A DNA stretch of 64,000 nucleotides from Desulfobaculum xiamenense (GTDB taxonomy: Bacteria > Desulfobacterota > Desulfovibrionia > Desulfovibrionales > Desulfovibrionaceae): assembly GCF_011927665.1 (NCBI RefSeq), contig NZ_JAATJA010000003.1:124001-188000 (forward strand). Direction: 5' to 3'. The notes under the pieces were generated by a model, which saw only the letters and a program-made list of their open reading frames with translations, ran no database searches and was not told the origin of the DNA. Both the position numbers and the translations under genes were made by a program. Shown here piece after piece: positions 1 to 64,000 of the stretch (the first letter of the stretch is position 1; each line of letters opens with the position of its first letter).

Positions 1-2
1 AG

Positions 3-1316
3 GCACTGGCCAAAAAGGCCAACAGCCCCCGCAGCTCGCAGTTCGTGACGTGGGTGCTCGGCATCCTCATCTTCTTCGACGACTACGCCAACTCGCTGAC
101 CGTCGGCCCCATCATGCGCCCGGTCACCGACAAGATGAAGGTGTCGCGCGAGAAGCTGGCCTTCATCATCGACGCCACCGCCGCCCCCATCGCGGGCATC
201 GCGCTCATCTCCACGTGGGTGGCCTACGAGATCGGCCTCATTCGTGACGGCTTCGCCTCCGTGGGCATCACCACCAACGCCTATGGCGCGTTCGTGGAGA
301 CCATTCCCTACCGCTTCTACAACATCTTCGTACTGTTCTTCATCGTGGCGACCATCTGGTTCCTGCGCGAGTTCGGCCCGATGGCCACCGCCGAGCGCCG
401 CGCCCGCACCACGGGCAAGGTCATCGACGACAACGCCAAGCCCATGGTCGCCGACGAGGCCACCGGTCTGGAGCCCGACCCCAGCGTCGTCCCCAGCATC
501 TGGTACGCCATCATCCCCATCGGTACGCTCATCGCGGCGGCGTTCCTCGGCTTCTATTTCAACGGCCGCACCGGCATCCTCGGCGGCGACGACGCCACGC
601 TCATCGCCCTGATCAAGGAATCGCCCCTGTGCTTCACCTCCATCCGCGAATGCTTCGGCGCGTCCGACGCCTCGGTGGTTCTGTTCCAGGCCGCGCTCAT
701 CGCGGGCATGGTGGCCATCGTCATGGGCATCGCCAAGGGCATCTTCAAGCTGGAGCAGGCGCTGTCCATCTGGGTGCAGGGCGTGAAGTCGCTCAACATC
801 ACCGCCGTCATCCTGCTTCTTGCCTGGTCGCTGTCGGCCATCATCAAGGAGCTGGGCACGGCCACCTATCTGGTGCAGGTGCTCTCCGACGCCATCCCGG
901 CCTTCCTGCTCTCGTCGATCATCTTCGTGCTCGGCTCGCTCATTTCCTTCGCCACGGGCACGTCCTACGGCACCATGGGCATCCTGATGCCGCTGGCCAT
1001 TCCGCTGGCCTACGCCATCAACCCCGACCACGGCTACGTGATCATGAACGTGGGCGCGGTGCTCACCGGCGCCATCTTCGGTGACCACTGCTCCCCCATC
1101 TCGGACACGACCATCCTGTCCTCCATGGGTTCGGCCTGCGACCACATCGACCATGTGCGCACCCAGCTGGTCTACGCGCTGACCGTGGCCTGCGTGACCG
1201 TGCTCTTCGGCTACATCCCGGCAGGTCTCGGCATGCCCGTCCTGCTGGTGCTGCCCATGGGCATCGCGGCCATCGCGCTCACCGTACGCATCTTCGGCAA
1301 GCCCGTGGACGCCTAG
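3..1316 (+). CDS. Na+/H+ antiporter, NhaC family (5' truncated)
   Basis: Integral membrane sodium/proton antiporter of the inner membrane. The frame is open from the first bases of the window, so the start lies upstream; 437 residues are visible. About ten hydrophobic segments can be seen. The family-typical segment FFDDYANSLTVGP lies near the visible N-terminus, followed by DATAAPIAG, and a conserved GDHCSPISDTTILSS lies in the C-terminal half. These are characteristic of NhaC-like antiporters rather than NhaA or NhaB. A GTG at position 45 could be mistaken for the start, but the reading frame runs through it and the FDDY segment follows too closely. A strong terminator follows the stop, so this is probably the last gene of its transcript. 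The transported ion is inferred from the family; related members exchange organic acids. Confidence 0.85.
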   Translation, partial: ALAKKANSPRSSQFVTWVLGILIFFDDYANSLTVGPIMRPVTDKMKVSREKLAFIIDATAAPIAGIALISTWVAYEIGLIRDGFASVGITTNAYGAFVETIPYRFYNIFVLFFIVATIWFLREFGPMATAERRARTTGKVIDDNAKPMVADEATGLEPDPSVVPSIWYAIIPIGTLIAAAFLGFYFNGRTGILGGDDATLIALIKESPLCFTSIRECFGASDASVVLFQAALIAGMVAIVMGIAKGIFKLEQALSIWVQGVKSLNITAVILLLAWSLSAIIKELGTATYLVQVLSDAIPAFLLSSIIFVLGSLISFATGTSYGTMGILMPLAIPLAYAINPDHGYVIMNVGAVLTGAIFGDHCSPISDTTILSSMGSACDHIDHVRTQLVYALTVACVTVLFGYIPAGLGMPVLLVLPMGIAAIALTVRIFGKPVDA

Positions 1317-1342
1317 TCCGCCGCGCCAGCCAACGACCGCAA

Positions 1343-1372
1343 GGGCCGCTCCGGAAACGGAGCGGCCCTTTT
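1343..1372 (+). terminator. Rho-independent terminator after antiporter gene
   Basis: Perfect 11-bp stem (GGGCCGCTCCG / CGGAGCGGCCC) with a GAAA tetraloop, followed by TTTT. It sits 26 bases after the antiporter stop codon. Confidence 0.9.
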
Positions 1373-1508
1373 CGTTGCGCAAAACGCTTCGCCACGCAGA
1401 TTCTGGCCCGGACCTTGCTGTCATGCACGGGAACGACAGTATCCGGAATTTTTTTCCGCACACATATTTTCGCACCCGTATTTCGGCATACGACAAGGAG
1501 AGTCGACC

Positions 1509-2081
1509 ATGGCCATTTCAGGCGTCTACAACAGCCTTACGGATCAGATGAACATCAAGCTGAAGCAGGACGAGAACGAGGAGGCGCGTGCCCGCCAACG
1601 CAAGGGCGACGAGCCGAAGGACCTCGACGACGTCACCTTCTCCAGCATGGGCGACCGCCTCTCGACCATGGTCCGCAAGGCTCCCATGAGCAACGTGCTG
1701 GACGGTATGGACACGCAGATGAACGAACTGAAGGACCGCTTCCTCGAAACCGTGCGCAAAGGCCTGCGAGCCAAGGGCATCGACGACGACGACGGAAAAT
1801 TTTCCCTGTCGAAGGACAAGGACGGCAATTTCGTGGTGAGCGGCGACTACGCCCACGCCGATGTGGTGGAGCAGATGCTCAAGGACGACCCCAAGCTCGC
1901 CAAGGCCTACGATCAGATCGCCGAAATGTCCGAACTGACGCGCAAGGTGCAGTACAACCCCAGCGTGATGCGTGCCCGCACAGGCCTTGCCGCCTACATG
2001 AGCATGGCCGACGACGGCATGTTCGGCGCGTCCTTCCAGATGTTGATCTCCGGCTCCAGCATGAACACGTTCTGGATGTAG
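1509..2081 (+). CDS. Hypothetical protein, 190 aa
   Basis: I do not recognise this protein. It is hydrophilic and acidic/basic-rich, with no signal peptide, membrane segment or cysteine pair. The N-terminal half (about residues 15-40) is highly charged and likely helical; a run of four aspartates lies near residue 95, followed by an alternating region ending KDGNFVVSGDY. The C-terminus is richer in Met, Ser and Phe. The start ATG is preceded by AAGGAG (1495-1500) at good spacing. It is a single-gene unit: a terminator lies upstream and a possible stem-loop (2088-2115) just downstream. Codon use looks like that of its neighbours, so it is very likely a real gene. It could be a cytoplasmic or non-classically exported protein; nothing in the context fixes its role. 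Confidence 0.75.
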   Translation: MAISGVYNSLTDQMNIKLKQDENEEARARQRKGDEPKDLDDVTFSSMGDRLSTMVRKAPMSNVLDGMDTQMNELKDRFLETVRKGLRAKGIDDDDGKFSLSKDKDGNFVVSGDYAHADVVEQMLKDDPKLAKAYDQIAEMSELTRKVQYNPSVMRARTGLAAYMSMADDGMFGASFQMLISGSSMNTFWM

Positions 2082-2087
2082 CGCGGT

Positions 2088-2115
2088 GGCGGTCCGTGGC
2101 CACGCCCGGACCGCC
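2088..2115 (+). terminator. Possible stem-loop after the 190-aa gene
   Basis: 9-bp inverted repeat GGCGGTCCG / CGGACCGCC with a 10-base loop, starting 7 bases after the stop. There is no clear T tract, so termination is uncertain. Confidence 0.4.
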
Positions 2116-2198
2116 GCGCGTTCCGCCCTTGCCTTGCGGCCCGGGCGGCCTGTAGACTCGGTCCCCGAACCATCCCAACGCCAATCGGCAGGACCGAC

Positions 2199-3299
2199 AT
2201 GACACGACGACTCATCATCCGCACCCTTGCGGCCATCCTTGCGCTCCTCGCAACACTCCCCACCCGGACAGCCCTCGCTGCGGCACTGCCGGACACGCTC
2301 CTCGAAGCCTTCGCGAAATACACCACGGGCGACGAACGCGGCTACGACGTGGTACGCCCCGTGGACGCCCCCGCCTTCATCTCGCCGGAAGATGCATCCC
2401 TCGTGCTGGAACGCGAGGAAATCGTCCTTGTCGAGGAAGGCCGCGGCGACGCCCCGGCACGCATCTATCCCCGCCGCATCCTCGTCCATCACGAAGTCAT
2501 CAACGTAGCCGACGGCGAAGACCTGCGCAGCGTGACCTACTGCCCCTTCACGGGAAGCGTGGTGGGCTACGCCACACGCGTCAACGGACAGCCCACCACC
2601 CTCGGCACCACCCAGCAGTTCCTCAACTCCAATCGCCTGCTCTACGACCGCGCAACGGGCAGCCGCTGGCCGCAACTGCTCGGTCAGGCCATCTCCGGCC
2701 CGGCCAAGGGGCAGGAGCTCGAACGCTTTCCGCTGCTGTGGACAACATGGGAACGCGCGCGCCGCGCCTTCCCGAACGCCGTGGTCCTCGCCCGGCCACG
2801 CTCGCGCACGGCCGCCGTCAACTACTCGCGCGATCCCTACGGCTCCTACCAGCGTAGCGGCACCTACTACGACACAGGCGGCTCGTACTTCCCGCTCATG
2901 CATACCGACACGCGCGTGCACCCCAAGGAACGCGTCATCGGCATCCTCGACGGCGGCGCGGCGCTGGCCGTTTCCCGCGAGGCGGTGAAGCGGCTCGGGG
3001 TTGGCACCATCGAATACGGCATGAATCCGGTGGTCGTGTTCCATGATCCGGACCTCAACATCCCGCGCGCCTACCTCGCCACGGTGAACGACACCGTGCT
3101 GAACATGGTCGATCGCAACGGCGACATCATGGACGAACAAACGCATTCGCGCTGGACCGTAAGCGGCGAGGCCATCGAGGGCCGGCTGCGCGGAACGCGG
3201 CTTATTCCCGTGCTCGGCACGGACTGCATGTGGTTCGCGTGGAAGGCCTTCCACCCGCAGACGCAATACTGGAACGGCGACTTCCTCCCCACCTACTGA
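2199..3299 (+). CDS. Exported DUF3179 family protein
   Basis: 366 residues with an N-terminal Sec signal (two arginines, a hydrophobic run to about residue 22, then a cleavable TRTALA region). The rest matches DUF3179: an early segment with ALVLER-like and ILVHHEVINV strands, the conserved TYCPFTGSVVGY box, the LYDRATGSRWPQ stretch, and HPKERVIGI in the C-terminal half. The biochemical role of DUF3179 is not established; the TYCP cysteine followed by a fold with many Trp/Tyr is typical of the family. It acts outside the inner membrane. The stop codon is one base before the ATG of the HAD gene, so the two may be co-transcribed. No cofactor motif is visible. Confidence 0.85.
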   Translation: MTRRLIIRTLAAILALLATLPTRTALAAALPDTLLEAFAKYTTGDERGYDVVRPVDAPAFISPEDASLVLEREEIVLVEEGRGDAPARIYPRRILVHHEVINVADGEDLRSVTYCPFTGSVVGYATRVNGQPTTLGTTQQFLNSNRLLYDRATGSRWPQLLGQAISGPAKGQELERFPLLWTTWERARRAFPNAVVLARPRSRTAAVNYSRDPYGSYQRSGTYYDTGGSYFPLMHTDTRVHPKERVIGILDGGAALAVSREAVKRLGVGTIEYGMNPVVVFHDPDLNIPRAYLATVNDTVLNMVDRNGDIMDEQTHSRWTVSGEAIEGRLRGTRLIPVLGTDCMWFAWKAFHPQTQYWNGDFLPTY

Positions 3300-3300
3300 A

Positions 3301-4116
3301 ATGGACGACGAACGCCGGAACACATCCGACGCATTGCGCAATCACCCGCAAGCATATACCATCCCGACAATGGAAACATTCGCGACAGACGCGCCACATG
3401 GGGCGCAAGGCCCACAGCCCCCCATCCGCTGCGTCATCTTCGACTTCGACGGAACCCTCGCGCGCACGTCCATCGACTTCGGGAAAATGAAGGACGACAT
3501 CACGCGCATCGTGCGCGGCTTTCTGCCCGATCACCCCGCCCCCGGCACGACTCCGGCGCTGGAATGGGCACATGACGCGGCCATGCGCCTCGACGCCGGG
3601 GACTCCCCACTTGGCGAGCTGCTACGCACCTGCGTCGCCGCCGCCATCCGGCACATCGAAATGGACGCGGCATCACGCGGAGAACCCTTCGCCTTCACCC
3701 GCCCCATGCTCTCACAACTGCGCGGGCGTGGCGTGGGCGTGGCCATCATTACCCGCAACTGTACCGAGGCGGTGGAAACGGTCCTGCCCGATGCCCGAAG
3801 CCTCGCAGACGTGCTCCTCTCGCGCGACGACGTGCGCAACGTGAAGCCGCATCCCGAGCACGCCCTCGCGGCCATGGCAGCACTGGGCGCGCTTCCGGCC
3901 CACACCATCGTGGTGGGAGATCATCCCCTCGACATCGAAACGGGCCAGCGCGCGGGCACGGCAACCGCAGGCGTGCTCACCGGCAACGCCAGCCGCGAGC
4001 AGTTCCTCGCCTGCGGAGCAGACCTGATCGCCAACGACGCGGCGGCGCTCATCGAAACCCTCGCCCGGGACGGCCGACTGGCGACGCATCCCGGCACACT
4101 GCGCCACTGCGGATGA
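3301..4116 (+). CDS. HAD-superfamily hydrolase (phosphoglycolate phosphatase-like)
   Basis: Cytoplasmic HAD phosphatase of 271 residues if started at the first ATG. Motif I is VIFDFDGTLA, with nucleophile Asp48 and Asp50. The helical cap follows (about 60-120). Motif II is the VAIITRN strand, motif III the lysine of VKPHPEH, and motif IV VVGDHPLDIETG. The set is complete, so the enzyme should be active. The N-terminal 40 residues are unusual and poorly structured; an internal ATG at 3370 (residue 24) may be the true start, as neither ATG has a clear ribosome binding site. Directly follows the DUF3179 gene with one base between. The substrate cannot be told; gph-like or nucleotidase-like roles are equally possible. 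Confidence 0.82.
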   Translation: MDDERRNTSDALRNHPQAYTIPTMETFATDAPHGAQGPQPPIRCVIFDFDGTLARTSIDFGKMKDDITRIVRGFLPDHPAPGTTPALEWAHDAAMRLDAGDSPLGELLRTCVAAAIRHIEMDAASRGEPFAFTRPMLSQLRGRGVGVAIITRNCTEAVETVLPDARSLADVLLSRDDVRNVKPHPEHALAAMAALGALPAHTIVVGDHPLDIETGQRAGTATAGVLTGNASREQFLACGADLIANDAAALIETLARDGRLATHPGTLRHCG

Positions 4117-4162
4117 CGCGGATTCTACTGGACAAACGACATCACGGATCGGAGATGTGCTC

Positions 4163-4780
4163 ATGAGTTTCACCCTGTGGTTCACCGGCCTTTCCGGAGC
4201 GGGCAAATCCACGCTGGCCCGCAACAGCTATTTCGAGTTGAAGAGCCGGGGACTCGCGGCCGAACTGCTCGATGGCGACCTCATCCGTACCAACTTCAGT
4301 TCGGAATTAGGCTTCACCCGGCGCGACCGCGATATCAACATCCGCCGCATCGGCTTCATCTGCCATCTGCTGAACCGCAACGGCATCATCTGCGTGGTGG
4401 CGGCCATTTCTCCCTACGCCGAGGCCCGCGCCCAGAACCGCGAACTGCTGGGGCGCTACGTCGAGGTCTTCTGCCGCTGCCCGCTGGAGGTGGCCGAGGG
4501 CCGCGACGTCAAGGGGCTCTACGCCCGCGCCCGCAAAGGCGAAATCCCCAACTTCACCGGCATATCCGATCCCTACGAGGCACCCCTCGCCCCGGAGATC
4601 GTCGCGGACACGGCAAACACGGGCATCAACGACTGCCTGTGCTCGGTACTCGGGTGGCTGGAGCGCAACTCCTACATCCCCGAAGCCGACTCCTGCCCGC
4701 GCACCTCGTTCTCGCTCAATGACGAACGCGAATGGCGCTCGCGCCTCATCCGCCTCGGCTACGCGAAAGGATTGGACTGA
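4163..4780 (+). CDS. cysC: Adenylylsulfate (APS) kinase
   Basis: Phosphorylates APS with ATP to give PAPS. 205 residues; P-loop GLSGAGKST at 9-17, then LDGDLIRTNF and the DINIRRIG helix that binds APS, SPYAEARAQNR, and the lid region DVKGLYARARKGEIPNFTG. All are in the family order. GGAG (4151-4154) sits 8 bases before the ATG at 4163, so I prefer it to the GTG at 4157. A C-terminal extension of about 30 residues goes beyond the usual fold. In sulfate reducers the respiratory route uses APS directly, so PAPS here is probably for sulfation. Its neighbour is GDP-mannose dehydratase 51 bases downstream, suggesting sulfated surface sugars (inference). Confidence 0.9.
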   Translation: MSFTLWFTGLSGAGKSTLARNSYFELKSRGLAAELLDGDLIRTNFSSELGFTRRDRDINIRRIGFICHLLNRNGIICVVAAISPYAEARAQNRELLGRYVEVFCRCPLEVAEGRDVKGLYARARKGEIPNFTGISDPYEAPLAPEIVADTANTGINDCLCSVLGWLERNSYIPEADSCPRTSFSLNDEREWRSRLIRLGYAKGLD

Positions 4781-4831
4781 CCCCACGCGGCACGCAACAC
4801 TTCACCACGTCCAAGAAACCAGGAAACTGTC

Positions 4832-5920
4832 ATGACGAAAATCGCCCTCATCACTGGCATCACGGGGCAGGACGGCGCATACCTCGCCGAATACCTGCTG
4901 GAAAAGGGATACGAAGTCCACGGCATCAAGCGCAGGGCCTCGCTCTTCAACACCGACCGCGTGGACCATCTCTATCAGGACCCGCACGTCACCGGCCGCC
5001 GCTTCATCCTCCACTACGGCGACATGACGGATTCCACCAACCTCATCCGCATCGTGCAGGCCGTCCAGCCGGACGAAATCTACAACCTCGCGGCCCAGAG
5101 CCACGTGGCGGTGTCCTTCGAGACGCCCGAGTACACGGCGGATTCTGTGGCCCTCGGCCCGCTGCGCCTGCTTGAGGCCATCCGCATCCTCGGTCTGGAG
5201 CGCAAAACACGCTTCTATCAGGCCTCCACGTCGGAGATGTTCGGCAAGGTGGCCGAGACCCCGCAGCGCGAAACCACGCCCTTCTACCCGCGCTCCCCCT
5301 ACGGGGCGGCCAAGCTCTACGCCTACTGGATCACGGTGAACTACCGCGAGGCCTACGGCATCCATGCCTGCAACGGCATCCTCTTCAACCATGAGTCCCC
5401 CATCCGTGGCGAGACCTTCGTCACCCGCAAGATCACGCGCGCCATGGCCCGCATCAGCCTCGGGCTTCAGGACTGCCTGTACCTCGGCAACCTCTCGGCC
5501 AAGCGGGACTGGGGCCATGCGCGGGACTACGTGCGGATGATGTGGCTCATGCTCCAGCAGGACGAGCCGGACGACTACGTCGTGGCCACGGGCCGTCAGT
5601 ACACCGTGCGCCACGTGGTGGAACTTGCCGCCGAGGCCACGGGCATACACCTTCGCTGGGAAGGATCCGGCGCGCAGGAGAAGGGCATAGACACGAACAC
5701 AGGAGAGACACTCGTGGCCGTGGACCCGCGCTACTTCCGCCCAACCGAAGTGGAGACGCTCCTTGGCGACCCCACCAAGGCGCGCGAAAAACTCGGCTGG
5801 GAGCCGCGAATCACGCTGGAGGACATGGTGCAGGAAATGATCGCGGCGGATCTCGCCGACGCTAGGCGCGACGACCTGTGCCGCAAGGAAGGCTTCCGCA
5901 TCCTCAACCACCACGAGTAA
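4832..5920 (+). CDS. gmd: GDP-mannose 4,6-dehydratase
   Basis: Converts GDP-D-mannose to GDP-4-keto-6-deoxy-D-mannose, precursor of fucose, rhamnose-like and perosamine sugars. 362 residues, the normal length. Short-chain dehydrogenase fold with NADP site GITGQDG (9-15), the family segment [15 protein letters not shown], catalytic STSEMFGK and [10 protein letters not shown] (Tyr/Lys), and [16 protein letters not shown]. The usual second Arg of NHESPRRGE is Ile here. The start ATG follows CAGGAA. It lies downstream of cysC on the same strand. No epimerase/reductase gene follows, so the final sugar is unknown. Its stop codon abuts the stop of the convergent methyltransferase with no gap. Confidence 0.95.
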
Positions 5921-6553
5921 TCACGGCGCGGGAACGATGCGGAACAACCCGGCCGCGCCAAAGGCCAATGTCTCCACCGGCAGGCAGACGAGGCCGGACT
6001 CCCGCGCCAGACCGGGCACCCCGTCGCGACGCACGAAGTCCCCGTAGAGGGCGAAATGCCTTGCCCCGGCCGCCCGCTCCACAAGGGCGGCCGCATGTCG
6101 CGCGGCATGGGCGACAGGTCCGGCAACCTCGGCAAGATGGTCCGCCACGAGAAAGCATCCGCCCCGCGCCAGCACCCGCACGCATTCGCCGAGCATGGCC
6201 AGCCGGACGGCCTGCTCTTTCTCGTGCAGCGCAAAGCAGACCACCACCGCGTCGAAGGCCGCATCCTCGAAGGGCAAGAGCGCCGCGTCGCCCCGAACCA
6301 GCGCGACCTGTGGCGGGCAGGCCCGTCGCGCCACCCCTAGCATGGCCGAGGAAAGATCCACCCCTGCGCCCACGAATCCCGCCTCGTGAAGCATTCGCAA
6401 CTGCCAGCCTGTTCCGCAACACACGTCGAGCACCCGCCGCGCTCCAACCCCACGCAGATGCCGCACAATGCCCCGCCGCACACCGCGAAGTAGCCCAGCG
6501 GTGAACGGATCATACCAGCGGGCAATGGCCCCGTATTCGTCATACGCACGCAT
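5921..6553 (-). CDS. Class I SAM-dependent methyltransferase
   Basis: 210 residues of a UbiE-like Rossmann methyltransferase. The start MRAYDEYGAIARWYDPF is typical of small-molecule methyltransferases; motif I is VLDVCCGTGWQL, followed by an acidic GVDLSSAML, then motif II/III regions around DAALLPFEDAAFDAVV and VLARGGCFLVAD. The ATG at 6553 has GGGGAG upstream; a longer frame to 6649 lacks a site. Short for the UbiE family, and without the residues that would mark it as quinone methyltransferase. Convergent with gmd and divergent from the lipoprotein operon, so it is probably a single-gene transcript. Substrate unknown. Confidence 0.82.
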   Translation of the reverse strand: MRAYDEYGAIARWYDPFTAGLLRGVRRGIVRHLRGVGARRVLDVCCGTGWQLRMLHEAGFVGAGVDLSSAMLGVARRACPPQVALVRGDAALLPFEDAAFDAVVVCFALHEKEQAVRLAMLGECVRVLARGGCFLVADHLAEVAGPVAHAARHAAALVERAAGARHFALYGDFVRRDGVPGLARESGLVCLPVETLAFGAAGLFRIVPAP

Positions 6554-6629
6554 TCCCGCCACTCCCCAGATCGTTTCCGCCCCACATGAGCCGGACAGAC
6601 GCTTCACGCTTGCGCACCGCAAAAAAAGA

Positions 6630-6656
6630 TTGACGCTTGTCCAAGGCATAAATAAC
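6630..6656 (+). promoter_or_regulatory. Possible promoter of the lipoprotein operon
   Basis: TTGACG (6630-6635) and AATAAC (6651-6656) with a 15-base spacer, in an unusually AT-rich stretch between two GC-rich genes. The -10 is weak and the spacer short, so this is tentative. Confidence 0.3.
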
Positions 6657-6687
6657 CAACGTACTAATACAAATTATTGGAGGGTCA

Positions 6688-7656
6688 ATGCTCACTATCC
6701 TACGCGCGTTCCTGGTAGCGCTCGCTTGCTTCTCGCTTGCGGCCTGCGCCACTGTATCCAAACCCGAGGTCCATAAGACGGAAGGCTCTGCCCCTGTCGC
6801 CAGCCCCGCAATCGAAGCAGCCAAAACGAAGCAGCACACAGGCCTCAAGCGCAAGGTCGCCCTCGCGCGTTTTTCCAATGAAACCCGCTTCGGGCAGAGC
6901 TTCTTCGTCGACAAGAACAACGACCGCATAGGCAAACAGGCGCTCGACATCCTGAGTTCCAAGCTCATGGAAACCGAAAAATTCATCATGCTGGAGCGCG
7001 CCGACCTGGACAAGATCAACGCGGAGCTCGCCCTTGGTCAGGCCTCCGCCCTGCACAACATGGCTGACTACCTTATCGTCGGCTCCATCACGGGCTTCGG
7101 CCGCCGCGACGGCGGAAAGGTCGGCATCTTCAGCCGCACCAAAGAACAAGTCGCCTTCGCCAAGGTGCACATCCGCCTCATCGACGTGCACACCGGCGAA
7201 ATCATCTATTCCGAGGAAGGCGAAGGCGAAGCGTCGTCCGAAGCTGGCAGCGTGCTCGGCATCGGCGCTCGCGCGGGATACGACGCCACGCTCAACGACA
7301 AGGCCATCGAGGCCGCGATCACCAACCTGTCGTCCAACATCATCGAAAACCTGCTCGACAAGCCGTGGCGGGGCTACATCCTCGGCCATGAGGACGGACA
7401 GTACATCATCAGCGGCGGCGCATCGCAGGGCATCAAAGCCGGAGACGTCTTCGACGTGATGCGCGAAGGGAAAAAAATCAATAATCCCCAGACGAACATG
7501 GTCATCACGCTTCCGGGCAAAAAGGTCGCCAGCCTGCGCGTAACGGCCAGCACCGGTGATTCCCCGACCAACGAGGTTTCATTCTGCGAAGCTATCGAAG
7601 GTGCGCTCCCGGGCAAGTCCGACTTCGCCAACTGCTACATTCAGGAACACATCTAG
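6688..7656 (+). CDS. CsgG/HfaB-like lipoprotein
   Basis: 322 residues. Lipoprotein signal with lipobox LAAC (Cys20), so lipid-anchored, probably in the outer membrane. Residues about 55-230 match the CsgG fold: VALARFSNETRFGQSFF, a SKLMETEKFIMLERADLDKI helix, DYLIVGSITGFGRR, then VHIRLIDVHTGEIIYSEEGEGEA. CsgG proteins form nonameric export pores for curli, but homologues outside curli clusters have unknown cargo. A C-terminal domain of about 90 residues (GYILGHEDGQYIISGG onward) looks like a beta barrel added to the core. GGAGG is at 6679-6683. First of four consecutive lipoprotein genes. No curli subunit (CsgA/B) is present, so curli export is unlikely. Confidence 0.82.
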   Translation: MLTILRAFLVALACFSLAACATVSKPEVHKTEGSAPVASPAIEAAKTKQHTGLKRKVALARFSNETRFGQSFFVDKNNDRIGKQALDILSSKLMETEKFIMLERADLDKINAELALGQASALHNMADYLIVGSITGFGRRDGGKVGIFSRTKEQVAFAKVHIRLIDVHTGEIIYSEEGEGEASSEAGSVLGIGARAGYDATLNDKAIEAAITNLSSNIIENLLDKPWRGYILGHEDGQYIISGGASQGIKAGDVFDVMREGKKINNPQTNMVITLPGKKVASLRVTASTGDSPTNEVSFCEAIEGALPGKSDFANCYIQEHI

Positions 7657-7665
7657 GGAGCTCCC

Positions 7666-8010
7666 ATGAACAGAATACTCCTCATTATCACAATGGCCGC
7701 CATTTGTGCGACCATGCTGCTGGCGGGCTGCGGATACCGAGAAGGCGTCACCATGAAGGACAAGACCGCCTACATCCAGTTCTCCGGAACCACGAAGAAC
7801 TGCGTCGCCACCGTTGACGATGGCGTCCCCTTCGCCCTTGAGGGCTCATTCTACACCGACGATCAGGGTCGACGCCACAAGAGAGGCCCCGTGCTCTACG
7901 AAGTGCTCCCCGGCAAGCACCGGGTGCGTGTCGAACGCGACGGCTCACTCGTCCTCGACCGCACACTCCTGCTTGGCAACCAGATGACCAAGGAAATCAT
8001 ACTGCCGTGA
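7666..8010 (+). CDS. Small lipoprotein, 114 aa, unknown
   Basis: Not recognised. Lipoprotein signal with LLAGC (Cys22). The mature part of about 90 residues reads as a single small beta domain: an FSGTTKNCVATVDDG strand pair with one further Cys, then a PGKHRVRVERDGSLV segment that resembles PEGA-type or carboxypeptidase-regulatory beta sandwiches. Starts 9 bases after the CsgG-like gene with GGGAG before the ATG, and its stop overlaps the GTG start of the next gene, so it is part of the same operon. It lies between CsgG-like and DUF4810 genes, which are usually adjacent; a role in the same outer-membrane assembly is inferred from position only. Confidence 0.75.
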   Translation: MNRILLIITMAAICATMLLAGCGYREGVTMKDKTAYIQFSGTTKNCVATVDDGVPFALEGSFYTDDQGRRHKRGPVLYEVLPGKHRVRVERDGSLVLDRTLLLGNQMTKEIILP

Positions 8011-8486
8011 TAATGCGCATCCTCCCCCTCATTCTACTGGCGGGTGCACTTGTCGGATGTCAAAAAACGGTCAAACCCATGTACTACTGGGGCCAGTATT
8101 CCGAAACGTCTTACTGCTGCGCTAAGGAACCCTGCGACCAGAGCACGCAGGCGCATCTGGGCGAACTCCAACGCATCATCGAAAAATCAGGGGAAATGGC
8201 CCTGCCCGTCCCCCCCGGAGTCTATGCCGAATACGGATTCTGCCTGTTCAGGCAGGGCGATGCACAGGGCGCGGTGAAGCTCTTCGAGCAGGAAAAGGCA
8301 CTCTATCCCGAGTCCACAGTCTTCATGGACCGGCTCATCAACGCCGCCAAACAGCGGGACGACACGAAGAACGAAGCGGATAGCGGCAAAGGCTCCGGCG
8401 ACGTGGCCGCCACGGCCCCGACCCAGACGCCCCCGTCGAAGGCCGAAACGGCCTCCACGCCCGACACACCGTCACACGTCAACTAA
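8007..8486 (+). CDS. DUF4810 lipoprotein
   Basis: 159 residues. Lipobox LVGC near residue 18, then the DUF4810 hallmark MYYWGQYSETSYCCAK and a TPR-like helical pair (PPGVYAEYGFCLFRQGDAQGA). The C-terminal 35 residues are a low-complexity Ala/Thr/Pro tail that probably projects into the periplasm. Two starts are possible: GTG at 8007, overlapping the previous stop as GTGA and 12 bases after AAGGA, or ATG at 8013. DUF4810 is known as the partner of CsgG-like and DUF799 lipoproteins in three-gene operons; its function is undetermined. Confidence 0.85.
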   Translation: MIMRILPLILLAGALVGCQKTVKPMYYWGQYSETSYCCAKEPCDQSTQAHLGELQRIIEKSGEMALPVPPGVYAEYGFCLFRQGDAQGAVKLFEQEKALYPESTVFMDRLINAAKQRDDTKNEADSGKGSGDVAATAPTQTPPSKAETASTPDTPSHVN

Positions 8487-8502
8487 CTCGCGAGGCGCAA
8501 CG

Positions 8503-9213
8503 ATGCTCATCCGCAAACACACACTGGCACTCGTCGTCCTCGCAACGCTCGTGCTTCAGGGCTGCGCCACCGGGCCCCAGTTCGTCACCAAGCAGGAGCG
8601 TTTCCCGCTCATGTACGAGGAGGAGCCGCTGTCCATCCTCGTGCTGCCCCCGATGAACCAGTCCACGGCCGCCGACGCCAAGGACTACTACTCCACAACC
8701 ATTCAGGAACCGCTGTCACTGCTCGGCTACTACACATACCCCGTGCCAGTGACCAACGAAATCCTCAAGATGGAAGGCGTATACGACACGGAAATGCTCT
8801 ACGGCCTGCCGCTTGAGAAATTCCGCGAGTATTTCGGCGCGGACGCGGTGCTCTATACCACCATCACCCAATGGGACACCGCCTATTTCGTGCTTGGGTC
8901 CAACCTCACCGTGGCGTTCACGGCGGAAATCAAGTCTACGAAGACCAACCGCACCATCTGGGACTATTCGGGCACCATCGTCGTGGACCTTTCCGGCGGC
9001 AACAGTGGTGGCTCACCGCTCGGCCTCGTGGTGCAGATCGTGGCCACGGCGGTCAAGACCGCAGTCGCGGACTACGTTCCCTATGCCCGCACGGTGAACA
9101 CGTGCGTCTTCTCGGCCCTCCCCGTCGGGAAATACAGAGCCGAACACATGCAGGACCAGCAGGCCCTCGTGCTGCCCAAGGGGCAAAGCGCGCAGATATA
9201 CCTCCAGCAATAG
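8503..9213 (+). CDS. DUF799 (GNA1162-like) lipoprotein
   Basis: 236 residues with lipobox LQGC (Cys21). The core has LSILVLPPMNQSTAADAKDYY, PVPVTNEILKMEGVYD and YGLPLEKFREYFGADAVLYTTITQW, as in the DUF799/GNA1162 family (a TolB-N-like fold seen in a Neisseria surface antigen). A Gly/Ser-rich loop (SGGNSGGSPLG) interrupts the C-terminal half. Last of the four-gene lipoprotein operon; a terminator stem follows 20 bases downstream. Together with the CsgG-like and DUF4810 proteins it probably forms an outer-membrane complex of unknown cargo. Confidence 0.85.
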   Translation: MLIRKHTLALVVLATLVLQGCATGPQFVTKQERFPLMYEEEPLSILVLPPMNQSTAADAKDYYSTTIQEPLSLLGYYTYPVPVTNEILKMEGVYDTEMLYGLPLEKFREYFGADAVLYTTITQWDTAYFVLGSNLTVAFTAEIKSTKTNRTIWDYSGTIVVDLSGGNSGGSPLGLVVQIVATAVKTAVADYVPYARTVNTCVFSALPVGKYRAEHMQDQQALVLPKGQSAQIYLQQ

Positions 9214-9232
9214 TCTGTTCTCGCATCTTCAG

Positions 9233-9256
9233 GGAGGGGGCGTGCACGCCCCCTCC
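9233..9256 (+). terminator. Terminator of the lipoprotein operon
   Basis: Perfect 10-bp stem GGAGGGGGCG / CGCCCCCTCC with TGCA loop, followed by a short TCTT. Very stable stem, weak T tract. Confidence 0.7.
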
Positions 9257-9357
9257 TCTTGCTCCATCCCACCGTCATCACGCGATAATCCCCGCCACAC
9301 ACCACTTTTCGCACCAGCATCGTTCCATCATCGCCGCCGATGCGCTATGATGGACGA

Positions 9358-10389
9358 ATGCCGAAAACCATTGGCGCATCCCTTGTCCGCACTGCCGTAA
9401 GCGGCTTTCTGGTCCTCATGGGATACAGCGCGTGTCCGCATGCCGCAGCATACGGATTCACGCTCGAAATCCCACCAGTGGACTGCGCGCGAACAGGCTG
9501 CGTCATCCAGAACTACGTGGATCAGGACCCGAGTCCGGACTACCGCGACTACGCCTGCGGCAGGCTGTCCTACGACGGCTCGTCCGGCACGGACTTCCGC
9601 CTGCCCAATCTCGCTGACATGCAGCGCGGGGTGGAGGTCTACGCCAGCGCGCCCGGCACGGTGCGTGCCGTGCGCGACGGCATGGCCGACGTCAACTTCC
9701 GCGACATCGGCATCGAAGCCCTCAAGGGCCGCTACGCCGGGAATTCCGTGGTCATCGACCACGGCGACGGCTGGGAGACGCAATACAGCCACCTGCGGCG
9801 CGACTCCGTGCGCGTGCAGCCGGGACAGACGGTCCGCACGGGGGAAGTGCTCGGCCTCGTCGGCATGTCGGGCCTCACCGAATTCCCGCACGTCGAGATT
9901 GCCGTGCGCCACCACGGGGACATCGTGGACCCCTTCACCGGGCACACCCACCACACACAATGCGACGCCACCCGCAATCCGCTCTGGAGCCAGCAGGCCC
10001 TCGACCATCTGCGCTACATCCCGACCGGCCTTCTCGGTGCGGCCTTCACCGCCTCCGTCCCCACGGCGGGCACGGTCCGCGATGGCGGCCACCGCGCCGA
10101 AACCCTGCCGCCTTCGGCCCCGGCCATCGTCTTCTGGTGCGACATGTTCGGCCTGCTGGACGGCGACATGGTGGAGGTGCGCCTGACCGGTCCCGACGGA
10201 AAACTGCTGGCGCGTGGTACCAGAGCCATCGACCACTCCAAGGCCCAGTATTTCCTCTATGTCGGCAAGCGCCGCAAGGCCGCTCCATGGAAGCCGGGCG
10301 ACTACACGGGAACCTGCCGCGTCTCCAGAAAGGACACCGGCGGCACGCGTGTGGCACTCGACATCGTCCGCACCCTCGTCGTCCGCTAA
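9358..10389 (+). CDS. M23 peptidase-like protein with altered zinc site
   Basis: 343 residues, exported (hydrophobic segment at about 10-32). Residues 70-200 have the LytM/M23 beta fold: YDGSSGTDFRLPN, a GTVRAVRDG strand, NSVVIDHGDGWETQYSHL, PGQTVRTGEVLGLVG, then FPHVEIAVRHHG. M23 enzymes bind zinc through H-x3-D and the second His of H-x-H. Here the first His is Ser (SSGTD) and the H-x-H is HVE, so two of three ligands are changed while YSHL and the core glycines remain. It is probably a non-catalytic binding or activator protein, as in EnvC/NlpD types, unless Glu replaces His. A start at 9340 is possible. Single gene between two terminator-like stems. Confidence 0.8.
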   Translation: MPKTIGASLVRTAVSGFLVLMGYSACPHAAAYGFTLEIPPVDCARTGCVIQNYVDQDPSPDYRDYACGRLSYDGSSGTDFRLPNLADMQRGVEVYASAPGTVRAVRDGMADVNFRDIGIEALKGRYAGNSVVIDHGDGWETQYSHLRRDSVRVQPGQTVRTGEVLGLVGMSGLTEFPHVEIAVRHHGDIVDPFTGHTHHTQCDATRNPLWSQQALDHLRYIPTGLLGAAFTASVPTAGTVRDGGHRAETLPPSAPAIVFWCDMFGLLDGDMVEVRLTGPDGKLLARGTRAIDHSKAQYFLYVGKRRKAAPWKPGDYTGTCRVSRKDTGGTRVALDIVRTLVVR

Positions 10390-10518
10390 CGGCCACGAGT
10401 CAGTGCCTTTCCTTTCCCGCCAGCACGCGGAACTAATCTGTTGCCAGCGCAAATATCTTTCCGTAAAGTTTTCGGTCCTGGGGGTTTGCGCCCGGTTTCC
10501 GCCACGGCGGGACTGGCG

Positions 10519-10552
10519 GCCTGAAACGCTTAGGGGTAAGACCGTTTCAGGC
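10519..10552 (+). promoter_or_regulatory. Hairpin/operator upstream of XRE-cupin gene 1
   Basis: GCCTGAAACG (10519-10528) and CGTTTCAGGC (10543-10552) are perfect inverted repeats. Between them, CTTA-GGGG-TAAG forms an inner stem. It lies 46 bases before the ATG. It could be the autoregulatory operator of the downstream XRE protein or an RNA stem-loop; the sequence alone does not decide. Confidence 0.5.
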
Positions 10553-10598
10553 GCTTAGTAAACCGACACCAGATCTCAAAGCGCATAGGAGAGGATTC

Positions 10599-11165
10599 AT
10601 GGACAACGGAAAGATCGGCACGCGCATCAAGAATTTTAGGGAACGCAAGGGCTGGAGCATCGACGAACTGGCGCAGCGCGCCAAGCTCGACGCCTCCTTC
10701 GTTGACGCCGTCGAGAGCGGAAGCGTGAAACCCGCCCTCGGCATGATGGTAAAGCTCGCCCGCGCCCTCGGAACCAGACTTGGGACTTTCATGGACGACG
10801 AATTGACCACCGACCCCCTCATCGTGCGCCTAGCCGACCGCAAGGAAGAAACCGTTGCCCACGCCAGCGGCAAGAACTCGCCCGACATGGTCTACTATCA
10901 TCTCGGACGCGGCAAAGCCGACCGCTCCATGGAGCCCTTCTTCATCAGGCTGGAGCCTTCCGCCGACGAACCCAAGCTCTCCTCCCATGAAGGTGAGGAG
11001 TTCATCGTGGTCGTCTCCGGCGAGGTACAGCTCGTGTACGGCAACGAAACACACGTGCTCGGCCCCGGCGACAGCATGTACTACAACTCCGTGGTTCCGC
11101 ACTTCGTCGGCGCGCATGGCGCGTCCGAGGCGGAAATCTATGCCGTTGTGTACGTCCCAGCCTAA
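10599..11165 (+). CDS. XRE-family regulator with C-terminal cupin (pair 1)
   Basis: 188 residues. An N-terminal XRE helix-turn-helix (about 6-62: RIKNFRERKGWSIDELAQRAKLDASFVDAVESG) is joined to a cupin_2 barrel (about 105-185: LSSHEGEEFIVVVSGEV, LGPGDSMYYNSVVPHF). The cupin probably senses a small ligand, with His and Glu of HEGEE and the later His of VPHF as likely metal ligands. AGGAGAGGA precedes the ATG. The acyl-CoA synthetase gene starts 16 bases downstream, so the pair is an operon and the ligase product or substrate may be the ligand (inference). A similar regulator heads the second pair at 12945. Confidence 0.9.
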   Translation: MDNGKIGTRIKNFRERKGWSIDELAQRAKLDASFVDAVESGSVKPALGMMVKLARALGTRLGTFMDDELTTDPLIVRLADRKEETVAHASGKNSPDMVYYHLGRGKADRSMEPFFIRLEPSADEPKLSSHEGEEFIVVVSGEVQLVYGNETHVLGPGDSMYYNSVVPHFVGAHGASEAEIYAVVYVPA

Positions 11166-11181
11166 CCATGAAGGAGGACCC

Positions 11182-12828
11182 GTGGATCAGGACTTCGTTC
11201 GCCACATAACCCTCGGCCAGATTCTGGACGAGACGGTTTCGAAATATCCCGATAGGGAAGCGCTCATTTATGTGGACCGCGACTTCCGCCTCACATGGCG
11301 GGAGTTCGGCGAACTCGTGGACAGGCTGGCGCGGGGTCTCATGGCCCTTGGCATCAAGCGCGGCGAAAAGGTCGCCGTGTGGGCGACCAACGTCCCCTAC
11401 TGGGTGACGTTGCAATTCGCCACGGCCAAGATCGGCGCCATCCTGCTCACCGTGAACACCAGCTACAAGGTCAGCGAGCTGGAGTACCTGCTCAAGCAGT
11501 CCGGCGCGGAGACCATCTTCGTCATGGACGGCTTCTACGACACCGACTACGTGCTCACCATGCACGATCTGGTGCCCGAGCTGCGCGAGCAGGAGCGCGG
11601 ACATCTCAAGTCCGAACGCTTCCCGGCGCTCAAGCGCGTGGCCTATCTCGGCCCGCAGAAGCACCGTGGCATGTACTCCGTGCCCGAGATCCTCGGCCTC
11701 GCCGCCACCGTTTCCGACGAGGAATACGCGGCCCGGCAGGCCAGCCTCGAACCCGACGACGTCGTGAACATGCAGTACACCTCGGGAACCACCGGCTTCC
11801 CCAAGGGCGTCATGCTCACGCACAAGAGCATCGGCAACAACGGCTTCTGGATCGGCGAGAATCAGGGCTTCACCGAGAACGACAGGCTGTGCCTGCCCGT
11901 ACCGCTGTTCCACTGCTTCGGCTGCGTGCTCGGCGTGCTGGCCGCCGTCACCCACGGCACCACGCTGGTCATCCTCGAAAAGTTCGACCCGGTCATGGTC
12001 ATGAGAAGCGTGGAGCAGGAGCGCTGCACTGCGCTCTACGGCGTGCCCACCATGTTCATCGCCGTGCTCCAGCACGACCTCTTCCCGAGGTTCGACTTCT
12101 CCAGCCTGCGCACCGGCATCATGGCCGGTTCCCCGTGCCCGGTGCACGTCATGAAGCAAGTGATGGAGAAGATGTTCATGAAGGACATCACCATCTGCTA
12201 CGGCCTCACCGAGGCTAGCCCCGTCATGACCCAGACCCGCATGCACGACGACATCCGCCGCCGCACCGAAACCGTGGGCAAGGCCATGCCCGGCGTGGAG
12301 GTCCGCATCGTGGACCCCGAGACCGGCGAGGAATGCCCGCATGGCGTGCAGGGCGAGGTATGCTGCCGTGGCTATCTGGTCATGAAGGGCTACCACGAGA
12401 TGCCCGAGGCCACCGCCCGCGCCATCGACATTGACGGCTGGCTGCACTCTGGCGACCTCGGCGTGATGGACGACGAAGGCTACGTCTCCATCACCGGCCG
12501 CCTGAAGGACATGATCATCCGTGGCGGAGAAAACATCTATCCCCGCGAGATCGAGGAATTCCTCTACACCATGGACGGCGTGCGGGACGTGCAGGTCGCC
12601 GGCGTACCGAGCAGGAAGTACGGCGAGGAAGTCGCCGCGTTCATCCTGCTTCAGGACGACGTGACCATGCAGCCCGAGGACGTGCAGGACTTCTGCCGCG
12701 GCAAGATCGCGTGGCACAAGGTTCCGCGCTATATCGTCTTCCTCGACAAGTATCCCATGACGGCGAGCGGTAAGATCCAGAAGTACAAGCTTCGGGAGAT
12801 CGCCGCCGAGATGTGGCCCGACGCCTAA
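11182..12828 (+). CDS. AMP-forming acyl-CoA synthetase (pair 1)
   Basis: 548 residues, ANL superfamily. Activates a carboxylic acid to its acyl-adenylate and then acyl-CoA. P-loop-like A3 motif MQYTSGTTGFPKGV, A5 YGLTEASPVMTQ, A7 DGWLHSGDLG, A8 GRLKDMIIRGGENIYPREIE, and the A10 catalytic lysine in TASGKIQKYKLRE are all intact. Overall similarity is to medium/long-chain fatty acyl ligases. The start is GTG 11182 with a full AAGGAGG at 11171-11177; the longer open frame upstream overlaps the regulator and is not used. The substrate is unknown: short, medium or aromatic acids are all possible. Forms an operon with the preceding XRE-cupin gene. Confidence 0.92.
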   Translation: MDQDFVRHITLGQILDETVSKYPDREALIYVDRDFRLTWREFGELVDRLARGLMALGIKRGEKVAVWATNVPYWVTLQFATAKIGAILLTVNTSYKVSELEYLLKQSGAETIFVMDGFYDTDYVLTMHDLVPELREQERGHLKSERFPALKRVAYLGPQKHRGMYSVPEILGLAATVSDEEYAARQASLEPDDVVNMQYTSGTTGFPKGVMLTHKSIGNNGFWIGENQGFTENDRLCLPVPLFHCFGCVLGVLAAVTHGTTLVILEKFDPVMVMRSVEQERCTALYGVPTMFIAVLQHDLFPRFDFSSLRTGIMAGSPCPVHVMKQVMEKMFMKDITICYGLTEASPVMTQTRMHDDIRRRTETVGKAMPGVEVRIVDPETGEECPHGVQGEVCCRGYLVMKGYHEMPEATARAIDIDGWLHSGDLGVMDDEGYVSITGRLKDMIIRGGENIYPREIEEFLYTMDGVRDVQVAGVPSRKYGEEVAAFILLQDDVTMQPEDVQDFCRGKIAWHKVPRYIVFLDKYPMTASGKIQKYKLREIAAEMWPDA

Positions 12829-12944
12829 CGGCGCGAATGCGCGGCGACCGTGGGGGGAGCCGCGCAGCCACGATGAAGTCCCGCCCCTGCGCGGGCGCTA
12901 GGGCGGAGTGTCCGTCCCGGCAGGTCAGCAAGGAGAACGACCCG

Positions 12945-13505
12945 ATGCAGAAAATGGAAAAGGCGTACAAGGAAATCGCGCCACGCCTGCGGGGTCTGCG
13001 CGATGCGCTCGACATGAGCGTCGCGGATCTCGCAGCCAAGGTCGGCGTGGACGAAGCCACCGTGGCCGGATACGAATCCGGCACCATCGAAATCCCGGTG
13101 AGCTTTCTCTTCAACGTCGCGCAGGCCTGTGGCGTGGACCTCACGGTGCTGCTCTCCGGCGGAGACGCGCACCTGACCTCCTACTCTCTGGTCAAGGCGG
13201 GCGAAGGCCTCGCGGTGGAACGCCGCAAGGACTACGACTACAAGAGCCTCGCCTACCGCTTCACCGGCCGCAAGATGGAACCCTTCCGGGTCCGCGTTCC
13301 CGCCAAGGAAGCGGGCGAAACGCATTTCGCCACCCATCCCGGACAGGAATTCATCTACATGCTCTCCGGACGTCTGGAGATCAACCTCGACGGCAACACC
13401 GTGGTTCTCGAACCCGGCGACAGCCTCTACTTCGGCTCCCAGACTCCCCACTCGCTCCGAGGCCTCGACGGCAACGAAGCGGAATTCCTCGACGTCATTA
13501 TCTAG
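12945..13505 (+). CDS. XRE-family regulator with C-terminal cupin (pair 2)
   Basis: 186 residues. Helix-turn-helix at about 10-65 (LRGLRDALDMSVADLAAKVGVDEATVAGYESG) followed by a cupin barrel at about 105-185 (HFATHPGQEFIYMLSGRLEINL, LEPGDSLYFGSQTPHSL). Same architecture as the gene at 10599 but clearly diverged in sequence. AAGGAG (12930-12935) supports the ATG at 12945; a longer frame from 12813 overlaps the upstream intergenic region and is less likely. It follows ligase 1 by 116 bases and precedes ligase 2 by 93 bases with a strong hairpin between. Confidence 0.9.
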   Translation: MQKMEKAYKEIAPRLRGLRDALDMSVADLAAKVGVDEATVAGYESGTIEIPVSFLFNVAQACGVDLTVLLSGGDAHLTSYSLVKAGEGLAVERRKDYDYKSLAYRFTGRKMEPFRVRVPAKEAGETHFATHPGQEFIYMLSGRLEINLDGNTVVLEPGDSLYFGSQTPHSLRGLDGNEAEFLDVII

Positions 13506-13532
13506 GCGTTTCGCCGCGCACGGCGAAACGCC
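13505..13532 (+). promoter_or_regulatory. Intergenic hairpin between regulator 2 and ligase 2
   Basis: 12-bp perfect inverted repeat GGCGTTTCGCCG / CGGCGAAACGCC with a CGCA loop, beginning at the last base of the regulator stop codon. There is no T tract, so it is more likely an mRNA stability or attenuation element than a full terminator. Confidence 0.6.
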
Positions 13533-13598
13533 CCCCACACCCGACGTCACGAATGGATTCCGTTTCCCATAGCCACCAATATTGAGGTTTCAGGCACC

Positions 13599-15248
13599 AT
13601 GACAAAGCTGACCGCACGATCCTACGACGAGTTTCTAAAGAGCTTCCGTCTGGAAGTTCCCGAGCACTTCAACTTCGCCTACGACGTCCTCGACACCATC
13701 GCCAAGGACGATCCCCGGCGCAAGGCCATCATCCACGTCGGTCCCGACGGCGTCCGCCGCGAGTACGACTTCGACTGGCTGGCCCGCTCGTCCGCCCGCC
13801 TCGCCAACGCGCTCGCCGAACGCGGCGTCCGCAAAGGCGACAGGATCATGCTCATTCTCTTCCGCCGCATCGAGTTCTGGGTCACCATGATGGCCCTGCA
13901 TCGTCTCGGCGCGGTGGCCATCCCCTCGCCCCACCTGCTCACGGTGAAGGACATCGCCTACCGCGTGCAGGCAGGGCACGTTCGCGGTTGCATCTGCGAA
14001 GACTCCGTGGCGCACACCGTCCACGAGGCCCGCGAGCAGTGCTCGGACTTCGATCTGCTCATCCAGTGCGGACCGGGCCAGATGCTCCCCGGCTGGCAGC
14101 ACTTCGACCACATCTGCGCCACCGCCGCAGACAGCTTCCCCCGCCCGGCCGACTACGCGGGCGGCAACGATCCGTTGCTCATCTTCTTCTCCTCCGGAAC
14201 CACCGGGAACCCGAAGATGGTCGAGCATCGTCACACTTACGCCATCGGCCACTACATCACCGGCACCTACTGGCACAACCTCGAACCCGGCGACGTCCAC
14301 CTCACAGTGGCCGACACCGGCTGGGGCAAGGCCGTATGGGGCAAGATGTACGGTCAGTGGATGGCCGGTGCCACCGTCTTCGTCTACGACTTCCGTGGCA
14401 AATTCGACCCCGCGGCGCTCCTGTCCGTCATGGCCCACGAGGGCGTGACCACCTTCTGCGCGCCGCCCACGGTCTACCGCTTCCTCATCCGGCAGGACCT
14501 CTCGAAGTACGATCTATCAAAGCTTCGCTACTGCACCACCGCAGGCGAGCTGCTCAACACCAGCGTCTTCGACGACTGGAAGAAGGCCACCGGTCTCTCC
14601 ATCCGCGAGGGCTACGGCCAGACCGAAACCACGCTCCAGATTGCCACGTTCTCGTTCATGGAGCCGAAACCCGGTTCCATCGGCAAGCCCGTGCCCGGCT
14701 GGGACATCGTGCTCCTCGATCACGACGGCAATCCCTGCTCCACCGGCGAGGAAGGCGAAATCTGCGTACGCCTGCGCGATGACGCCCCCGTCATCGGCCT
14801 GTTCAACGAATACGTCGACGAACCGGAAAAGACCGCCGCGGCCAAGTGCAACGGCTTCTACCACACCGGCGACAAGGCGTGGATGGACGAGGACGGCTAC
14901 TTCTGGTTCCTCGGCCGCGTGGACGACCTCATCAAGAGCTCCGGCTACCGCATCGGACCCTTCGAGGTCGAAAGCGCCCTCATCTCGCATCCCGCCGTGG
15001 TCGAGGCCGCAGTGACCGGCGTTCCGGACCCCGTGCGCGGACAGGCCGTCAAGGCCACCATCGTCCTCTCGCACGACGTCGAAGGCACGCCCGAACTGGC
15101 CAAGGAGCTCCAGAACCACGTCAAGAAGGTCACCGCGCCCTACAAGTACCCGCGCATCATCGAATTCGTCGATGAACTGCCGAAGACCATCTCCGGCAAG
15201 ATCAAGCGCGCCGAGATCCGCAAACGCGACTTGCAGGCCGCAGACTAG
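13599..15248 (+). CDS. AMP-forming acyl-CoA synthetase, MACS type (pair 2)
   Basis: 549 residues of the ANL superfamily, closer to medium-chain acyl-CoA (MACS)/acetyl-CoA synthetases than to ligase 1. A3 motif FFSSGTTGNPKMVEH, the MACS-typical VADTGWGKAVWGKMYGQW, A5 GYGQTETT, A7 YHTGDKAWMDEDGY, A8 GRVDDLIKSSGYRIGPFEVE, and the A10 lysine in KTISGKIKRAEIR are complete. TGAGG lies 11 bases before the ATG. A strong terminator follows. The differing families of ligases 1 and 2 argue that the two pairs handle different acids. Confidence 0.92.
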   Translation: MTKLTARSYDEFLKSFRLEVPEHFNFAYDVLDTIAKDDPRRKAIIHVGPDGVRREYDFDWLARSSARLANALAERGVRKGDRIMLILFRRIEFWVTMMALHRLGAVAIPSPHLLTVKDIAYRVQAGHVRGCICEDSVAHTVHEAREQCSDFDLLIQCGPGQMLPGWQHFDHICATAADSFPRPADYAGGNDPLLIFFSSGTTGNPKMVEHRHTYAIGHYITGTYWHNLEPGDVHLTVADTGWGKAVWGKMYGQWMAGATVFVYDFRGKFDPAALLSVMAHEGVTTFCAPPTVYRFLIRQDLSKYDLSKLRYCTTAGELLNTSVFDDWKKATGLSIREGYGQTETTLQIATFSFMEPKPGSIGKPVPGWDIVLLDHDGNPCSTGEEGEICVRLRDDAPVIGLFNEYVDEPEKTAAAKCNGFYHTGDKAWMDEDGYFWFLGRVDDLIKSSGYRIGPFEVESALISHPAVVEAAVTGVPDPVRGQAVKATIVLSHDVEGTPELAKELQNHVKKVTAPYKYPRIIEFVDELPKTISGKIKRAEIRKRDLQAAD

Positions 15249-15270
15249 ACCCGCTGTCCACTCATGCACA

Positions 15271-15304
15271 AAAAGCGGCGCGAAACGTGTTTCGCGCCGC
15301 TTTT
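15271..15304 (+). terminator. Terminator after ligase 2
   Basis: 15-bp perfect stem (AAAAGCGGCGCGAAA / TTTCGCGCCGCTTTT) with CGTG loop, then more T residues. Located 22 bases after the stop codon. Confidence 0.92.
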
Positions 15305-15366
15305 CCTTTTTCAGACCTTGCAGTATGGTCCGGCACCCGAAGATCCACCTTCGCACGCAAACGGCC

Positions 15367-16380
15367 ATGACAGACAACGACATCTACGAGCTTATCCGCA
15401 GAAATCAGGATATACAGAGGAAATTCTTCGAAATCGAAACGGAGATCCTCACCGTCCTCGACTTCACGAGCCTCTTCGTGCGGCTGCTCAATCTCATGCG
15501 CAACCGCTGCAACGTCCCCTACGCCTGGATATCCCTCATCGCAGACAGTGACGCCGCCGCCCTCGTGCGCACGCTGGCCAATGCCGAGGACCTCGACGGA
15601 CAGCTCAACACCATCGACCGCGACACCTTCCTCGACATCACTCGCGGACGCATGACACCCGTCCTGCGCAATCAGGGCCTCGCCCCGTTCACCGCCCTCT
15701 ACCCCGAGCCGCGCCCCGCCGACGTGCGCTCCATCGCCGTCGCCCCCATCACGCTCGACGGCGCGCTCATTGGCAGCCTCAATCAGGCCGACACATCCCC
15801 AACCCGCTTCGCCCCGGACATGAACACCGACCTGCTCGCCCAGCTCGCGGTCAAGGTTTCGCTGTGCCTGTCCAACGTCACCGCACACGAGCGCCTGCGC
15901 ATGCTCGCCACCTGCGACCCGCTCACCTCGCTCCTCAACCGCCGCGCCATGGACCAGCGCCTGCGCACCGAATACGCCCGCGCCAAGCGCTACGACTCGC
16001 CCCTGTCCATCGTCTTCATCGACCTCGACGACTTCAAAACCGTCAACGACACCCTCGGGCACGATGCAGGCGACAGGCTCCTCGCCTTCTTCGCCAAACA
16101 GATCGCCGCCATGGTCCGCACCACCGACACCTGCGCACGCTACGCAGGCGACGAATTCGTCATCATCCTCCCGGAAACCACCGCCACGCAGACCCACCGC
16201 TTCATGACCCGCGCCGCCGCGCAACTCGCCGATACGCCCGTCCCCGGCATAGAAACCGCCGTACGCTTCAGCTTCGGCGTCGCCGAAGCCCACGAATCAG
16301 GCGTCACAGACCACGCCTCCCTCCTGCGCCTCGCAGACCAGCGCCTCTACAACGACAAGCGCTCCAAGAACATCCGCTAA
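15367..16380 (+). CDS. DUF484-GGDEF diguanylate cyclase
   Basis: 337 residues, cytoplasmic. The N-terminus (IYELIRRNQDIQRKFFEIETEIL, then LFVRLLNLMRNRCNVPYAWISL) is a DUF484/GAF-like sensor domain of about 165 residues. The C-terminus is a GGDEF domain with SIVFIDLDDFKTVNDTLGHDAGD. The signature is YAGDEF, i.e. Ala replaces the first Gly; some AGDEF proteins are active, so activity is plausible but not certain. An RxxD inhibitory site (RTTD) lies five residues before it. The ATG at 15367 is chosen because the DUF484 homology begins there; 15325 is an in-frame alternative and neither has a clear ribosome site. The repeat element starts 14 bases after the stop. Confidence 0.88.
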   Translation: MTDNDIYELIRRNQDIQRKFFEIETEILTVLDFTSLFVRLLNLMRNRCNVPYAWISLIADSDAAALVRTLANAEDLDGQLNTIDRDTFLDITRGRMTPVLRNQGLAPFTALYPEPRPADVRSIAVAPITLDGALIGSLNQADTSPTRFAPDMNTDLLAQLAVKVSLCLSNVTAHERLRMLATCDPLTSLLNRRAMDQRLRTEYARAKRYDSPLSIVFIDLDDFKTVNDTLGHDAGDRLLAFFAKQIAAMVRTTDTCARYAGDEFVIILPETTATQTHRFMTRAAAQLADTPVPGIETAVRFSFGVAEAHESGVTDHASLLRLADQRLYNDKRSKNIR

Positions 16381-16393
16381 TCCCAAGGCCCGA

Positions 16394-16436
16394 CCGTATC
16401 GTTCACTGCCCCATGCGAGCCGTAGGCTCCGCTGGC
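16394..16436 (+). repeat. Truncated 5' copy of the structured repeat
   Basis: Repeats the first segment of the full element: CCGTATCGTTC, eight variable bases, then ATGCGAGCCGTAGGCTCCG. The same boxes recur 55 bases further on at the head of the diverged copy. Nothing resembling the later stem-loops follows. Confidence 0.8.
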
Positions 16437-16448
16437 GCTGTGGCCCGA

Positions 16449-16648
16449 CCGTATCGTTCGTTTCTCCATGCGAGACGTAGGCTCCGCCGGCCTAGGGGCC
16501 GCTGGCCCCTAGGAACCCCGATTTGTGATAACCGTGGGTGCCCTTGGCGCACCGCACGGCTTTGCGCAACGAAGCCCTAGTGAGGATTGTCAAGGAAATC
16601 ATTTCCTTGACTGGGGTCCGGGGCAAAGCCCCGGCCGCCGGAGGCCAT
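16449..16648 (+). repeat. Structured repeat, diverged copy 3
   Basis: About 200 bases in the same order as the two copies near 24 kb but in opposite orientation. From 5': box CCGTATCGTTC, the GTAGGCTCCGCCGG box, stem CCTAGGGGCC-GCT-GGCCCCTAGG, a GGCTT/AAGCC stem, stem GTCAAGGAAA-TCA-TTTCCTTGAC, stem CCGGGGC-AAA-GCCCCGG, end box GCCGCCGGAGGC. It fills the gap between the 3' ends of two convergent GGDEF genes. Compared with copy 1 the stems differ by paired changes. Confidence 0.88.
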
Positions 16649-16668
16649 GCCCGCGCAGCGGCTTGGCA

Positions 16669-19626
16669 TCAGGACGACGCGGAGCGAACTTCGGCGGAAT
16701 CCGGGTGGAGGAAGGATGGGATGCGATCGGCTGGCATGGGTTTGCCGAAGAGGTGCCCCTGCACGTAGGGGCATTGGAACTGATGAAGAATTTCGGCCTG
16801 CGTACGCCGCAGCACTCCCGACGCGACGCCGCACACGCCAATGTTGCGGGTGAGGTCCACTATGGACCGCACAAGGGCGCAGACCTCGGCGTCCTGATCG
16901 ATGCGTGCGACGAGACCGCTGTGAATGCGGATGGCATCGAGCCGGAACTGAAGCAGGTGCGAGAGTGACGACATGCCGGAACCGTAGTCGATAAGCGCGA
17001 TACCTACGCCAAGCTCGCGCAACTTGCCGAGCAGGGCCGTTGACGTTGCGAGGTTGTGCATGAGCACACTCTCGGGAATTTCGAGAATGACGAGACGTGG
17101 CGGGACGCCCGTGGCGTGGAGCACGTCCCGGATATCCGCGGGGAGCGTGGGCTGCATGAACTGCCGCGCCGAAAGGATGATGCCGACCGGCATGTCGAGT
17201 CCACACCGTTCGTGCCAGTCATGAATCTGCTCGCAAACATGGCGCATCATCCACTCGCCCATGGGCAGGATGAGTCCGGTGTCCTCGGCAAGTGAGAGGA
17301 AATCCCGGGGGGAAAGCAGCCCCAGTTCGGTGTGCCGCCAACGTATGCGCGCCTCCAGCGCCCGCACGGTCCCCGTGTCCATAGCGACGATGGGCTGATA
17401 GTGGATTTCAAAACCGTCATGCTCGACGGCCTGCCGCAGATCGTTTTCCATCTGCATCTGCCGGAGTGCCTGATCATGCATCTTCTGGTTGAAGACCTTG
17501 AAGTGCCCCTTTCCGAGTTCCTTAGCGCGGTACATGGCGGTATCCGCGTCGCGCAGGATATCTTCCGCGCTGTCGTAGTCCTCGGTAAGCAGGACGATGC
17601 CGATGCTTGCGGCGGTGAGCACTTCGCATCCGCCGAGGATGACCGGCCTGCGAATCTCGTCGAGAATGCGCTTGGCGATCTTGATGCATTCGCGGGGGTC
17701 GATAATGTCCTCAATAAGCACCGCGAATTCGTCGCCACCGAAACGCGAAACGGTATCCACGTCGCGCACGCAGCGGGTCAGCGTCTGCGAGACGTGACAC
17801 AACAGCAGGTCGCCCACGTTGTGACCAAGACTGTCGTTGATGATCTTGAAGCGGTCGAGGTCCATGTACAAGACGGAGAAGAGATAGCCCGGAGACCGCC
17901 GCGTGCGCTTCATGGCCATTTCGAGATGGTTGAGGAACAGGCTGCGATTCGGAAGCGCGGTGAGCGGATCGTGGAATGCACGGTGCTTGAGCGCGGCCTC
18001 GGATTCGCGACGTTCGGTGATATCCTCCACGGACCCTTCGAAATGCACGGCGTTGCCATGCTCGTCGCGAATGGCGCGGGCATTGAGCGAGACCCAGATG
18101 ACGCGCCCGTCGCGACGCATGGCGCGCGAGTGGTGATTGCGCACCTCGCCATTAGCCCGCAGCGTGACGAGAAATTCCTGCGCGCTTTCGACATCGAGGC
18201 GGGAATTACCCACAAGCTGGTCGCATGCGGCCAGCAGTTCATCCGGCGAATCGTAGCCGAATATCCTCGCGAGGGCGGGGTTGGCCTCAGTGCAGGTTCC
18301 GTCCGGCGTAATGCGGAATATGCCCTCGACGGCGTTCTCGAAGATGAGGCGATAGTTGGCCTCGGCTGCCACAAGGGCGCGTTCGGCCTCCTTGCGCTCC
18401 GCGATTTCGCCAACGAGCTGCCGGTTAACGCGCTCAAGGCGCGCCGTGCGGTCGCGGACGCGGTCCTCCAGCCTGTCGCGCGCCTCACGCAGTTGCTCTT
18501 CCACAAATTTACGTTCCGTGATGTCGCGCACGATGATGACGTAGTTCCGTTCATCCCCGCGCTGAACGGAGGCGATGGAGATTTCCACGGGAAATTCGAG
18601 ATCGCCCACCGAGGCGGGAAGTTCCACCGTACGATGCTCGATGGGCTGTGCGTCGGGCTCGGCGGCATCCAGCCCGGCCATGTGCAGCACATCGGCGAGG
18701 GACGTACCGAGAAGATCGTCGATACTCCGCCCCACCGCATCTGCAGCATCGAGGGCAAAGATGTCGAGCAGTGCGGGATTGAAACGCAGGAGTCGTCCGC
18801 TTTCGTTGGTGACCATGAGACCGTCGGCCATGCTGTTGACGATGGCCGACACAGTGGACAGCGTGGTGGAGAGCTCTTCGGTGGCCTCGGCGACGGAGCG
18901 TTCGAGCCGCGTGATGAGGCTCGCCAGTTCCTCGGCGGTGGATCGCACGGCATGGGCGACATCGCCAACCTCGTCATCGAAGCGGATGTCGATGGTGGCC
19001 GTAAAGTCGTGCGCGGCGACGCGGCGGGCGTACTCCATAAGCTGGATGAGCGGACGCGAGATCGTGCCCATGAACAGCCATGCGGCCACTGCGCAGATGA
19101 AGAAGAACCCGAGGGTCAAAATCTGGTGGTTGATAACGGAATCGCGGATGAGCCCGAGAACGCCACTGCGGTTCATGCCGATGTGCACGTTGCCCGCCTC
19201 GCCCGCCAACACGGGATAAGTGACGTGCAGGAAGGACCCACCCGGCCCGGTGTTGAGCGTCTGCACCACGGGCTGGCGCAGGCCTTGACCTTCCCGCACC
19301 GCATGGCGGATGGCGGGCGGAATGGCGGGCGCGAAGGTGTGGGCCAGCACTTCTCCCCGAGCATTGGCCACGAGGACATAGGAAATGCCCTTGATCTCCA
19401 TGCAGGTGTCGATGGCGGCCTGAATGGCGGTGGCGTCGCCGTCGAGAATCAACTCCACATTGGCCCCGGCGATGGATTCGGCAATGGCCAGCGCCTTGTC
19501 CTCGTGCTCCGCCGTCATGAGGGTGCTGAGCTGCCACGCGGAATATCCGCCGGACACGGCCGCCAGCACGCCAAACGCGACGAGCATGAAAATGAGCGCC
19601 TTGGAGAACAGGCGAACGCGCCTCAT
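16669..19626 (-). CDS. Membrane PAS-GGDEF protein with degenerate EAL domain
   Basis: 985 residues. A first membrane helix (about 6-30), a periplasmic sensor domain, a second helix (about 170-188), HAMP, two PAS domains (about 260-370 and 420-540), GGDEF (about 550-700), and a C-terminal EAL-like domain (about 735-970). The cyclase motif RFGGDEF is intact and has an RxxD inhibitory site (RDVD), so c-di-GMP synthesis is expected. The EAL domain has EAR for EAL, ILSARQF for the usual NLS, IDYGSG for DDFGTG, IRIH for LKID and ASGVL for AEGVE, so it should not hydrolyse c-di-GMP. The start overlaps the stop of the binding-protein gene as ATGA, with GAGGGG upstream, so the two are translationally coupled. 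Confidence 0.92.
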   Translation of the reverse strand: MRRVRLFSKALIFMLVAFGVLAAVSGGYSAWQLSTLMTAEHEDKALAIAESIAGANVELILDGDATAIQAAIDTCMEIKGISYVLVANARGEVLAHTFAPAIPPAIRHAVREGQGLRQPVVQTLNTGPGGSFLHVTYPVLAGEAGNVHIGMNRSGVLGLIRDSVINHQILTLGFFFICAVAAWLFMGTISRPLIQLMEYARRVAAHDFTATIDIRFDDEVGDVAHAVRSTAEELASLITRLERSVAEATEELSTTLSTVSAIVNSMADGLMVTNESGRLLRFNPALLDIFALDAADAVGRSIDDLLGTSLADVLHMAGLDAAEPDAQPIEHRTVELPASVGDLEFPVEISIASVQRGDERNYVIIVRDITERKFVEEQLREARDRLEDRVRDRTARLERVNRQLVGEIAERKEAERALVAAEANYRLIFENAVEGIFRITPDGTCTEANPALARIFGYDSPDELLAACDQLVGNSRLDVESAQEFLVTLRANGEVRNHHSRAMRRDGRVIWVSLNARAIRDEHGNAVHFEGSVEDITERRESEAALKHRAFHDPLTALPNRSLFLNHLEMAMKRTRRSPGYLFSVLYMDLDRFKIINDSLGHNVGDLLLCHVSQTLTRCVRDVDTVSRFGGDEFAVLIEDIIDPRECIKIAKRILDEIRRPVILGGCEVLTAASIGIVLLTEDYDSAEDILRDADTAMYRAKELGKGHFKVFNQKMHDQALRQMQMENDLRQAVEHDGFEIHYQPIVAMDTGTVRALEARIRWRHTELGLLSPRDFLSLAEDTGLILPMGEWMMRHVCEQIHDWHERCGLDMPVGIILSARQFMQPTLPADIRDVLHATGVPPRLVILEIPESVLMHNLATSTALLGKLRELGVGIALIDYGSGMSSLSHLLQFRLDAIRIHSGLVARIDQDAEVCALVRSIVDLTRNIGVCGVASGVLRRTQAEILHQFQCPYVQGHLFGKPMPADRIPSFLHPDSAEVRSASS

Positions 19627-20861
19627 GGCTGCCACCCCTCAATGGTATCGACGGGAACGAATCTGCGGTCACGGATGGCGGTAAGCGTCACCGAGGACAG
19701 GGCCTGATGCTTGGTACGCGCGAAGGACAGCGGCACGCCTATGCCGAGGTCGATGGCATGCATGGATTCAAACGCATGAGCGAGCGCCGCACGCGAAGGA
19801 TTCGCGCCCGAGCGCAGCAGTCCCTCCACCAGCAGACGCGCGCTCAGGTAGGCTTCGAAGCTGGCGAAGCTGTACAGCGGCGGAACATAGTTGTCCTTGG
19901 CCAAGACGCCGGGCGGCAGCGGTGCGCCGGACTCCATGAGCTCGCGATACTCTCGTACGGCAGGCAGGCTGGTGTCCTCGTAACTCGGCACGACCTGCGA
20001 GATGACCACCCCGCGCGACATGTCGCGGCCGTGGGCGCGGCTGGCCTCGGTCAGCAGTTCCTCAAGACGTTCGCTGTTGGCGAACGAGACGCAGCCAATG
20101 GGACCGATGAATCCGGAAAGGCGGGCATCGCGAATGAACCCCGCGCATGGCCCGGAAGTTCCGACGGCGACGATGGCGTCCGGATTGCTGCGCATGATGA
20201 TGTGCGCCTGCTCGATCATGGAGGCCTCAAACGGCTCACCCCTGCGGTAGCTCGCCTCCCCGGCGAGAGAAAGGCCGTGGCGGAACAAGGCGCGACGCGC
20301 GCCGTCCCAGCCGTTTCTGCCGAAGGCGTCCGCCTGATAGAAGACAGCAATGCGCCTGCGTCCGGAGTTCACGAGGCTGTCGATCAGCGCGTCGAGTTCG
20401 CCGAAGTAGGAGGTTCGCAGGTTGAAGACGCTGGATTCGTAGGGTCTGGTGCGAATAGACATAGTGCCCGTCACGGGGAACAGGAGCAGCAGGCCGCGAT
20501 CCTGATAGCGCCGCAGCAGCGGCAACATGCGCGTGACCGTCGGCGTGCCCACGTAGCCGAACAGGGCGAAGACGCGTTGGTTCTCCACCAGTTCCACCGT
20601 ATTGGTGATAGCGGGCACAGGGGCGTAGCCGTCGTCCATGGCGCACAATTCGATGCGCCTACCGTGGACGCCACCCAGCTCATTGACCCTGTCCAGATAG
20701 GCGGCAGCGCCGCGATAAGTCTCAATGCCGAGAGCGCGGGCCGAACCGGTGAACGCGGCGGACATGCCGATGCGGATGGGTTCCGCACTCCACGCGCAAA
20801 GGGCCTGCAGCACTACAACCGCAAGCGTCAGCGCCAGAGCATGTGCCATGCGGCGATTCAT
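19623..20861 (-). CDS. Periplasmic binding protein (Peripla_BP_6 type) coupled to a GGDEF protein
   Basis: 412 residues. Sec signal MNRRMAHALALTLAVV to an ACAWSAEP-like cleavage region. The mature part starts IRIGMSAAFTGSARALG and follows the branched-chain amino-acid binding fold (ELGGVHGRRIELCAMDDGY, FALFGYVGTPTVTRMLPLL, IAVFYQADAFGRNG). The ATG at 20861 has CCGGAGAA. No ABC permease or ATPase genes are near. The stop overlaps the GGDEF/EAL start by four bases, so this protein most likely feeds a ligand signal to the periplasmic domain of that cyclase rather than to a transporter (inference). The ligand cannot be read from the sequence. Confidence 0.85.
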   Translation of the reverse strand: MNRRMAHALALTLAVVVLQALCAWSAEPIRIGMSAAFTGSARALGIETYRGAAAYLDRVNELGGVHGRRIELCAMDDGYAPVPAITNTVELVENQRVFALFGYVGTPTVTRMLPLLRRYQDRGLLLLFPVTGTMSIRTRPYESSVFNLRTSYFGELDALIDSLVNSGRRRIAVFYQADAFGRNGWDGARRALFRHGLSLAGEASYRRGEPFEASMIEQAHIIMRSNPDAIVAVGTSGPCAGFIRDARLSGFIGPIGCVSFANSERLEELLTEASRAHGRDMSRGVVISQVVPSYEDTSLPAVREYRELMESGAPLPPGVLAKDNYVPPLYSFASFEAYLSARLLVEGLLRSGANPSRAALAHAFESMHAIDLGIGVPLSFARTKHQALSSVTLTAIRDRRFVPVDTIEGWQP

Positions 20862-21010
20862 GCGTTCTCCGGATAGGGATGTGACTGGGTGTCGTGACCT
20901 CGTACCAGATGTTTCGAAAATTCTCAACATCATTGGTCGATTGCATGCATTTCTCGCCTTGCGGTCCGAGTTCTGGTAGCATGTGAAACCGAAGCTCCCG
21001 CAGACCGTCC

Positions 21011-22108
21011 ATGACCTCGACCCCATCGGAGAACATGAACAGACGACGTTTTCTCGCCACCCTCTGCGCCACCGCCGGGCTCGGCCTCGCGGCCCCTGCA
21101 CTGGCCGCCACCGCTGGCCGTACGCGCTGGCGCATGGCGCTGGCCTGGACCAGCGACATGGAACTGTTCAAGGCCGGGGCGTTCCGTTTCGCGCGGCAGG
21201 TTTCACTGCTCACCGAAAGCCGCCTCGCCGTCGATGTCAACGTCGCCTCCCCGAGCATGCCTCCCCTGTCCGTTCTGGACAGGGTCGCCTCGGGCGAAGT
21301 CGAATGCGCGCACGTCTTCACGTCCTACTGGGCGGACAGACACCCCGCCCTGCACTGGTTCACCGGCATTCCCTTCGGGCTCGACGCGGCAGGCACCAAC
21401 GTGTGGCTATACAAGGGCGGCGGCGCACAGGCCCTTCGCAAGGCGTGTCTCGATCTCGGCGTCTACGCCATGCCCATGGGCGACACCGGCGGCAGCGGCT
21501 TCGGCTGGATGCGCCGCGTCCCGGAAACCCCGGACGAGCTGCGAGGCCTGTGCCTGCCAGCATGGGGCCTTGCCGGGAGCGTTCTCGCACGGGCCGGAGC
21601 CACGGTCACCGAACATCCACAAATTTCAGGCCCGGACATCGCTGCGGAACTCGCGGCCGGGCGCATCGACGGCGCATGGTGGCACGGGCCGCACCACGAA
21701 TGCCTTCTCGGCATGGACCGCCATGCAAGCGCATACTGTTCCCCGGGCTGGCAGAACAGGGCCGGGCGCATGGTCCTCATCATCAATCGCAAGGCCTACG
21801 ACGCCGTACCGCCGGTCATCCGCCGCATCGTGGATGCCTGCGCCATGCAGGAGGACATGCGCCTGCAATGCGACTTCCGGACGGCCAACGCGCAGGCCAT
21901 GGCCGCGTGTGTCGCCGCGCGCCCGGATGTGCGGCGGACGCTTTCCAATCCCATTGTCGAACACTTGCGGGAAATCGCGCGGGATGTCATCGCGGAGGTC
22001 TCGGGCAGCGATGCCGAACTCCGGCGGCTGGCCGAGGAGTATCATTCGGTTCAGGAACGTCTTGGCGGCCTGCGCGAGGTCGCCATGGCTGCCCCAGGTG
22101 GGGCGTGA
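21011..22108 (+). CDS. TRAP-type (DctP family) substrate-binding protein, orphan
   Basis: 365 residues with a Tat-like leader (NRRRFLATLCATAGLGLAAP). The body is of the DctP fold: WRMALAWTSDMELFKAGAFRFA, GEVECAHVFTSYWADRHPALHWF, IPFGLDAAGTNVWLY, and MVLIINRKAYDAVPP. The YWADRHPAL segment resembles binding proteins for 2-oxoacids (TakP type), but the ligand is not proven. No TRAP membrane genes (DctQ/DctM) are in the window, so partners must be elsewhere or the protein is a sensor. An ATG at 21035 would also keep the Tat motif; its GGAGA site is too close (2 bases). Followed after 28 bases by the hydroxyacid dehydrogenase gene. Confidence 0.82.
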   Translation: MTSTPSENMNRRRFLATLCATAGLGLAAPALAATAGRTRWRMALAWTSDMELFKAGAFRFARQVSLLTESRLAVDVNVASPSMPPLSVLDRVASGEVECAHVFTSYWADRHPALHWFTGIPFGLDAAGTNVWLYKGGGAQALRKACLDLGVYAMPMGDTGGSGFGWMRRVPETPDELRGLCLPAWGLAGSVLARAGATVTEHPQISGPDIAAELAAGRIDGAWWHGPHHECLLGMDRHASAYCSPGWQNRAGRMVLIINRKAYDAVPPVIRRIVDACAMQEDMRLQCDFRTANAQAMAACVAARPDVRRTLSNPIVEHLREIARDVIAEVSGSDAELRRLAEEYHSVQERLGGLREVAMAAPGGA

Positions 22109-22136
22109 GGGAATCCATTCAGGAAAGGATGAATCA

Positions 22137-23111
22137 ATGAAGATTGTCGTGCTCGATGGCCATACACTCAATCCCGGCGACAACCCGTGGGTGCCGCTTG
22201 AGGAACTCGGCGACGTGACCGTATACCCCCGCACGGCAACCGAGGACATCGTCCCCCGTGCGCAGGACGCCGAAATCGTGCTCGTCAACAAAACGCCGCT
22301 GACGGCCGAAACGCTCTCCCAACTGCCCAATCTGCGCTACATCGGCGTGCTGGCCACCGGGTTCGACGTGGTCGATCTCGAAGCGGCCGGACGCCGAGGC
22401 ATCCCCGTCTGCAACGTGCCCGGATACGCCACCAACGCCGTGGCGCAATACGTCTTCGCCATGATTCTCGAACTCGATCACCACATCCGCGACCACGACG
22501 CAAGCGTCAAGGCCGGGCTGTGGGCCGCCAGCGAGGACTGGTGCTTCTGGAACACCCCGCAGATCGAACTGACCGGGCAGACGATGGGCATCATCGGCTT
22601 CGGAGCCATCGGCAGCCGGGTGAGCGAGCTCGCCCACGCCTTCGGGATGAAGGTGCTGGCCTGCACCCGCACGCCCAAGCCGGTGCCCGACTACGCGCCC
22701 TTCAGCTACGCATCAATCGAGGAAGTCTTCGAACAGGCCGACGTGATCAGCCTGCACTGCCCGCTGACCGCAGACAACGAACGCTTCGTCAATGCGGACC
22801 TGCTCTCGCGCATGAAGCCCGAGGCGCTATTCATCAACACCGCCCGCGGACGACTCGTGGACGAGCACGCCCTCGCGGCGGCCCTTGCGGCGGGGAAACT
22901 GCGCGGCGCGGCCCTCGACGTCGTGTCGGCCGAACCCATCTCCTCGGACAATCCTCTGCTTTCCGCGCCGGGGTGCATCCTCACTCCGCACATCGCATGG
23001 GCCTCCCTGACCGCCCGGCAGAATCTCATGCGTCAGGCCGGTGCAAACGTCCGCGCCTATCTGGCGGGACGTCCGGCCAACGTCGTCAACGACACGTGGC
23101 TCGCCCGCTGA
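22137..23111 (+). CDS. D-2-hydroxyacid dehydrogenase (glycerate dehydrogenase-like)
   Basis: 324 residues. NAD(H)-dependent reduction of 2-oxoacids such as hydroxypyruvate to D-hydroxyacids. Substrate half (1-100, 290-324) and nucleotide half (100-290): IGVLATGFDVVDLEAA, then Rossmann GIIGFGAIGSRV, catalytic Arg in FINTARGRLVDEHAL, Glu in DVVSAEP, and His in LTPHIAWAS. The HIAWAS form is typical of glycerate dehydrogenase/hydroxypyruvate reductase. The ATG at 22137 is preceded by AGGAAAGGA; the longer open frame upstream overlaps the binding-protein gene. Probably an operon with that gene, which may deliver a related oxoacid. Terminator 22 bases downstream. Confidence 0.92.
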   Translation: MKIVVLDGHTLNPGDNPWVPLEELGDVTVYPRTATEDIVPRAQDAEIVLVNKTPLTAETLSQLPNLRYIGVLATGFDVVDLEAAGRRGIPVCNVPGYATNAVAQYVFAMILELDHHIRDHDASVKAGLWAASEDWCFWNTPQIELTGQTMGIIGFGAIGSRVSELAHAFGMKVLACTRTPKPVPDYAPFSYASIEEVFEQADVISLHCPLTADNERFVNADLLSRMKPEALFINTARGRLVDEHALAAALAAGKLRGAALDVVSAEPISSDNPLLSAPGCILTPHIAWASLTARQNLMRQAGANVRAYLAGRPANVVNDTWLAR

Positions 23112-23133
23112 CCGCACGCACTCCCACGACAAA

Positions 23134-23159
23134 AAAGCCCCCGCCAAGGCGGGGGCTTT
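23134..23159 (+). terminator. Terminator after hydroxyacid dehydrogenase (bidirectional)
   Basis: AAAGCCCCCG / CGGGGGCTTT stem with CCAAGG loop, preceded by further A residues, so it can also terminate the minus-strand VanZ transcript. Confidence 0.88.
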
Positions 23160-23185
23160 CGCTTTTCTTCAGCACGCGGAGCGCA

Positions 23186-23596
23186 TCACGCGCGGTGCGC
23201 GTCGTTCATGAGCGGTTCAAGCAGGCGCAACCGCAGCACGAACCCCAGCAATCCGCCAAGCGTCAGCCCAAGCATGTTGGCCGACGCATCCGCTAACGAG
23301 CAACGCCGATTGGGAATGAAGGTTTGCCAGAATTCGAGGGAAAATCCCATCAGCAACAGTGCGAAAAGCGCTCCCACCGCCACGGCGCGTGTGCGAAATG
23401 CTGGCGGCGTCACCGTGGCCAGCATGGCGAATGCCAAAAAATGCAGCGCATTGTCGAGCGACACGCGCATGAACAGCCTTCGATACGGCGGCATGAACCC
23501 CGAGAACAAGCTCACGCAGACCAACGTGACGAGGCCGATGGCGAGCAGCAGAAGGAATGTCCGACGTACGGCGTCGGCGTCGCTGCGGTCTTCCAT
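23186..23596 (-). CDS. VanZ-like membrane protein
   Basis: 136 residues with about four membrane helices (15-35, 50-65, 70-90, 108-128). Matches the VanZ family by SLDNALHFLAFAML in the second helix and EFWQTFIPNRRCSLADASANMLG before the last. The family is linked to teicoplanin resistance in one operon, but most members are uncharacterised membrane proteins. The 54-aa membrane protein gene lies directly upstream (3 bases), so the two are an operon. Confidence 0.85.
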   Translation of the reverse strand: MEDRSDADAVRRTFLLLLAIGLVTLVCVSLFSGFMPPYRRLFMRVSLDNALHFLAFAMLATVTPPAFRTRAVAVGALFALLLMGFSLEFWQTFIPNRRCSLADASANMLGLTLGGLLGFVLRLRLLEPLMNDAHRA

Positions 23597-23599
23597 GGA

Positions 23600-23764
23600 C
23601 TACCGGTTCCTCTTGCGCGTGACGAGATAACGGGTCAGCCCGGCCAGCAGGCCGCCGCCAGCGCCGAGGAAAAACGCCCGTGGCGGATCCATGTGCAGCA
23701 CGAACGTGGCGATGACGCCAAGCGCCCCACCGATCAGAATGCCACGGAATATCGCTTCCTTCAT
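23600..23764 (-). CDS. Small membrane protein, 54 aa
   Basis: Not recognised by name. 54 residues with two short hydrophobic segments (about 7-22 and 29-45) and a basic C-terminus TRKRNR, so probably a two-helix inner-membrane protein with a cytoplasmic tail. AGGAG precedes the ATG at 23764. The frame stays open far upstream, but that part lies in the repeat DNA and is not coding. The VanZ gene follows at 3 bases. Confidence 0.75.
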   Translation of the reverse strand: MKEAIFRGILIGGALGVIATFVLHMDPPRAFFLGAGGGLLAGLTRYLVTRKRNR

Positions 23765-23874
23765 GAGTATCTCCTGAATTGCCGGTTGCGGTTGCCCAGC
23801 ACGATACCCGTTTGCGCCCCCTTTCGGAAGAGGGAAAGTGCCGCGCCGTGCCTTGGGCCTATGGCTCCCCACCC

Positions 23875-24086
23875 CGCTACGCGAAAGTTCGCCTCCGGCG
23901 GCCGGGGCCAGCCCCGGACCCCGGTCAAGGGGCTGACCCCCTTGACAATCCTCATTAGGGCTTCGTCGCGCAAAGCCGCACGCCCCGCCATGGGCACCCA
24001 CGCCCATCGCATATCGGGGGTCCAGGGGGCCAGCGGCCCCTTGGCCGGCGGAGCCTACGGCTTGCATGTGGCAATGATCGATACGC
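23875..24086 (-). repeat. Structured repeat, copy 1
   Basis: About 210 bases, read on the minus strand; tandem with copy 2 at a period of exactly 230 bases. By eye, 195 aligned bases (23872-24066 against 24102-24296) differ at about 11 positions. Order: CGTATCG box, GTAGGCTCCGCCGGCC box, stem CCAAGGGGCC-GCT-GGCCCCCTGG, GGCTT/AAGCC stem, stem GTCAAGGGG/CCCCTTGAC, stem CCGGGGC/GCCCCGG, and the end palindrome GCGAAAGTTCGC. Three overlapping minus-strand open frames here and in copy 2 are by-products of the repeat. Confidence 0.92.
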
Positions 24087-24105
24087 CCTGCCACAGCGAC
24101 AACCC

Positions 24106-24316
24106 GCTACGCGAAAGTTCGCCTCTGACGGCCGGGGCCAGCCCAGGACTCCGGTCAAGGGGCTGACCTCCTTGGCAATCCTCACTAGGGCTTCGTCGCG
24201 CAAAGCCGCACGCCCCGCCATGGGCACACACATCCATCGCATATCGGGGGTCCAGGGGGCCAGCGGCCCCTTGGCCGGCGGAGCCTACGGCTTGCATTCA
24301 GCTAGGAACGATACGG
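24106..24316 (-). repeat. Structured repeat, copy 2, running into a gene 3' end
   Basis: Second tandem copy. Its 5' boxes (CCGTATCGTTC, then ATGCAAGCCGTAGGCTCCG) overlap the end of the upstream glycosyltransferase gene. The TAG inside GCCGTAGGC is the stop codon of that gene. Some stem bases are decayed relative to copy 1 (for example GCCAAGGAGG against CCCCTTGAC). Confidence 0.92.
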
Positions 24317-25523
24317 CAAGCCACTGGCGGCAGGCCGCGGCGAGTCCGGCGTCACGCACGCGGTCGGCGGCATCGCAGACGGCCTGCATGCGCTTTCGCA
24401 GTGCAGCGGGATTGGCGAGAATGCGGAGGGCGCTCGCGACGCTCTCGCGGGCCGAGCGTTCGGCCACAGCGTCGCCGGATGCGGCGGCAACATCGGCAAG
24501 CGCCTCCAAGGCAGGAATGGAAGGCAGAAGAAAGGCCCGCAGAAACAGGATGTCCACAAGGCGCTCAGGCTCACCTTCGCGGCGCGCCGCCTCGGCGAAC
24601 AGCTCATAGCCTCGTTCCCACAGAGGGGCCGCGTCGAGGGCCTGTTCAAGTTCGGGAAGCGTGGCCGGTGCCACGGCGTCGAGAGCGTGCCGAGCGGATT
24701 CGGAAAGCGCGGCATGGGCGGCGCCCCAAGCGGTGAAACGCAGGGCGAAGCCGTCGCGCTCAAAGTGGCGATGCAAATCGGAACGCACCAGCGCGGCGCA
24801 GCGTTGACGGAAAAGCGCGGCGTTGGCGGTTTCGCGGTCGAAACGGCCGGGAGTCCGGCTCGTGTAGTGACCGATGCGGCTTTCGGGAACACAGGCGAGA
24901 CGCATCCCGCGCCGCCGCATGGAGAGGCAAAGGTCCATGTCCTCGTAACCATTGACGTAGCCCTCGTGAAAACCGCCGAGGTCACGAAAGAACTCGGTCG
25001 GCATCATGAGCGCAGCGGCGGAAAGCGCCTGCACCCGGCGCGCAGTGCACAGCACGGGATGAGTGGCTGGAAAGTATTCGTAGAGATGACAGGGGCGCAG
25101 GAACGGATCAAAGGCGATGCCGCAGTGCTGGACACGGCCGGAATTGGGATAGACCAGCAGCGGCGCGACGGCGGCGAGCCGGGCATCGAGTGAGAAGGCT
25201 TCGAGCAGTGGGGCCAGCCAGTCGGACTCGGGCACGGTATCGTTGTTCAAAAAGAACAGCATCGGACTGCGCGCATGGGCGGCGGCCCGGTTGCAGGAGA
25301 TGGCGAAGCCGGGATTGTCCTCGCTGCGAAGGTGGATGAAGTCATCGCCGAACAGCGCCCGCCCGAGGGCCGGAAGTTCGACGGGCGTCTCGTCGGTGGA
25401 GGCATTGTCCGCCACCACCACCTCAAGGGCGCGACCGGGGACCGAGGAGCGCAGGGCTTCGAGGCAGGCCCGCGTGAGCGCCCACTGCCCGTGAACGGGG
25501 ATACACACGCTGACCGCAGGCAT
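24285..25523 (-). CDS. Family 2 glycosyltransferase
   Basis: 412 residues. GT2 domain in the first 230: VSVCIPVHGQWALTRACLEAL, VVADNASTDET, LRSEDNPGFAISCNRAA, FLNNDTVPESDWLAPLL (DxD as NNDT), and GYVNGYEDMDLCLSMRRRG with the catalytic ED. It probably adds a sugar to a surface polymer or flagellin. The C-terminal 180 residues are helical and Ala-rich, without recognised domain. It starts 2 bases after the stop of the larger glycosyltransferase gene. The last ten residues (AVSFLAECKP) and the stop are encoded by the repeat, so the original C-terminus may have been replaced. The open frame continues upstream of 25523 but overlaps the other gene. Confidence 0.88.
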   Translation of the reverse strand: MPAVSVCIPVHGQWALTRACLEALRSSVPGRALEVVVADNASTDETPVELPALGRALFGDDFIHLRSEDNPGFAISCNRAAAHARSPMLFFLNNDTVPESDWLAPLLEAFSLDARLAAVAPLLVYPNSGRVQHCGIAFDPFLRPCHLYEYFPATHPVLCTARRVQALSAAALMMPTEFFRDLGGFHEGYVNGYEDMDLCLSMRRRGMRLACVPESRIGHYTSRTPGRFDRETANAALFRQRCAALVRSDLHRHFERDGFALRFTAWGAAHAALSESARHALDAVAPATLPELEQALDAAPLWERGYELFAEAARREGEPERLVDILFLRAFLLPSIPALEALADVAAASGDAVAERSARESVASALRILANPAALRKRMQAVCDAADRVRDAGLAAACRQWLAVSFLAECKP

Positions 25524-25525
25524 GC

Positions 25526-27922
25526 TCAGCCCTCCGCCAGCCGCCGGGCGACCGCGACCAATCGCCGCAGGACGCCATGCCCCGGCAAGCGGGTCTCGCA
25601 GGCCGCACACAGACGTTCGACGTCTGCGGCCCGGCCGTCGAGCAACATGACCTCGGCCATGGTGACGAAATTCTCCATCACATAGCCCGCGATGATGTCG
25701 GCGTAGAGCGATGCCTTGAACCGGCGTTGGATCGTGGCGAATTCGCGCACGCTCTCGGCGTTTCGCGAGACCGCACCGCTGTCGAGCCACGCAAGACCGG
25801 TGAACTCGCGCACGTTGCGCACCTCGCGCGAGCGCCCAACGCGCAGGAAGAAATCCTGATCCGCCACGCGCTGGTAGCGCTCGTCGAAGAGTCCCAACTC
25901 GTCGTGCAGGCTCCTTCGCCACAGTGGATGCGGCCCCACGGTCGGCTGCTCAAGGTTGTAGGCGAAGGAATAGTCCGGCCATTCCCAGTAGCCGCCGCTT
26001 TCCGCACTCGGGACATACTCGTCGAACGTGCCATGCGGTTGGCTGGTGAGCTTCGTGTTCCCGAAGGCAAGGGCGGTGGAGGGATGCTGCGCGAAGACGC
26101 CGAGCAGTATCTCGTACGCCGTGGATCGAAGCCTGTCGTTGGTGCTGAAGGGGGTGAGAGAGGTCCCCGAGGCGATGCGCACCGCCACATTCCACGCCTC
26201 ATAGACGCTGATGCGGCGCGGTGCGCGAAAAAGACGAATGTTGCCGAAGCGCCCACCGTATTCCCGCACGATGGCTCCTTCGTCCTCGGGCGAGGCCGCA
26301 TCCACCACCACGATCTCCAGCCGATCGGCCACACTCAGCCCTTCCAGATCGTCGAGGCATTCGCGCATGAAGGCCTCGGAGCAATAGGCCGAAACGATGG
26401 AGGTGACCTCGTACGGGCGAGAAATGTATCCGCATGGAATTTCGACACACTCGGCAATGAGCGCATCGGCCCGTGCGCCCTGCGCCTTGACGAGCCGCGC
26501 CAGAACCTCTGCGTCACGCGGGTACATGTCCAGCCGACGGGAGAGGACGTCCACGGCCCCGCCCCACGCCTCGCGTTCCATCATCATGTCGGCCAGCTCA
26601 AGCGAGGCGGTGCGCAGATGACGGTCGGCCTCCAGCGCACCGCGCAGCAGGCGTTCCGCCTCCGCAGCGTCGCCACGCCCACGAGCACGCTGCGCACGGC
26701 GGAGCAGAAGCCCACCGTGACGCGGGAACAGTGCGGCGAGGCGATCAATACTCGCGTCATCCAGTGACGCTGAAGACGCACATGCGGCCTGCGCCTCGGC
26801 AACGGCCAGTCCGTCCGCCGGGGCCGCCTCGATGTCCCGAATGTCCCACAGCCCCGGACCGGCAAGGGCGGCGGCATGGCGCGCATCGTCAAGGGCCAGC
26901 GCAGGCGGAACATGAAGCACGCAGCCCCCGCCAAGGCGAAGCGGCAGATGCGGAAGTGCCGGAAGCGGCATATCCGGCATATCCAACATATCGGGGCGGT
27001 CAATGCTCAGCATGGCGTGCGTGGGCCCAAGCGAAGACGCCCCCGTGGGCAGGCGGAGGTCATGGTTGGGCTTGCGCAGCCGCAACCGCTCAAGGGCTTC
27101 GCCGAGCAGTCGGGCGTACGGCGCATGGAGGCGCACCAGCGCATCGAAGGGAATGGCGTAGCGCGAATCGAGGCACGGCACGAGGATATCCGGTGCCATG
27201 AGCGCGGCCGCCCACATCCGCACGAGGGCGACGGGGGTGCTGCCCACACGAAGGGTTGCGGGGTCGTCGAGCGTCCCGTCGAAGGTTTGCGAAAACGTCC
27301 ACGGCGCAAGGACCGGCGCGTCGCACATCCGGGCGCACGCCGAGGGCGGCCCGAGGTGACCACCCGTGGCTGAGTCCGCACCAGATGCGAGCCATGACGC
27401 CAGAAAGCGGAAACCGTCCCGCCCACGACGCACGACCACGAGGCCCGGATCGAAGTCCTTGCCGCCGTCAGGGGCAAACGCCCGGGACAGGCACACCGCC
27501 CCGCCCTGCTCCGCCCTCAAGCGTTCCAACGCACAGGGGCACGGCAGGACGTCGCAGGAAAGATACGCCAGTTCGTCGATGTCCGGAAATGTGCCAAACA
27601 GCCAAAGCAACACGGCGGGGACGATGGTCGCGGCGGCTGGCTGCCCGCCACTGGGAAGCGTGACGACGCTAGCGTCCACCACGCGAAGTCCGGGCAGCGT
27701 AATGGAGTGGAACACATCCAGCGCCTCCTCTCCAGCACACACGGCAAGCGTCTCCGCGCTTGATGCGTCATGATGCCCGCGCAGCACATCAAGCAGGACA
27801 AGCGCCTGCGCGAGCGTGGCGTCATCGACGAACAGCACGCGACGAAACATCGCAGCCGCACCGCCAGCCGTGTGCTGCGCCGCGCCCATCACCGCCGCGT
27901 CGTTCACGGGTTCCCGCGTCAT
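25526..27922 (-). CDS. Large bifunctional glycosyltransferase (N-terminal GT-A, TPR, C-terminal GT2)
   Basis: 798 residues. The N-terminal 300 read as a GT8-like nucleotide-sugar fold: RRVLFVDDATLAQALVLLDVL, ELAYLSCDVLPCPCAL with an acidic metal site, and FDPGLVVVRRG. A middle section (about 400-500) has TPR-like helices (GGLLLRRAQRARGRGDAAEAERLL). The C-terminal 300 are GT2: VTSIVSAYCSEAFMRECLDDLEG, IVVVDAASPEDEG, PFSTNDRL, and WEWPDYSF. GGAGGTGCC ATG at 27922 is the best start; an ATG at 27955 lacks a site. Starts a two-gene operon with the next glycosyltransferase. It could glycosylate flagellin or LPS; no acceptor gene is near. Confidence 0.85.
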   Translation of the reverse strand: MTREPVNDAAVMGAAQHTAGGAAAMFRRVLFVDDATLAQALVLLDVLRGHHDASSAETLAVCAGEEALDVFHSITLPGLRVVDASVVTLPSGGQPAAATIVPAVLLWLFGTFPDIDELAYLSCDVLPCPCALERLRAEQGGAVCLSRAFAPDGGKDFDPGLVVVRRGRDGFRFLASWLASGADSATGGHLGPPSACARMCDAPVLAPWTFSQTFDGTLDDPATLRVGSTPVALVRMWAAALMAPDILVPCLDSRYAIPFDALVRLHAPYARLLGEALERLRLRKPNHDLRLPTGASSLGPTHAMLSIDRPDMLDMPDMPLPALPHLPLRLGGGCVLHVPPALALDDARHAAALAGPGLWDIRDIEAAPADGLAVAEAQAACASSASLDDASIDRLAALFPRHGGLLLRRAQRARGRGDAAEAERLLRGALEADRHLRTASLELADMMMEREAWGGAVDVLSRRLDMYPRDAEVLARLVKAQGARADALIAECVEIPCGYISRPYEVTSIVSAYCSEAFMRECLDDLEGLSVADRLEIVVVDAASPEDEGAIVREYGGRFGNIRLFRAPRRISVYEAWNVAVRIASGTSLTPFSTNDRLRSTAYEILLGVFAQHPSTALAFGNTKLTSQPHGTFDEYVPSAESGGYWEWPDYSFAYNLEQPTVGPHPLWRRSLHDELGLFDERYQRVADQDFFLRVGRSREVRNVREFTGLAWLDSGAVSRNAESVREFATIQRRFKASLYADIIAGYVMENFVTMAEVMLLDGRAADVERLCAACETRLPGHGVLRRLVAVARRLAEG

Positions 27923-28041
27923 GGCACCTCCGCATGAAGTCAGGGGTTTGGCCATGATACATCCGTGCGCGCATCAAGCGCAACCGGGCGAAAATCCATG
28001 CAGGTGCCGAGGTTTTCCACCGCGCACGTTCCCCGGCGGAC

Positions 28042-28073
28042 AAAAAAAGGCCCGCCCCTTTCGGGACGGGCCT
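28042..28073 (-). terminator. Terminator of the dsrMKJOP operon
   Basis: On the minus strand: AGGCCCGTCCC - GAAA - GGGGCGGGCCT stem followed by TTTTTTG. 22 bases after the dsrP stop. Confidence 0.93.
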
Positions 28074-28095
28074 CATCAGGCAGGGGACAGGCCGA

Positions 28096-29250
28096 CTAGG
28101 CGGCAGCCTTCTTGACGCTGACGGCGATCTTCCAGAGGACGGTCACGATCAGCGCGCCGATGGCGTAGATGCCCATGGAGATGGTCAGTTCCAGACCAGT
28201 GGGCGTGTAGGGGGTAACACCCTCGAACATGTTCGGGATGAAACCGGCAACCACAAGGCCAAGGCCCTTGTCGATCCAGGTCGCGATCACGAGGATGATC
28301 AGCGAGAAGATGAGCACGGGCTTGGAATTGCGGGTGCGAGACGGAATGAGCAGGCACAGGGACAGAATGGCCAGCACGGAGGCGGTCCAGAAGAACGGAA
28401 CCATCTCGGCATGGCCTTCGAGGCCCGAGAACAGGTAGACGATGGACGCCTTGTGTCCCGGAATGTTGGAGTAGAAGGCGGTGAACAGCTCAAGCATGAA
28501 GAAGAACACGTTGCCGCACATGGCGTAGGTGATGATCTTCGCCAGAGTGGCCACGGCTTCCTTGCCGAGCTTGAAGTTGGCAACCTTCTCCACGATCATG
28601 AGCAGAAGCAGCATGATGGCGGGACCAGCGCAGAACGCGGAGGCCAGGAAGCGGGCGGCCATGATGGCGGTCAGCCAGAAATGGCGGCCGGGGATGCCCG
28701 CGTACAGGAAGGCCGTAACGGTGTGGATGGAGAACGCGAACGGCACGGAAACGATGGCCAGAACGCGGACCCACTTGGCGTACGGCACGCCCTTCTTCTG
28801 CGCCTCAAGGGAGGCCCAGCCCACGATGATGTTCAGGAGCATGTATCCGTTGAGGACCATGGCATCCCAGAACAGGATCGAGTTCGGCGTGGGATGAATG
28901 AGCAAGTTGAACAGGCGCTGCGGCTGGCCAAGGTCGACGATGACGAACAGCAGGCACATGATGATGGCGCCGATGGCCATGAACTCGCCGAACACGACGA
29001 GGTTTCCGAACTTCTTGTAGTCGTGCAGGTAGTAGGGCAGCACGAGCATGACGCCGGAGGCCGCCACGCCGACCAGATAGGTCAGCTGCGCGATGTAGAA
29101 GGCCCAAGACACGTCGCGGCTCATGCCCGTGACGACGAGGCCTTCCTGGTACTGCACGACATAGGCGCCGAAGCCGATGCCGATGAGCACCAGCAGGAAG
29201 CCTATCCAGCTCCAGTATCTCTTATCTCCAGTAAGCGCTTTTTCCAGCAT
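28096..29250 (-). CDS. dsrP: DsrP, NrfD-like quinone-interacting membrane subunit
   Basis: 384 residues with about ten membrane helices, NrfD/PsrC family. It anchors the periplasmic DsrJ and DsrO subunits and exchanges electrons with menaquinone; part of the DsrMKJOP complex linking the quinone pool to sulfite reduction (DsrAB/DsrC). The sequence has the family features WIGFLLVLIGIGFGAYVVQY at helix 1 and the GLVVTGMSRDVSWAFYIAQL segment. It starts 11 bases after dsrO and ends the operon before a strong terminator. Confidence 0.96.
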   Translation of the reverse strand: MLEKALTGDKRYWSWIGFLLVLIGIGFGAYVVQYQEGLVVTGMSRDVSWAFYIAQLTYLVGVAASGVMLVLPYYLHDYKKFGNLVVFGEFMAIGAIIMCLLFVIVDLGQPQRLFNLLIHPTPNSILFWDAMVLNGYMLLNIIVGWASLEAQKKGVPYAKWVRVLAIVSVPFAFSIHTVTAFLYAGIPGRHFWLTAIMAARFLASAFCAGPAIMLLLLMIVEKVANFKLGKEAVATLAKIITYAMCGNVFFFMLELFTAFYSNIPGHKASIVYLFSGLEGHAEMVPFFWTASVLAILSLCLLIPSRTRNSKPVLIFSLIILVIATWIDKGLGLVVAGFIPNMFEGVTPYTPTGLELTISMGIYAIGALIVTVLWKIAVSVKKAAA

Positions 29251-29261
29251 GGCTCACCACC

Positions 29262-30032
29262 TTAGATGATGTAGAAGACGCTGGGGTTCGTGCCCAGGTC
29301 CGGTTTGCGGCGGATGGTGAAATTCTCCGCCAGGGCTCGCCTGACCTCGGAATTGGGATCTCCCAGGTCGCCGAAGAGTACCTTGCCCTCGGAGGCCTCG
29401 ACGCATGCGGGCATTTTGCCCTCGGCGAGGCGCTCGGCGCAGAAGTTGCACTTCTCGACCACACCCTTGGTGCGGGTGGGGTACTTGGGATTCTCCTGCT
29501 TCAGGCCCTTGCGGGGGTCCTGGAAGTTGAAGCTGCGCGAACCGTAGGGGCAGCCGGCCATGCAGAAGCGGCAGCCGATGCAGCGGTGCATGTCCATGAT
29601 GACGATGCCGTCTTCGCGCTTGAAGGTGGCCTGAGTGGGGCACACGCGCACGCAGGGCGGCTCTTCGCAGTGGTTGCACAGAAGCGGGAAGGGCTTGTGC
29701 TCCACCTCTTCCGACATGAACTCGTTATGAGCCATGGGGAAGGCGTGGTGGTAGCTGTCTACCCACAGCCACTTGATTTCCTTGGGTCCGGAGAACTCGG
29801 GCACGTTGTGCTCGATGTGACAGGCCTCGATGAGAGGCTTGTAGTCCTCGGCGGAGTGGAACTTGCGAGTATCGATAACCATGCCCCAACGCTTGGCGTG
29901 CAGGCGCTCCGGCTTCGGAGTCATGTGGTCGTAGTGCGGCAGATAGCTGGCGGCAGCGGTACCCGCGCCGGCAGCAACGCCGAGGGCCGTAATGCCCGCG
30001 ACCTTCAGGAAGTTGCGTCTGGTGTTGTTCAT
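29262..30032 (-). CDS. dsrO: DsrO, periplasmic four-cluster ferredoxin-like subunit
   Basis: 256 residues with a Tat leader (NTRRNFLKVAGITALGVAAG). Cysteine groups for [4Fe-4S] clusters: LLCNHCEEPPCVRVCPTQA, HRCIGCRFCMAGCPYG, and KCNFCAERLAEGKMPACVEA. Exported folded, it transfers electrons between DsrP and DsrJ. ATG at 30032 is one base after the dsrJ stop, with AAGGAGGG inside dsrJ; the longer frame to 30110 only reads dsrJ out of frame. Confidence 0.96.
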   Translation of the reverse strand: MNNTRRNFLKVAGITALGVAAGAGTAAASYLPHYDHMTPKPERLHAKRWGMVIDTRKFHSAEDYKPLIEACHIEHNVPEFSGPKEIKWLWVDSYHHAFPMAHNEFMSEEVEHKPFPLLCNHCEEPPCVRVCPTQATFKREDGIVIMDMHRCIGCRFCMAGCPYGSRSFNFQDPRKGLKQENPKYPTRTKGVVEKCNFCAERLAEGKMPACVEASEGKVLFGDLGDPNSEVRRALAENFTIRRKPDLGTNPSVFYII

Positions 30033-30033
30033 C

Positions 30034-30417
30034 CTACATACCCTCCTTGGGAGCGATATGGCAGTCCCAGCAGTAGGGAGCAACGGCCGCAGCGTCATGG
30101 CACTTGTCACAGAACTCCTTCTTGGAGGTGTGGCAGCTCATGCAGGTCTTCTGCAGGCTCATCTCGAAGTGTTCGCCGCTCTGCTTGCTGGTGTAGAGAC
30201 GATTGCCGTTGCGCACGACTTCGTCACGCCACTCGTTGAGCAGCTGCATATGCTCCGCCTTCATCCACTCCGCAGTCTCGATGCACTGCTTCGCGTTGGC
30301 AGGCTTCTGCAACTCGGGAGTCTTATACGCCGCCTGGCCAACGTTGTACCAGAACGGGAACGTCATCAAGCCGAGAAATACGATGATTCCGGCTATGATT
30401 TTTCCGCCGTCATACAT
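30034..30417 (-). CDS. dsrJ: DsrJ, triheme cytochrome c
   Basis: 127 residues. An uncleaved N-terminal membrane anchor (about 6-27) precedes three haem-binding CxxCH motifs: CMSCH, CDKCH and CWDCH near the C-terminus. The conserved Cys of AKQCIETAEW corresponds to the residue reported to be an unusual distal haem ligand in the Allochromatium protein. Its physiological partner outside the complex is unknown. GGAGGGTACC lies before the ATG; 14 bases after dsrK. Confidence 0.95.
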   Translation of the reverse strand: MYDGGKIIAGIIVFLGLMTFPFWYNVGQAAYKTPELQKPANAKQCIETAEWMKAEHMQLLNEWRDEVVRNGNRLYTSKQSGEHFEMSLQKTCMSCHTSKKEFCDKCHDAAAVAPYCWDCHIAPKEGM

Positions 30418-30431
30418 TTAGGTACCCTCCA

Positions 30432-32048
30432 TTACTCCACGTTGGGCAGGTCTTCGCCGCGCAGGTTGGTCTCGCGCTTCTTCTCGCCATCCATGACAAG
30501 GGCGTTGGCCACGAGTTCGTGCACGCCGGTGACGTCCACGCCGGGCGCCCAGTAGTTCGCCAGAGGCGGCAGGGTCGCACGGTCGATGGCGCAGATGGTG
30601 GCGAGCATGTTCACGTCGTGCTTCTCCTGCACGTAGCGCAGGGCGTTGCCGCGAGGCAGGCCGCCACGCATGCGCATCTCCATGAACTCGTCCGTGTTCA
30701 GACCGGAGCCGCCAGCGCAGCAGAAGGTCTTCTCACGGATGGTGTCCTCGGGCATCTCGAAGAAGTTGTTGCACACGTTCTTGATGACGTAGCGCGGTTC
30801 GTCGAGCAGGCCCATGGCGCGCGCGGGGTTGCAGGAGTCATGGAAGGTGACCCGCAGATGGTCGTTGCGACTGGGGTCGAGCTTCAGCTTGTTGTGCTTC
30901 ATGAGGTCGGCGGTGAACTCGGTGATATGGATCATGCCGGTGGAAGCAGCGTTCTCGAAGCGGGTACCAGTGATGGGGCTGACCGGGGTCTCGAGGGGAG
31001 AGGGACCGTTCATCGTGTCCATGTACTGGTTGATGACGCGCCACATGTGGCCGCACTCGCCGCCGATGATGTACTTGACGCCGAGGCGCTTGGCTTCGGC
31101 ATACATCTTGGCGTTGAGCTTCTTCATCATGGAGTCGGAGGTGAACAGGCCGAAGTTGCCGCCTTCGGAGGCGTAGGTCGACCAGGTGTAGTCCAGCCCG
31201 ATCTCATGGAAGAGCATGAGATAGCCCATGTAGGTGTAGGTGCCCGGGTCGGCGAAGATGTCGCCGGACGGCGTGATGAAGAGAACCTCGTGGCCCTTCT
31301 CGTTCACGGGGCAGTTGACCTTGACGCCGGTGATATCCTCGATGTCGTCCACCATGAACTGCATCATGTCGTAGTAGGCATGAGGCTGGATGCCCATGTG
31401 GTTGCCGGTGCGGTTGGAATTCGCAGCCGGTTCGAGGATCCAGTTGATGTTCAGGCCCAGCTCGTGGAGGATCTCACGCGCCATCATGGTGATTTCGGCG
31501 GTGTCGATGCCGTAGGGGCAGAACAGCGAACACCGGCGACACTCGGTGCACTGGTAGAAGTAGAGGAACCACTCCTTGATGACGTCCTCTTCCAGCTTGC
31601 GGGCACCGGCCAGCTTGCCGAGCAGCTTTCCGGCCAGGGTGAACTCGCCGCGGTAGATGGAACGCAGCAGTTCGGCGCGCAGGACGGGCATGTTCTTGGG
31701 GTCGCCGCCGCCGATGTAGAAGTGGCACTTGTCGGCGCAGGCACCGCAGCGCACACAGATGTCCATGAACACCTTGAAGGAGCGGTACTTGTCGAGCCGC
31801 TCGCTGAAGGCCTTCTTGACGATCTCGCGCCAGTTCTCGGGCAGCTTCCAGTCCTCGTCAGTGGGAACCCACTGGTGGGCATGGGGGAACTTACCGTGGG
31901 TGGCGTCGTTCAGGTAGTTCACGATCTCCGGCTTGCCGGGGTAGCACCAGTTGCCCGGATGGAACTCGGGCGGAACATCCATCCAATTCTTTGAAGGAAC
32001 TTTGTAGTCGTACTGCAAAAGTTCTTCTGGTTTCACATTCCAAGCCAT
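30432..32048 (-). CDS. dsrK: DsrK, HdrD-like iron-sulfur catalytic subunit
   Basis: 538 residues, cytoplasmic side of the complex. Two ferredoxin-type groups (CVRCGACADKC and CTECRRCSLFCPYGID) are followed by two CCG domains as in heterodisulfide reductase HdrD (GGECGHMWR and CCAGGSGLN). It is thought to reduce the DsrC trisulfide using electrons from DsrM. Length and domain order are those of sulfate reducers. AAGGAGACAACG precedes the ATG; 15 bases after dsrM. Confidence 0.97.
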   Translation of the reverse strand: MAWNVKPEELLQYDYKVPSKNWMDVPPEFHPGNWCYPGKPEIVNYLNDATHGKFPHAHQWVPTDEDWKLPENWREIVKKAFSERLDKYRSFKVFMDICVRCGACADKCHFYIGGGDPKNMPVLRAELLRSIYRGEFTLAGKLLGKLAGARKLEEDVIKEWFLYFYQCTECRRCSLFCPYGIDTAEITMMAREILHELGLNINWILEPAANSNRTGNHMGIQPHAYYDMMQFMVDDIEDITGVKVNCPVNEKGHEVLFITPSGDIFADPGTYTYMGYLMLFHEIGLDYTWSTYASEGGNFGLFTSDSMMKKLNAKMYAEAKRLGVKYIIGGECGHMWRVINQYMDTMNGPSPLETPVSPITGTRFENAASTGMIHITEFTADLMKHNKLKLDPSRNDHLRVTFHDSCNPARAMGLLDEPRYVIKNVCNNFFEMPEDTIREKTFCCAGGSGLNTDEFMEMRMRGGLPRGNALRYVQEKHDVNMLATICAIDRATLPPLANYWAPGVDVTGVHELVANALVMDGEKKRETNLRGEDLPNVE

Positions 32049-32063
32049 CGTTGTCTCCTTGGG

Positions 32064-33107
32064 CTACTGGGCCTCGGTTTCAGCCTGTTCGAGGGTCTTT
32101 TCCACGGGCAGGCCCGCCTCGATCATCTTCTCGCGGAACTCGTTCTCGTAGTCCGTGTAGCTGTGGGCCTTCACGGTCGGATCGTTCCAGGGATTGATGT
32201 GGCGCTTTGCCCTGTTGTTGTTGGCAAGGTTCCTGGTGGGGCTCAGGAACACGCCGCCCATGTGCATGAGCTTGCTCATCGGGAAGTACGCGAGCAGCAC
32301 GCACACCAGGAAGAGATGGACATAGAACACGACGCCGACCTCAGGCATAGCCGCCGGGGGATTGAAGGAGAACAGCCCCATGGTGATCTCCTTGATGCTC
32401 ATGACGTCCGTCTTGGCGAAGAAGCGAAGCAGGATGCCAGAGCAGGCGACGCTCAGAATGAGGAACAGCGGGAAGAAGTCCGCCACCTGGGAGATGTAGC
32501 GCACCTGCGGCAGCAGCACGCGGCGGAACAGCAGCAGCGTCACGCCGAGCACCAGCGTGGCGTCGGTGATGTAGAGGGTCGGCGCGCCGAGCTGAAGGAA
32601 GCCGTCTGCCCATTCGATACCGGTCAGGAAGGCCGGGACCGGATTGGTGAACAGGCGGAAGTGGCGCACGAAGACGATGAGGAACGAATAGTGGAAGATC
32701 AGCGCAAAGAGCCACAGCCACTTGGCCGAGGCATAGCGGACCTTCATGTCCACGCCGTCCTCGGTGCTGCCGAAGCGCTGCACGGCGAGGTTGCGGAACA
32801 GGGAGCGGAAGAAAAGCACTTCCAGCACCATACGCACGAAGACCTGCCAACCGGTGGTGGGGTTGTCGTACTTATCGTGCTTGATCCAGCCGTGGGAGAG
32901 CTGCTGCCCGCCCGTCGTCGGGATACGGAACGGGACGGGCGATTTCGCCCATCCGATAACCTTGGTGACGATGCCTGCGAAGAACAGCGCAATCGCCAAA
33001 TACGGAATGATAACCCCGAAAAGGGTATGCATTCCCATAGCCCCCGCACCCAGCAGAGCGATCAGGATGAGCGCGAAGACTAAGAACAGTGAATACAAAG
33101 CGTTCAT
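32064..33107 (-). CDS. dsrM: DsrM, NarI-like membrane cytochrome b
   Basis: 347 residues. Membrane cytochrome b subunit with about six helices (NarI family), binding two haems b through His residues in the hydrophobic helices and passing electrons from menaquinol to DsrK. Early helices: LYSLFLVFALILIALLGAGA and LAIALFFAGIVTKVIG; the haem region around FALIFHYSFLIVFVRHFRLF has the His residues. First of the five dsr genes, 33 bases after the RsbRD-N gene on the same strand. Confidence 0.95.
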   Translation of the reverse strand: MNALYSLFLVFALILIALLGAGAMGMHTLFGVIIPYLAIALFFAGIVTKVIGWAKSPVPFRIPTTGGQQLSHGWIKHDKYDNPTTGWQVFVRMVLEVLFFRSLFRNLAVQRFGSTEDGVDMKVRYASAKWLWLFALIFHYSFLIVFVRHFRLFTNPVPAFLTGIEWADGFLQLGAPTLYITDATLVLGVTLLLFRRVLLPQVRYISQVADFFPLFLILSVACSGILLRFFAKTDVMSIKEITMGLFSFNPPAAMPEVGVVFYVHLFLVCVLLAYFPMSKLMHMGGVFLSPTRNLANNNRAKRHINPWNDPTVKAHSYTDYENEFREKMIEAGLPVEKTLEQAETEAQ

Positions 33108-33140
33108 AAGCCCCTACCTCGATTAAAGTTGCAGTGCCAG

Positions 33141-33713
33141 TTACCCGTCACCGGACTCCGGAGCATCGTCCTGCTTTTTGTCAGCCCACTCCGAGAAGTC
33201 GCAAACCAGACCGGCTCTCCTCAAGAGCCCAGAAAAACGCTGCTTCGAGTCCGCAAGGCGAAGCTCGAAGAGTTTTTCACGGCATTTCGTGTAGATGTCG
33301 AACGCGATGAGCACCACGGTATCGACCTTGGACTCGAAGTCCCACAGGTCCTGCACCAGCTCGGGGGAATAGCCCTCGCCGGACTCGCGCACCTCATTTC
33401 GCACCAGCTCGCGCACGACATGCTTGAGAAGCATCAAAATCGCCGTCGCTTCGGACGGCGTGTAATCCTGTACCGCGCGGATGCGCACGACAGTGTCGAT
33501 GTAGGGGGCAAGACGCTCGTCGGCCTCAGCCTTGAGCAGCTCGTCGTAGATACCCTCGATGGCGGCATGGATGTTCACGCCGACAGGGTTGCCCCATTTG
33601 TGCTTTTTTTTGAGAAAAATCGAACTCAGCCCCGGATAGGTCTTCACGATCAGATCGAACCATCTGTCCAGGACGTCGTCACGCCGGGCCACAAGCAATT
33701 CGGCAAGCTTCAT
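33141..33713 (-). CDS. RsbRD N-terminal domain protein heading the dsr operon
   Basis: 190 residues, soluble, mostly helical. It matches the RsbRD_N domain (globin-like sensor fold found at the N-terminus of stressosome RsbR proteins): LLVARRDDVLDRWFDLIVKTYP, NPVGVNIHAAIEGIYDELL, then VVRIRAVQDYTPSEATAILMLLKHVVRE. There is no STAS domain, so it is not a complete stressosome protein. Lies directly upstream of dsrM on the same strand, a linkage known in Desulfovibrio. It could be a redox or haem-binding regulator of the complex, but this is inference. Confidence 0.82.
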   Translation of the reverse strand: MKLAELLVARRDDVLDRWFDLIVKTYPGLSSIFLKKKHKWGNPVGVNIHAAIEGIYDELLKAEADERLAPYIDTVVRIRAVQDYTPSEATAILMLLKHVVRELVRNEVRESGEGYSPELVQDLWDFESKVDTVVLIAFDIYTKCREKLFELRLADSKQRFSGLLRRAGLVCDFSEWADKKQDDAPESGDG

Positions 33714-34060
33714 TTCGTTGTGTCTCTATTGGTGTGCTAAATGCATGTGATCGCTGCCGAATAACTTGCGTAGAAGTGTAATATCCGACAGTTTTTGTAA
33801 ACAGTTGAAATCCGTTCTCAACCTGCACGAACGAGCGGTCACGCCCTTACGACGCTCCGCACCGACCGAAACTTGGTCAGCATATAATGAAAGTTAGGGC
33901 ATTTCGTCAAACCCATCGTTCGTTTTTTCACGACCATGGGCGGCCCCAACCACAGCCCGAAAACGGTTTTCCCTGGCCGTCCGCTGCGGCATCGGCTACA
34001 CAGACCCCAACGGGAAAATTCCCACAACCTGTCACACCGCAACGACTGCGCCACAAGCAA
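33714..34060. other. Divergent intergenic region, dsr operon / radical SAM gene
   Basis: 347 bases without a gene. The half next to the dsr operon is AT-rich and holds the candidate promoter at 33794-33821. The half next to the radical SAM gene is GC-rich; an open frame from 33887 runs into the gene but its 58 codons look random, so I treat it as leader. No convincing operator or terminator is visible. Confidence 0.6.
33794..33821 (-). promoter_or_regulatory. Candidate promoter of the dsr operon
   Basis: On the minus strand TTGAGA and TACAAA are separated by 16 bases, about 80 bases before the RsbRD-N start codon. It is the best sigma-70-like pair in this AT-rich stretch. Confidence 0.4.
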
Positions 34061-35824
34061 ATGTCCGAAAAACCGAAGATTCTTCTCGTCTACCCCTACT
34101 GGCTCGAAGACCGCACGCACACCGAGGATGTGGTCTGCGTCCCCATAGGTCTGTATTGGATAGCCGCACTGCTCAAGGAAAACGGCTTCGACGTCGAACT
34201 GCGCAACTGGTCCGATCGCAAGGACGACCCGGAATCCATCCGCGCCGAACTCGCGGCCATCGCACCGGACATCGTCGGCCTCTCCATCATGCAGGCGAAC
34301 CGCTTCGGCGGGCTTGAGATAGCCGAAATCGCCCGTCAGGTGAACCCCCAAGTTGTAAATGTTTTCGGGGGCGTCGGCGCAACGACTCTTTGGGAGTTTC
34401 TGCTCTCCACCTACGCGCAGGTGGACTGCTGCATCGTGGGCGAGGGCGAGTACACCATGCTCGAACTTGCACAAACCGTCGAAAGCGGCCGCCGCGACTT
34501 CGCAGCCATAGCTGGCCTCGCCCTACGCGGAGTTGACGGCACCCCCACGCGCACCTCCGAACGCGAACGCATCCGCGACCTCAATACCCTGCCCATTCCC
34601 GCGAAGCATTTCACCTATCAGCACGTCTCGCTCACGCGCGGGTGCCCGGGCCACTGCACCTTCTGCGGCTCTCCCTCCATGTGGGGACCGAAGGTCCGCT
34701 TCCGCTCGCCCGAGCACTTCGTGGACGAGCTGGAAATGCTGCACGAGCGCGGCGTGGATTTCCTCTACGTCTCGGACGACACCTTCACCTTCGACCGCAC
34801 GCGCGTGCTGGCCGTGTGCGCGGAGATCATGCGCCGCGGGCTTCGCATCGAGTGGGCGGCCATTTCCCGCGTGGACCGCGTGGACGCCGAGGTTCTCGCC
34901 GCCATGCGCAGGGCGGGCTGCATCCAGATCAGCTACGGCGTGGAATCCGGCTCGCAGACCATCCGCGACGCGCTGAACAAGAACATCCGCGCAGAAGACG
35001 TGCGCCGCGCCTTCGCGCTGACCACCAGCTACGGCATCCTCGCCCGCGCCTATTTCATCTACGGCTGTCCCGGCGAAACAGACGCCACCATCGATGACAC
35101 CCTCGCCCTCATTCGCGACATCCGCCCCCTCATCGTCCACTTCTTCATCCTGTCCATCTTCCCCGGCACGGCGCTCTACGAGCGCTACAAGGCCCGGACC
35201 GGAGCCACGGACGCCATCTGGGCCGACGAGATCGAGGACATCAAGCACTTCGAGACAGACGACGCGCTGGACCTCGACACCGTGGAGCGCTTCGGCACCC
35301 GCCTGCGCGAGACCTACTACGCGTGGCTGCCGGAATTCGTGGACTCCATCGAGCTGGTGGACGATCCGGAATTCGCCCCGATGCACGCCGACTTCCTCGC
35401 GCGGCTGGGCATGACCTTCAACCATGGCGACTACGCGTCCAACCTGTCAGTGCTCGATTCCCCGGAAATCGCCGAACGCCTCTACCGCCGCGCCCTGAGC
35501 TACCACCCGGACGCCACGGCATCCCTCGACCTCGGCATGATCCATCAGAAACGACGCGAGTACCCGGAATCCATCCGTGTGCTGGCCCGGGGCCTCATGG
35601 CCAACCCTGGCCACGAGCGCCTGTCCATGGCCCTCGCCGTAAGCCTCATGAACTGCGGCGACTTCGAGAAGGCCCTCGGGCTGCTCGCCCCCATGGACGA
35701 CAACCCGCAGGCCCTGCACTACGCCGCCATCTGCCACCAGCACCTCGGCCAGCATCTGGAGGCCGAGACCAAGCGCTTCCGCCTCGCCAAAATCATGGAG
35801 AAGGCGGAACAGCCCGCAAGCTGA
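34061..35824 (+). CDS. B12-binding radical SAM protein with TPR tail
   Basis: 587 residues. N-terminal B12-binding domain (about 6-140: KPKILLVYPYWLEDR ... GLYWIAALLKENGFDVEL), radical SAM core with cluster motif CPGHCTFC (about 205) and the glycine-rich YVSDDTFTFDR and ISYGVESGSQTIRDALNKN, then a C-terminal TPR-like part (about 485-580). Class B-type radical SAM methylase or anaerobic Mg-protoporphyrin cyclase (BchE)-like family; the actual substrate is unknown. The start ATG at 34061 begins the homology, although its ribosome site is poor. Divergent from the dsr operon. Strong terminator downstream. Confidence 0.9.
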   Translation: MSEKPKILLVYPYWLEDRTHTEDVVCVPIGLYWIAALLKENGFDVELRNWSDRKDDPESIRAELAAIAPDIVGLSIMQANRFGGLEIAEIARQVNPQVVNVFGGVGATTLWEFLLSTYAQVDCCIVGEGEYTMLELAQTVESGRRDFAAIAGLALRGVDGTPTRTSERERIRDLNTLPIPAKHFTYQHVSLTRGCPGHCTFCGSPSMWGPKVRFRSPEHFVDELEMLHERGVDFLYVSDDTFTFDRTRVLAVCAEIMRRGLRIEWAAISRVDRVDAEVLAAMRRAGCIQISYGVESGSQTIRDALNKNIRAEDVRRAFALTTSYGILARAYFIYGCPGETDATIDDTLALIRDIRPLIVHFFILSIFPGTALYERYKARTGATDAIWADEIEDIKHFETDDALDLDTVERFGTRLRETYYAWLPEFVDSIELVDDPEFAPMHADFLARLGMTFNHGDYASNLSVLDSPEIAERLYRRALSYHPDATASLDLGMIHQKRREYPESIRVLARGLMANPGHERLSMALAVSLMNCGDFEKALGLLAPMDDNPQALHYAAICHQHLGQHLEAETKRFRLAKIMEKAEQPAS

Positions 35825-35841
35825 CCCTCCGCATCAACACA

Positions 35842-35897
35842 AAAAGGGCGCGCCGCGTCCCCGATGCCTTGGCACCGGGAACGTAGCGCGCCCTTTT
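35842..35897 (+). terminator. Terminator after radical SAM gene (bidirectional)
   Basis: Outer 12-bp stem AAAAGGGCGCGC / GCGCGCCCTTTT with a long inner hairpin around TGCCTTGGCA. T tracts on both strands, so it also serves the minus gene ending at 35920. Confidence 0.88.
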
Positions 35898-35919
35898 CGT
35901 CGCAGCCGAACCGCGACGG

Positions 35920-36273
35920 CTAATTCATGTGTCTACTCTGCGGCTCGCACTGCACGAGATGCGACTCCATCTCGGCGTTGGACGATTCCTCGACGATGAG
36001 GCCCGCCCGATATCCGGACATGCTGATGCGGGCCATGATCATGCTGAAGGCCTCGCGCTCGTCGTCGGAGAGGCTCGCCTCGAAGCCCTTGCGCCCCAGA
36101 AGGTCCAGCAGGCTGCCTGCGGCCGAAGCCAGTTCGCCGTATTCGCCGATCATGGCGTCGCAGATGCCCGTCGCGCCGATCTCGCCGATGAGGCCGGGGC
36201 GCAGTTCCTCGCGCATGCGCGCACCGAGGCTGGCGTAGGAGCGGGGTTCCCGCGCTTCGAATTCGCGTTTCAT
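35920..36273 (-). CDS. Hypothetical protein, 117 aa
   Basis: Not recognised. 117 residues, helical and acidic, no signal or membrane segment. The segment LSDDEREAFSMIMARISMSGYRAGLIVEES suggests a compact helix bundle; the C-terminus has one Cys and His residues (HLVQCEPQSRHMN). GGGAGG before the ATG at 36273 supports it. Divergent from the 134-aa gene at 36545. Could be a small adaptor; nothing in the context gives a role. Confidence 0.65.
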   Translation of the reverse strand: MKREFEAREPRSYASLGARMREELRPGLIGEIGATGICDAMIGEYGELASAAGSLLDLLGRKGFEASLSDDEREAFSMIMARISMSGYRAGLIVEESSNAEMESHLVQCEPQSRHMN

Positions 36274-36544
36274 GTCGTGCCTCCCGCGCCGGGACCGGCG
36301 CTCGTGACGGTTGTTGCTGCGCTGATGCGCTCCCATCACCAAGCAAGAAGCGGTCCACCACCTGCAAAGCGTGACGCAGCGCCATCTTGCGCCCCCAAAC
36401 ACGTCGCCCGTCCCCTTCCCCGTCAAATTCCGGACATCTCGCCATCCGGGCTAATGTTCCACGCAAAACTGCCGAAAAGTATGCAAGGGCCGCCCATTTT
36501 CCAGCGGCCGTGCTCATGGACCCATCACACGACGGAGGACCGAC

Positions 36545-36949
36545 ATGCCGCATGTCGTATCCCTTGATGCCTATCGCGCGCACAGGCAGACCCTCGCGCC
36601 TGCGCCGGAGGTTCCACCGAAGCGTCCGGTCATCAACGATGGTCAGATCTTCGCCCGCAACTACTCCGACCCGGAGGGACTCGTCTTCGCGGTGCTCAAG
36701 ATTCGCGAAGTGCTGCGCTACCACATGCGCGACGACGACGGCTGGCAGCCGCTGGCGCTAGCCATGCTCGACGCCGCCTACCACTTCGAGGCAGCGCGTT
36801 CGGAAGCGCTCGCGGATGCGTGCCGCGCCCTCAAGGACTACATGCTTGCAGGCATGACACCGGACAACGCCTCGGACATGACGGCGGCGCTACTCTTGTG
36901 CGACCTCATCGAGAAATCTCCGGCAAGGCGTTCCGCGCCGGACATCTGA
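36545..36949 (+). CDS. Hypothetical protein, 134 aa
   Basis: Not recognised. 134 residues, no signal or membrane segment. The N-terminal 30 residues are Pro/Ala-rich and probably flexible; the remainder is helical (FAVLKIREVLRYHMRDDDGWQPLALAMLDAAYHFEAARSEAL), as in small regulatory or chaperone-like proteins. GGAGG precedes the ATG at good spacing. Lies between the divergent 117-aa gene and a shared terminator with rubrerythrin. Confidence 0.68.
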   Translation: MPHVVSLDAYRAHRQTLAPAPEVPPKRPVINDGQIFARNYSDPEGLVFAVLKIREVLRYHMRDDDGWQPLALAMLDAAYHFEAARSEALADACRALKDYMLAGMTPDNASDMTAALLLCDLIEKSPARRSAPDI

Positions 36950-36979
36950 CGCCCCGCGTCCCATCACCCAGACAGCAAA

Positions 36980-37011
36980 AAAGCGCCCCGGGCCTAGGCT
37001 CGGGGCGCTTT
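36980..37011 (-). terminator. Terminator shared by rubrerythrin and the 134-aa gene
   Basis: AAAGCGCCCCG / CGGGGCGCTTT stem with inner GCC-TA-GGC. The T tract is longest on the minus strand (TTTTTT), 24 bases after the rubrerythrin stop. Confidence 0.88.
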
Positions 37012-37034
37012 CGTTCATGCGATGTCGGATGGGA

Positions 37035-37610
37035 CTACCAGTTGCGCTCACAGACCTCGAAATGGGCCTGCGGATGAGCGCATGCGGGACACAGGCCGGG
37101 GGCCTCGGTGCCCTCGTGGATGTAGCCGCAGTTGCGGCAACGCCACACGGTGGTTCCGCCCTTCTTGAAAACGGTGCCGTTCTCGATGTTGGCGGCCATG
37201 GCGCGATAGCGCTCCTCGTGGAACTTCTCGGCAACGGCGATGGACTCGAAAATCTTCGCGATGTCGTCGAAGCCTTCCTCACGGGCAATGACCGCGAAGG
37301 AGGGGTACATGTGCTCGTGCTCTTCCTGCTCACCCTCGGCCGCGGCCTTCAGGTTGTCGAGAGTGGAACCGATGACACCAGCCGGGAAGGAGCCGGCCAC
37401 CTCGACCATGCCGCCCTCAAGCAGCTTGAACAGGCGCTTGGCGTGTTCCTTCTCCTGATCGGCGGTCTCCGCGAAGATGGCGGAAATCTGGACGTATCCT
37501 TCCTTCTTCGCCACGCTGGCCCAGTAGGTGTACTTGTTTCTGGCCTGAGACTCACCGACGAATGCGGTCAGGATGTTCTTCTCGGTACGAGTTCCCTTGA
37601 TGGATTTCAT
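37035..37610 (-). CDS. rbr: Rubrerythrin
   Basis: 191 residues. Reduces hydrogen peroxide to water in anaerobes. N-terminal four-helix diiron domain with ExxH motifs in QEKEHAKRL and EKFHEERYR, and Glu residues at SQARNKY and EEHEH; C-terminal rubredoxin-like domain with CRNCGYIHEG and CPACAHPQAHF holding one Fe. Complete and of normal length. Follows perR by 68 bases on the same strand, so likely in its operon and controlled by it. GGAG lies before the ATG. Confidence 0.97.
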   Translation of the reverse strand: MKSIKGTRTEKNILTAFVGESQARNKYTYWASVAKKEGYVQISAIFAETADQEKEHAKRLFKLLEGGMVEVAGSFPAGVIGSTLDNLKAAAEGEQEEHEHMYPSFAVIAREEGFDDIAKIFESIAVAEKFHEERYRAMAANIENGTVFKKGGTTVWRCRNCGYIHEGTEAPGLCPACAHPQAHFEVCERNW

Positions 37611-37678
37611 GTGAATCTCCGTATGAATATGGTTGCAGGTTCACCATCCGCGCGGCTTGGCCGTGCGGGATGCGCCAC

Positions 37679-38125
37679 TTACTGACGGACGTCGGTCGCG
37701 GTCTCGGGCATGCGGCACTCGCCGCGTGCGGCCGCCGCGCGGCAGTCATCGCAGAGTCCGTAGAATTCGAGGGACGCCCGCGACAGCGAGAAGCCCTCGC
37801 AGCGGAAATTCGCGAGATCCGGCAGGGCCACATCGCCGCTGACGTCCACATCGCCCACCCGGCCACAGCACGTGCACCGCACATGGTAATGTTCGCTCGT
37901 ATCGCCGTCGAAGCGCTTTTGGCTTCCCGCCGATTCGAGCTTGAGGATCTCTCCCGTTTCCGAGAGCACCTCAAGGTTGCGGTACACGGTACCAAGACTC
38001 ACGCGGGGCAGACGCTCCCTGACCAGCTCGTACAGCTCGTCGGCCGTGGGGTGGGACGTCACCTTGCGAAGCTCCTCAAGGATGATCATCCGCTGTCGTG
38101 TCATCCGCTTGGGTCCGTTTGCCAT
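37679..38125 (-). CDS. perR: Fur-family peroxide regulator (PerR-like)
   Basis: 148 residues. N-terminal winged helix (MTRQRMIILEELRKVTSHPTADELY, then VSLGTVYRNLEVLSETGEI), then a metal-binding dimerisation domain with CTCCGRVGDV and CDDCRAA, the two CxxC pairs for structural zinc, and DTSEHYHVRC with the regulatory His residues. Genomic context (rubrerythrin downstream, AhpF-like gene upstream) supports PerR rather than Fur or Zur. ATG at 38125 has AAGGAGG; the longer frame to 38161 is not needed. Confidence 0.9.
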   Translation of the reverse strand: MANGPKRMTRQRMIILEELRKVTSHPTADELYELVRERLPRVSLGTVYRNLEVLSETGEILKLESAGSQKRFDGDTSEHYHVRCTCCGRVGDVDVSGDVALPDLANFRCEGFSLSRASLEFYGLCDDCRAAAARGECRMPETATDVRQ

Positions 38126-38143
38126 TGTGGGCCTCCTTGCACA

Positions 38144-38156
38144 AATAGGAACTATT
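38144..38156 (-). promoter_or_regulatory. Possible PerR operator
   Basis: AATAG-GAA-CTATT is a perfect 5+3+5 inverted repeat 19 bases before the perR start, in an AT-rich pocket. Fur-family proteins bind such AT-rich palindromes and often autoregulate. A TTGACT -35-like hexamer lies just upstream. Confidence 0.45.
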
Positions 38157-38270
38157 ACCATTAAGCCTGCAAGTCAAGCAGTATCTCCCCATTTCATGCA
38201 GGAAGGCAAGCCACATTGTTTGGTTCATCAACCAGAATCCCCGCCACGCAAGGAAAAACGTGCCCCCACC

Positions 38271-39935
38271 CTACGGCTCCTCGTCGCGTTTCCAGTAGGG
38301 ATTGGAAATGTCCTCGAAGACCGACAGCGCCGCCGTGGCCCCCTCGCCCACGGCGGTGACGATCTGCTGCACGCCGCCAATGACGTCGCCACAGGCGTAG
38401 ACGCGCGGGATGTTGGTGCGCATGCCCCGATCGACATTGATGTAGCCCCACTGGTCAGTCTTGACGCCGATCTGCTGGGCAAGGGCCGTCTCGGGCCGCC
38501 AGCCGATGGCCACGAATGCGCCATGTACGGCAAGCTCACTCTGCGTGCCATCGGTGACATTGCGCAGGCGCACGGCGGAAAGCCCCTTGTCGTCGCCCAC
38601 GAACTCCTCGACAACCGTATTGAGTAGCACGGGGATGCCCTCGCGCTCCACACTCTTCTGAAGATGCTTCTCGGCCCGGAAATCCTCCCGACGGTGGACG
38701 AGGGTCACGCGCACGCCCATATTGTGGAGATGCAGCGCCTCGGTCAGCGCGGAGCTGCCGCCGCCGACCATGACCACATCCTTGCCCTTGTAGGCCCAAC
38801 CGTCGCAACTGGCGCACACGGAAACGCCCCGCCCGAACAGCTCGTCCTCGCCGGGAACACCAAGGCGGCGCGACGTGGCGCCCGTGGCCAAAATCACTGC
38901 CCGCGCCACATAATGCGTCCGCTCGGTGAAGACTTCGATGTCCTTGCCGACCTTAATCTCGGCGACGGGGTCCCCCTCCTTGACCAACCCATACCCACGC
39001 GCCTGATCGGCGATGAGTTCCATAAGCTGGATGCCGCCGACACGCTTGAATCCCGGATAGTTCTCCACTTCCGGTGTCAGGGCCACCTGCCCGCCGACCA
39101 CACCCTTCTCCAGCACCACGCTCTTCAGGCCGGAGCGCTCCAGATAAATGGCCGCCGTCAGGCCCGCCGGACCGCCGCCGACGATGACCACATCAACCTT
39201 CTCGTCCGTGCCGCTGGCCGATTCCGGCGCGTTGGCGTGGGTGTCCTCGCGCAGCAGTTCATCCGCGCTGCGAAGGGCAACGAGTTCCACCACGAAGCGT
39301 TCCTCGGGATACAGCCCCTTCTGGAAAAAGGTCTCGTTGATGACCGTGCGCGGCAGGGATGCGGCTTCGTATTTTTCGGCGAGGTCCATGTTTTCCGCCG
39401 TCTCGATGCATTCGGCGGTGACGAGGTCCGGACGCTCGATGGCCGCCCTAAAGGCGTTGAGCACCTGACCGGGGCAGTAGGGACAGGTGGGGCTGACGAG
39501 CACGCGCACGTGCCGCTCCCCGGCCAATTCGGCGAGAAGCTTGCGCGACGTCTCCGACAGGCGGCTCTGCCCGGCGGAGAGCAGCGTGATCGTCTCAATG
39601 AAGGTCCGCGCCTCCTCGCCAAGCGGAGCGCCCAGATAGCGGATGCGCACCCGGCCGGGATTGAGGACCACCGTCGGGGAGCGATCAACGTCCAGTTCTC
39701 CCGCGCGTTCGCTGTCGCACGCGTGGAAGGAAACCCGCACCTTCTCCGAGAGCCGTCCAAGATCACGGCAGAAATTGACCGTCGCCTCGTTGTAGGGCGC
39801 GTTGTCGCCATCGCGCGTGAAGACCTCGATGTCCACGGGATCGCGAAGGTCCCCGAAGACCTGCCCGAGGTATTCCCTGCTCTCTTCCGGAATGAACCAC
39901 TCGTTGCCCTGACCCTGCTTGTCAGCCTCGACCAT
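38271..39935 (-). CDS. AhpF-like flavoprotein: double thioredoxin fold plus thioredoxin reductase
   Basis: 554 residues. The N-terminal 210 are a tandem thioredoxin fold whose second half carries a redox CPYC (SPTCPYCPGQV), as in AhpF and archaeal PDO proteins. The C-terminal 320 are a thioredoxin reductase: FAD site VVIVGGGPAGLTAAIYLERSG, redox CASC (VSVCASCDGWAY), NAD(P)H site VVMVGGGSSALTEAL, and a second FAD motif around RVYACGDVIGG. It passes electrons from NAD(P)H through both disulfides to a partner such as a peroxiredoxin. No ahpC is adjacent. AAGGAG precedes the ATG at 39935. On the same strand as perR and rbr. Confidence 0.9.
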   Translation of the reverse strand: MVEADKQGQGNEWFIPEESREYLGQVFGDLRDPVDIEVFTRDGDNAPYNEATVNFCRDLGRLSEKVRVSFHACDSERAGELDVDRSPTVVLNPGRVRIRYLGAPLGEEARTFIETITLLSAGQSRLSETSRKLLAELAGERHVRVLVSPTCPYCPGQVLNAFRAAIERPDLVTAECIETAENMDLAEKYEAASLPRTVINETFFQKGLYPEERFVVELVALRSADELLREDTHANAPESASGTDEKVDVVIVGGGPAGLTAAIYLERSGLKSVVLEKGVVGGQVALTPEVENYPGFKRVGGIQLMELIADQARGYGLVKEGDPVAEIKVGKDIEVFTERTHYVARAVILATGATSRRLGVPGEDELFGRGVSVCASCDGWAYKGKDVVMVGGGSSALTEALHLHNMGVRVTLVHRREDFRAEKHLQKSVEREGIPVLLNTVVEEFVGDDKGLSAVRLRNVTDGTQSELAVHGAFVAIGWRPETALAQQIGVKTDQWGYINVDRGMRTNIPRVYACGDVIGGVQQIVTAVGEGATAALSVFEDISNPYWKRDEEP

Positions 39936-40148
39936 GTTCGGCTCCTTCGGGACACAATCCCTGTCTGTGGATGATCGGCATGGACCGCTCGCGGCATGGA
40001 TGCGACGACAGGATAGCACCTCGCCACGTTTACGTTCAAGCGTCCGAAAATGCGATGCATATCGGGCGCTCCGGCATGGCTGGACACCCAGCGGAAAGGG
40101 GCTGGCAAATTCCCATCACCCGGGTTAGAGTCCGCTCCGGGTATCACC

Positions 40149-41747
40149 ATGCTTGAATATCTTCGCATACAACATCTCGCGCTCATCGACGACCTGGAGC
40201 TTGAATTCTCCCGGGGTCTCAACGTGCTTACCGGCGAAACGGGCGCTGGCAAGAGCTTCATCCTGCGCGCGCTCAATTTCCTCACCGGCGACAAGCTCGG
40301 CCGCGACATGGTGCGCCCCGGCGGGGACAAGGCCGTTGTCGAGGCCGTGTTCAACGTCGATGGCGAGGAAACCATCCTTCGCCGCGAACTGTCCGCTGAC
40401 TCTGGCCGCAGCCGCCTGTTCATAGACGACAGGCTCAGCTCGCAGGAGGCCGTGCGCTCCCTCAAGCCCAAGCTGTTGCTGCACACCAGCCAGCACGGCC
40501 AGCAACGCCTGCTGTCGCCGTCCTATCAAGGCAAGGTGCTCGACAGCTTCCTTCCCAGCCCGGAACTCGTCGAGGAGCGCGACCGGCTGGTCGCGGAGAT
40601 GAGTGCCCTCATGCGCAAGCGTGAAGCCCTCGCCGCGCGCATGCGCGAACTGTCCGACAAGCGCGAATTCCTCGAATTCCAGCTCCGCGAGATAGAAAAG
40701 GTGGACCCGCAGCGCGGCGAGGAGGAAGAACTTCTCGACCGCAAGCGCGCCTTTCAGGAATCGGCGCAGGCCGCCGAGGCGCTGGAATCCGCCATCTCGT
40801 CCTTCTACGGCGAGGAGGGGGGACTGCTCGAACGCGTGGCGCATCTCGCGAGGCAACTCGACGCGCTCTGCGAGCTCGACGCCGACTGGCGCGAGGACGC
40901 AGACGCCGCCGAGGAAATGCGCCTGCGCCTGCGCGACATGGAATCCCGCCTGCGCCGGGCGGACCGCGACGCCACCCCGGACGGCGACATCGAAGCGTTG
41001 GAATCCCGCCTCTTCGCGCTGGCCCAGTTGAAGCGCAAGCTCAACCGCTCCCTGGACGAGATTCTCGACTTCCGTTCCGAGATCGACGCCAACATTTCCT
41101 TCCTCGACTCCTGCGCGCTGGACCTGCGCCAGTTGGACAAGAACAGGAAGGCCCTCGCCGAACGCCTCGGCGAGGCGGTGACGCTGCTCAACGCCGCCCG
41201 CAGGGCCGCCGCCGAGCGGCTAGCCGCCGCGCTGGCCGCAGACCTGCGCGGCCTCGGCTTCAACGAGGCCGTGGACGTCGCCTTCGAATTCACCCCCTCG
41301 GAAATCCATCCCGGCATCGCCGAGGACAGGGCGCGCCTGTTGTGGATTCCGAACCCCGGACAACTCCCGCAGCCGCTGGACCGCATCGCCTCGGGCGGCG
41401 AACTCTCACGCTTCCTTCTGGCCCTCGTGGGGCTCATGACCCGCGAGACCATGCCCACCCTCATCTTCGACGAGGTGGACGCCGGCATCGGCGGCCTCAC
41501 GCTCAACGCCGTGGCCGACCGCATCTCCGCGCTGGCCGACAATCGCCAGATCGTGCTCATCACGCACTGGCCGCAGCTCGCCGCGCGCGCGGCGCGCCAC
41601 TTCCAGGTCTCCAAGCACGTCGTGGACGGTGAAACCACCGTCTCCTGTCGCCGTCTGGACGACGGCAATGTCTTCTCCGAGCTGGCCCGCATGGCCGGCG
41701 GCGGTGCCCAGGGCGAAGCCATGGCCCGCCAACTCACGGACCACTGA
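40149..41747 (+). CDS. recN: DNA repair protein RecN
   Basis: 532 residues, SMC-like ATPase for double-strand break repair. Head domain halves at both ends: Walker A GETGAGKSF (about 30-38) and Walker B/D-loop IFDEVDAGIGG (about 435), with the signature ASGGELSRFLLAL before it. The middle is a coiled coil (about 150-370) with heptad-rich segments. Full length for the family. The start is MLEYLRIQHLALIDDLELEF; upstream frame to 40050 has no homology. The end overlaps the convergent sensor kinase by 14 bases. Confidence 0.95.
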   Translation: MLEYLRIQHLALIDDLELEFSRGLNVLTGETGAGKSFILRALNFLTGDKLGRDMVRPGGDKAVVEAVFNVDGEETILRRELSADSGRSRLFIDDRLSSQEAVRSLKPKLLLHTSQHGQQRLLSPSYQGKVLDSFLPSPELVEERDRLVAEMSALMRKREALAARMRELSDKREFLEFQLREIEKVDPQRGEEEELLDRKRAFQESAQAAEALESAISSFYGEEGGLLERVAHLARQLDALCELDADWREDADAAEEMRLRLRDMESRLRRADRDATPDGDIEALESRLFALAQLKRKLNRSLDEILDFRSEIDANISFLDSCALDLRQLDKNRKALAERLGEAVTLLNAARRAAAERLAAALAADLRGLGFNEAVDVAFEFTPSEIHPGIAEDRARLLWIPNPGQLPQPLDRIASGGELSRFLLALVGLMTRETMPTLIFDEVDAGIGGLTLNAVADRISALADNRQIVLITHWPQLAARAARHFQVSKHVVDGETTVSCRRLDDGNVFSELARMAGGGAQGEAMARQLTDH

Positions 41748-43857
41748 CGCCGCTTCGCCGCGCGCCCTGCCGCACCAGCGGCAAACGGATGGTAAAGGTG
41801 CATCCGTGTCCCGGTTCCGACTCCACCGCCAGCGTGCCCCCGTGGTTGTCCACGATGATGAAGTAGGACACGGAAAGCCCAAGCCCCGTCCCCACTCCCG
41901 GCTCCTTGGTCGTAAAGAACGGCTCGAACACGCGTAGGCGCGTCTCATCGTCCATGCCCGGCCCATTATCGGCTATCTCGACACGCACGTAATCATCCTC
42001 AAGCGCCGCCCGCAGCACGATCTCCGGCTCGTTCCCGGATTCGGCCGCATCGCGCATGGCGTGGGCAGCGTTGCCGAGAATGTTCAGGAACACCTGCTCA
42101 AGCTCCGTCCCGACACACGGCACCAGCGGCAGGGCGTCGGCATACTCCCGCATGATGCGAATGTTTCGGAAGTCGTAGTTCTTCTTGAAATCGTAGTCTT
42201 TGGACGCCAGTTCCACGGCCTTTTCGAGCACGGCCGTCACGTCCACGTCGGCCAGCACGGACTCGCTGCGTCGGCTGAAGTCCAGCATGTTGCGCACGAT
42301 GCCGCCCGCGCGCCGCGCGGCCTCCTCCACGCCATCAAGCATGCGCGGCAGACTGCGCGCCTGCGCATAGCTGCCGATGGCGGACAGATCGCACCCGGAG
42401 TCCTCCGCCGCGCGACGGTTGGCGGGCATGTCATCGAGCAGCCTGCGGCGGATGTTCTGCACGCCCTGCACGATGCCGCCAAGGGGATTGTTGATCTCGT
42501 GGGCCATGCCCGCGGCCAGCCCGCCCACGCTCATCATCTTCTCGGTCTGCATCATCATCTCTTCCATACGCACACGACGGGTGACATCGTCTATGCGGAT
42601 GACCGCACCCTCAATGCCGTTGGCCACCAGCGGGTAGATCATCACGTCCTCGTAGCGGGCGTTCCCGTCGTGCATGGAGCGCTGGCGCTCGCGCTTGATG
42701 GAACGCCGCTCGCGAAGGGCGGCGGCGATGTCCGCCTCTATGCGCCGCAGCTCGGGCAGGGCCTCGCCCACCGGGCGGCCCACATGTTCCCCGTCACGCC
42801 ACCCGAGCACGTGCGCCGCCGCCGCGTTCATGTGCGTCACCCGCCCCTCGCCGTCCACGGCCACCATGACCGACGGCATGGAGTCGATAATGTTGCGCAC
42901 GTAGCTCTGGGCCTTGCGCAGTTCGGCCTGCACGCGCTCGCGATGTTCCAGTTCGGCGCGCAGTTCGCTGGTCTTGCGGCCCACCTCGCGCCGAAGCGAC
43001 CATGACCATATTCCCATCACGGCAAGTAACCCAGCCAGCGGCGTCAGTATCCACAACCCATAGCGCGCCCAGCGCCGCGAGGCGGCCTGCCGCTCCTGCA
43101 CGCCGAACCACTTGTCGTAAATGGCCTCGTAGCGCCCGGTGCGCTTGAGCAGCGTCAGCCCCTCGTTGAGTTGAACGCGCAGTTCCTCGTCCCCCTCGCG
43201 CACGGCGAAACAGTAGCGCATGGGCAAAATCGGCGGCCCGACAGGGACGAGATTGTCGAGCTTGTGCCTGTGGATGGCGTACTGCCCCTGCAACCGGGCA
43301 ATAAGCGCCGCATCGTGTCGTCCGGCGGAAAGCAGGAACAGCGCGTCCGCCTGCTCCGGCACCGGGACGAGCACGCTGTGCGGAAGATTCTTTTGCGCCC
43401 AGTCATGCATGATGTCCCCGCGCTGGACCAGCACCTGCTTGCCCTCTAGATCGTCCAGCCCCCGGATGGACGAACCGAGGCGAACGAAAATCGAGTTGGA
43501 CACGATGACGTGCGGCAGCGAGAAGTCCACCACCTTGTCCCGCTCCTCGGACGAGAACATGCCGGTGATGATATCGATGCGCCCCTCTTCCAGTTGCGAG
43601 CGCACCTCGTTCCATTCGCCAAGGTCAATGCGCACGTCGAGGCCCATCACCTCGGCCACGGCCCGCAGCATATCCACATTGAAGCCAGTGGGCCGCCCGT
43701 TCTCCAAAAATTCGTATGGCGGATAATTCTTGTCCCCGCGCGCCACCAACTGGGCGGCCTGCGCCGGGACGACCAGCATGAGCCACGCCGCGCACGCCAG
43801 CACGACGACGTATCGCGCACGGCGAAAAGCAGCCCACCCACGCACCGGAAACGGCAT
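41734..43857 (-). CDS. Sensor histidine kinase with SBP_bac_3 periplasmic domain and PAS
   Basis: 707 residues. Signal/membrane segment (about 12-32), periplasmic amino-acid-type binding domain (about 35-260: [48 protein letters not shown]), membrane helix (about 268-288), a PAS domain (about 320-430), HisKA with the phospho-His in [12 protein letters not shown], and HATPase ([29 protein letters not shown]). Reads a solute directly rather than through a transporter. No response regulator is adjacent, so its partner is elsewhere. ATG 43857 is chosen for the signal sequence. Tail-to-tail overlap with recN. Confidence 0.9.
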
Positions 43858-44243
43858 GCGCACCTCGCTCGACTTTGACGGTCCAACGGCCACAAGCAGA
43901 CACAGCCGATGATACCTCAAGTTCTTCCACGCAGGAATAGCCTGAACGCAAATCATCGCCCCGACGTGCCGACGGCCGAACGAAATTCCACCAGCCCGCC
44001 ATTTCAGGGGCTTGCGCGCCAGCCCACGGCGCACCCCCTTGTTTTCCATTGGATTCCGGAAGCTTGTGAGATCGATCCCATATGCGATTGCACTCTGTTC
44101 AAAGCCGAAGTTTTCGATTATGTGACCCGCATGACGCCTTCGACACACAGCCGTAACATTGTCATGCCATATCCGCCCTGCCGCCGTTCCCGAACGGTTT
44201 CCGGGTTCACGGAACCGTCACCCTGCGCAGCAAGGAATCACTG
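43858..44243. other. Divergent intergenic region, sensor kinase / pit
   Basis: 386 bases without a gene. An open frame continuing the kinase upstream to 44148 has no ribosome site or homology. It contains an imperfect hairpin (ACGGTTTCCG ... CGGAACCGT at about 44199-44223) close to the pit start. No clear Pho box is present, unlike the pst region. Confidence 0.55.
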
Positions 44244-45479
44244 ATGGACATCTACGATCTGTTCTACATCCTGTCCCTCGGGGCAGGTTTTTTGATGGCC
44301 TTCAACCTCGGTGCCAACGACGTTGCCAACTCCATGGCCTCGGCCGTGGGCGCGCGGGCCATTACGGTACGTCAGGCAGTGCTCATCGCGGGCGCGCTCA
44401 ACTTCGTGGGTGCCGTGTTCCTCGGCTCCCACGTCACAGCCACGGTGAGCAAGGGCATCATCAACGCCTCCGCCATCGGCGACCCAAAGCTCATCCTGCT
44501 TGGCATGTTCGCCGCGCTCATCGCCGCATCGCTGTGGGTGCTCATCGCCACGCTCACGGCCCTGCCCGTCTCGTCCACCCACTCCATCGTGGGCGCCATC
44601 CTCGGCTTCGGACTGGTGGCCGGCGGCCCGCAGGTGGTCAACTGGCTCAAGCTCGGCGGGGTGGTGCTCTCGTGGTTCATCTCGCCCTTCTTCGCGGCGG
44701 GCATCGCCTTCTTCATCTTCTCGCAGATACGCCGCAACATCTTCCTGCGGCCGAACTTCATCGCCCACGCCAAGGCATGGGGCCCGCGCTGGATGGGCCT
44801 GACCATGGTCCTCGTGGGCTTCTCGTTCCTGTACAAGACGCCGGTCGGCACGCAGCTCGCCCTGACCCGCACCGAGTCGCTTCTGATCGTGGGCGTTCTG
44901 GCCATCTGTGCATGGATCGGCGGCAAGATCATGGTGGGCCGCCTCGGCGCGGAGATCGACGACAGCGTCGAAGGCGTGGAAACCATCTTCCGCAGGCTCC
45001 AGATTTTCACCTCGTGCTACGTGGCGCTCTCGCAGGGTGCCAACGACGTGGCCAACGCCATCGGTCCCATTGCGGCCATCTACATCCTCGCCAAGCAGCA
45101 CGCCTTCCTCACCCAGGCCGAAGTGCCCATCTGGATGCTGGGCATGGGCGGAGCGGGCATTGCGCTCGGCATCTGCGTTCTCGGCCACAAGGTCATGTCC
45201 ACCGTTGGCGAAAAGATCACCACCCTGACCAACACCCGCGGCTTCGCCGTGGATTTCTCGGCCGCCACCACCGTGCTCGTGGCGTCCAAGCTCGGCCTTC
45301 CCGTCTCCACCACCCACGCCGCAGTGGGCGCGGTGACGGGCGTGGGCCTCGCTCGCGGCTACAAGGCCGTGGACTTCGGCGTGCTGGGCAAGATCGTCAT
45401 CTATTGGCTTCTGACGGTTCCCATCGCGGCGCTCACGTCCATCATCATTTTTCAGATTCTAAAGTGGTCGATTTACTGA
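44244..45479 (+). CDS. pit: PiT-family inorganic phosphate permease
   Basis: 411 residues with about ten membrane helices. Low-affinity phosphate (metal-phosphate) symporter driven by protons or sodium. The duplicated PiT signature is clear: GANDVANSMASAVGARAITV near the N-terminus and GANDVANAIGPIAAIY in the second half, plus LPVSSTHSIVGAILG and LPVSTTHAAVGAVTG. AAGGA precedes the ATG. The PhoU-like gene follows by 42 bases. Confidence 0.95.
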   Translation: MDIYDLFYILSLGAGFLMAFNLGANDVANSMASAVGARAITVRQAVLIAGALNFVGAVFLGSHVTATVSKGIINASAIGDPKLILLGMFAALIAASLWVLIATLTALPVSSTHSIVGAILGFGLVAGGPQVVNWLKLGGVVLSWFISPFFAAGIAFFIFSQIRRNIFLRPNFIAHAKAWGPRWMGLTMVLVGFSFLYKTPVGTQLALTRTESLLIVGVLAICAWIGGKIMVGRLGAEIDDSVEGVETIFRRLQIFTSCYVALSQGANDVANAIGPIAAIYILAKQHAFLTQAEVPIWMLGMGGAGIALGICVLGHKVMSTVGEKITTLTNTRGFAVDFSAATTVLVASKLGLPVSTTHAAVGAVTGVGLARGYKAVDFGVLGKIVIYWLLTVPIAALTSIIIFQILKWSIY

Positions 45480-45521
45480 TAGACGTCGACCATACCTCAT
45501 AACGAGGAAGGAGGATTCTTC

Positions 45522-46190
45522 ATGCGTTTGCCGCTCTTTGGACTGCTCGCCTCCCGCAGCCCCCTGGACGGGCTGGTGGATCACTACGAGAAAATCCACG
45601 AATGCACGGAGATCATCAAAGACTCCCTCGAGTGCTACGTGGCCGGTGGCGCCTGCCGCGAGTTCCTCGAACTCGCCCAGCAGATCGACCACATCGAAAA
45701 CCAGGCCGACCTCATCAAGCGCAGGATTCGCAACCATCTCCCGCGCTCGCTGTTCATGCCCGTCGATAAGACTCTGTTCCTCAACTACACCAAGGCGCAG
45801 GACAACATTCTCGACGAGGCGCAGGAAGCCATGCAGTGGCTGGCCATGCGCCGCGTGGACATCCCCGCGGAGTTCCAGCGCAAGCTCATCGAACTCATCG
45901 ACGACGTGGATTCGCTGACCGACATGCTCGGCCCCGCGCTCAAGGCGACCCTCGGCCTCATCTACACCGAGCACCTCGACCGCCGAGGCACCAAGGACCA
46001 GTTCTGGGCCATCCGCAAGAAGCGCGATGCCATCTTCAAGGCCAAGAACCGCCTCGTCTCCGAGATCTACAGCTCCGACATGGATTTCAAGGACATTTAC
46101 CAGCTCATCCACTTCGTGGAAAAGCTGCACGGCATGGCGCACAACACCGAGAACTGCGCCGACATCCTGCGCTCCATGATCGCCCGCTAA
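45522..46190 (+). CDS. DUF47 (PhoU-like) partner of Pit
   Basis: 222 residues, all-helical PhoU-like fold (TIGR00153). LDGLVDHYEKIHECTEIIKDSL, then NHLPRSLFMPVDKTLFLNYTKAQDNILDEAQ and a FVEKLHGMAHNTENCADIL C-terminus. DUF47 proteins sit beside Pit genes and modulate transport; they are not the PstSCAB-associated PhoU, which is separately encoded at 46359. GGAGG before the ATG. Terminator follows. Confidence 0.92.
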   Translation: MRLPLFGLLASRSPLDGLVDHYEKIHECTEIIKDSLECYVAGGACREFLELAQQIDHIENQADLIKRRIRNHLPRSLFMPVDKTLFLNYTKAQDNILDEAQEAMQWLAMRRVDIPAEFQRKLIELIDDVDSLTDMLGPALKATLGLIYTEHLDRRGTKDQFWAIRKKRDAIFKAKNRLVSEIYSSDMDFKDIYQLIHFVEKLHGMAHNTENCADILRSMIAR

Positions 46191-46212
46191 CGCGGACGAC
46201 CGACACGACGCC

Positions 46213-46260
46213 AAAAGCGGCCCGGACCCGCACCCCACGGTGCGGTTTCGGGCCGTTTTT
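46213..46260 (+). terminator. Bidirectional terminator between pit and phoU transcripts
   Basis: CGGCCCG and CGGGCCG plus ACCCGCACC and GGTGCGGTT form a long stem, flanked by AAAA and TTTTT, between two convergent genes. Confidence 0.9.
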
Positions 46261-46358
46261 GTCTCCGACACCCGCCATTCGTCGTCAACGCGACGAAAAA
46301 GCGGGCGCGACGCCACCGCGTCACGCCCGCTGATCATCTCCTGCGGCTACCTCTTGTG

Positions 46359-47027
46359 TCAGGGCTTCTGGCAGCTATGCATCACGTTGAGTCCCTTAAC
46401 GATGAAGATGGTCGTCTCGGCCAGATTGGTGGACAGATCGCCCACCCGCTCCAGATGCCGCGCGGCGAGAATGGTGTTCACGGCCCGGCGCACGCCGGTA
46501 ATCTCCGCGACCATGTCGTCCATGGTCTTGGTGAGGATGCGCAAATTCAGCTCGTCGGCCCGATAATCCATGCGGCAGACGTCCGTGGCCTTGTCCACGT
46601 TGCCTTCCCGGAAGCCTTCGATGGCCACCTTGAGCATGTCGAGCACCACCTCCACCAACTCCTCGAGTTGCGGATTGCGGGGTGTCTGCGCCAGACGGGA
46701 CAGGAACACCGTCTTCTCGGCGATGTTCACCGCCTCGTCTCCAATGCGCTCAAGGTCGATGATGGCCCGGCGCACGCCGGTGATAAAACGCAGATCGCGA
46801 GCCATGGGCGCATCCAGCGCCAGAAGATGCAACGACACCTCGTCGATGCGCATCTCCATGTCGTTTATGACCTTGTCGCCCTCGATGACCTGCTCGGCCA
46901 GTTCGGCATCGCGCCGGAGCAGCGCGTCCGCCGCCTGTCGCATGGCGCGCTCGGCATAGGCCGCCATTTCGAGAATCTGCATGCGCAGCCCTTCGAGCTG
47001 CTTGTGAAAATGCGTTTCCGTATTCAT
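46359..47027 (-). CDS. phoU: PhoU phosphate-signalling protein
   Basis: 222 residues, two three-helix bundles. MNTETHFHKQLEGLRMQILEMAAYAERAM and the conserved MARDLRFITGVRRAIIDLERIGDEAVNIAE, with the matching second half TGVRRAVNTILAARHLERVGDLSTNLAE. It links PstSCAB transport state to PhoR. Last gene of the pst/pho cluster, 8 bases after pstB; TAGGAGC precedes the ATG. Confidence 0.95.
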   Translation of the reverse strand: MNTETHFHKQLEGLRMQILEMAAYAERAMRQAADALLRRDAELAEQVIEGDKVINDMEMRIDEVSLHLLALDAPMARDLRFITGVRRAIIDLERIGDEAVNIAEKTVFLSRLAQTPRNPQLEELVEVVLDMLKVAIEGFREGNVDKATDVCRMDYRADELNLRILTKTMDDMVAEITGVRRAVNTILAARHLERVGDLSTNLAETTIFIVKGLNVMHSCQKP

Positions 47028-47035
47028 GGAAGCTC

Positions 47036-47797
47036 CTAGCCGAACCGGCCGGTTATGTAGTCCTCGGTGCGCTTCTCGCGCGGCCTCGTGAACATGGTCT
47101 GCGTGACGTCGGCCTCGATGAGCTGGCCCATGTAAAAAAACGCCGTCACGTCCGACACCCGCGCGGCCTGCTGCATATTGTGGGTGACGATGATGATGGT
47201 CAGGTTTTCCTTGAGCACATGGATGAGTTCCTCGATCTTCTGCGTGGCGATGGGGTCGAGGGCACTGGCTGGCTCGTCCATGAGCAGCACCTGCGGTTCC
47301 ACGGCCAGCGCGCGGGCGATGCACAGCCGCTGCTGCTGGCCACCGGACAGCCCAAGGGCCGACTCGTGCAGGCGGTCCTTCACCTCGTCGAAGAGCGCCG
47401 CATGGCGAAGGCTCGCCTCCACCCGCTCAGCGATGCGGGCCTTGTCCGTCATGCCATTGACGCGCAGGCCGTAGGCCACGTTCTCGAAGATGGTCTTCGG
47501 GAACGGGTTGGGCTTCTGGAAGACCATGCCCACCCGCCGCCGCAGATCCACCACGTCGAGATCGGAATCATAGATGTCGGCGTCGTCGAGGGTCACCAGC
47601 CCGTCCACGCGCGTTCCGGCAATGAGGTCGTTCATGCGGTTCAGGCAGCGCAGATAGGTGCTCTTGCCGCAGCCCGAAGGCCCGATGAGCGCGGTGACCC
47701 TGTTCTCGCCAAAGGCAAGGCTCACGTCCTTGAGCGCCTTGAAATCGCCGTAGAAAAAATCCAGCCCCTTCGAGGCCATCTTGATGCGTTCAGTCAT
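47036..47797 (-). CDS. pstB: Phosphate ABC transporter ATP-binding protein PstB
   Basis: 253 residues. Walker [11 protein letters not shown]-loop VFQKPNPFP, signature [15 protein letters not shown], Walker [15 protein letters not shown]-loop VTHNMQQA. All present. Energises PstA/PstC. ATG overlaps the phoR stop as ATGA. Unusually, phoB and phoR separate it from pstA. Confidence 0.97.
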
Positions 47798-49635
47798 GCG
47801 TTGTGGTTCCCTGTTTCCTGCGAGCTGTCCCCGTCCAACACCTCTGGAGGCGTGGCGAGGGTAAAATGGAAGATCGAGCCGCCCTTCTCGTCCGTGCGCG
47901 GCTCAACCCAGATGCGTCCACCGTGGCGCTCCACAATGTGGCGGCAAATGGCCAGCCCAAGCCCGGTGGACCCGCTGCCCGAACGCATGCGGTGCTTCTC
48001 CACGCGGTAGAAACGCTCGAATATCCTGTCGCGGTCTTCGGCGGGAATGCCCGGCCCCCGGTCGCTGACCATGAAGTGCACGAAGCCCTCCGCGTCCGTC
48101 GCACCGTCCACGATGACCGCCTCGCCGGACGGGCTGTACCGGACAGCGTTCTCCAACAGATTCCTGAAGACCTGCATCAGCAGATCGAAATCGGCCCACA
48201 CGCGAAGCCCTGCCTCGGGCAGGCGCGGTTCGAGGGATACGCCCACGCGCTCGGCCAGCGGCACGCAGATGCGAAGCGCCTCGGCCAGCGCGCCCCGGGC
48301 ATCCACGTCGCGCGGGGTAAAGCTCTCCTCGCGCGCCTCCAGCCGAGACAGGCTCAAGAGGTCCTCCACCATCTTCACCATGCGGTCGGCATTGCGCAGG
48401 ATGATTCCGAGGAAGGACTCGGCAGTGCCGCCACCGGCCAGCTTGTTGTCGATGAGGGTTTCGGCGTAGCCCTTGATGGTGGTCAGCGGGGTGCGAAGCT
48501 CGTGGGAAACGTTGGCCACGAAGTCCCGCCGGACGCGCTCCAGCCGCTTAAGCTCGCTGATGTCGTGGAAGACCACCACGGCCCCGAGATTCGCGCCGCG
48601 CTCATCGAGGCCGACAATGGTCACGTCGTACACGCGCCCCTTCTGCGGTTCGATCTGAAGCCAGCGCGGTCCGTCCCCTGCATCCGGAGCGAGCACCCCG
48701 TCGCAGGCGCGCTGCAATTCTGGGGACAGCACCAAATCCATGGGCCGCTGCCCCTCCATGTCGCGCATGGAGCCGACGATGCGCTTCAGGGCCGTATTGA
48801 CCTGCGAGATACGCCCGTCTGCGTCGAGGACCATGACGCCCTCGCGCATGCCGTCCAGCACGGCCTCCAGTTCACGCTTCTGGTCGGTAATGGTGCGCAC
48901 CTGCTCGGCGATGGATACGGCCATGCGGTTGATAGCCTTCGCAAGTCCCGAAAATTCCCTGCCGGGATATTCCCGCAGGCGGCGCTCGTAGTGCCCGCCG
49001 CCAATGGCCTCGGCCACGCCGATCATCTCGGCCATGGACCGCCCGAAGCTGCGGGTGAGGAGCACGCTCAAGATCATGGCCAGCACCACGGCCAGCCCGA
49101 ACACCACGAGGACATTGTCGTACAGACGGTCCAACCGCTCGCGGACGTCGGCGAAGGGCATGGCCAGCCGGATGTATCCCGGCGGCACGCCATCGAGATT
49201 CGTCACCCGCGTGGCGGCGTAGATGAGCTTGCGGCCGAGGGTGGCACTGTAGCGCACGCTCATGCCGAAGCGCTCGGTCTCGGCCTGCGCGATCTCCGGA
49301 CGAAAGGCGTGGTTGTCCAGCCCGGCCACGCTGGGATATGCGACGTGAGAATCCGCCACCACGCGCCCGCCCTCGGTGACGTAGGTGACGCGGGCATCGA
49401 GCTTCGCCCCGAGGCGCTCGAACCAGTGGTGCATGTCCTCCTCGCCCGCAAAGCTCCCATGCTCGCCCAGAAGCTGCTCGGCAAGCCGAAGCTCGCGCAC
49501 CGCGCCGAGCTTCACGTCCTCCATGATGTCGTCCTGGAAGACCATCCGGGCATAGAGCGCAGGCAGGGCCAAGGCCACCACGATGACCAGCGCGAAGGCC
49601 AGTTGCAATTTCGTCCTGAAGGAAAAGTCCGCCAC
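47794..49635 (-). CDS. phoR: Phosphate-regulon sensor histidine kinase PhoR
   Basis: 613 residues. Two membrane helices (about 10-28 and 165-190) flank a long periplasmic domain of about 130 residues (most PhoR have a short loop), then HAMP, PAS (about 250-360), HisKA with [19 protein letters not shown], and HATPase ([43 protein letters not shown]). GTG start at 49635 with GGGAG at 6 bases. Adjacent to phoB (3 bases) and overlapping pstB. The large periplasmic part may sense another signal besides Pst state. Confidence 0.93.
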
Positions 49636-49638
49636 GTC

Positions 49639-50322
49639 CTACTCCCTGAAGCGGTAGCCCACGCCGCGCACGGTTTCCACCAGTTCGGCGCAGGAGCCGA
49701 GCTTCTGGCGCAGCCGTCGCACATGGGTATCCACAGTGCGCCCATAGCCCTCGAATTCATAACCCCACACGCTCGACAGCAACTGATCGCGGGTCCGCAC
49801 GCGCGGACTCGAATTGACGAGTTCCGTCAGCAGCCGAAATTCCGTGGCCGTCAGGTCCACGTCCTCCCCGTCCACCTTCACGGCGTGCGCGTCCATGTCG
49901 ATGGACAGGCCGTCGCGCTCGAAGAAGGTTCGCGGCCGGACTTCGGCCCCGGCCCGGCGCAGCACGGCCCGCACGCGCAGGAGCAGTTCGCGGAAACTGA
50001 AAGGCTTCACCACGTAGTCGTCCGCCCCAAGCTCCAGCCCCACGATGCGGTCCACTTCCTCGCCGCGCGCGGTAAGCATGACGATGGGCATGCCCGCCGT
50101 CTCCTCGCCGCGCCGCAGTTCCCGGCAGACATCGAATCCGTCGCGCCCCGGAAGCATGAGGTCCAGAAGCACGAGGTCCGGCCTGTGGCGTCTGGCCTTG
50201 GCCAGCCCCTCGTTGCCGTCGCGCGCCGTAATGACGCCGTACCCGGCCGACTCGAAATTGAAGGACAGCAGATTGAGGATATCCTCGTCATCCTCGACGA
50301 TGAGCATGGTCTCGTTCGGCAT
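49639..50322 (-). CDS. phoB: Phosphate-regulon response regulator PhoB
   Basis: 227 residues, OmpR family. Receiver with LIVEDDEDI, phospho-Asp in LVLLDLMLPGRDG, Thr in VMLTARG, Lys in DDYVVKPFS; DNA-binding winged helix ending GRTVDTHVRRLRQKLG. The start at 50322 begins the receiver; a longer frame to 50469 would cover the Pho box and is rejected. phoR follows by 3 bases. Autoregulation through the upstream Pho box is likely. Confidence 0.95.
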   Translation of the reverse strand: MPNETMLIVEDDEDILNLLSFNFESAGYGVITARDGNEGLAKARRHRPDLVLLDLMLPGRDGFDVCRELRRGEETAGMPIVMLTARGEEVDRIVGLELGADDYVVKPFSFRELLLRVRAVLRRAGAEVRPRTFFERDGLSIDMDAHAVKVDGEDVDLTATEFRLLTELVNSSPRVRTRDQLLSSVWGYEFEGYGRTVDTHVRRLRQKLGSCAELVETVRGVGYRFRE

Positions 50323-50406
50323 CTCGACTCCCGTTTGCCTGTGAATGCGTCGCGTCATGTCACGATCCGTTGAACAACCGTTTGGTGACGCGCTTATCCC
50401 CCGTCC

Positions 50407-50424
50407 GTTACATTCATGTGACAT
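50407..50424 (-). promoter_or_regulatory. Pho box upstream of phoB
   Basis: Minus strand: ATGTCAC-ATGA-ATGTAAC, two 7-base direct repeats separated by 4 bases (11-bp period), the PhoB operator architecture. 84 bases before phoB. A GATAAG lies 8 bases downstream as a possible -10. Confidence 0.8.
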
Positions 50425-50473
50425 CTTTCCATCCCACCCGCAACGGCCGCAAAACGCACGCCACAGCAACGCG

Positions 50474-51409
50474 TCAGCGCTTGCGCTGGAGACGTGCGCG
50501 CAGCCAGATCGCGAAGAGATTCATGCCGATGACCAATCCAATGAGCACCAGCGCCGTTCCGTACTGCAACGGACGCGTCTTCTCGATCTCCGTCCCTGCG
50601 GTGGCGAGCACGTACACGTGATATGGCAGAGCCATGACGTCGCTAAAGACGGAATTCGGCATCTTCGGCGTATAAAACACCGCCGCGGTGAACATGATGG
50701 CCGCCGTCTCGCCCGCCGCGCGCGACAGGCCGAGGATGGACCCGGTCAACATGCCCGGAAGCGCCGTGGGCAGCACCACGTTGCGTACGGTCTGCCATTT
50801 GGTCGCGCCAAGGCCATAGGATGCCTCGCGGTAGGTGTCAGGCACGGAGCGCAGGGCCTCCTCGGCCGTGCCGATGATGACCGGCAGCACCAGCGCGCCA
50901 AGGGTCAGCACGCCCGCGAGGATACTCACGCCCATGCGCAGAAAGGTGACGAAGAAGGCCAAGCCGAACAGCCCGAAAACCACCGAGGGCACCCCGGCGA
51001 GGTTGTTGATACCCAGCCGGATCACCCGCACCAGTCGCCGCGACGTGGCGTATTCGTTGAGATACACGGCCGAGGCCACGCCCAGCGGAAAGGCCACCGC
51101 CATCGCCCCGAAGGACAGGATGAACGTGCCCACGATGCAGGGGAAGATGCCGCCCTCGGTCATGGAGTTGCGCGGCGCCTGCGTCAGGAACTCCCACGAT
51201 AGCGCGGGCAGGCCGTTGACGAGCAGGAAGCCGCAGATGATGACCAGCGCGGCAGCGTTCAGCCCGGCGGCCGTGCGGAACATCCCGAACATGGTCCGTT
51301 CCGCCAGCCTGCGGCGGAGCCTACGCCCGGGGGCACAGGGCGACGCGGCCTCCACGATGCCCGCTCCGCACTGGGCGGATGCGCCGCCAGATGTCGTTTC
51401 GATACCCAT
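50474..51409 (-). CDS. pstA: Phosphate ABC transporter permease PstA
   Basis: 311 residues, six membrane helices. Binding-protein-dependent permease signature YGLGATKWQTVRNVVLPTALPGMLTG; start of first helix LNAAALVIICGFLLV. The N-terminal 35 residues are a charged cytoplasmic tail. ATG 51409 lies 11 bases after GGAGG; a GTG at 51415 is 5 bases after it and is also possible. 21 bases after pstC. Confidence 0.95.
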   Translation of the reverse strand: MGIETTSGGASAQCGAGIVEAASPCAPGRRLRRRLAERTMFGMFRTAAGLNAAALVIICGFLLVNGLPALSWEFLTQAPRNSMTEGGIFPCIVGTFILSFGAMAVAFPLGVASAVYLNEYATSRRLVRVIRLGINNLAGVPSVVFGLFGLAFFVTFLRMGVSILAGVLTLGALVLPVIIGTAEEALRSVPDTYREASYGLGATKWQTVRNVVLPTALPGMLTGSILGLSRAAGETAAIMFTAAVFYTPKMPNSVFSDVMALPYHVYVLATAGTEIEKTRPLQYGTALVLIGLVIGMNLFAIWLRARLQRKR

Positions 51410-51430
51410 TCGCACAGAGTCCTCCGGAAT

Positions 51431-52318
51431 CTAGAGCGTCGCCGCGCCGACCTGCTTGTGCCGTTCGGCAATCTGGTCGGCCAGCACGTTGAACGCGAGT
51501 GTGAACACGAACAAAACGATGCCCGTGGCGAACAGGGCGTAATAGTGGTCTCCCCGGAAGGGAGCCTCCGCCATCTCCGCCGCGATGGACGAGGGCATGG
51601 GCCGCACCGGATCGAAGATGGAATCCGGGATCAGCCCCGCTCCGCCCGCCACCATGAGCACGACCATGGTCTCGCCGATGGCCCGCGACATGCCGAGAAT
51701 CACCGCCGTGGAGATGCCCGACAGGCTCGCCGGAAGGATCACGCGCCACATGGTTTCCCAGTGCGTCGCCCCGAGGGCCAGAGAGGCCTCCTTGAGGTCC
51801 TTGGGCACGCCGAAGATGGCGTCCTCGGAAATGGAGCAGATGGTGGGCACGCTCATGAAGGCCAGCATCACGGCGGCGTTGAACAGGTTCAGGCCCGTCG
51901 CCACGTCGAAGGCATCCTGCAGAAACGGCGCGAAGACGACCATGCCGAAGAAGCCGATGACCACCGACGGCAGCGCGGCCAGAAGTTCCACGATGGGTTT
52001 GATGACCGCCCGCACCCGCCGCCCCGCTATCTCCGCCAGATACATGGCCGTCATGACGCCAAGCGGGATGGCGATGGCCGAGGAGGCCACCGTCACGCAC
52101 ACGGAGCCGACCAGAAGCGGGAAGATGCCGAAGTCCGGCGGATCGGCCGTGGGATACCACTCGCGCCCGAACAGGAACTTTTGCACGGGGTACACGTCGA
52201 AGATGGGCACCCCTTCCATGAACAGGAAGATCATGATCAGGGCCAGCACGATGATGGAGGTGAACGCGCACGTGGCGAATCCCATCCTGATCATCTTGTC
52301 CTTCTGCCTGCGTTTCAC
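51431..52318 (-). CDS. pstC: Phosphate ABC transporter permease PstC
   Basis: 295 residues, six membrane helices. Permease signature LALGATHWETMWRVILPASLSGI, and FGIFPLLVGSVCVTVASSAIA early. I start at GTG 52318 (VKRRQKDKMIRMGFATCAF), which has GGGAG upstream. A longer frame begins at ATG 52399, but it has no ribosome site and would cover a strong stem-loop. Length then matches usual PstC. Confidence 0.9.
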   Translation of the reverse strand: MKRRQKDKMIRMGFATCAFTSIIVLALIMIFLFMEGVPIFDVYPVQKFLFGREWYPTADPPDFGIFPLLVGSVCVTVASSAIAIPLGVMTAMYLAEIAGRRVRAVIKPIVELLAALPSVVIGFFGMVVFAPFLQDAFDVATGLNLFNAAVMLAFMSVPTICSISEDAIFGVPKDLKEASLALGATHWETMWRVILPASLSGISTAVILGMSRAIGETMVVLMVAGGAGLIPDSIFDPVRPMPSSIAAEMAEAPFRGDHYYALFATGIVLFVFTLAFNVLADQIAERHKQVGAATL

Positions 52319-52358
52319 GGTCTGCGTCTCCCTACGGCCCTCTGCCGAGGGCGCTTTG

Positions 52359-52392
52359 GCCCCCGCACGCCCGACGAGGGGCGGACGGGGGC
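52359..52392 (-). promoter_or_regulatory. Stem-loop between pstS and pstC
   Basis: Minus strand GCCCCCGTCCGCCC and GGGCGTGCGGGGGC pair at 13 of 14 positions around a CTCGTC loop. No T tract. Such stems after binding-protein genes raise pstS mRNA relative to the permeases. Confidence 0.7.
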
Positions 52393-52439
52393 TTTCCATT
52401 CATGCCGAGACGCCGCGTCGTGGGCGTCCCGTGATCATC

Positions 52440-53252
52440 CTAGTAGAGGGGAACGTACCCGGCGTCCTTGACGTGCACCTGACCCTGACGGGGGTTCAGC
52501 AGATACATGACGAACTTGGCCAGTTCGCCCTCAGGCCAACCGTTGGTGAAGATGTAGAGGTAGCGGGCGATGGGATACTTGCCGCTGGCAGCGGTCTCGG
52601 GATTGCCTTCGATACCGCTGACCTTGAGTGCCTTGGTGGAGGCGTCGAGGTAGCCGTAGCCGATGTAGCCGATGGCGTAGCGGTTCTTGGACACGGCCTG
52701 CACCACCGCGCCGTTGGAGGCCTGAAGTAGCGCTCCGGCGAACACGCGGTCCTTGTGCATGATCTTCTCTTCCCACGTCTCGTAGGTGCCAGAGGACGTG
52801 TCGCGGGAGATGACCACGATCTCCTTGTCAGGTCCGCCCAGTTCCTTCCAGTTGGTGATCCGTCCGGCGAAGATGTCGCGAAGCTGCGTGTCGGAGAGAT
52901 CGGCGACAGGGTTCGTGGGGTGAACCACCGGCACCAGCGCGTCGATACCCACGGCAAAGGGCACGGGGTAGACGCCCTTCTCCATGGCCAGCGTCACTTC
53001 CTTGCCCTTCATGAAACGCGAGGCCATGGCGATGTCCGTGGTGCCGTCGATGATGGCTTTGATGCCGTTACCGGAACCGCCGCCGGAGACGGAGATGTCC
53101 ACGTCGGGATTGGCCTTCATGTAGGCCTCCACGCTCTTCTGCATGATGGGCAGCACCGTGGTGGAGCCCTTGACCGTCAGGCTTTCGGCCCACGCGCCCT
53201 GCGCCACGAGCAGCACCATGAATGCCGCTACGAGAAGCTGTCTGATCCGCAT
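52440..53252 (-). CDS. pstS: Phosphate-binding protein PstS
   Basis: 270 residues with a Sec signal (RQLLVAAFMVLLVAQGAWA). The mature part begins SLTVKGSTTVLPIMQKSVEAY and has SVSGGGSGNGIKAIIDGTTDIAMASR, the phosphate-binding serines and glycines, and NWKELGGPDKEIVVISRDTSSGTYE. High-affinity periplasmic phosphate binding. ATG 53252 has GGAGGAAAGCG; upstream ATGs at 53279 and beyond are less likely. A complete Pho promoter lies upstream. Confidence 0.96.
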   Translation of the reverse strand: MRIRQLLVAAFMVLLVAQGAWAESLTVKGSTTVLPIMQKSVEAYMKANPDVDISVSGGGSGNGIKAIIDGTTDIAMASRFMKGKEVTLAMEKGVYPVPFAVGIDALVPVVHPTNPVADLSDTQLRDIFAGRITNWKELGGPDKEIVVISRDTSSGTYETWEEKIMHKDRVFAGALLQASNGAVVQAVSKNRYAIGYIGYGYLDASTKALKVSGIEGNPETAASGKYPIARYLYIFTNGWPEGELAKFVMYLLNPRQGQVHVKDAGYVPLY

Positions 53253-53314
53253 CGCTTTCCTCCAGAAGGTTTGTTTCATGAGCGTGACGATCCGAAAATG
53301 ATCGTCGCATCGTC

Positions 53315-53370
53315 TAGATAGAAACCGCAGGTTACGGGCAGGTGACGGCAGGCTTGAAAGCGTGTGACAT
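53315..53370 (-). promoter_or_regulatory. Pho box array and -10 of the pstS promoter
   Basis: Minus strand: ATGTCAC (53370-53364), a degenerate unit, CCGTCAC (53348-53342), CCGTAAC (53337-53331), all in 11-bp phase with 4-base spacers. Ten bases further is TATCTA (53320-53315), the -10. PhoB sites replace the -35, as expected. Confidence 0.82.
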
Positions 53371-53467
53371 GTCGACGGGAAAAAGAAAGGCTGCGGAAAT
53401 CGGCCCATCATACCACAGAGATGGGAACTCGAATATGGCCGATGCCAGCGCCCGCCGCGCGGACGCG

Positions 53468-53501
53468 AAAAGGCCCGCCGCGATGTCGCGACGGGCCTTT
53501 T
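53468..53501 (-). terminator. Terminator of the amino-acid transporter operon
   Basis: AAAAGGCCCG and CGGGCCTTTT with an inner CGCG-ATGT-CGCG stem, 28 bases after the asparaginase-like stop; T tract on the minus strand. Confidence 0.9.
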
Positions 53502-53529
53502 GGATGCGAGATGTCGCGCCGGAGCGCGG

Positions 53530-54015
53530 CTAGCCGAGGGTTTCGAACTCGCCCTTCTGACGGTTCTTGCGCACGTTGTCCCAGCTGAAGATCTTGCCGT
53601 TCATGGTGATGTAGCTGCCGCGCGGCAAGAGCTGCACGGCGGAGAAGGCACAGCCGAGGTTGAACATGGCGTCGGAGTTGACGAAGGAGTACGGCACCAT
53701 GGCTCCGAGGAGCACCACGGTCTTGTCCGTGACGGCCCGGCCGATGACGGCGGCCGTGTCGGCCATGGTATCCGTGCCGTGGGTAATGACGACCTTGTCC
53801 TCGGGACAGGCGCGCACCCGATCGAGAATAAGCTGGCGATCGGCATCGACCATGTGCAGGCTATCCTTGAGCATCACGGTTTCGATGGCGACCTCGGCAG
53901 TGCACTTGGCCTGCCGAAGAATGTCGGCGATGTGGGTCTTGGTGAAGACAAGCTCACCGTCGAGCTGGTTGTATTCCTTGTCCAGCGTTCCGCCGGTGAC
54001 GAGAATGCGGATCAT
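53530..54015 (-). CDS. Single-domain asparaginase-like protein
   Basis: 161 residues. It matches only the N-terminal domain of L-asparaginase: ILVTGGTLDKEYNQ with the nucleophile-type Thr, VVITHGTDTMADTA with the second Thr-Asp pair, and VVLLGAMVPY. Full asparaginases are about 330 residues with a C-terminal domain absent here, though single-domain family members exist. It may hydrolyse or sense asparagine/aspartate. ATG 54015 has AGGAGG, 17 bases after the permease gene; last gene of the transporter operon. Confidence 0.88.
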   Translation of the reverse strand: MIRILVTGGTLDKEYNQLDGELVFTKTHIADILRQAKCTAEVAIETVMLKDSLHMVDADRQLILDRVRACPEDKVVITHGTDTMADTAAVIGRAVTDKTVVLLGAMVPYSFVNSDAMFNLGCAFSAVQLLPRGSYITMNGKIFSWDNVRKNRQKGEFETLG

Positions 54016-54032
54016 GCCCGATTCCTCCTGGG

Positions 54033-55829
54033 TTACATCTGCAGGCGCGCCGCGTCTGGCGACAGCCTGCGTTCCAGCCGGTTGGCATACACGCTCATCG
54101 TGTAGCAGCACACGAAGTACAGGAAGGCCACGGTGGTGTAAATCTCGAAGGAGTAGACCATGAGCCGGTTATCCAGCCCCTGGGCCACGAAGGTCAGTTC
54201 GAGAACGCCAATGACGTAGGCCAGCGAGGTATCCTTAAAGATGGCGATGAACTGGCCCACGATGGCCGGAATCATCTGCTTGAGAGCCTGCGGCAGAATG
54301 ATCTTGCGCATGGTCTGCCAGTAGCCGAGGCCCGTGGACAGCGCGGCCTCGAACTGCCCGGCGGGCAGGTTCTCGATGCCGGAGCGCACGATCTCGGCGA
54401 GGTACGCGCCGGTGAAGATGGTCAGGGCCAGCGTGGCGCTCCAGAACACATCCAGATACGCGCCGGTAAGGATCGGAATGAAGAAGTAGATCCAGAAGAT
54501 GACCATGATGAGCGGGTTGCCGCGGATGACCTCGATGTAGATCAGGCTCGGAATGCGAAACAGCACGTTCTTCGACGTGCGCCCAAGTCCCACCACGATG
54601 CCGATGAAGAAGCTCACCGAGATCGCGATGACCGCCATGAGCACGGAATACGACAGGCCGCCAAGCCCCCAGAACAGTTCGTTGGGATTGCCGTGGGGGA
54701 AACGCCAGATCAGGAGCAGCGGCAGGCTGTTGCCGATGACTTCCCAGTTGTAGTCATACAGGCCCACGCCAATGCGGTACACGAGGTAGCCCATGGCGCC
54801 GACGAACAGCGCCTTGAGCGCGAACACGACGCCGCGCCAGCACAGGGCCACGGTCCGATTGAGCGCGGCGCGCCCGGCCGAGTAGCTCGCACCGCCGAGG
54901 CGGCGTTCGCGCTGGCGCTTGCGCATGTGCCGACGCACCGGCCGGGTGAGCACGCGGATGCCGAGCGCGAGGGGATCGAGGAACAGGCCGAGGATGCGCT
55001 CCGGCATGCTGACGCGTCCGTCCGGGCTGATGCGCAGGCGCAGGTTCACGGCATTGAGCACCGCGGAGATGACCAGCGACAGGGACAGGTAGATCACGCT
55101 GGAGGCGGTGGACGCCTCGAAGCCCTTGAAGGTCAGGGACTCCACGTTCTGCATGGTCCACACCAGCTCAGACACGCCAACGACCATGGCCAGCGAGGAG
55201 TTCTTCATATTGTTGAGGAACTCGCTGCCAAGGGGCGGAATAATGGCGCGGAAGGCCACGGGCAGGATGATCTTCCACAGCACCTGCACGTAGGTGAGGC
55301 CGCTGGAATAGGCGGCTTCGAGAAGCCCGCGCGGGATGGACTGCAACCCGGCGCGGATGACCTCGGCCATGAAGGACGCGGTGTATATGGAGAGGCCAAG
55401 GGTGGCGCTCCAGAACTCGAAATTATGCGCGAACAGCCACTCGCGGATGTCCTCCGGCAGGGCCAGGGGCAGCGCGAAGTACCAGAAGAAGAGCTGGACC
55501 AGAAGCGGCGTGTTGCGGAAGAACTCCACACAGGCAGTGGAAAACAGGTAGGCGGGCTTGAAGGTGGACACCCGCATGAGGCCGAAGGCCGTACCAAGCG
55601 AAAGCGCGATGGCGGAACTGATGAGCGTGATCTCGATGGTGACCTGCAAGCCCTTGAACAGCAACAGGCCCATGTGTTCGCCATAGGTCTCGTTGGTGAC
55701 GAAGAGCACGCTCCAGTCGAACTTGTAGCCGAATTCGAAGACGAATCCCCAGTAGTAGACCATCCCCGCAACGAGCGTGAACAGGGAGAGGTACTGCACC
55801 CAGGGCTTTTCCATCCAGTATCTGATCAT
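54033..55829 (-). CDS. Fused double permease of a polar amino-acid ABC transporter
   Basis: 598 residues carrying two HisM/GltJ-K permease domains in one chain. Domain 1 (about 50-270) has the EAA loop EAAYSSGLTYVQVLWKIILP; domain 2 (about 380-590) has EAALSTGLGYWQTMRKIILPQAL. A charged cytoplasmic linker of about 60 residues (RRHMRKRQRERRLGG) joins them. Usually two genes (gltJ and gltK); fusion fixes the heterodimer. Works with the binding protein at 55918 and the ATPase at 56827. The substrate is probably glutamate/aspartate or glutamine. Confidence 0.93.
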   Translation of the reverse strand: MIRYWMEKPWVQYLSLFTLVAGMVYYWGFVFEFGYKFDWSVLFVTNETYGEHMGLLLFKGLQVTIEITLISSAIALSLGTAFGLMRVSTFKPAYLFSTACVEFFRNTPLLVQLFFWYFALPLALPEDIREWLFAHNFEFWSATLGLSIYTASFMAEVIRAGLQSIPRGLLEAAYSSGLTYVQVLWKIILPVAFRAIIPPLGSEFLNNMKNSSLAMVVGVSELVWTMQNVESLTFKGFEASTASSVIYLSLSLVISAVLNAVNLRLRISPDGRVSMPERILGLFLDPLALGIRVLTRPVRRHMRKRQRERRLGGASYSAGRAALNRTVALCWRGVVFALKALFVGAMGYLVYRIGVGLYDYNWEVIGNSLPLLLIWRFPHGNPNELFWGLGGLSYSVLMAVIAISVSFFIGIVVGLGRTSKNVLFRIPSLIYIEVIRGNPLIMVIFWIYFFIPILTGAYLDVFWSATLALTIFTGAYLAEIVRSGIENLPAGQFEAALSTGLGYWQTMRKIILPQALKQMIPAIVGQFIAIFKDTSLAYVIGVLELTFVAQGLDNRLMVYSFEIYTTVAFLYFVCCYTMSVYANRLERRLSPDAARLQM

Positions 55830-55855
55830 GGGGCAACCGGTCTCTTTTGAAGATG

Positions 55856-55883
55856 CATGAGCCCGGAGGGCTCCGGGCTCATG
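55856..55883 (-). promoter_or_regulatory. Stem-loop between binding protein and permease
   Basis: CATGAGCCCGGA and TCCGGGCTCATG form a perfect 12-bp stem with a GGGC loop, no T tract, 34 bases after the binding-protein stop. A likely segmental-stability element. Confidence 0.7.
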
Positions 55884-55917
55884 CGGTTGGTCACATTGCG
55901 GTGAACGACGGATCAGC

Positions 55918-56745
55918 CTACGGCCACATCTCGATCTTCTCGGTCATCGGGAAGGCGTACGGGGTGTCGGGGCCGTACCACTTGTTGTAGATGTTCATGT
56001 AGGTGCCATCGCTCCACATGTCCTGCAGGGCGAAGTTGACGGCGTCACGCAGCTTGGACTCGTCCTCGGGCAGGCCGATGCCGTAAGGCTCGTCGGAGAA
56101 GAACTCGCCCACCAGCTCGTACTTGCCCGGCTCCTTGGCGGCGTAGCCGAGAAGGATGGTGGAGTCGGTGGTGAAGCCCTGCACACGGCCCATCTTCAGG
56201 GCGTTGAACGCGGAGGCGTAGTCCTGGAAGGAGATGACGTTCTTCTCGTAGTTGGGATCGCCAAGCTTCTTCAGAAGAGCCTTGATGTTCAGCTCGGACG
56301 TGGTACCCTGGGTGGTGGCGATCTTCTTGCCAACGAAGTCGTTCCAGGTGGTCATGGTGCCCTTCTTGGCGAGGACCTTCTGGCCGTCGAAGAAGTAGGT
56401 GATGGAGAAGTCGATGGACTTATCGCGCTCACGCTTGTGGGTCATGTTGGCGACGGAAATGTCGATGCGGCCCTGCTGGAGGAACGCGATGCGGGTCTTG
56501 TCCGTCACAGCGACGCGCTCGAGCTGGCAGCCCATGCGCTTGGCGACTTCCTCGGCGACGTCCACGTCGAAGCCGACCCAGTTGTTGTTCTCGTCGTAGA
56601 ACGCACCGGGGATGGAGTTGGTCATGATGCCAGCGCGAAGGACCTTGTTCTTCTGGATGTTATCCCAAACGGATCCGGCAAAGGCTGCCTGAGCGGTAAA
56701 CAGGGCGGCCACGCAGGCCACGGCTACGAACTTCCACAGTTTCAT
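55918..56745 (-). CDS. Polar amino-acid ABC transporter binding protein
   Basis: 275 residues, SBP_bac_3 family. Sec signal (KFVAVACVAALFTAQAAFA), then KVLRAGIMTNSIPGAFYDENNNWVGFD, the TDKTRIAFLQQGRIDISVANMTHKRERDKSIDFS loop with the ligand Arg, and FALQDMWSDGTYMNIYNKWYG at the end. Resembles glutamate/aspartate or glutamine binding proteins (GltI/GlnH). GGAGGAAGGG precedes the ATG. Middle of the four-gene operon. Confidence 0.93.
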   Translation of the reverse strand: MKLWKFVAVACVAALFTAQAAFAGSVWDNIQKNKVLRAGIMTNSIPGAFYDENNNWVGFDVDVAEEVAKRMGCQLERVAVTDKTRIAFLQQGRIDISVANMTHKRERDKSIDFSITYFFDGQKVLAKKGTMTTWNDFVGKKIATTQGTTSELNIKALLKKLGDPNYEKNVISFQDYASAFNALKMGRVQGFTTDSTILLGYAAKEPGKYELVGEFFSDEPYGIGLPEDESKLRDAVNFALQDMWSDGTYMNIYNKWYGPDTPYAFPMTEKIEMWP

Positions 56746-56826
56746 CCCTTCCTCCATGCAATGAATAGTGTGAGATTCCGATTGCAAAACCAGCCGAAAC
56801 AAAAAACCTGACCCCGGGCGAAAGCC

Positions 56827-57555
56827 CTAGTGGGTCAGGATCTTGCTGAGGAAATCCTTGGTGCGGTCGTTCTGCGGGTTCGAGAAGAACTCGTGGGGCG
56901 TGTTTTCCTCGATGAGCACACCGCCGTCCATGAAGATGATACGATCCGCGACCTCGCGGGCGAATCCCATCTCGTGCGTGACGCAGACCATGGTCATTCC
57001 TTCACGGGCCAGGGTCTTCATCACGTCGAGCACCTCGTTGATCATTTCCGGGTCCAGAGCCGAGGTCGGCTCGTCGAAGAGCATGATGCGGGGCTTCATG
57101 GCCAGTCCGCGAGCGATGGCGACACGCTGCTGCTGACCGCCGGAAAGCTGGCAGGGGAAATGCCCGGCCTTGTCGGGGATGTTGACCTTGGCCAGAAGCT
57201 GCATGGCCAGATCCTCGGCGTCGCGCCGTTCCATCCCACGAACCATGATCGGCGCGAGGGTGATGTTGTCGAGCACCGTCATGTGCGGATAGAGGTTGAA
57301 CTGCTGGAAGACGAAGCCGACTTCCGCGCGCAGCATGGTCAGGTTCGTCTTGGGGTCGTTGACGTTATGGCCGTCGACGACGATGTCGCCCTTCTGGATG
57401 GGTTCGAGCCTGTTGATGCAGCGGATCAGCGTGCTCTTGCCCGAGCCGCTGGGACCGCACACAACGACGACCTCCCCCTCCTTGATGTGCAGGTTGATGT
57501 CCTGCAGGACATTGAAGTCGCCATACCATTTGTTGACACGGCTGAAACGAATCAA
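56827..57555 (-). CDS. Polar amino-acid ABC transporter ATP-binding protein (TTG start)
   Basis: 242 residues, GlnQ/GltL type. Walker [11 protein letters not shown]-loop [14 protein letters not shown], signature [15 protein letters not shown], Walker [28 protein letters not shown]. The homology begins [19 protein letters not shown] at 57555 is preceded by TGGAGG at 6 bases, better than the upstream TTG at 57588. First gene of the operon and next to its promoter. Confidence 0.94.
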
Positions 57556-57613
57556 GAAGAGCCTCCAGAAACTGTTTTGCCTCCCCAAAAGGGGAAACGA
57601 GTTTCAATACCAG

Positions 57614-57642
57614 AGTATAATGTGCGTCGCAACATGCCGCAA
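57614..57642 (-). promoter_or_regulatory. Candidate promoter of the amino-acid transporter operon
   Basis: Minus strand TTGCGG, 17 bases, TATACT (5 of 6 to consensus). 59 bases before the ATPase start. Confidence 0.6.
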
Positions 57643-57689
57643 AGCATGCATGACGTGCGCATTTTTCGCCTTCAACGGATTCGTGGCAA

Positions 57690-58730
57690 CTACAGGCATT
57701 CGCCGAGCACGTCCCGGATATCGGCGGCAAATGCCGATACGTCTTCCGGTGTCGTGTCGAACGAGGTCATCCAACGGACCTCTACTGTCTCCTCATCCCA
57801 GACATAAAAGAAGGATCGCTTCTGCAAAGGCTCCACGGCCTCGCGCGGAATGCGCGCGAACACGGCGTTGGTCTCCACAGGGCACGTCAGCTCAAGGCCG
57901 GGCACGTCGCGAACGCTGTCCGCCAGAAGCCGCGCCATGGCGTTGGCGCTACGAGCGTTGTCGAGCCACAGCCCATCGGTGAGATAGGCCTCGAACTGGG
58001 CCGCGATGAAGCGCATCTTGCTGTGCAACTGCATGCACTGCTTGCGTACGTAGGGGAAGTCTCCGACAAGGGAGGAATCGAAGAGGACCACGGCTTCGCC
58101 GAACATGAGGCCGTTCTTGGTACCACCGAAGGACAGCGCGTCCACCCCGGCCCGCACGGAGATGTCCGCGAGGGAACACCCGAGGGCCGCAGCGGCGTTG
58201 GCGAGACGAGCGCCATCCATATGGACCAGAAGACCATGATCGTGGGCGAAATCAGCGATGGCCCGGATGTCGTCCAGGCTGTAGACTGTGCCGAATTCCG
58301 TGGCCTGTGTGAGGGTCACCACGCGCGGCTGCGAGCTGTGCTGGAAGCCAAGGTGGTGCAGTTTCGGAGCGATGCCCTCCGGCGTGATTCTGCCGTCCAC
58401 CGAGGGAACGGGCAGGAGCTTGGAACCCGAAACGCATTCGGGCGCACCGCATTCGTCCACGTTCGCATGTGCGCAGTCCGCGCAGATGATACCGTGGAAC
58501 GAACGCCGCATGGCCGAGAGCGCCGAGACGTTCGCGCCGGTCCCGTTGTAGACGAAGAAGACATGCGCGTTCGGTCCGAACGTGTCGCGAAACGCCCGTT
58601 GGGCGGACGCGGTGATCGGATCGTCGCCATAGGCCACGCAGTGGCCCGCATTGGCGCGCGTCAACGCTTCCATCACGCGGGGATGGACGCCGGAGTTGTT
58701 GTCGCTTGCGAAGGTTTTGCCGCCTAGCAT
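57690..58730 (-). CDS. Low-specificity threonine aldolase-type PLP enzyme
   Basis: 346 residues, fold type I. SDNNSGVHPRVMEAL near the N-terminus, YGDDPITASAQRAF, VYNGTGANVSALSAM, HMDGARLANAAAALG with the PLP Asp, and the Schiff-base Lys in LSFGGTKNG. Cleaves L-threonine or allo-threonine to glycine and acetaldehyde. ATG 58730 begins the homology with AGGA upstream; the open frame upstream to 59090 is leader. A separate unit upstream of the amino-acid transporter on the same strand. Confidence 0.93.
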   Translation of the reverse strand: MLGGKTFASDNNSGVHPRVMEALTRANAGHCVAYGDDPITASAQRAFRDTFGPNAHVFFVYNGTGANVSALSAMRRSFHGIICADCAHANVDECGAPECVSGSKLLPVPSVDGRITPEGIAPKLHHLGFQHSSQPRVVTLTQATEFGTVYSLDDIRAIADFAHDHGLLVHMDGARLANAAAALGCSLADISVRAGVDALSFGGTKNGLMFGEAVVLFDSSLVGDFPYVRKQCMQLHSKMRFIAAQFEAYLTDGLWLDNARSANAMARLLADSVRDVPGLELTCPVETNAVFARIPREAVEPLQKRSFFYVWDEETVEVRWMTSFDTTPEDVSAFAADIRDVLGECL

Positions 58731-58953
58731 ACGTCCTGTTTGTCTTGGGAATCGAAAGTGTTGCGTCGAATCGAAGGGCCATGTGTACTCGGAATCATCC
58801 CCGAGGTAAAGCCACCCGCCTCCCGATTTACGCCGTTCACGGATTGAGCTGCCGCTCGCCCGGCAAAAAGATTCCATTGCGCCGGGATGTTGCGCGCTTT
58901 CAATTTCGAAAGGCGCACCTATCGAAAAACTCGGAGAAATGCGCACGATCATG

Positions 58954-58986
58954 AAAAAGGGCGGCGATTCGCGAGAATCGCCGCCC
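58954..58986 (-). terminator. Terminator of the two-receiver regulator gene
   Basis: 12-bp stem GGGCGGCGATTC / GAATCGCCGCCC, GCGA loop, then TTTTT on the minus strand; 25 bases after the stop. Confidence 0.92.
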
Positions 58987-59011
58987 CTGAAAACGCTTTG
59001 GCAACGCAGGA

Positions 59012-59824
59012 CTACTTCCTGCGCAGCTCCTGACATTCGTTGAGTTCCTTCACCAGCTCCACCATTTCCATGGTCTGATTCACCCGCCACGAGAATTCCT
59101 CGGCGGAGAAGGGCTTAGCCAGGAAGTCGTTGGCTCCGAGCTTGAGGAACTTCGCCGTCATGGCCGATCCACCCGCTCCGGAAATGCCCACGATGGCCAG
59201 CGAATCCTTCTTGTGCGCCTTACGCAACTCACCGCACAGCGTGAAGCCGTCCATGCGCGGCATCTCCCAGTCCGTCACCACGAGGCGCAGGTCCGGAGTG
59301 GCGGCGACAACCTCCAGCGCCTCCTGCCCGTCCCCAGCCTCCAGCACCTGAAAATTCTGGATTTCGAGCAGGTTGCGAACGAGATTTCTGGCCGCGCGGG
59401 AGTCGTCCACCACAAGCGCCTTGAGAAACTGGTTCTTGAACAGGCGGGACAGGGAATCCACCACGCTGTCGAGCACCACGATGCTCTCCTTGAGCACGTA
59501 GTCGGCCACGTTGCGCTCAAGCAGGCTGTCGCGCACCTCGTCGTGGAAGGTCGCCGTAAGCACGATGCTCGGCAATCCATAGGACATGGTGAGATCGACA
59601 GCCTCGCCGTCCGGGGCGTCCGGCAGATTGAGGTCCACCACGGCCACGAAGAGTTCCTCACGCATCTCGGCGATGATGCTCTTGGCCTCCTCCAGCGTCC
59701 CGGCCCAGACCGTGCTGAAGTTCGTCACCCCCTCGATGTGGCGGGAGATGATCTTAGCCTGCACATTGCTGTCCTCGATGACGAGCACCCGCATCGCGGG
59801 CGAAACTTCCGTATCCTGAACCAT
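59012..59824 (-). CDS. Two-receiver response regulator without output domain
   Basis: 270 residues. Two CheY-like receivers: first (about 11-125) with VIEDSNVQ, VAVVDLNLPDAPDG and LKES; second (about 135-255) with LVVDDSRAARNL, VVTDWEMPRMDG, the GISGAGG loop and the LAKPFS lysine. Both have the phospho-Asp; the first has Glu for Lys neighbours (LKESI). There is no DNA-binding or enzymatic output, so it likely acts by protein contact. AAGGGG precedes the ATG. No kinase is adjacent on the same transcript. Confidence 0.9.
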   Translation of the reverse strand: MVQDTEVSPAMRVLVIEDSNVQAKIISRHIEGVTNFSTVWAGTLEEAKSIIAEMREELFVAVVDLNLPDAPDGEAVDLTMSYGLPSIVLTATFHDEVRDSLLERNVADYVLKESIVVLDSVVDSLSRLFKNQFLKALVVDDSRAARNLVRNLLEIQNFQVLEAGDGQEALEVVAATPDLRLVVTDWEMPRMDGFTLCGELRKAHKKDSLAIVGISGAGGSAMTAKFLKLGANDFLAKPFSAEEFSWRVNQTMEMVELVKELNECQELRRK

Positions 59825-59916
59825 GATTTCCCCTTCATCGGCGGTTTGGGCGCGTGCGCCCGGCCGGAATTGCGTATGGTCCCACCATCAGTCTATGCCA
59901 GATTTCACACGACAGG

Positions 59917-59945
59917 AAAAGACCGGTCATCCCTATCAGGGACCG
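59917..59945 (-). terminator. Possible terminator overlapping the amidase stop
   Basis: Minus strand GGTC..TCCCT-GAT-AGGGA..GACC stem followed by TCTTTTCC. It begins inside the last codons of the amidase gene. Imperfect stem, so moderate support. Confidence 0.5.
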
Positions 59946-62290
59946 ACCTGCGCCAATTCCTTTCGGTAGGCCTCGACGCCTCCGACGATGCCGTCGGCCA
60001 CGCGATCGAGGTAGGCGTCGCTGCGTAGCCACTGGGCTTCCGTGGGATTGGAAATGTAGCCGGTCTCCACGAGGATGGCGGGCATGCGCGCGCCGATAAG
60101 CACGAAGAACGGTGCGCTTCGGGAACCGTGGTCCCGAACGCCCTTGTATTTCCTGCGCAGCGTCGACACGCAGTTCTTCTGCACGTGCTTGGCCAGCACC
60201 TGCGATTCCTTGATCTTGAAGCTGTGCACGAGGTCCATGACGATCTTCTGCGTATCGCTTATGCGCACGGGATCGACGTTGTTTTCCTTTGCCGCCAGCC
60301 GCAGGACGATGTCATTTCGCGCCTTGCCAAGGTAGTACGTCTCGAATCCACGCACGGACGCATCGTGGTTGGCGTTGCAGTGCAGGGACACGAAAAGGTC
60401 CGCCTTCTTGAGGTTCGCGGCCATGGCCCGGTCCTCCAACTGCACCTTCTTGTCGCCGGTGCGGGTGTAGAGCACCCGGTATCCCCTGGCCTCGAACTTC
60501 GCGCCAAGGATGCGCGACAGACGCAGGGTGACGTCCTTCTCCTTGGTGCGGATGCGGCGCTTGTTCTTGCCCCCGCTCTTTACCGTCTCGTAGTCGAGCG
60601 CACCGGGGTCCTTTCCGCCGTGGCCAGCGTCGATCATGATGGTCTGGATGGTCATGCCCAGTTGGGAGAGCACATCCTTGGCCACCTGCTTATCCTTGGC
60701 CGTGGGCTTGTGCGGCGGCTCCGGCGTCCGGCGTGGCGCGGGCTGAGCCACGGCCACCGCCGTGGGCGCGGACGGCGCGGCCCCGTTCTCGCCGAACACG
60801 TCGATGACGATGCGGAACGGATTTTCCAGTGTAAACAGGTGGTACTTGTTGAGCTCCTGAAAATCGAGAACCACCCGTGCCGTCTGCGCGTCGTTCTGAC
60901 CGGCGCGAACCCCGCTCAGGATGCCATCCTTGACGTCCACCCGCGCCGCGAGGTCCGGGGCGAGGCGAGTGCCATGCAGGTCGATGAACATGCGGTGCGA
61001 CTTGGCGTGCTGGGGGTCCGGCGGCAGCGTGTGATCCTCGAAGCGCACCTCATGGTCGATGTCGAGCACTACGCGCGTGAAATCGTCACCGCTGCTGTGA
61101 CGGACGTCCGTGAGGCGCGCCACGCCGCCGGAGCCGCCGGAAGTGCCAGACGGCGTAACCGCGACCGGGGCCGCAGCCGGGGCCGACGGGGCGCTCGTCG
61201 CTCCGGCGGAGTCCATCTCGTCCAGAATCCTGCGCGCGGCAGCCCGCTGGTCGCCATCGGCAAACTCGCGCACCACCCGCAGCAGATCGGCGTAGGCCTG
61301 ATCCTCGTCATGCAGGTAGGCGAATTCCACGTGGCCCTTGCGGTACAGGGCATCATCCCGCCACGAGTCCGCAGGATCAAAGAGGTCAAAGGCCCGCTGA
61401 TAGGCATCGGCGGCGGCCTGAAAATCATCCTTGCGCTGGGAGCGCCGTCCCAGCTCGACGTAGGTGTGCCCCTCGAAATACGCGCTGCGTCCGGCGTAGG
61501 TTCCGGCGTCGCGCACGGCGGAAAGCTCGGAGAAGGTGCGGGCCAGCCGCAAAAAGGCATCCCGCCCGGCCTTGGAATCGGCCTTGAGCGCGCGGTGGCG
61601 CTCCACGGCGGCGGTGTAGTCGGCCCGGACCTTGGCGGGCACGGGGCGCGCCTTCTGCGCGGCTGGCGCAACTTTCGCCGCCGGTGCTGCGGGCTTCTCG
61701 TCCCTTGCCGGAGCGGCCTTGGACGTCGCACCCTCGCCCCGAATCTCCGCCAGCAACTTGCGCGCCGCAGCGACCTGATCGCCCCCGGCATGATTGCGCA
61801 AAATGAGCTTCAGATCGGCCTCGGCCCCGGCGCGGTCGCCAAGACGGCCGTAGGCGAGAGCCGCCTTGCGGTACAGGCAGTCGTCCACCCAGCTATGCCC
61901 GGCCGGAAAGCGATTCGCCGCGCGCTGGAAGGCATCCACGGCGCGGCGGGCGTCGGACTTCAGCCACGACTTGAGGGCCAGCTCCTCGTGGCAGCGGGCC
62001 ATGTAATACAGGGATTTTGGCGCATAGGGGCTGTTCGGGTCCATGTTCAGCACGCGCAGAAACCGGGCATGCGCATCGAGCCACATGTCCTTGCGCTGTG
62101 ACAGGCGCTGCGAATCGGACACGGTCTTGAAGCGCGCCAGCGCATCGGTGAAGGCCTCGCGCTGACCGGCCGCGTGGGCCACCCCCGTAAGGGACAGCAC
62201 CAGCGCCGCCGCCAGAACAAGGGCGACACAGCGGCCAAGGGCGCGCGCACCAAGGCGCGAGGAAAGCGTGGCGAACATTACATGAAGCAT
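59936..62290 (-). CDS. N-acetylmuramoyl-L-alanine amidase with AMIN domain and duplicated repeat region
   Basis: 784 residues, long for the family. Signal sequence (GARALGRCVALVLAAALVLSL), then two related TPR-like modules of about 90 residues (DAFQRAANRF...WVDDCLYRKAAL and DAYQRAFDLF...WRDDALYRKGHV, each ending GGDQ/DGDQ-AAARK/R), Ala/Pro linkers, an AMIN domain (LTDVRHSSGDDFTRVVLDID), and the amidase_3 domain with zinc ligands in MIDAGHGGKDPGA, the Glu of EKDVTL and SLHCNANHD, ending ILVETGYISNPTEAQ. Cleaves peptide stems from peptidoglycan at division. ATG 62290 or 62278 are alternative starts; a longer start at 62368 is possible. Follows yccF on the same strand. Confidence 0.9.
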   Translation of the reverse strand: MLHVMFATLSSRLGARALGRCVALVLAAALVLSLTGVAHAAGQREAFTDALARFKTVSDSQRLSQRKDMWLDAHARFLRVLNMDPNSPYAPKSLYYMARCHEELALKSWLKSDARRAVDAFQRAANRFPAGHSWVDDCLYRKAALAYGRLGDRAGAEADLKLILRNHAGGDQVAAARKLLAEIRGEGATSKAAPARDEKPAAPAAKVAPAAQKARPVPAKVRADYTAAVERHRALKADSKAGRDAFLRLARTFSELSAVRDAGTYAGRSAYFEGHTYVELGRRSQRKDDFQAAADAYQRAFDLFDPADSWRDDALYRKGHVEFAYLHDEDQAYADLLRVVREFADGDQRAAARRILDEMDSAGATSAPSAPAAAPVAVTPSGTSGGSGGVARLTDVRHSSGDDFTRVVLDIDHEVRFEDHTLPPDPQHAKSHRMFIDLHGTRLAPDLAARVDVKDGILSGVRAGQNDAQTARVVLDFQELNKYHLFTLENPFRIVIDVFGENGAAPSAPTAVAVAQPAPRRTPEPPHKPTAKDKQVAKDVLSQLGMTIQTIMIDAGHGGKDPGALDYETVKSGGKNKRRIRTKEKDVTLRLSRILGAKFEARGYRVLYTRTGDKKVQLEDRAMAANLKKADLFVSLHCNANHDASVRGFETYYLGKARNDIVLRLAAKENNVDPVRISDTQKIVMDLVHSFKIKESQVLAKHVQKNCVSTLRRKYKGVRDHGSRSAPFFVLIGARMPAILVETGYISNPTEAQWLRSDAYLDRVADGIVGGVEAYRKELAQVGP

Positions 62291-62448
62291 GGACACCGTG
62301 CGAACTGCCGAAAAGGATGAACCGGCGTTAGCGCCGGACAGAAATGTTTCGTTTTGAACTTCGCTCATATACCCGCGTTTGCACCTTCTTCGCAAGTCCG
62401 GCGGGATGCTGCCCGCCGCATGGGATGCCGCACCGGAATCCGGACCGA

Positions 62449-62850
62449 TCAATCGCGCACGACGACGGTCCGGCCAATGGGAGCCAGCGAGATGACGGCC
62501 AGCTTGAGATGCTGCCAGCCGAAGGGAATGCCGATGATGGTCACGAAATTGGCGAAGGCCGCCAGAAGATGGCCGATGGCCAGCCAGATGCCGCACAGGA
62601 CGAACCAAATGACATTGCCCACCAGTCCGAGGGCTCCGGTTCCGATGTCCTCGCGCCCGGTGACGTCCTGCCGATCCATGACCACGCGCCCGAAGGGCCA
62701 CAGCGAAAAGGTCCCGATGACGAAGCAGGACCGCGCCCACGGGATGCCGATGATGGTCAGGATCATGATGACGCCGGAGAGCCACCAGCCGATGGCCATC
62801 CACAGCCCGCCAAGCACCAACCACAGAACATTGAGCAGAAAACGTATCAT
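62449..62850 (-). CDS. yccF: YccF-family inner membrane protein
   Basis: 133 residues with two repeated halves of two membrane helices each: LLNVLWLVLGGLWMAIGWWL and LVGNVIWFVLCGIWLAIGHLL, each followed by a IGIPW/IGIPF turn. Matches YccF (DUF307), an inner-membrane protein of unknown function. GGAGA precedes the ATG. 33 bases after the NarL-type regulator, so probably one operon. Confidence 0.92.
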   Translation of the reverse strand: MIRFLLNVLWLVLGGLWMAIGWWLSGVIMILTIIGIPWARSCFVIGTFSLWPFGRVVMDRQDVTGREDIGTGALGLVGNVIWFVLCGIWLAIGHLLAAFANFVTIIGIPFGWQHLKLAVISLAPIGRTVVVRD

Positions 62851-62883
62851 GCGTGTCTCCGAAAAATCGTCCGGACCGCCGCG

Positions 62884-63531
62884 CTACACGGAGGTCAGCC
62901 CCTCGCGGATGGCGTACTTGGTCAGCCCGGCAACGGTCTTGATGTTGGTCTTGGTCATGATCTGCCGCCGATAGGTTTCGACGGTCTTCACGCTGATGTG
63001 CAGGATTTCGGCGATGTCGCGCGTGGAATGCCCCTCGGCGATCATCTGGAGCACCTCGCGTTCGCGCCCGGAGAGCGCGCACGGCGCGGCGTCGTCCGGC
63101 CCGCGCAGCCCGGCCACATAGTCCTGCACCACAAATTCCTTGAGCGGACGGCTCAGATACAACTCTCCGCGCATGGCGAAGCGGATGGCCTCGGCCAGTT
63201 CGTCGAAACAGCACTCCTTGAGCAGAAAGCCCTTGGCGTTGTTGCGCAGCATCTCGCGCACGAACTGCTTGTCCCTGTGCATGGACAGCGCGACCACCCG
63301 CACCTGCGGGTGCGACTCGGCGATGCGCTGGGCCGCGTCCAGCCCGTTGAGGCCGGGCATGCTGATGTCCGTGACCACCACGTCGGGGCGCAGGCGCTCC
63401 ACCATGTCCAGCAGTTCAAGCCCGTCCGCGGCCTGCCCCACGACCTCCATGTCATCTTCCTCGTGGATGAGGGAGCACAACCCCTCCAGAAAGACCTTGT
63501 GGTCGTCGGCGATGACTACCCTGATGCCCAT
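62884..63531 (-). CDS. NarL/FixJ-family response regulator
   Basis: 215 residues. Receiver (about 1-120) with VIADDHKVF, phospho-Asp in VVVTDISMPGLNG, and LLKECC; C-terminal LuxR helix-turn-helix (LSGREREVLQMIAEGHSTRDIAEILHISVKTVETYRRQIM). GGGAG precedes the ATG. The kinase gene ends 22 bases upstream on the same strand, so this is its likely partner. Target genes unknown. Confidence 0.93.
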   Translation of the reverse strand: MGIRVVIADDHKVFLEGLCSLIHEEDDMEVVGQAADGLELLDMVERLRPDVVVTDISMPGLNGLDAAQRIAESHPQVRVVALSMHRDKQFVREMLRNNAKGFLLKECCFDELAEAIRFAMRGELYLSRPLKEFVVQDYVAGLRGPDDAAPCALSGREREVLQMIAEGHSTRDIAEILHISVKTVETYRRQIMTKTNIKTVAGLTKYAIREGLTSV

Positions 63532-63553
63532 GTCGTCTCCCGCTTGATTGTCG

Positions 63554-64000
63554 CTACACCGGAACCCACACGTGGACCACGGTCCCCCGTCCGGAACCGG
63601 GCGTGATGGCCACGTCGCCCCCCATGTGCCGCACGGATTCCTGAATGGTCAGCAGGCCGAATCCGCGCTGGAATCCACTACGAGTGCGCGCCACATCCCC
63701 AAGCCCCACGCCGTCGTCGCGCACGAAGACATTCAGCCGGTGAGCGTCGTTGGAAAACAGGACAGAGGCCTCCCGCGCCTGCGCATGCTTGATGACGTTG
63801 GTCATGAGTTCGCGCACCACGCGAAACAGGAGCACCTTCAGCCCGTGATCCGAGATGCCGAGGGTCAGCTCGTCACGCACGGAAAAACGCAGGCCGTACT
63901 CGGCCGAAAATTTCTCGCCCAGCCATTCCACGGCGGGCACCAGCCCCAGCGTGTACAGCGTCGGCGGGCTGAGTTCCCAGACCAGCGTCCGGGTCAGGTT
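63554..64000 (-). CDS. Sensor histidine kinase, C-terminal part (cut by window edge)
   Basis: 148 residues visible, open to the window end, so the N-terminus is missing. It shows an HATPase_c domain of the NarX/DegS type: LVWELSPPTLYTLGLVPAVEWL, ELMTNVIKHAQAREASV, VRDDGVGLGD, and FGLLTIQESVRHMGGDVAI. A GTG at 63938-63940 is internal. The partner response regulator is directly downstream. Signal unknown. Confidence 0.9.
   Translation of the reverse strand, partial: NLTRTLVWELSPPTLYTLGLVPAVEWLGEKFSAEYGLRFSVRDELTLGISDHGLKVLLFRVVRELMTNVIKHAQAREASVLFSNDAHRLNVFVRDDGVGLGDVARTRSGFQRGFGLLTIQESVRHMGGDVAITPGSGRGTVVHVWVPV

Follow-up and report, generated by a model that had tools for sequence, protein, structure and literature searches.

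What kind of genetic element is the folded intergenic repeat of Desulfobaculum xiamenense, and what keeps its hairpins paired? The question is raised by a DNA stretch of 64,000 nucleotides (the window; contig NZ_JAATJA010000003.1, positions 124,001 to 188,000 of the forward strand), in which a structured repeat with compensatory base changes had been noted. We followed this repeat through the window, the whole genome (G000; 3.64 Mb in 8 contigs, the window being located on contig C3) and the genomes of relatives.

The repeat copies of the window

The original prediction of two tandem copies with a period of 230 bp was borne out, as was that of an inverted third copy, which shares 83% identity with copy 1 (Table 1). 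Copies 1 and 2 differ at 17 of 199 aligned bases. The previous estimate of about 11 differences in 195 bases was close to the 12 that are found when counting from position 23875. The tandem pair is located behind a glycosyltransferase gene, whose TAG stop codon lies inside copy 2. The setting of copy 3 (window positions 15172-19635) comprises a gene for a GGDEF protein and a convergent gene for a PAS-GGDEF-EAL protein.

When window positions 13599-27955 were compared with G001:C1:77-84 kb of a genome from the same genus (G001, about 70% DNA identity), both element sites were found at or near changes of the gene order. The gene for an AMP-binding enzyme lies on the opposite side and is inverted in G001 relative to the window. 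Repeat-mediated rearrangement is a possible cause of these changes.

Table 1. Positions of the repeat copies, their parts and adjoining features (window coordinates unless a genome or locus is named)
Feature	Position	Strand	Remarks
Repeat unit, copy 1	23889-24087	+	199 bp; covariance-model match G000:C3:147889-148087, 222 bits
Repeat unit, copy 2, in tandem with copy 1	24119-24317	+	Covariance-model match G000:C3:148119-148317, 208 bits
Repeat unit, copy 3, in inverted orientation, flanked by GGDEF and GGDEF-EAL genes that converge	16448-16647	-	Covariance-model match G000:C3:140448-140647, 221 bits
Copy 1, left module with hairpin 1 (GCCTCCGGCGGC-CGGGGC.CAG.CCCCG-GACCCC)	23891-23922	+	From sequence; diverged versions in other genera
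Copy 1, hairpin 2 (GTCAAGGGGCTGACCCCCTTGAC)	23924-23946	+	Covariation in 58-93 copies
Copy 2, hairpin 2, one further broken pair	24154-24176	+	From sequence
Copy 3, hairpin 2 (GTCAAGGAAATGATTTCCTTGAC, AAA/TTT arms)	16589-16611	-	From sequence
Copy 1, linker AATCCTCATTA and short central hairpin GGGCTT...AAAGCC	23947-23977	+	Linker ATCCTCA common to G001
Copy 1, hairpin 1' of the right, inverted module (CCAGGGGGCC AGC GGCCCCTTGG)	24022-24044	+	
Copy 2, hairpin 1'	24252-24274	+	
Copy 3, hairpin 1', A-T to T-A swap (CCTAGGGGCC...GGCCCCTAGG)	16491-16513	-	From sequence
Copy 1, right end with CTACG box (GTAG on the opposite strand)	24045-24087	+	CTACG in 78 of 93 copies
Spacer between copies 1 and 2 with CCGCTACGCG box	24088-24118	+	Box recurs ahead of many copies
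Glycosyltransferase gene (24285-25922, -): TAG stop codon, from CTA of copy 2	24285-24287	-	
Extra partial right-end copy adjoining copy 3	16387-16441	-	55-bp direct repeat, 82%
Larger G001 element	L219-L243, e.g. G001:C1:449894-450514		

Anatomy and predicted fold of the unit

The unit of about 200 bp consists of two inverted end modules that flank a structured spacer. In the consensus the left part starts with GCCTCCGGCGGC and hairpin 1 (CGGGGC.GCCCCG), followed by GACCCC and hairpin 2 (GTCAAGGnnn TGA nnnCCTTGAC). The middle contains AATCCTCACTA and then a short hairpin (GGGCTT..AAAGCC), and the right part comprises GGGGGTCC, hairpin 1' (AGGGGGCC AGC GGCCCCTT), GGCCGGCGGAGCC, TACG and, further on, GATACGG. 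The right part is an inverted copy of the left one that has diverged, as seen when it is read on the opposite strand (GGCTCCGCCGGCC-AAGGGGCC-GCT-GGCCCC-GGACCCC). The CTACG tag is found at the right end only; neither the left module nor the modules examined in other genera carry a constant GTAG/CGTC tag.

In the minimum-energy fold of the single-stranded DNA the unit forms one long hairpin, in which the end modules are paired with each other (z = -2.2). The unit is predicted to be one that can extrude as a single long hairpin or as several. Among the four stem-loops described previously, hairpins 2 and 1' are well supported; the set as such needs to be restated. The AGGGCTT...AAGCC hairpin, a short one, hardly varies.

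A family of about 95 copies

A BLAST search of the D. xiamenense genome yielded 45 matches to the repeat. A covariance model built from 58 copies yielded 106 matches, 96 of them with a score of at least 59 bits (range 59 to 234 bits). This match count and these scores are far above chance. The 96 (about 95) copies make up 75 arrays (57 single, 15 double and 3 triple), inside each of which the orientation is uniform with the copies placed head-to-tail. BLAST of 0.5 Mb around the arrays provided no additional copy. The mean divergence was 20% among all copies versus 9% between array mates, and for 26 of the 39 copies lying in arrays the nearest relative was the array mate. The small divergence between mates indicates that the tandems form locally, and the overall value that most copies are old rather than recent.

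Covariation of the hairpins

Compensatory changes had been proposed for two stems, and both were confirmed in the window: The GGG/CCC-type arms of hairpin 2 in copy 1 correspond to AAA/TTT in copy 3, and in hairpin 1' the arms CCAGGGGGCC/GGCCCCTTGG of copies 1 and 2 (A-T) become CCTAGGGGCC/GGCCCCTAGG in copy 3 (T-A). At its inner end hairpin 2 carries a C-C mismatch in copies 1 and 2, and in copy 2 it is also broken at CTTGGC.

Over the 58 copies, pairing was found in 97.9% of the cells of the named helices. The covariation score was 0.192 versus 0.072 in shuffled alignments, with none of 500 shuffles being as high, and reached at most 0.112 when the partners were slid. The bulk of the signal, about five pairs, stems from hairpin 2, where both sides changed in 16, 34 and 30 copies for columns 46-54, 47-53 and 48-52, respectively, and in 7 copies for the column pair 39-61. 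In a tree-based test with 93 copies, pairs 45-51 and 46-50 were above all 60 simulations. Significant pairs in columns 24-32 were discounted in this test as alignment artefacts of a hairpin-1 length variant, and columns 133-138 showed linked change of a non-pairing kind. For hairpin 1' a single pair was changed on both sides, such that its covariation is thin, and the other stems barely vary. The proposed covariation thus holds for hairpin 2 and only thinly for hairpin 1'.

The paired changes had been taken as selection for structure rather than neutral decay. Pairs do change together, from which selection does not follow. The hairpin arms swap in whole blocks (GGG/CCC, AAA/TTT, GCC/GGC, GTG/CAC), and such wholesale changes could equally be produced by palindrome-correcting template switching. 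We consider selection on the hairpin pairing likely but not proven. The mispairs give no signal of strand-specific RNA selection: Hairpin 2 contains 8 G-U versus 19 A-C, so that the sense RNA strand is not marked, and hairpin 1' carries in 52 of 93 copies a G-T pair, which would read as A-C in RNA transcribed from the right-hand gene.

Location behind genes

According to their neighbouring genes 38 arrays are convergent, 34 co-directional and 2 divergent, with one of the 75 lacking a called right-hand gene. Hence 72 of the 74 classified arrays lie behind a gene, about half of them between convergent genes. Ordinary neighbouring gene pairs in 20 sampled stretches (18 of them from contig C1) were convergent in 37, co-directional in 267 and divergent in 38 cases. 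The gene calls, obtained with a simple codon-usage model, are approximate: Two short genes left of the tandem array of the window were missed, and this array is listed as convergent when it is really co-directional. The orientation of the element had no clear tie to the gene direction.

A simple custom finder detected an intrinsic terminator, i.e. a GC-rich hairpin with a T-run, on neither strand of any of the 96 copies, which speaks against the element itself being such a terminator. At 20 of the 60 gene ends that offered room, a terminator sits between the stop codon and the element; part of the copies is therefore probably little transcribed.

Restriction to the origin half of the chromosome

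The arrays are distributed very unevenly over the contigs, with 3 in 1.76 Mb of C1, 49 in 1.16 Mb of C2, 13 in 0.27 Mb of C3 and 10 in 0.24 Mb of C4. The deficit on C1 is pronounced (3 of 75 arrays, p = 2e-17), and on C2 39 of the 49 arrays lie within the first 480 kb (p = 9e-8). On C1 the GC skew changes from plus to minus near 0.57 Mb in a terminus-like manner, and on C2 from minus to plus near 60-90 kb, with the DnaA gene at 90.9 kb. The origin is placed by GC skew and dnaA, and the bias is a contig-level one, the contigs being unordered. Taken together, counts, skew and dnaA place the copies densely near the inferred origin, while they are absent around the terminus: Close to the inferred origin there are about 8 arrays per 100 kb, compared with 0.17 per 100 kb on the terminus contig, whose density is more than 20-fold below that of the remaining contigs. 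In 360 kb sampled from C1 no copy of the repeat was found, despite the 37 convergent gene pairs that the sampled stretches (18 of 20 from C1) contain. Origin-proximal gene dosage seems too small for such a ratio. A second match to the DnaA C-terminal domain (75 bits) is present at G000:C2:990708-990905, at a distance of 0.9 Mb from the presumed dnaA.

No other repeat family was found to occupy the terminus half within the 360 kb; the C1 samples contain a single internally repeated stretch (L213:18936-19706), which apparently belongs to an RTX-like repetitive gene. The hairpin-2 type GCC-GTG-GGC is found in 10 of 23 copies on C1 and distal C2 and is rare elsewhere. The restriction to the origin half is strong, is the most surprising part of our results and is not what a specialist would expect. 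It is not a family-wide trait: Related modules had no clear origin bias in the genome G144 (Rayleigh p = 0.35) and a weak origin signal in G240 (p = 0.04), where the GC skew is ambiguous. The bias may thus be confined to the D. xiamenense lineage.

Versions of the element in relatives

A DNA search with the consensus found no full-length element in 59 relatives including G001. The 25-base middle box had no match in contigs of other species, in a search from which records of the own or very near genomes were perhaps excluded. With the covariance model G001 gave 80 matches. Its own element agrees in linkers and order (CCGGGGCCAGCCCCGG-ACCCCG-CGTAAGGGAATGATTCCCTTACG-TATCCTCA-hairpin 3), with different but matched arms. 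The 18-bp arms of hairpin 3 come in several versions, each perfectly matched (GTTTAAAAGCCGTGCAAG, ...CCCTGCAAG, ...CCGTGGAAG), besides which there is a second type (GTTTGAATTCC...). The unpaired linkers GACCCC and ATCCTCA are conserved between the species. In three convergent intervals both genomes carry their own version, that of G001 being a multi-hairpin element of about 450 bp that ends in an inverted module. For six gene pairs with the element in D. xiamenense, the G001 interval is without the repeat and 100-380 bp shorter, with flanks too diverged to place the boundaries.

Searching Desulfovibrionaceae genomes with a covariance model had been suggested as a check of the structure. In addition to a covariation above that of the shuffles and of the tree-based null, the outcome was positive, with weak matches to diverged modules in 124 of the 247 family genomes, which represent 30 of its 44 genera. 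The weak matches that were examined are mostly hairpin modules a few bases 3' of stop codons, often as an inverted pair, and some flank a terminator (L044, L110, L113, L115). Across genera the module order is constant while the arm sequences differ. The exact module pattern was found in records of Desulfovibrio, Bilophila and Solidesulfovibrio, with single stray matches elsewhere.

Comparison with known repeats

REP/BIME repeats are common in bacteria. The original description of the repeat as following REP/BIME logic at a larger size fits a unit with inverted end modules and a structured spacer that occurs in many copies, in tandem arrays and behind genes. REPs of the GTAG and CGTC super-families are units of 20-40 bp, one end of which carries a GTAG or CGTC tag; as dimers they form inverted palindromic modules, the spacers of which may hold stem-loops of their own, and are predominantly found near 3' ends, between genes that are convergent or co-directional, where a REP end can provide the TAG stop codon of the gene (PMC3733652). 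Most REP families in this survey by Di Nocera et al. (2013), which does not mention Desulfovibrio in its main text, are spread genome-wide (PMC3733652). Like the dimers, the D. xiamenense repeat is an inverted palindromic pair with a structured spacer at convergent and co-directional sites, and copy 2 supplies a stop codon. It shares with these REPs that it is a palindromic intergenic repeat in high copy number. In contrast to them its unit is about 200 bp long, the GTAG is present at the right end only and in part of the copies, the tag is not constant in the relatives examined, and the distribution is strongly origin-biased.

A REPIN consists of two inverted REPs that behave as one non-autonomous unit and fold into a single hairpin. 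The two inverted modules of the D. xiamenense repeat likewise fold into one long hairpin. Unlike for REPIN/RAYT systems, the genome contains no gene for a RAYT or other Y1 transposase: The RAYT (TnpA-REP) profile NF047646 had no match in G000, and the Y1_Tnp profile PF01797 had none in G000 or G001 with the positive controls working. A genome-encoded RAYT/Y1 mobiliser is thereby ruled out.

In E. coli, BIME-2 binds gyrase and gyrase cleavage sites are over-represented in BIME-2 (PMC6379681). Both BIME-2 and the D. xiamenense repeat are mosaics of inverted palindromes in arrays behind genes; their sequences differ, and the passages considered here report no regional bias of similar strength for BIME-2. 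In Rfam no family matched the window, either at gathering scores or in a relaxed search. The best match, RF02937 (Clostridiales-2, minus strand), has in common with the repeat a short GC-rich hairpin module; with 20.9 bits versus a gathering score of 58.6 it is sub-threshold, and the repeat is not a member. A search for carriage by a plasmid or phage gave no match. Among open-access papers we found no description of such a repeat in Desulfovibrio, and this REP/BIME-like family of the Desulfovibrionaceae is apparently undescribed in the searchable open-access literature.

What the repeat is and what keeps it paired

With moderate confidence we regard the repeat as a RAYT-less, BIME-like, non-autonomous DNA repeat that is tolerated behind genes and locally homogenised. 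A REP-dimer-like unit would have multiplied and been partly homogenised within one genome. Its spread may have relied on a mechanism that copies folded single-stranded DNA, for which the agent could be a transposase from another element, or recombination/gene conversion. Selection would remove insertions elsewhere, leaving those behind genes, and the hairpins would be kept because the copying step requires them. The copy number, the inverted modules, the covariation of hairpin 2, the restriction to the 3' side and the local tandems speak for such a repeat, as do the constant order of parts in relatives with different sequence and the sites occupied in one species only. Against it stand the lack of a mobilising enzyme in the RAYT and Y1_Tnp searches, insertion sites at which neither a target-site duplication nor an exact boundary was established, and the age of most copies; moreover, simple spread would not lead one to expect that the repeat is so strongly excluded from the terminus half.

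The position behind genes would also suit a 3'-end RNA element, which together with a role in chromosome topology is a main rival reading. Here each inverted module would be transcribed in the sense direction of the adjoining gene, such that hairpins at the ends of both convergent transcripts would stabilise the mRNA, impede 3' exonucleases or restrict read-through. In relatives the modules begin a few bases past stop codons, often ahead of a terminator, and their parts follow the same order from either side (L044, L110, L113, L115). We nevertheless consider this rather unlikely given the terminators that precede the element at a third of the gene ends with room, the lack of a terminator within it, mispair counts that do not favour the sense strand and an orientation without clear tie to gene direction. 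The family as a small structured RNA gene in many copies is highly improbable: The covariation and the weak likeness to Clostridiales-2 agree with it, but there is no Rfam match at gathering scores, both orientations relative to the flanking genes occur, the copies form tandem arrays and close relatives differ largely.

The distribution along the chromosome, with the depleted and in its samples empty terminus contig and half of the arrays between convergent genes, would suit a candidate site for gyrase or a nucleoid protein that is needed mostly origin-proximally. By analogy with BIME-2 and its gyrase cleavage sites such a role in chromosome topology is conceivable; the missing bias in G144 and its weakness in G240 count against it, and we hold it to be improbable. 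The paired changes, finally, may reflect mutation rather than selection, if template switching corrects quasi-palindromes in a neutrally decaying repeat. Block-wise arm changes, the 18-bp arms in G001 and the few G-U and A-C intermediates without bias to one RNA strand agree with this. The conservation of the non-pairing linkers between species and the persistence of the hairpin order across genera with different arm sequences argue against it and make it distinctly improbable.

Significance

To one further idea we give little probability: The folded repeat of the origin half could be a domain or topology mark, for which each lineage rebuilds new but matched hairpin arms. If true, it would be a structural code, and not a sequence, that evolves in concert. 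The family bears on two questions, by what means REP/BIME repeats can multiply in the absence of a RAYT and what preserves the pairing of their hairpins. About 95 copies, a same-genus relative with arms of its own, weak matches from 30 genera and a density that drops more than 20-fold towards the terminus contig make both questions testable, by comparison of strains and by mapping proteins on the chromosome.
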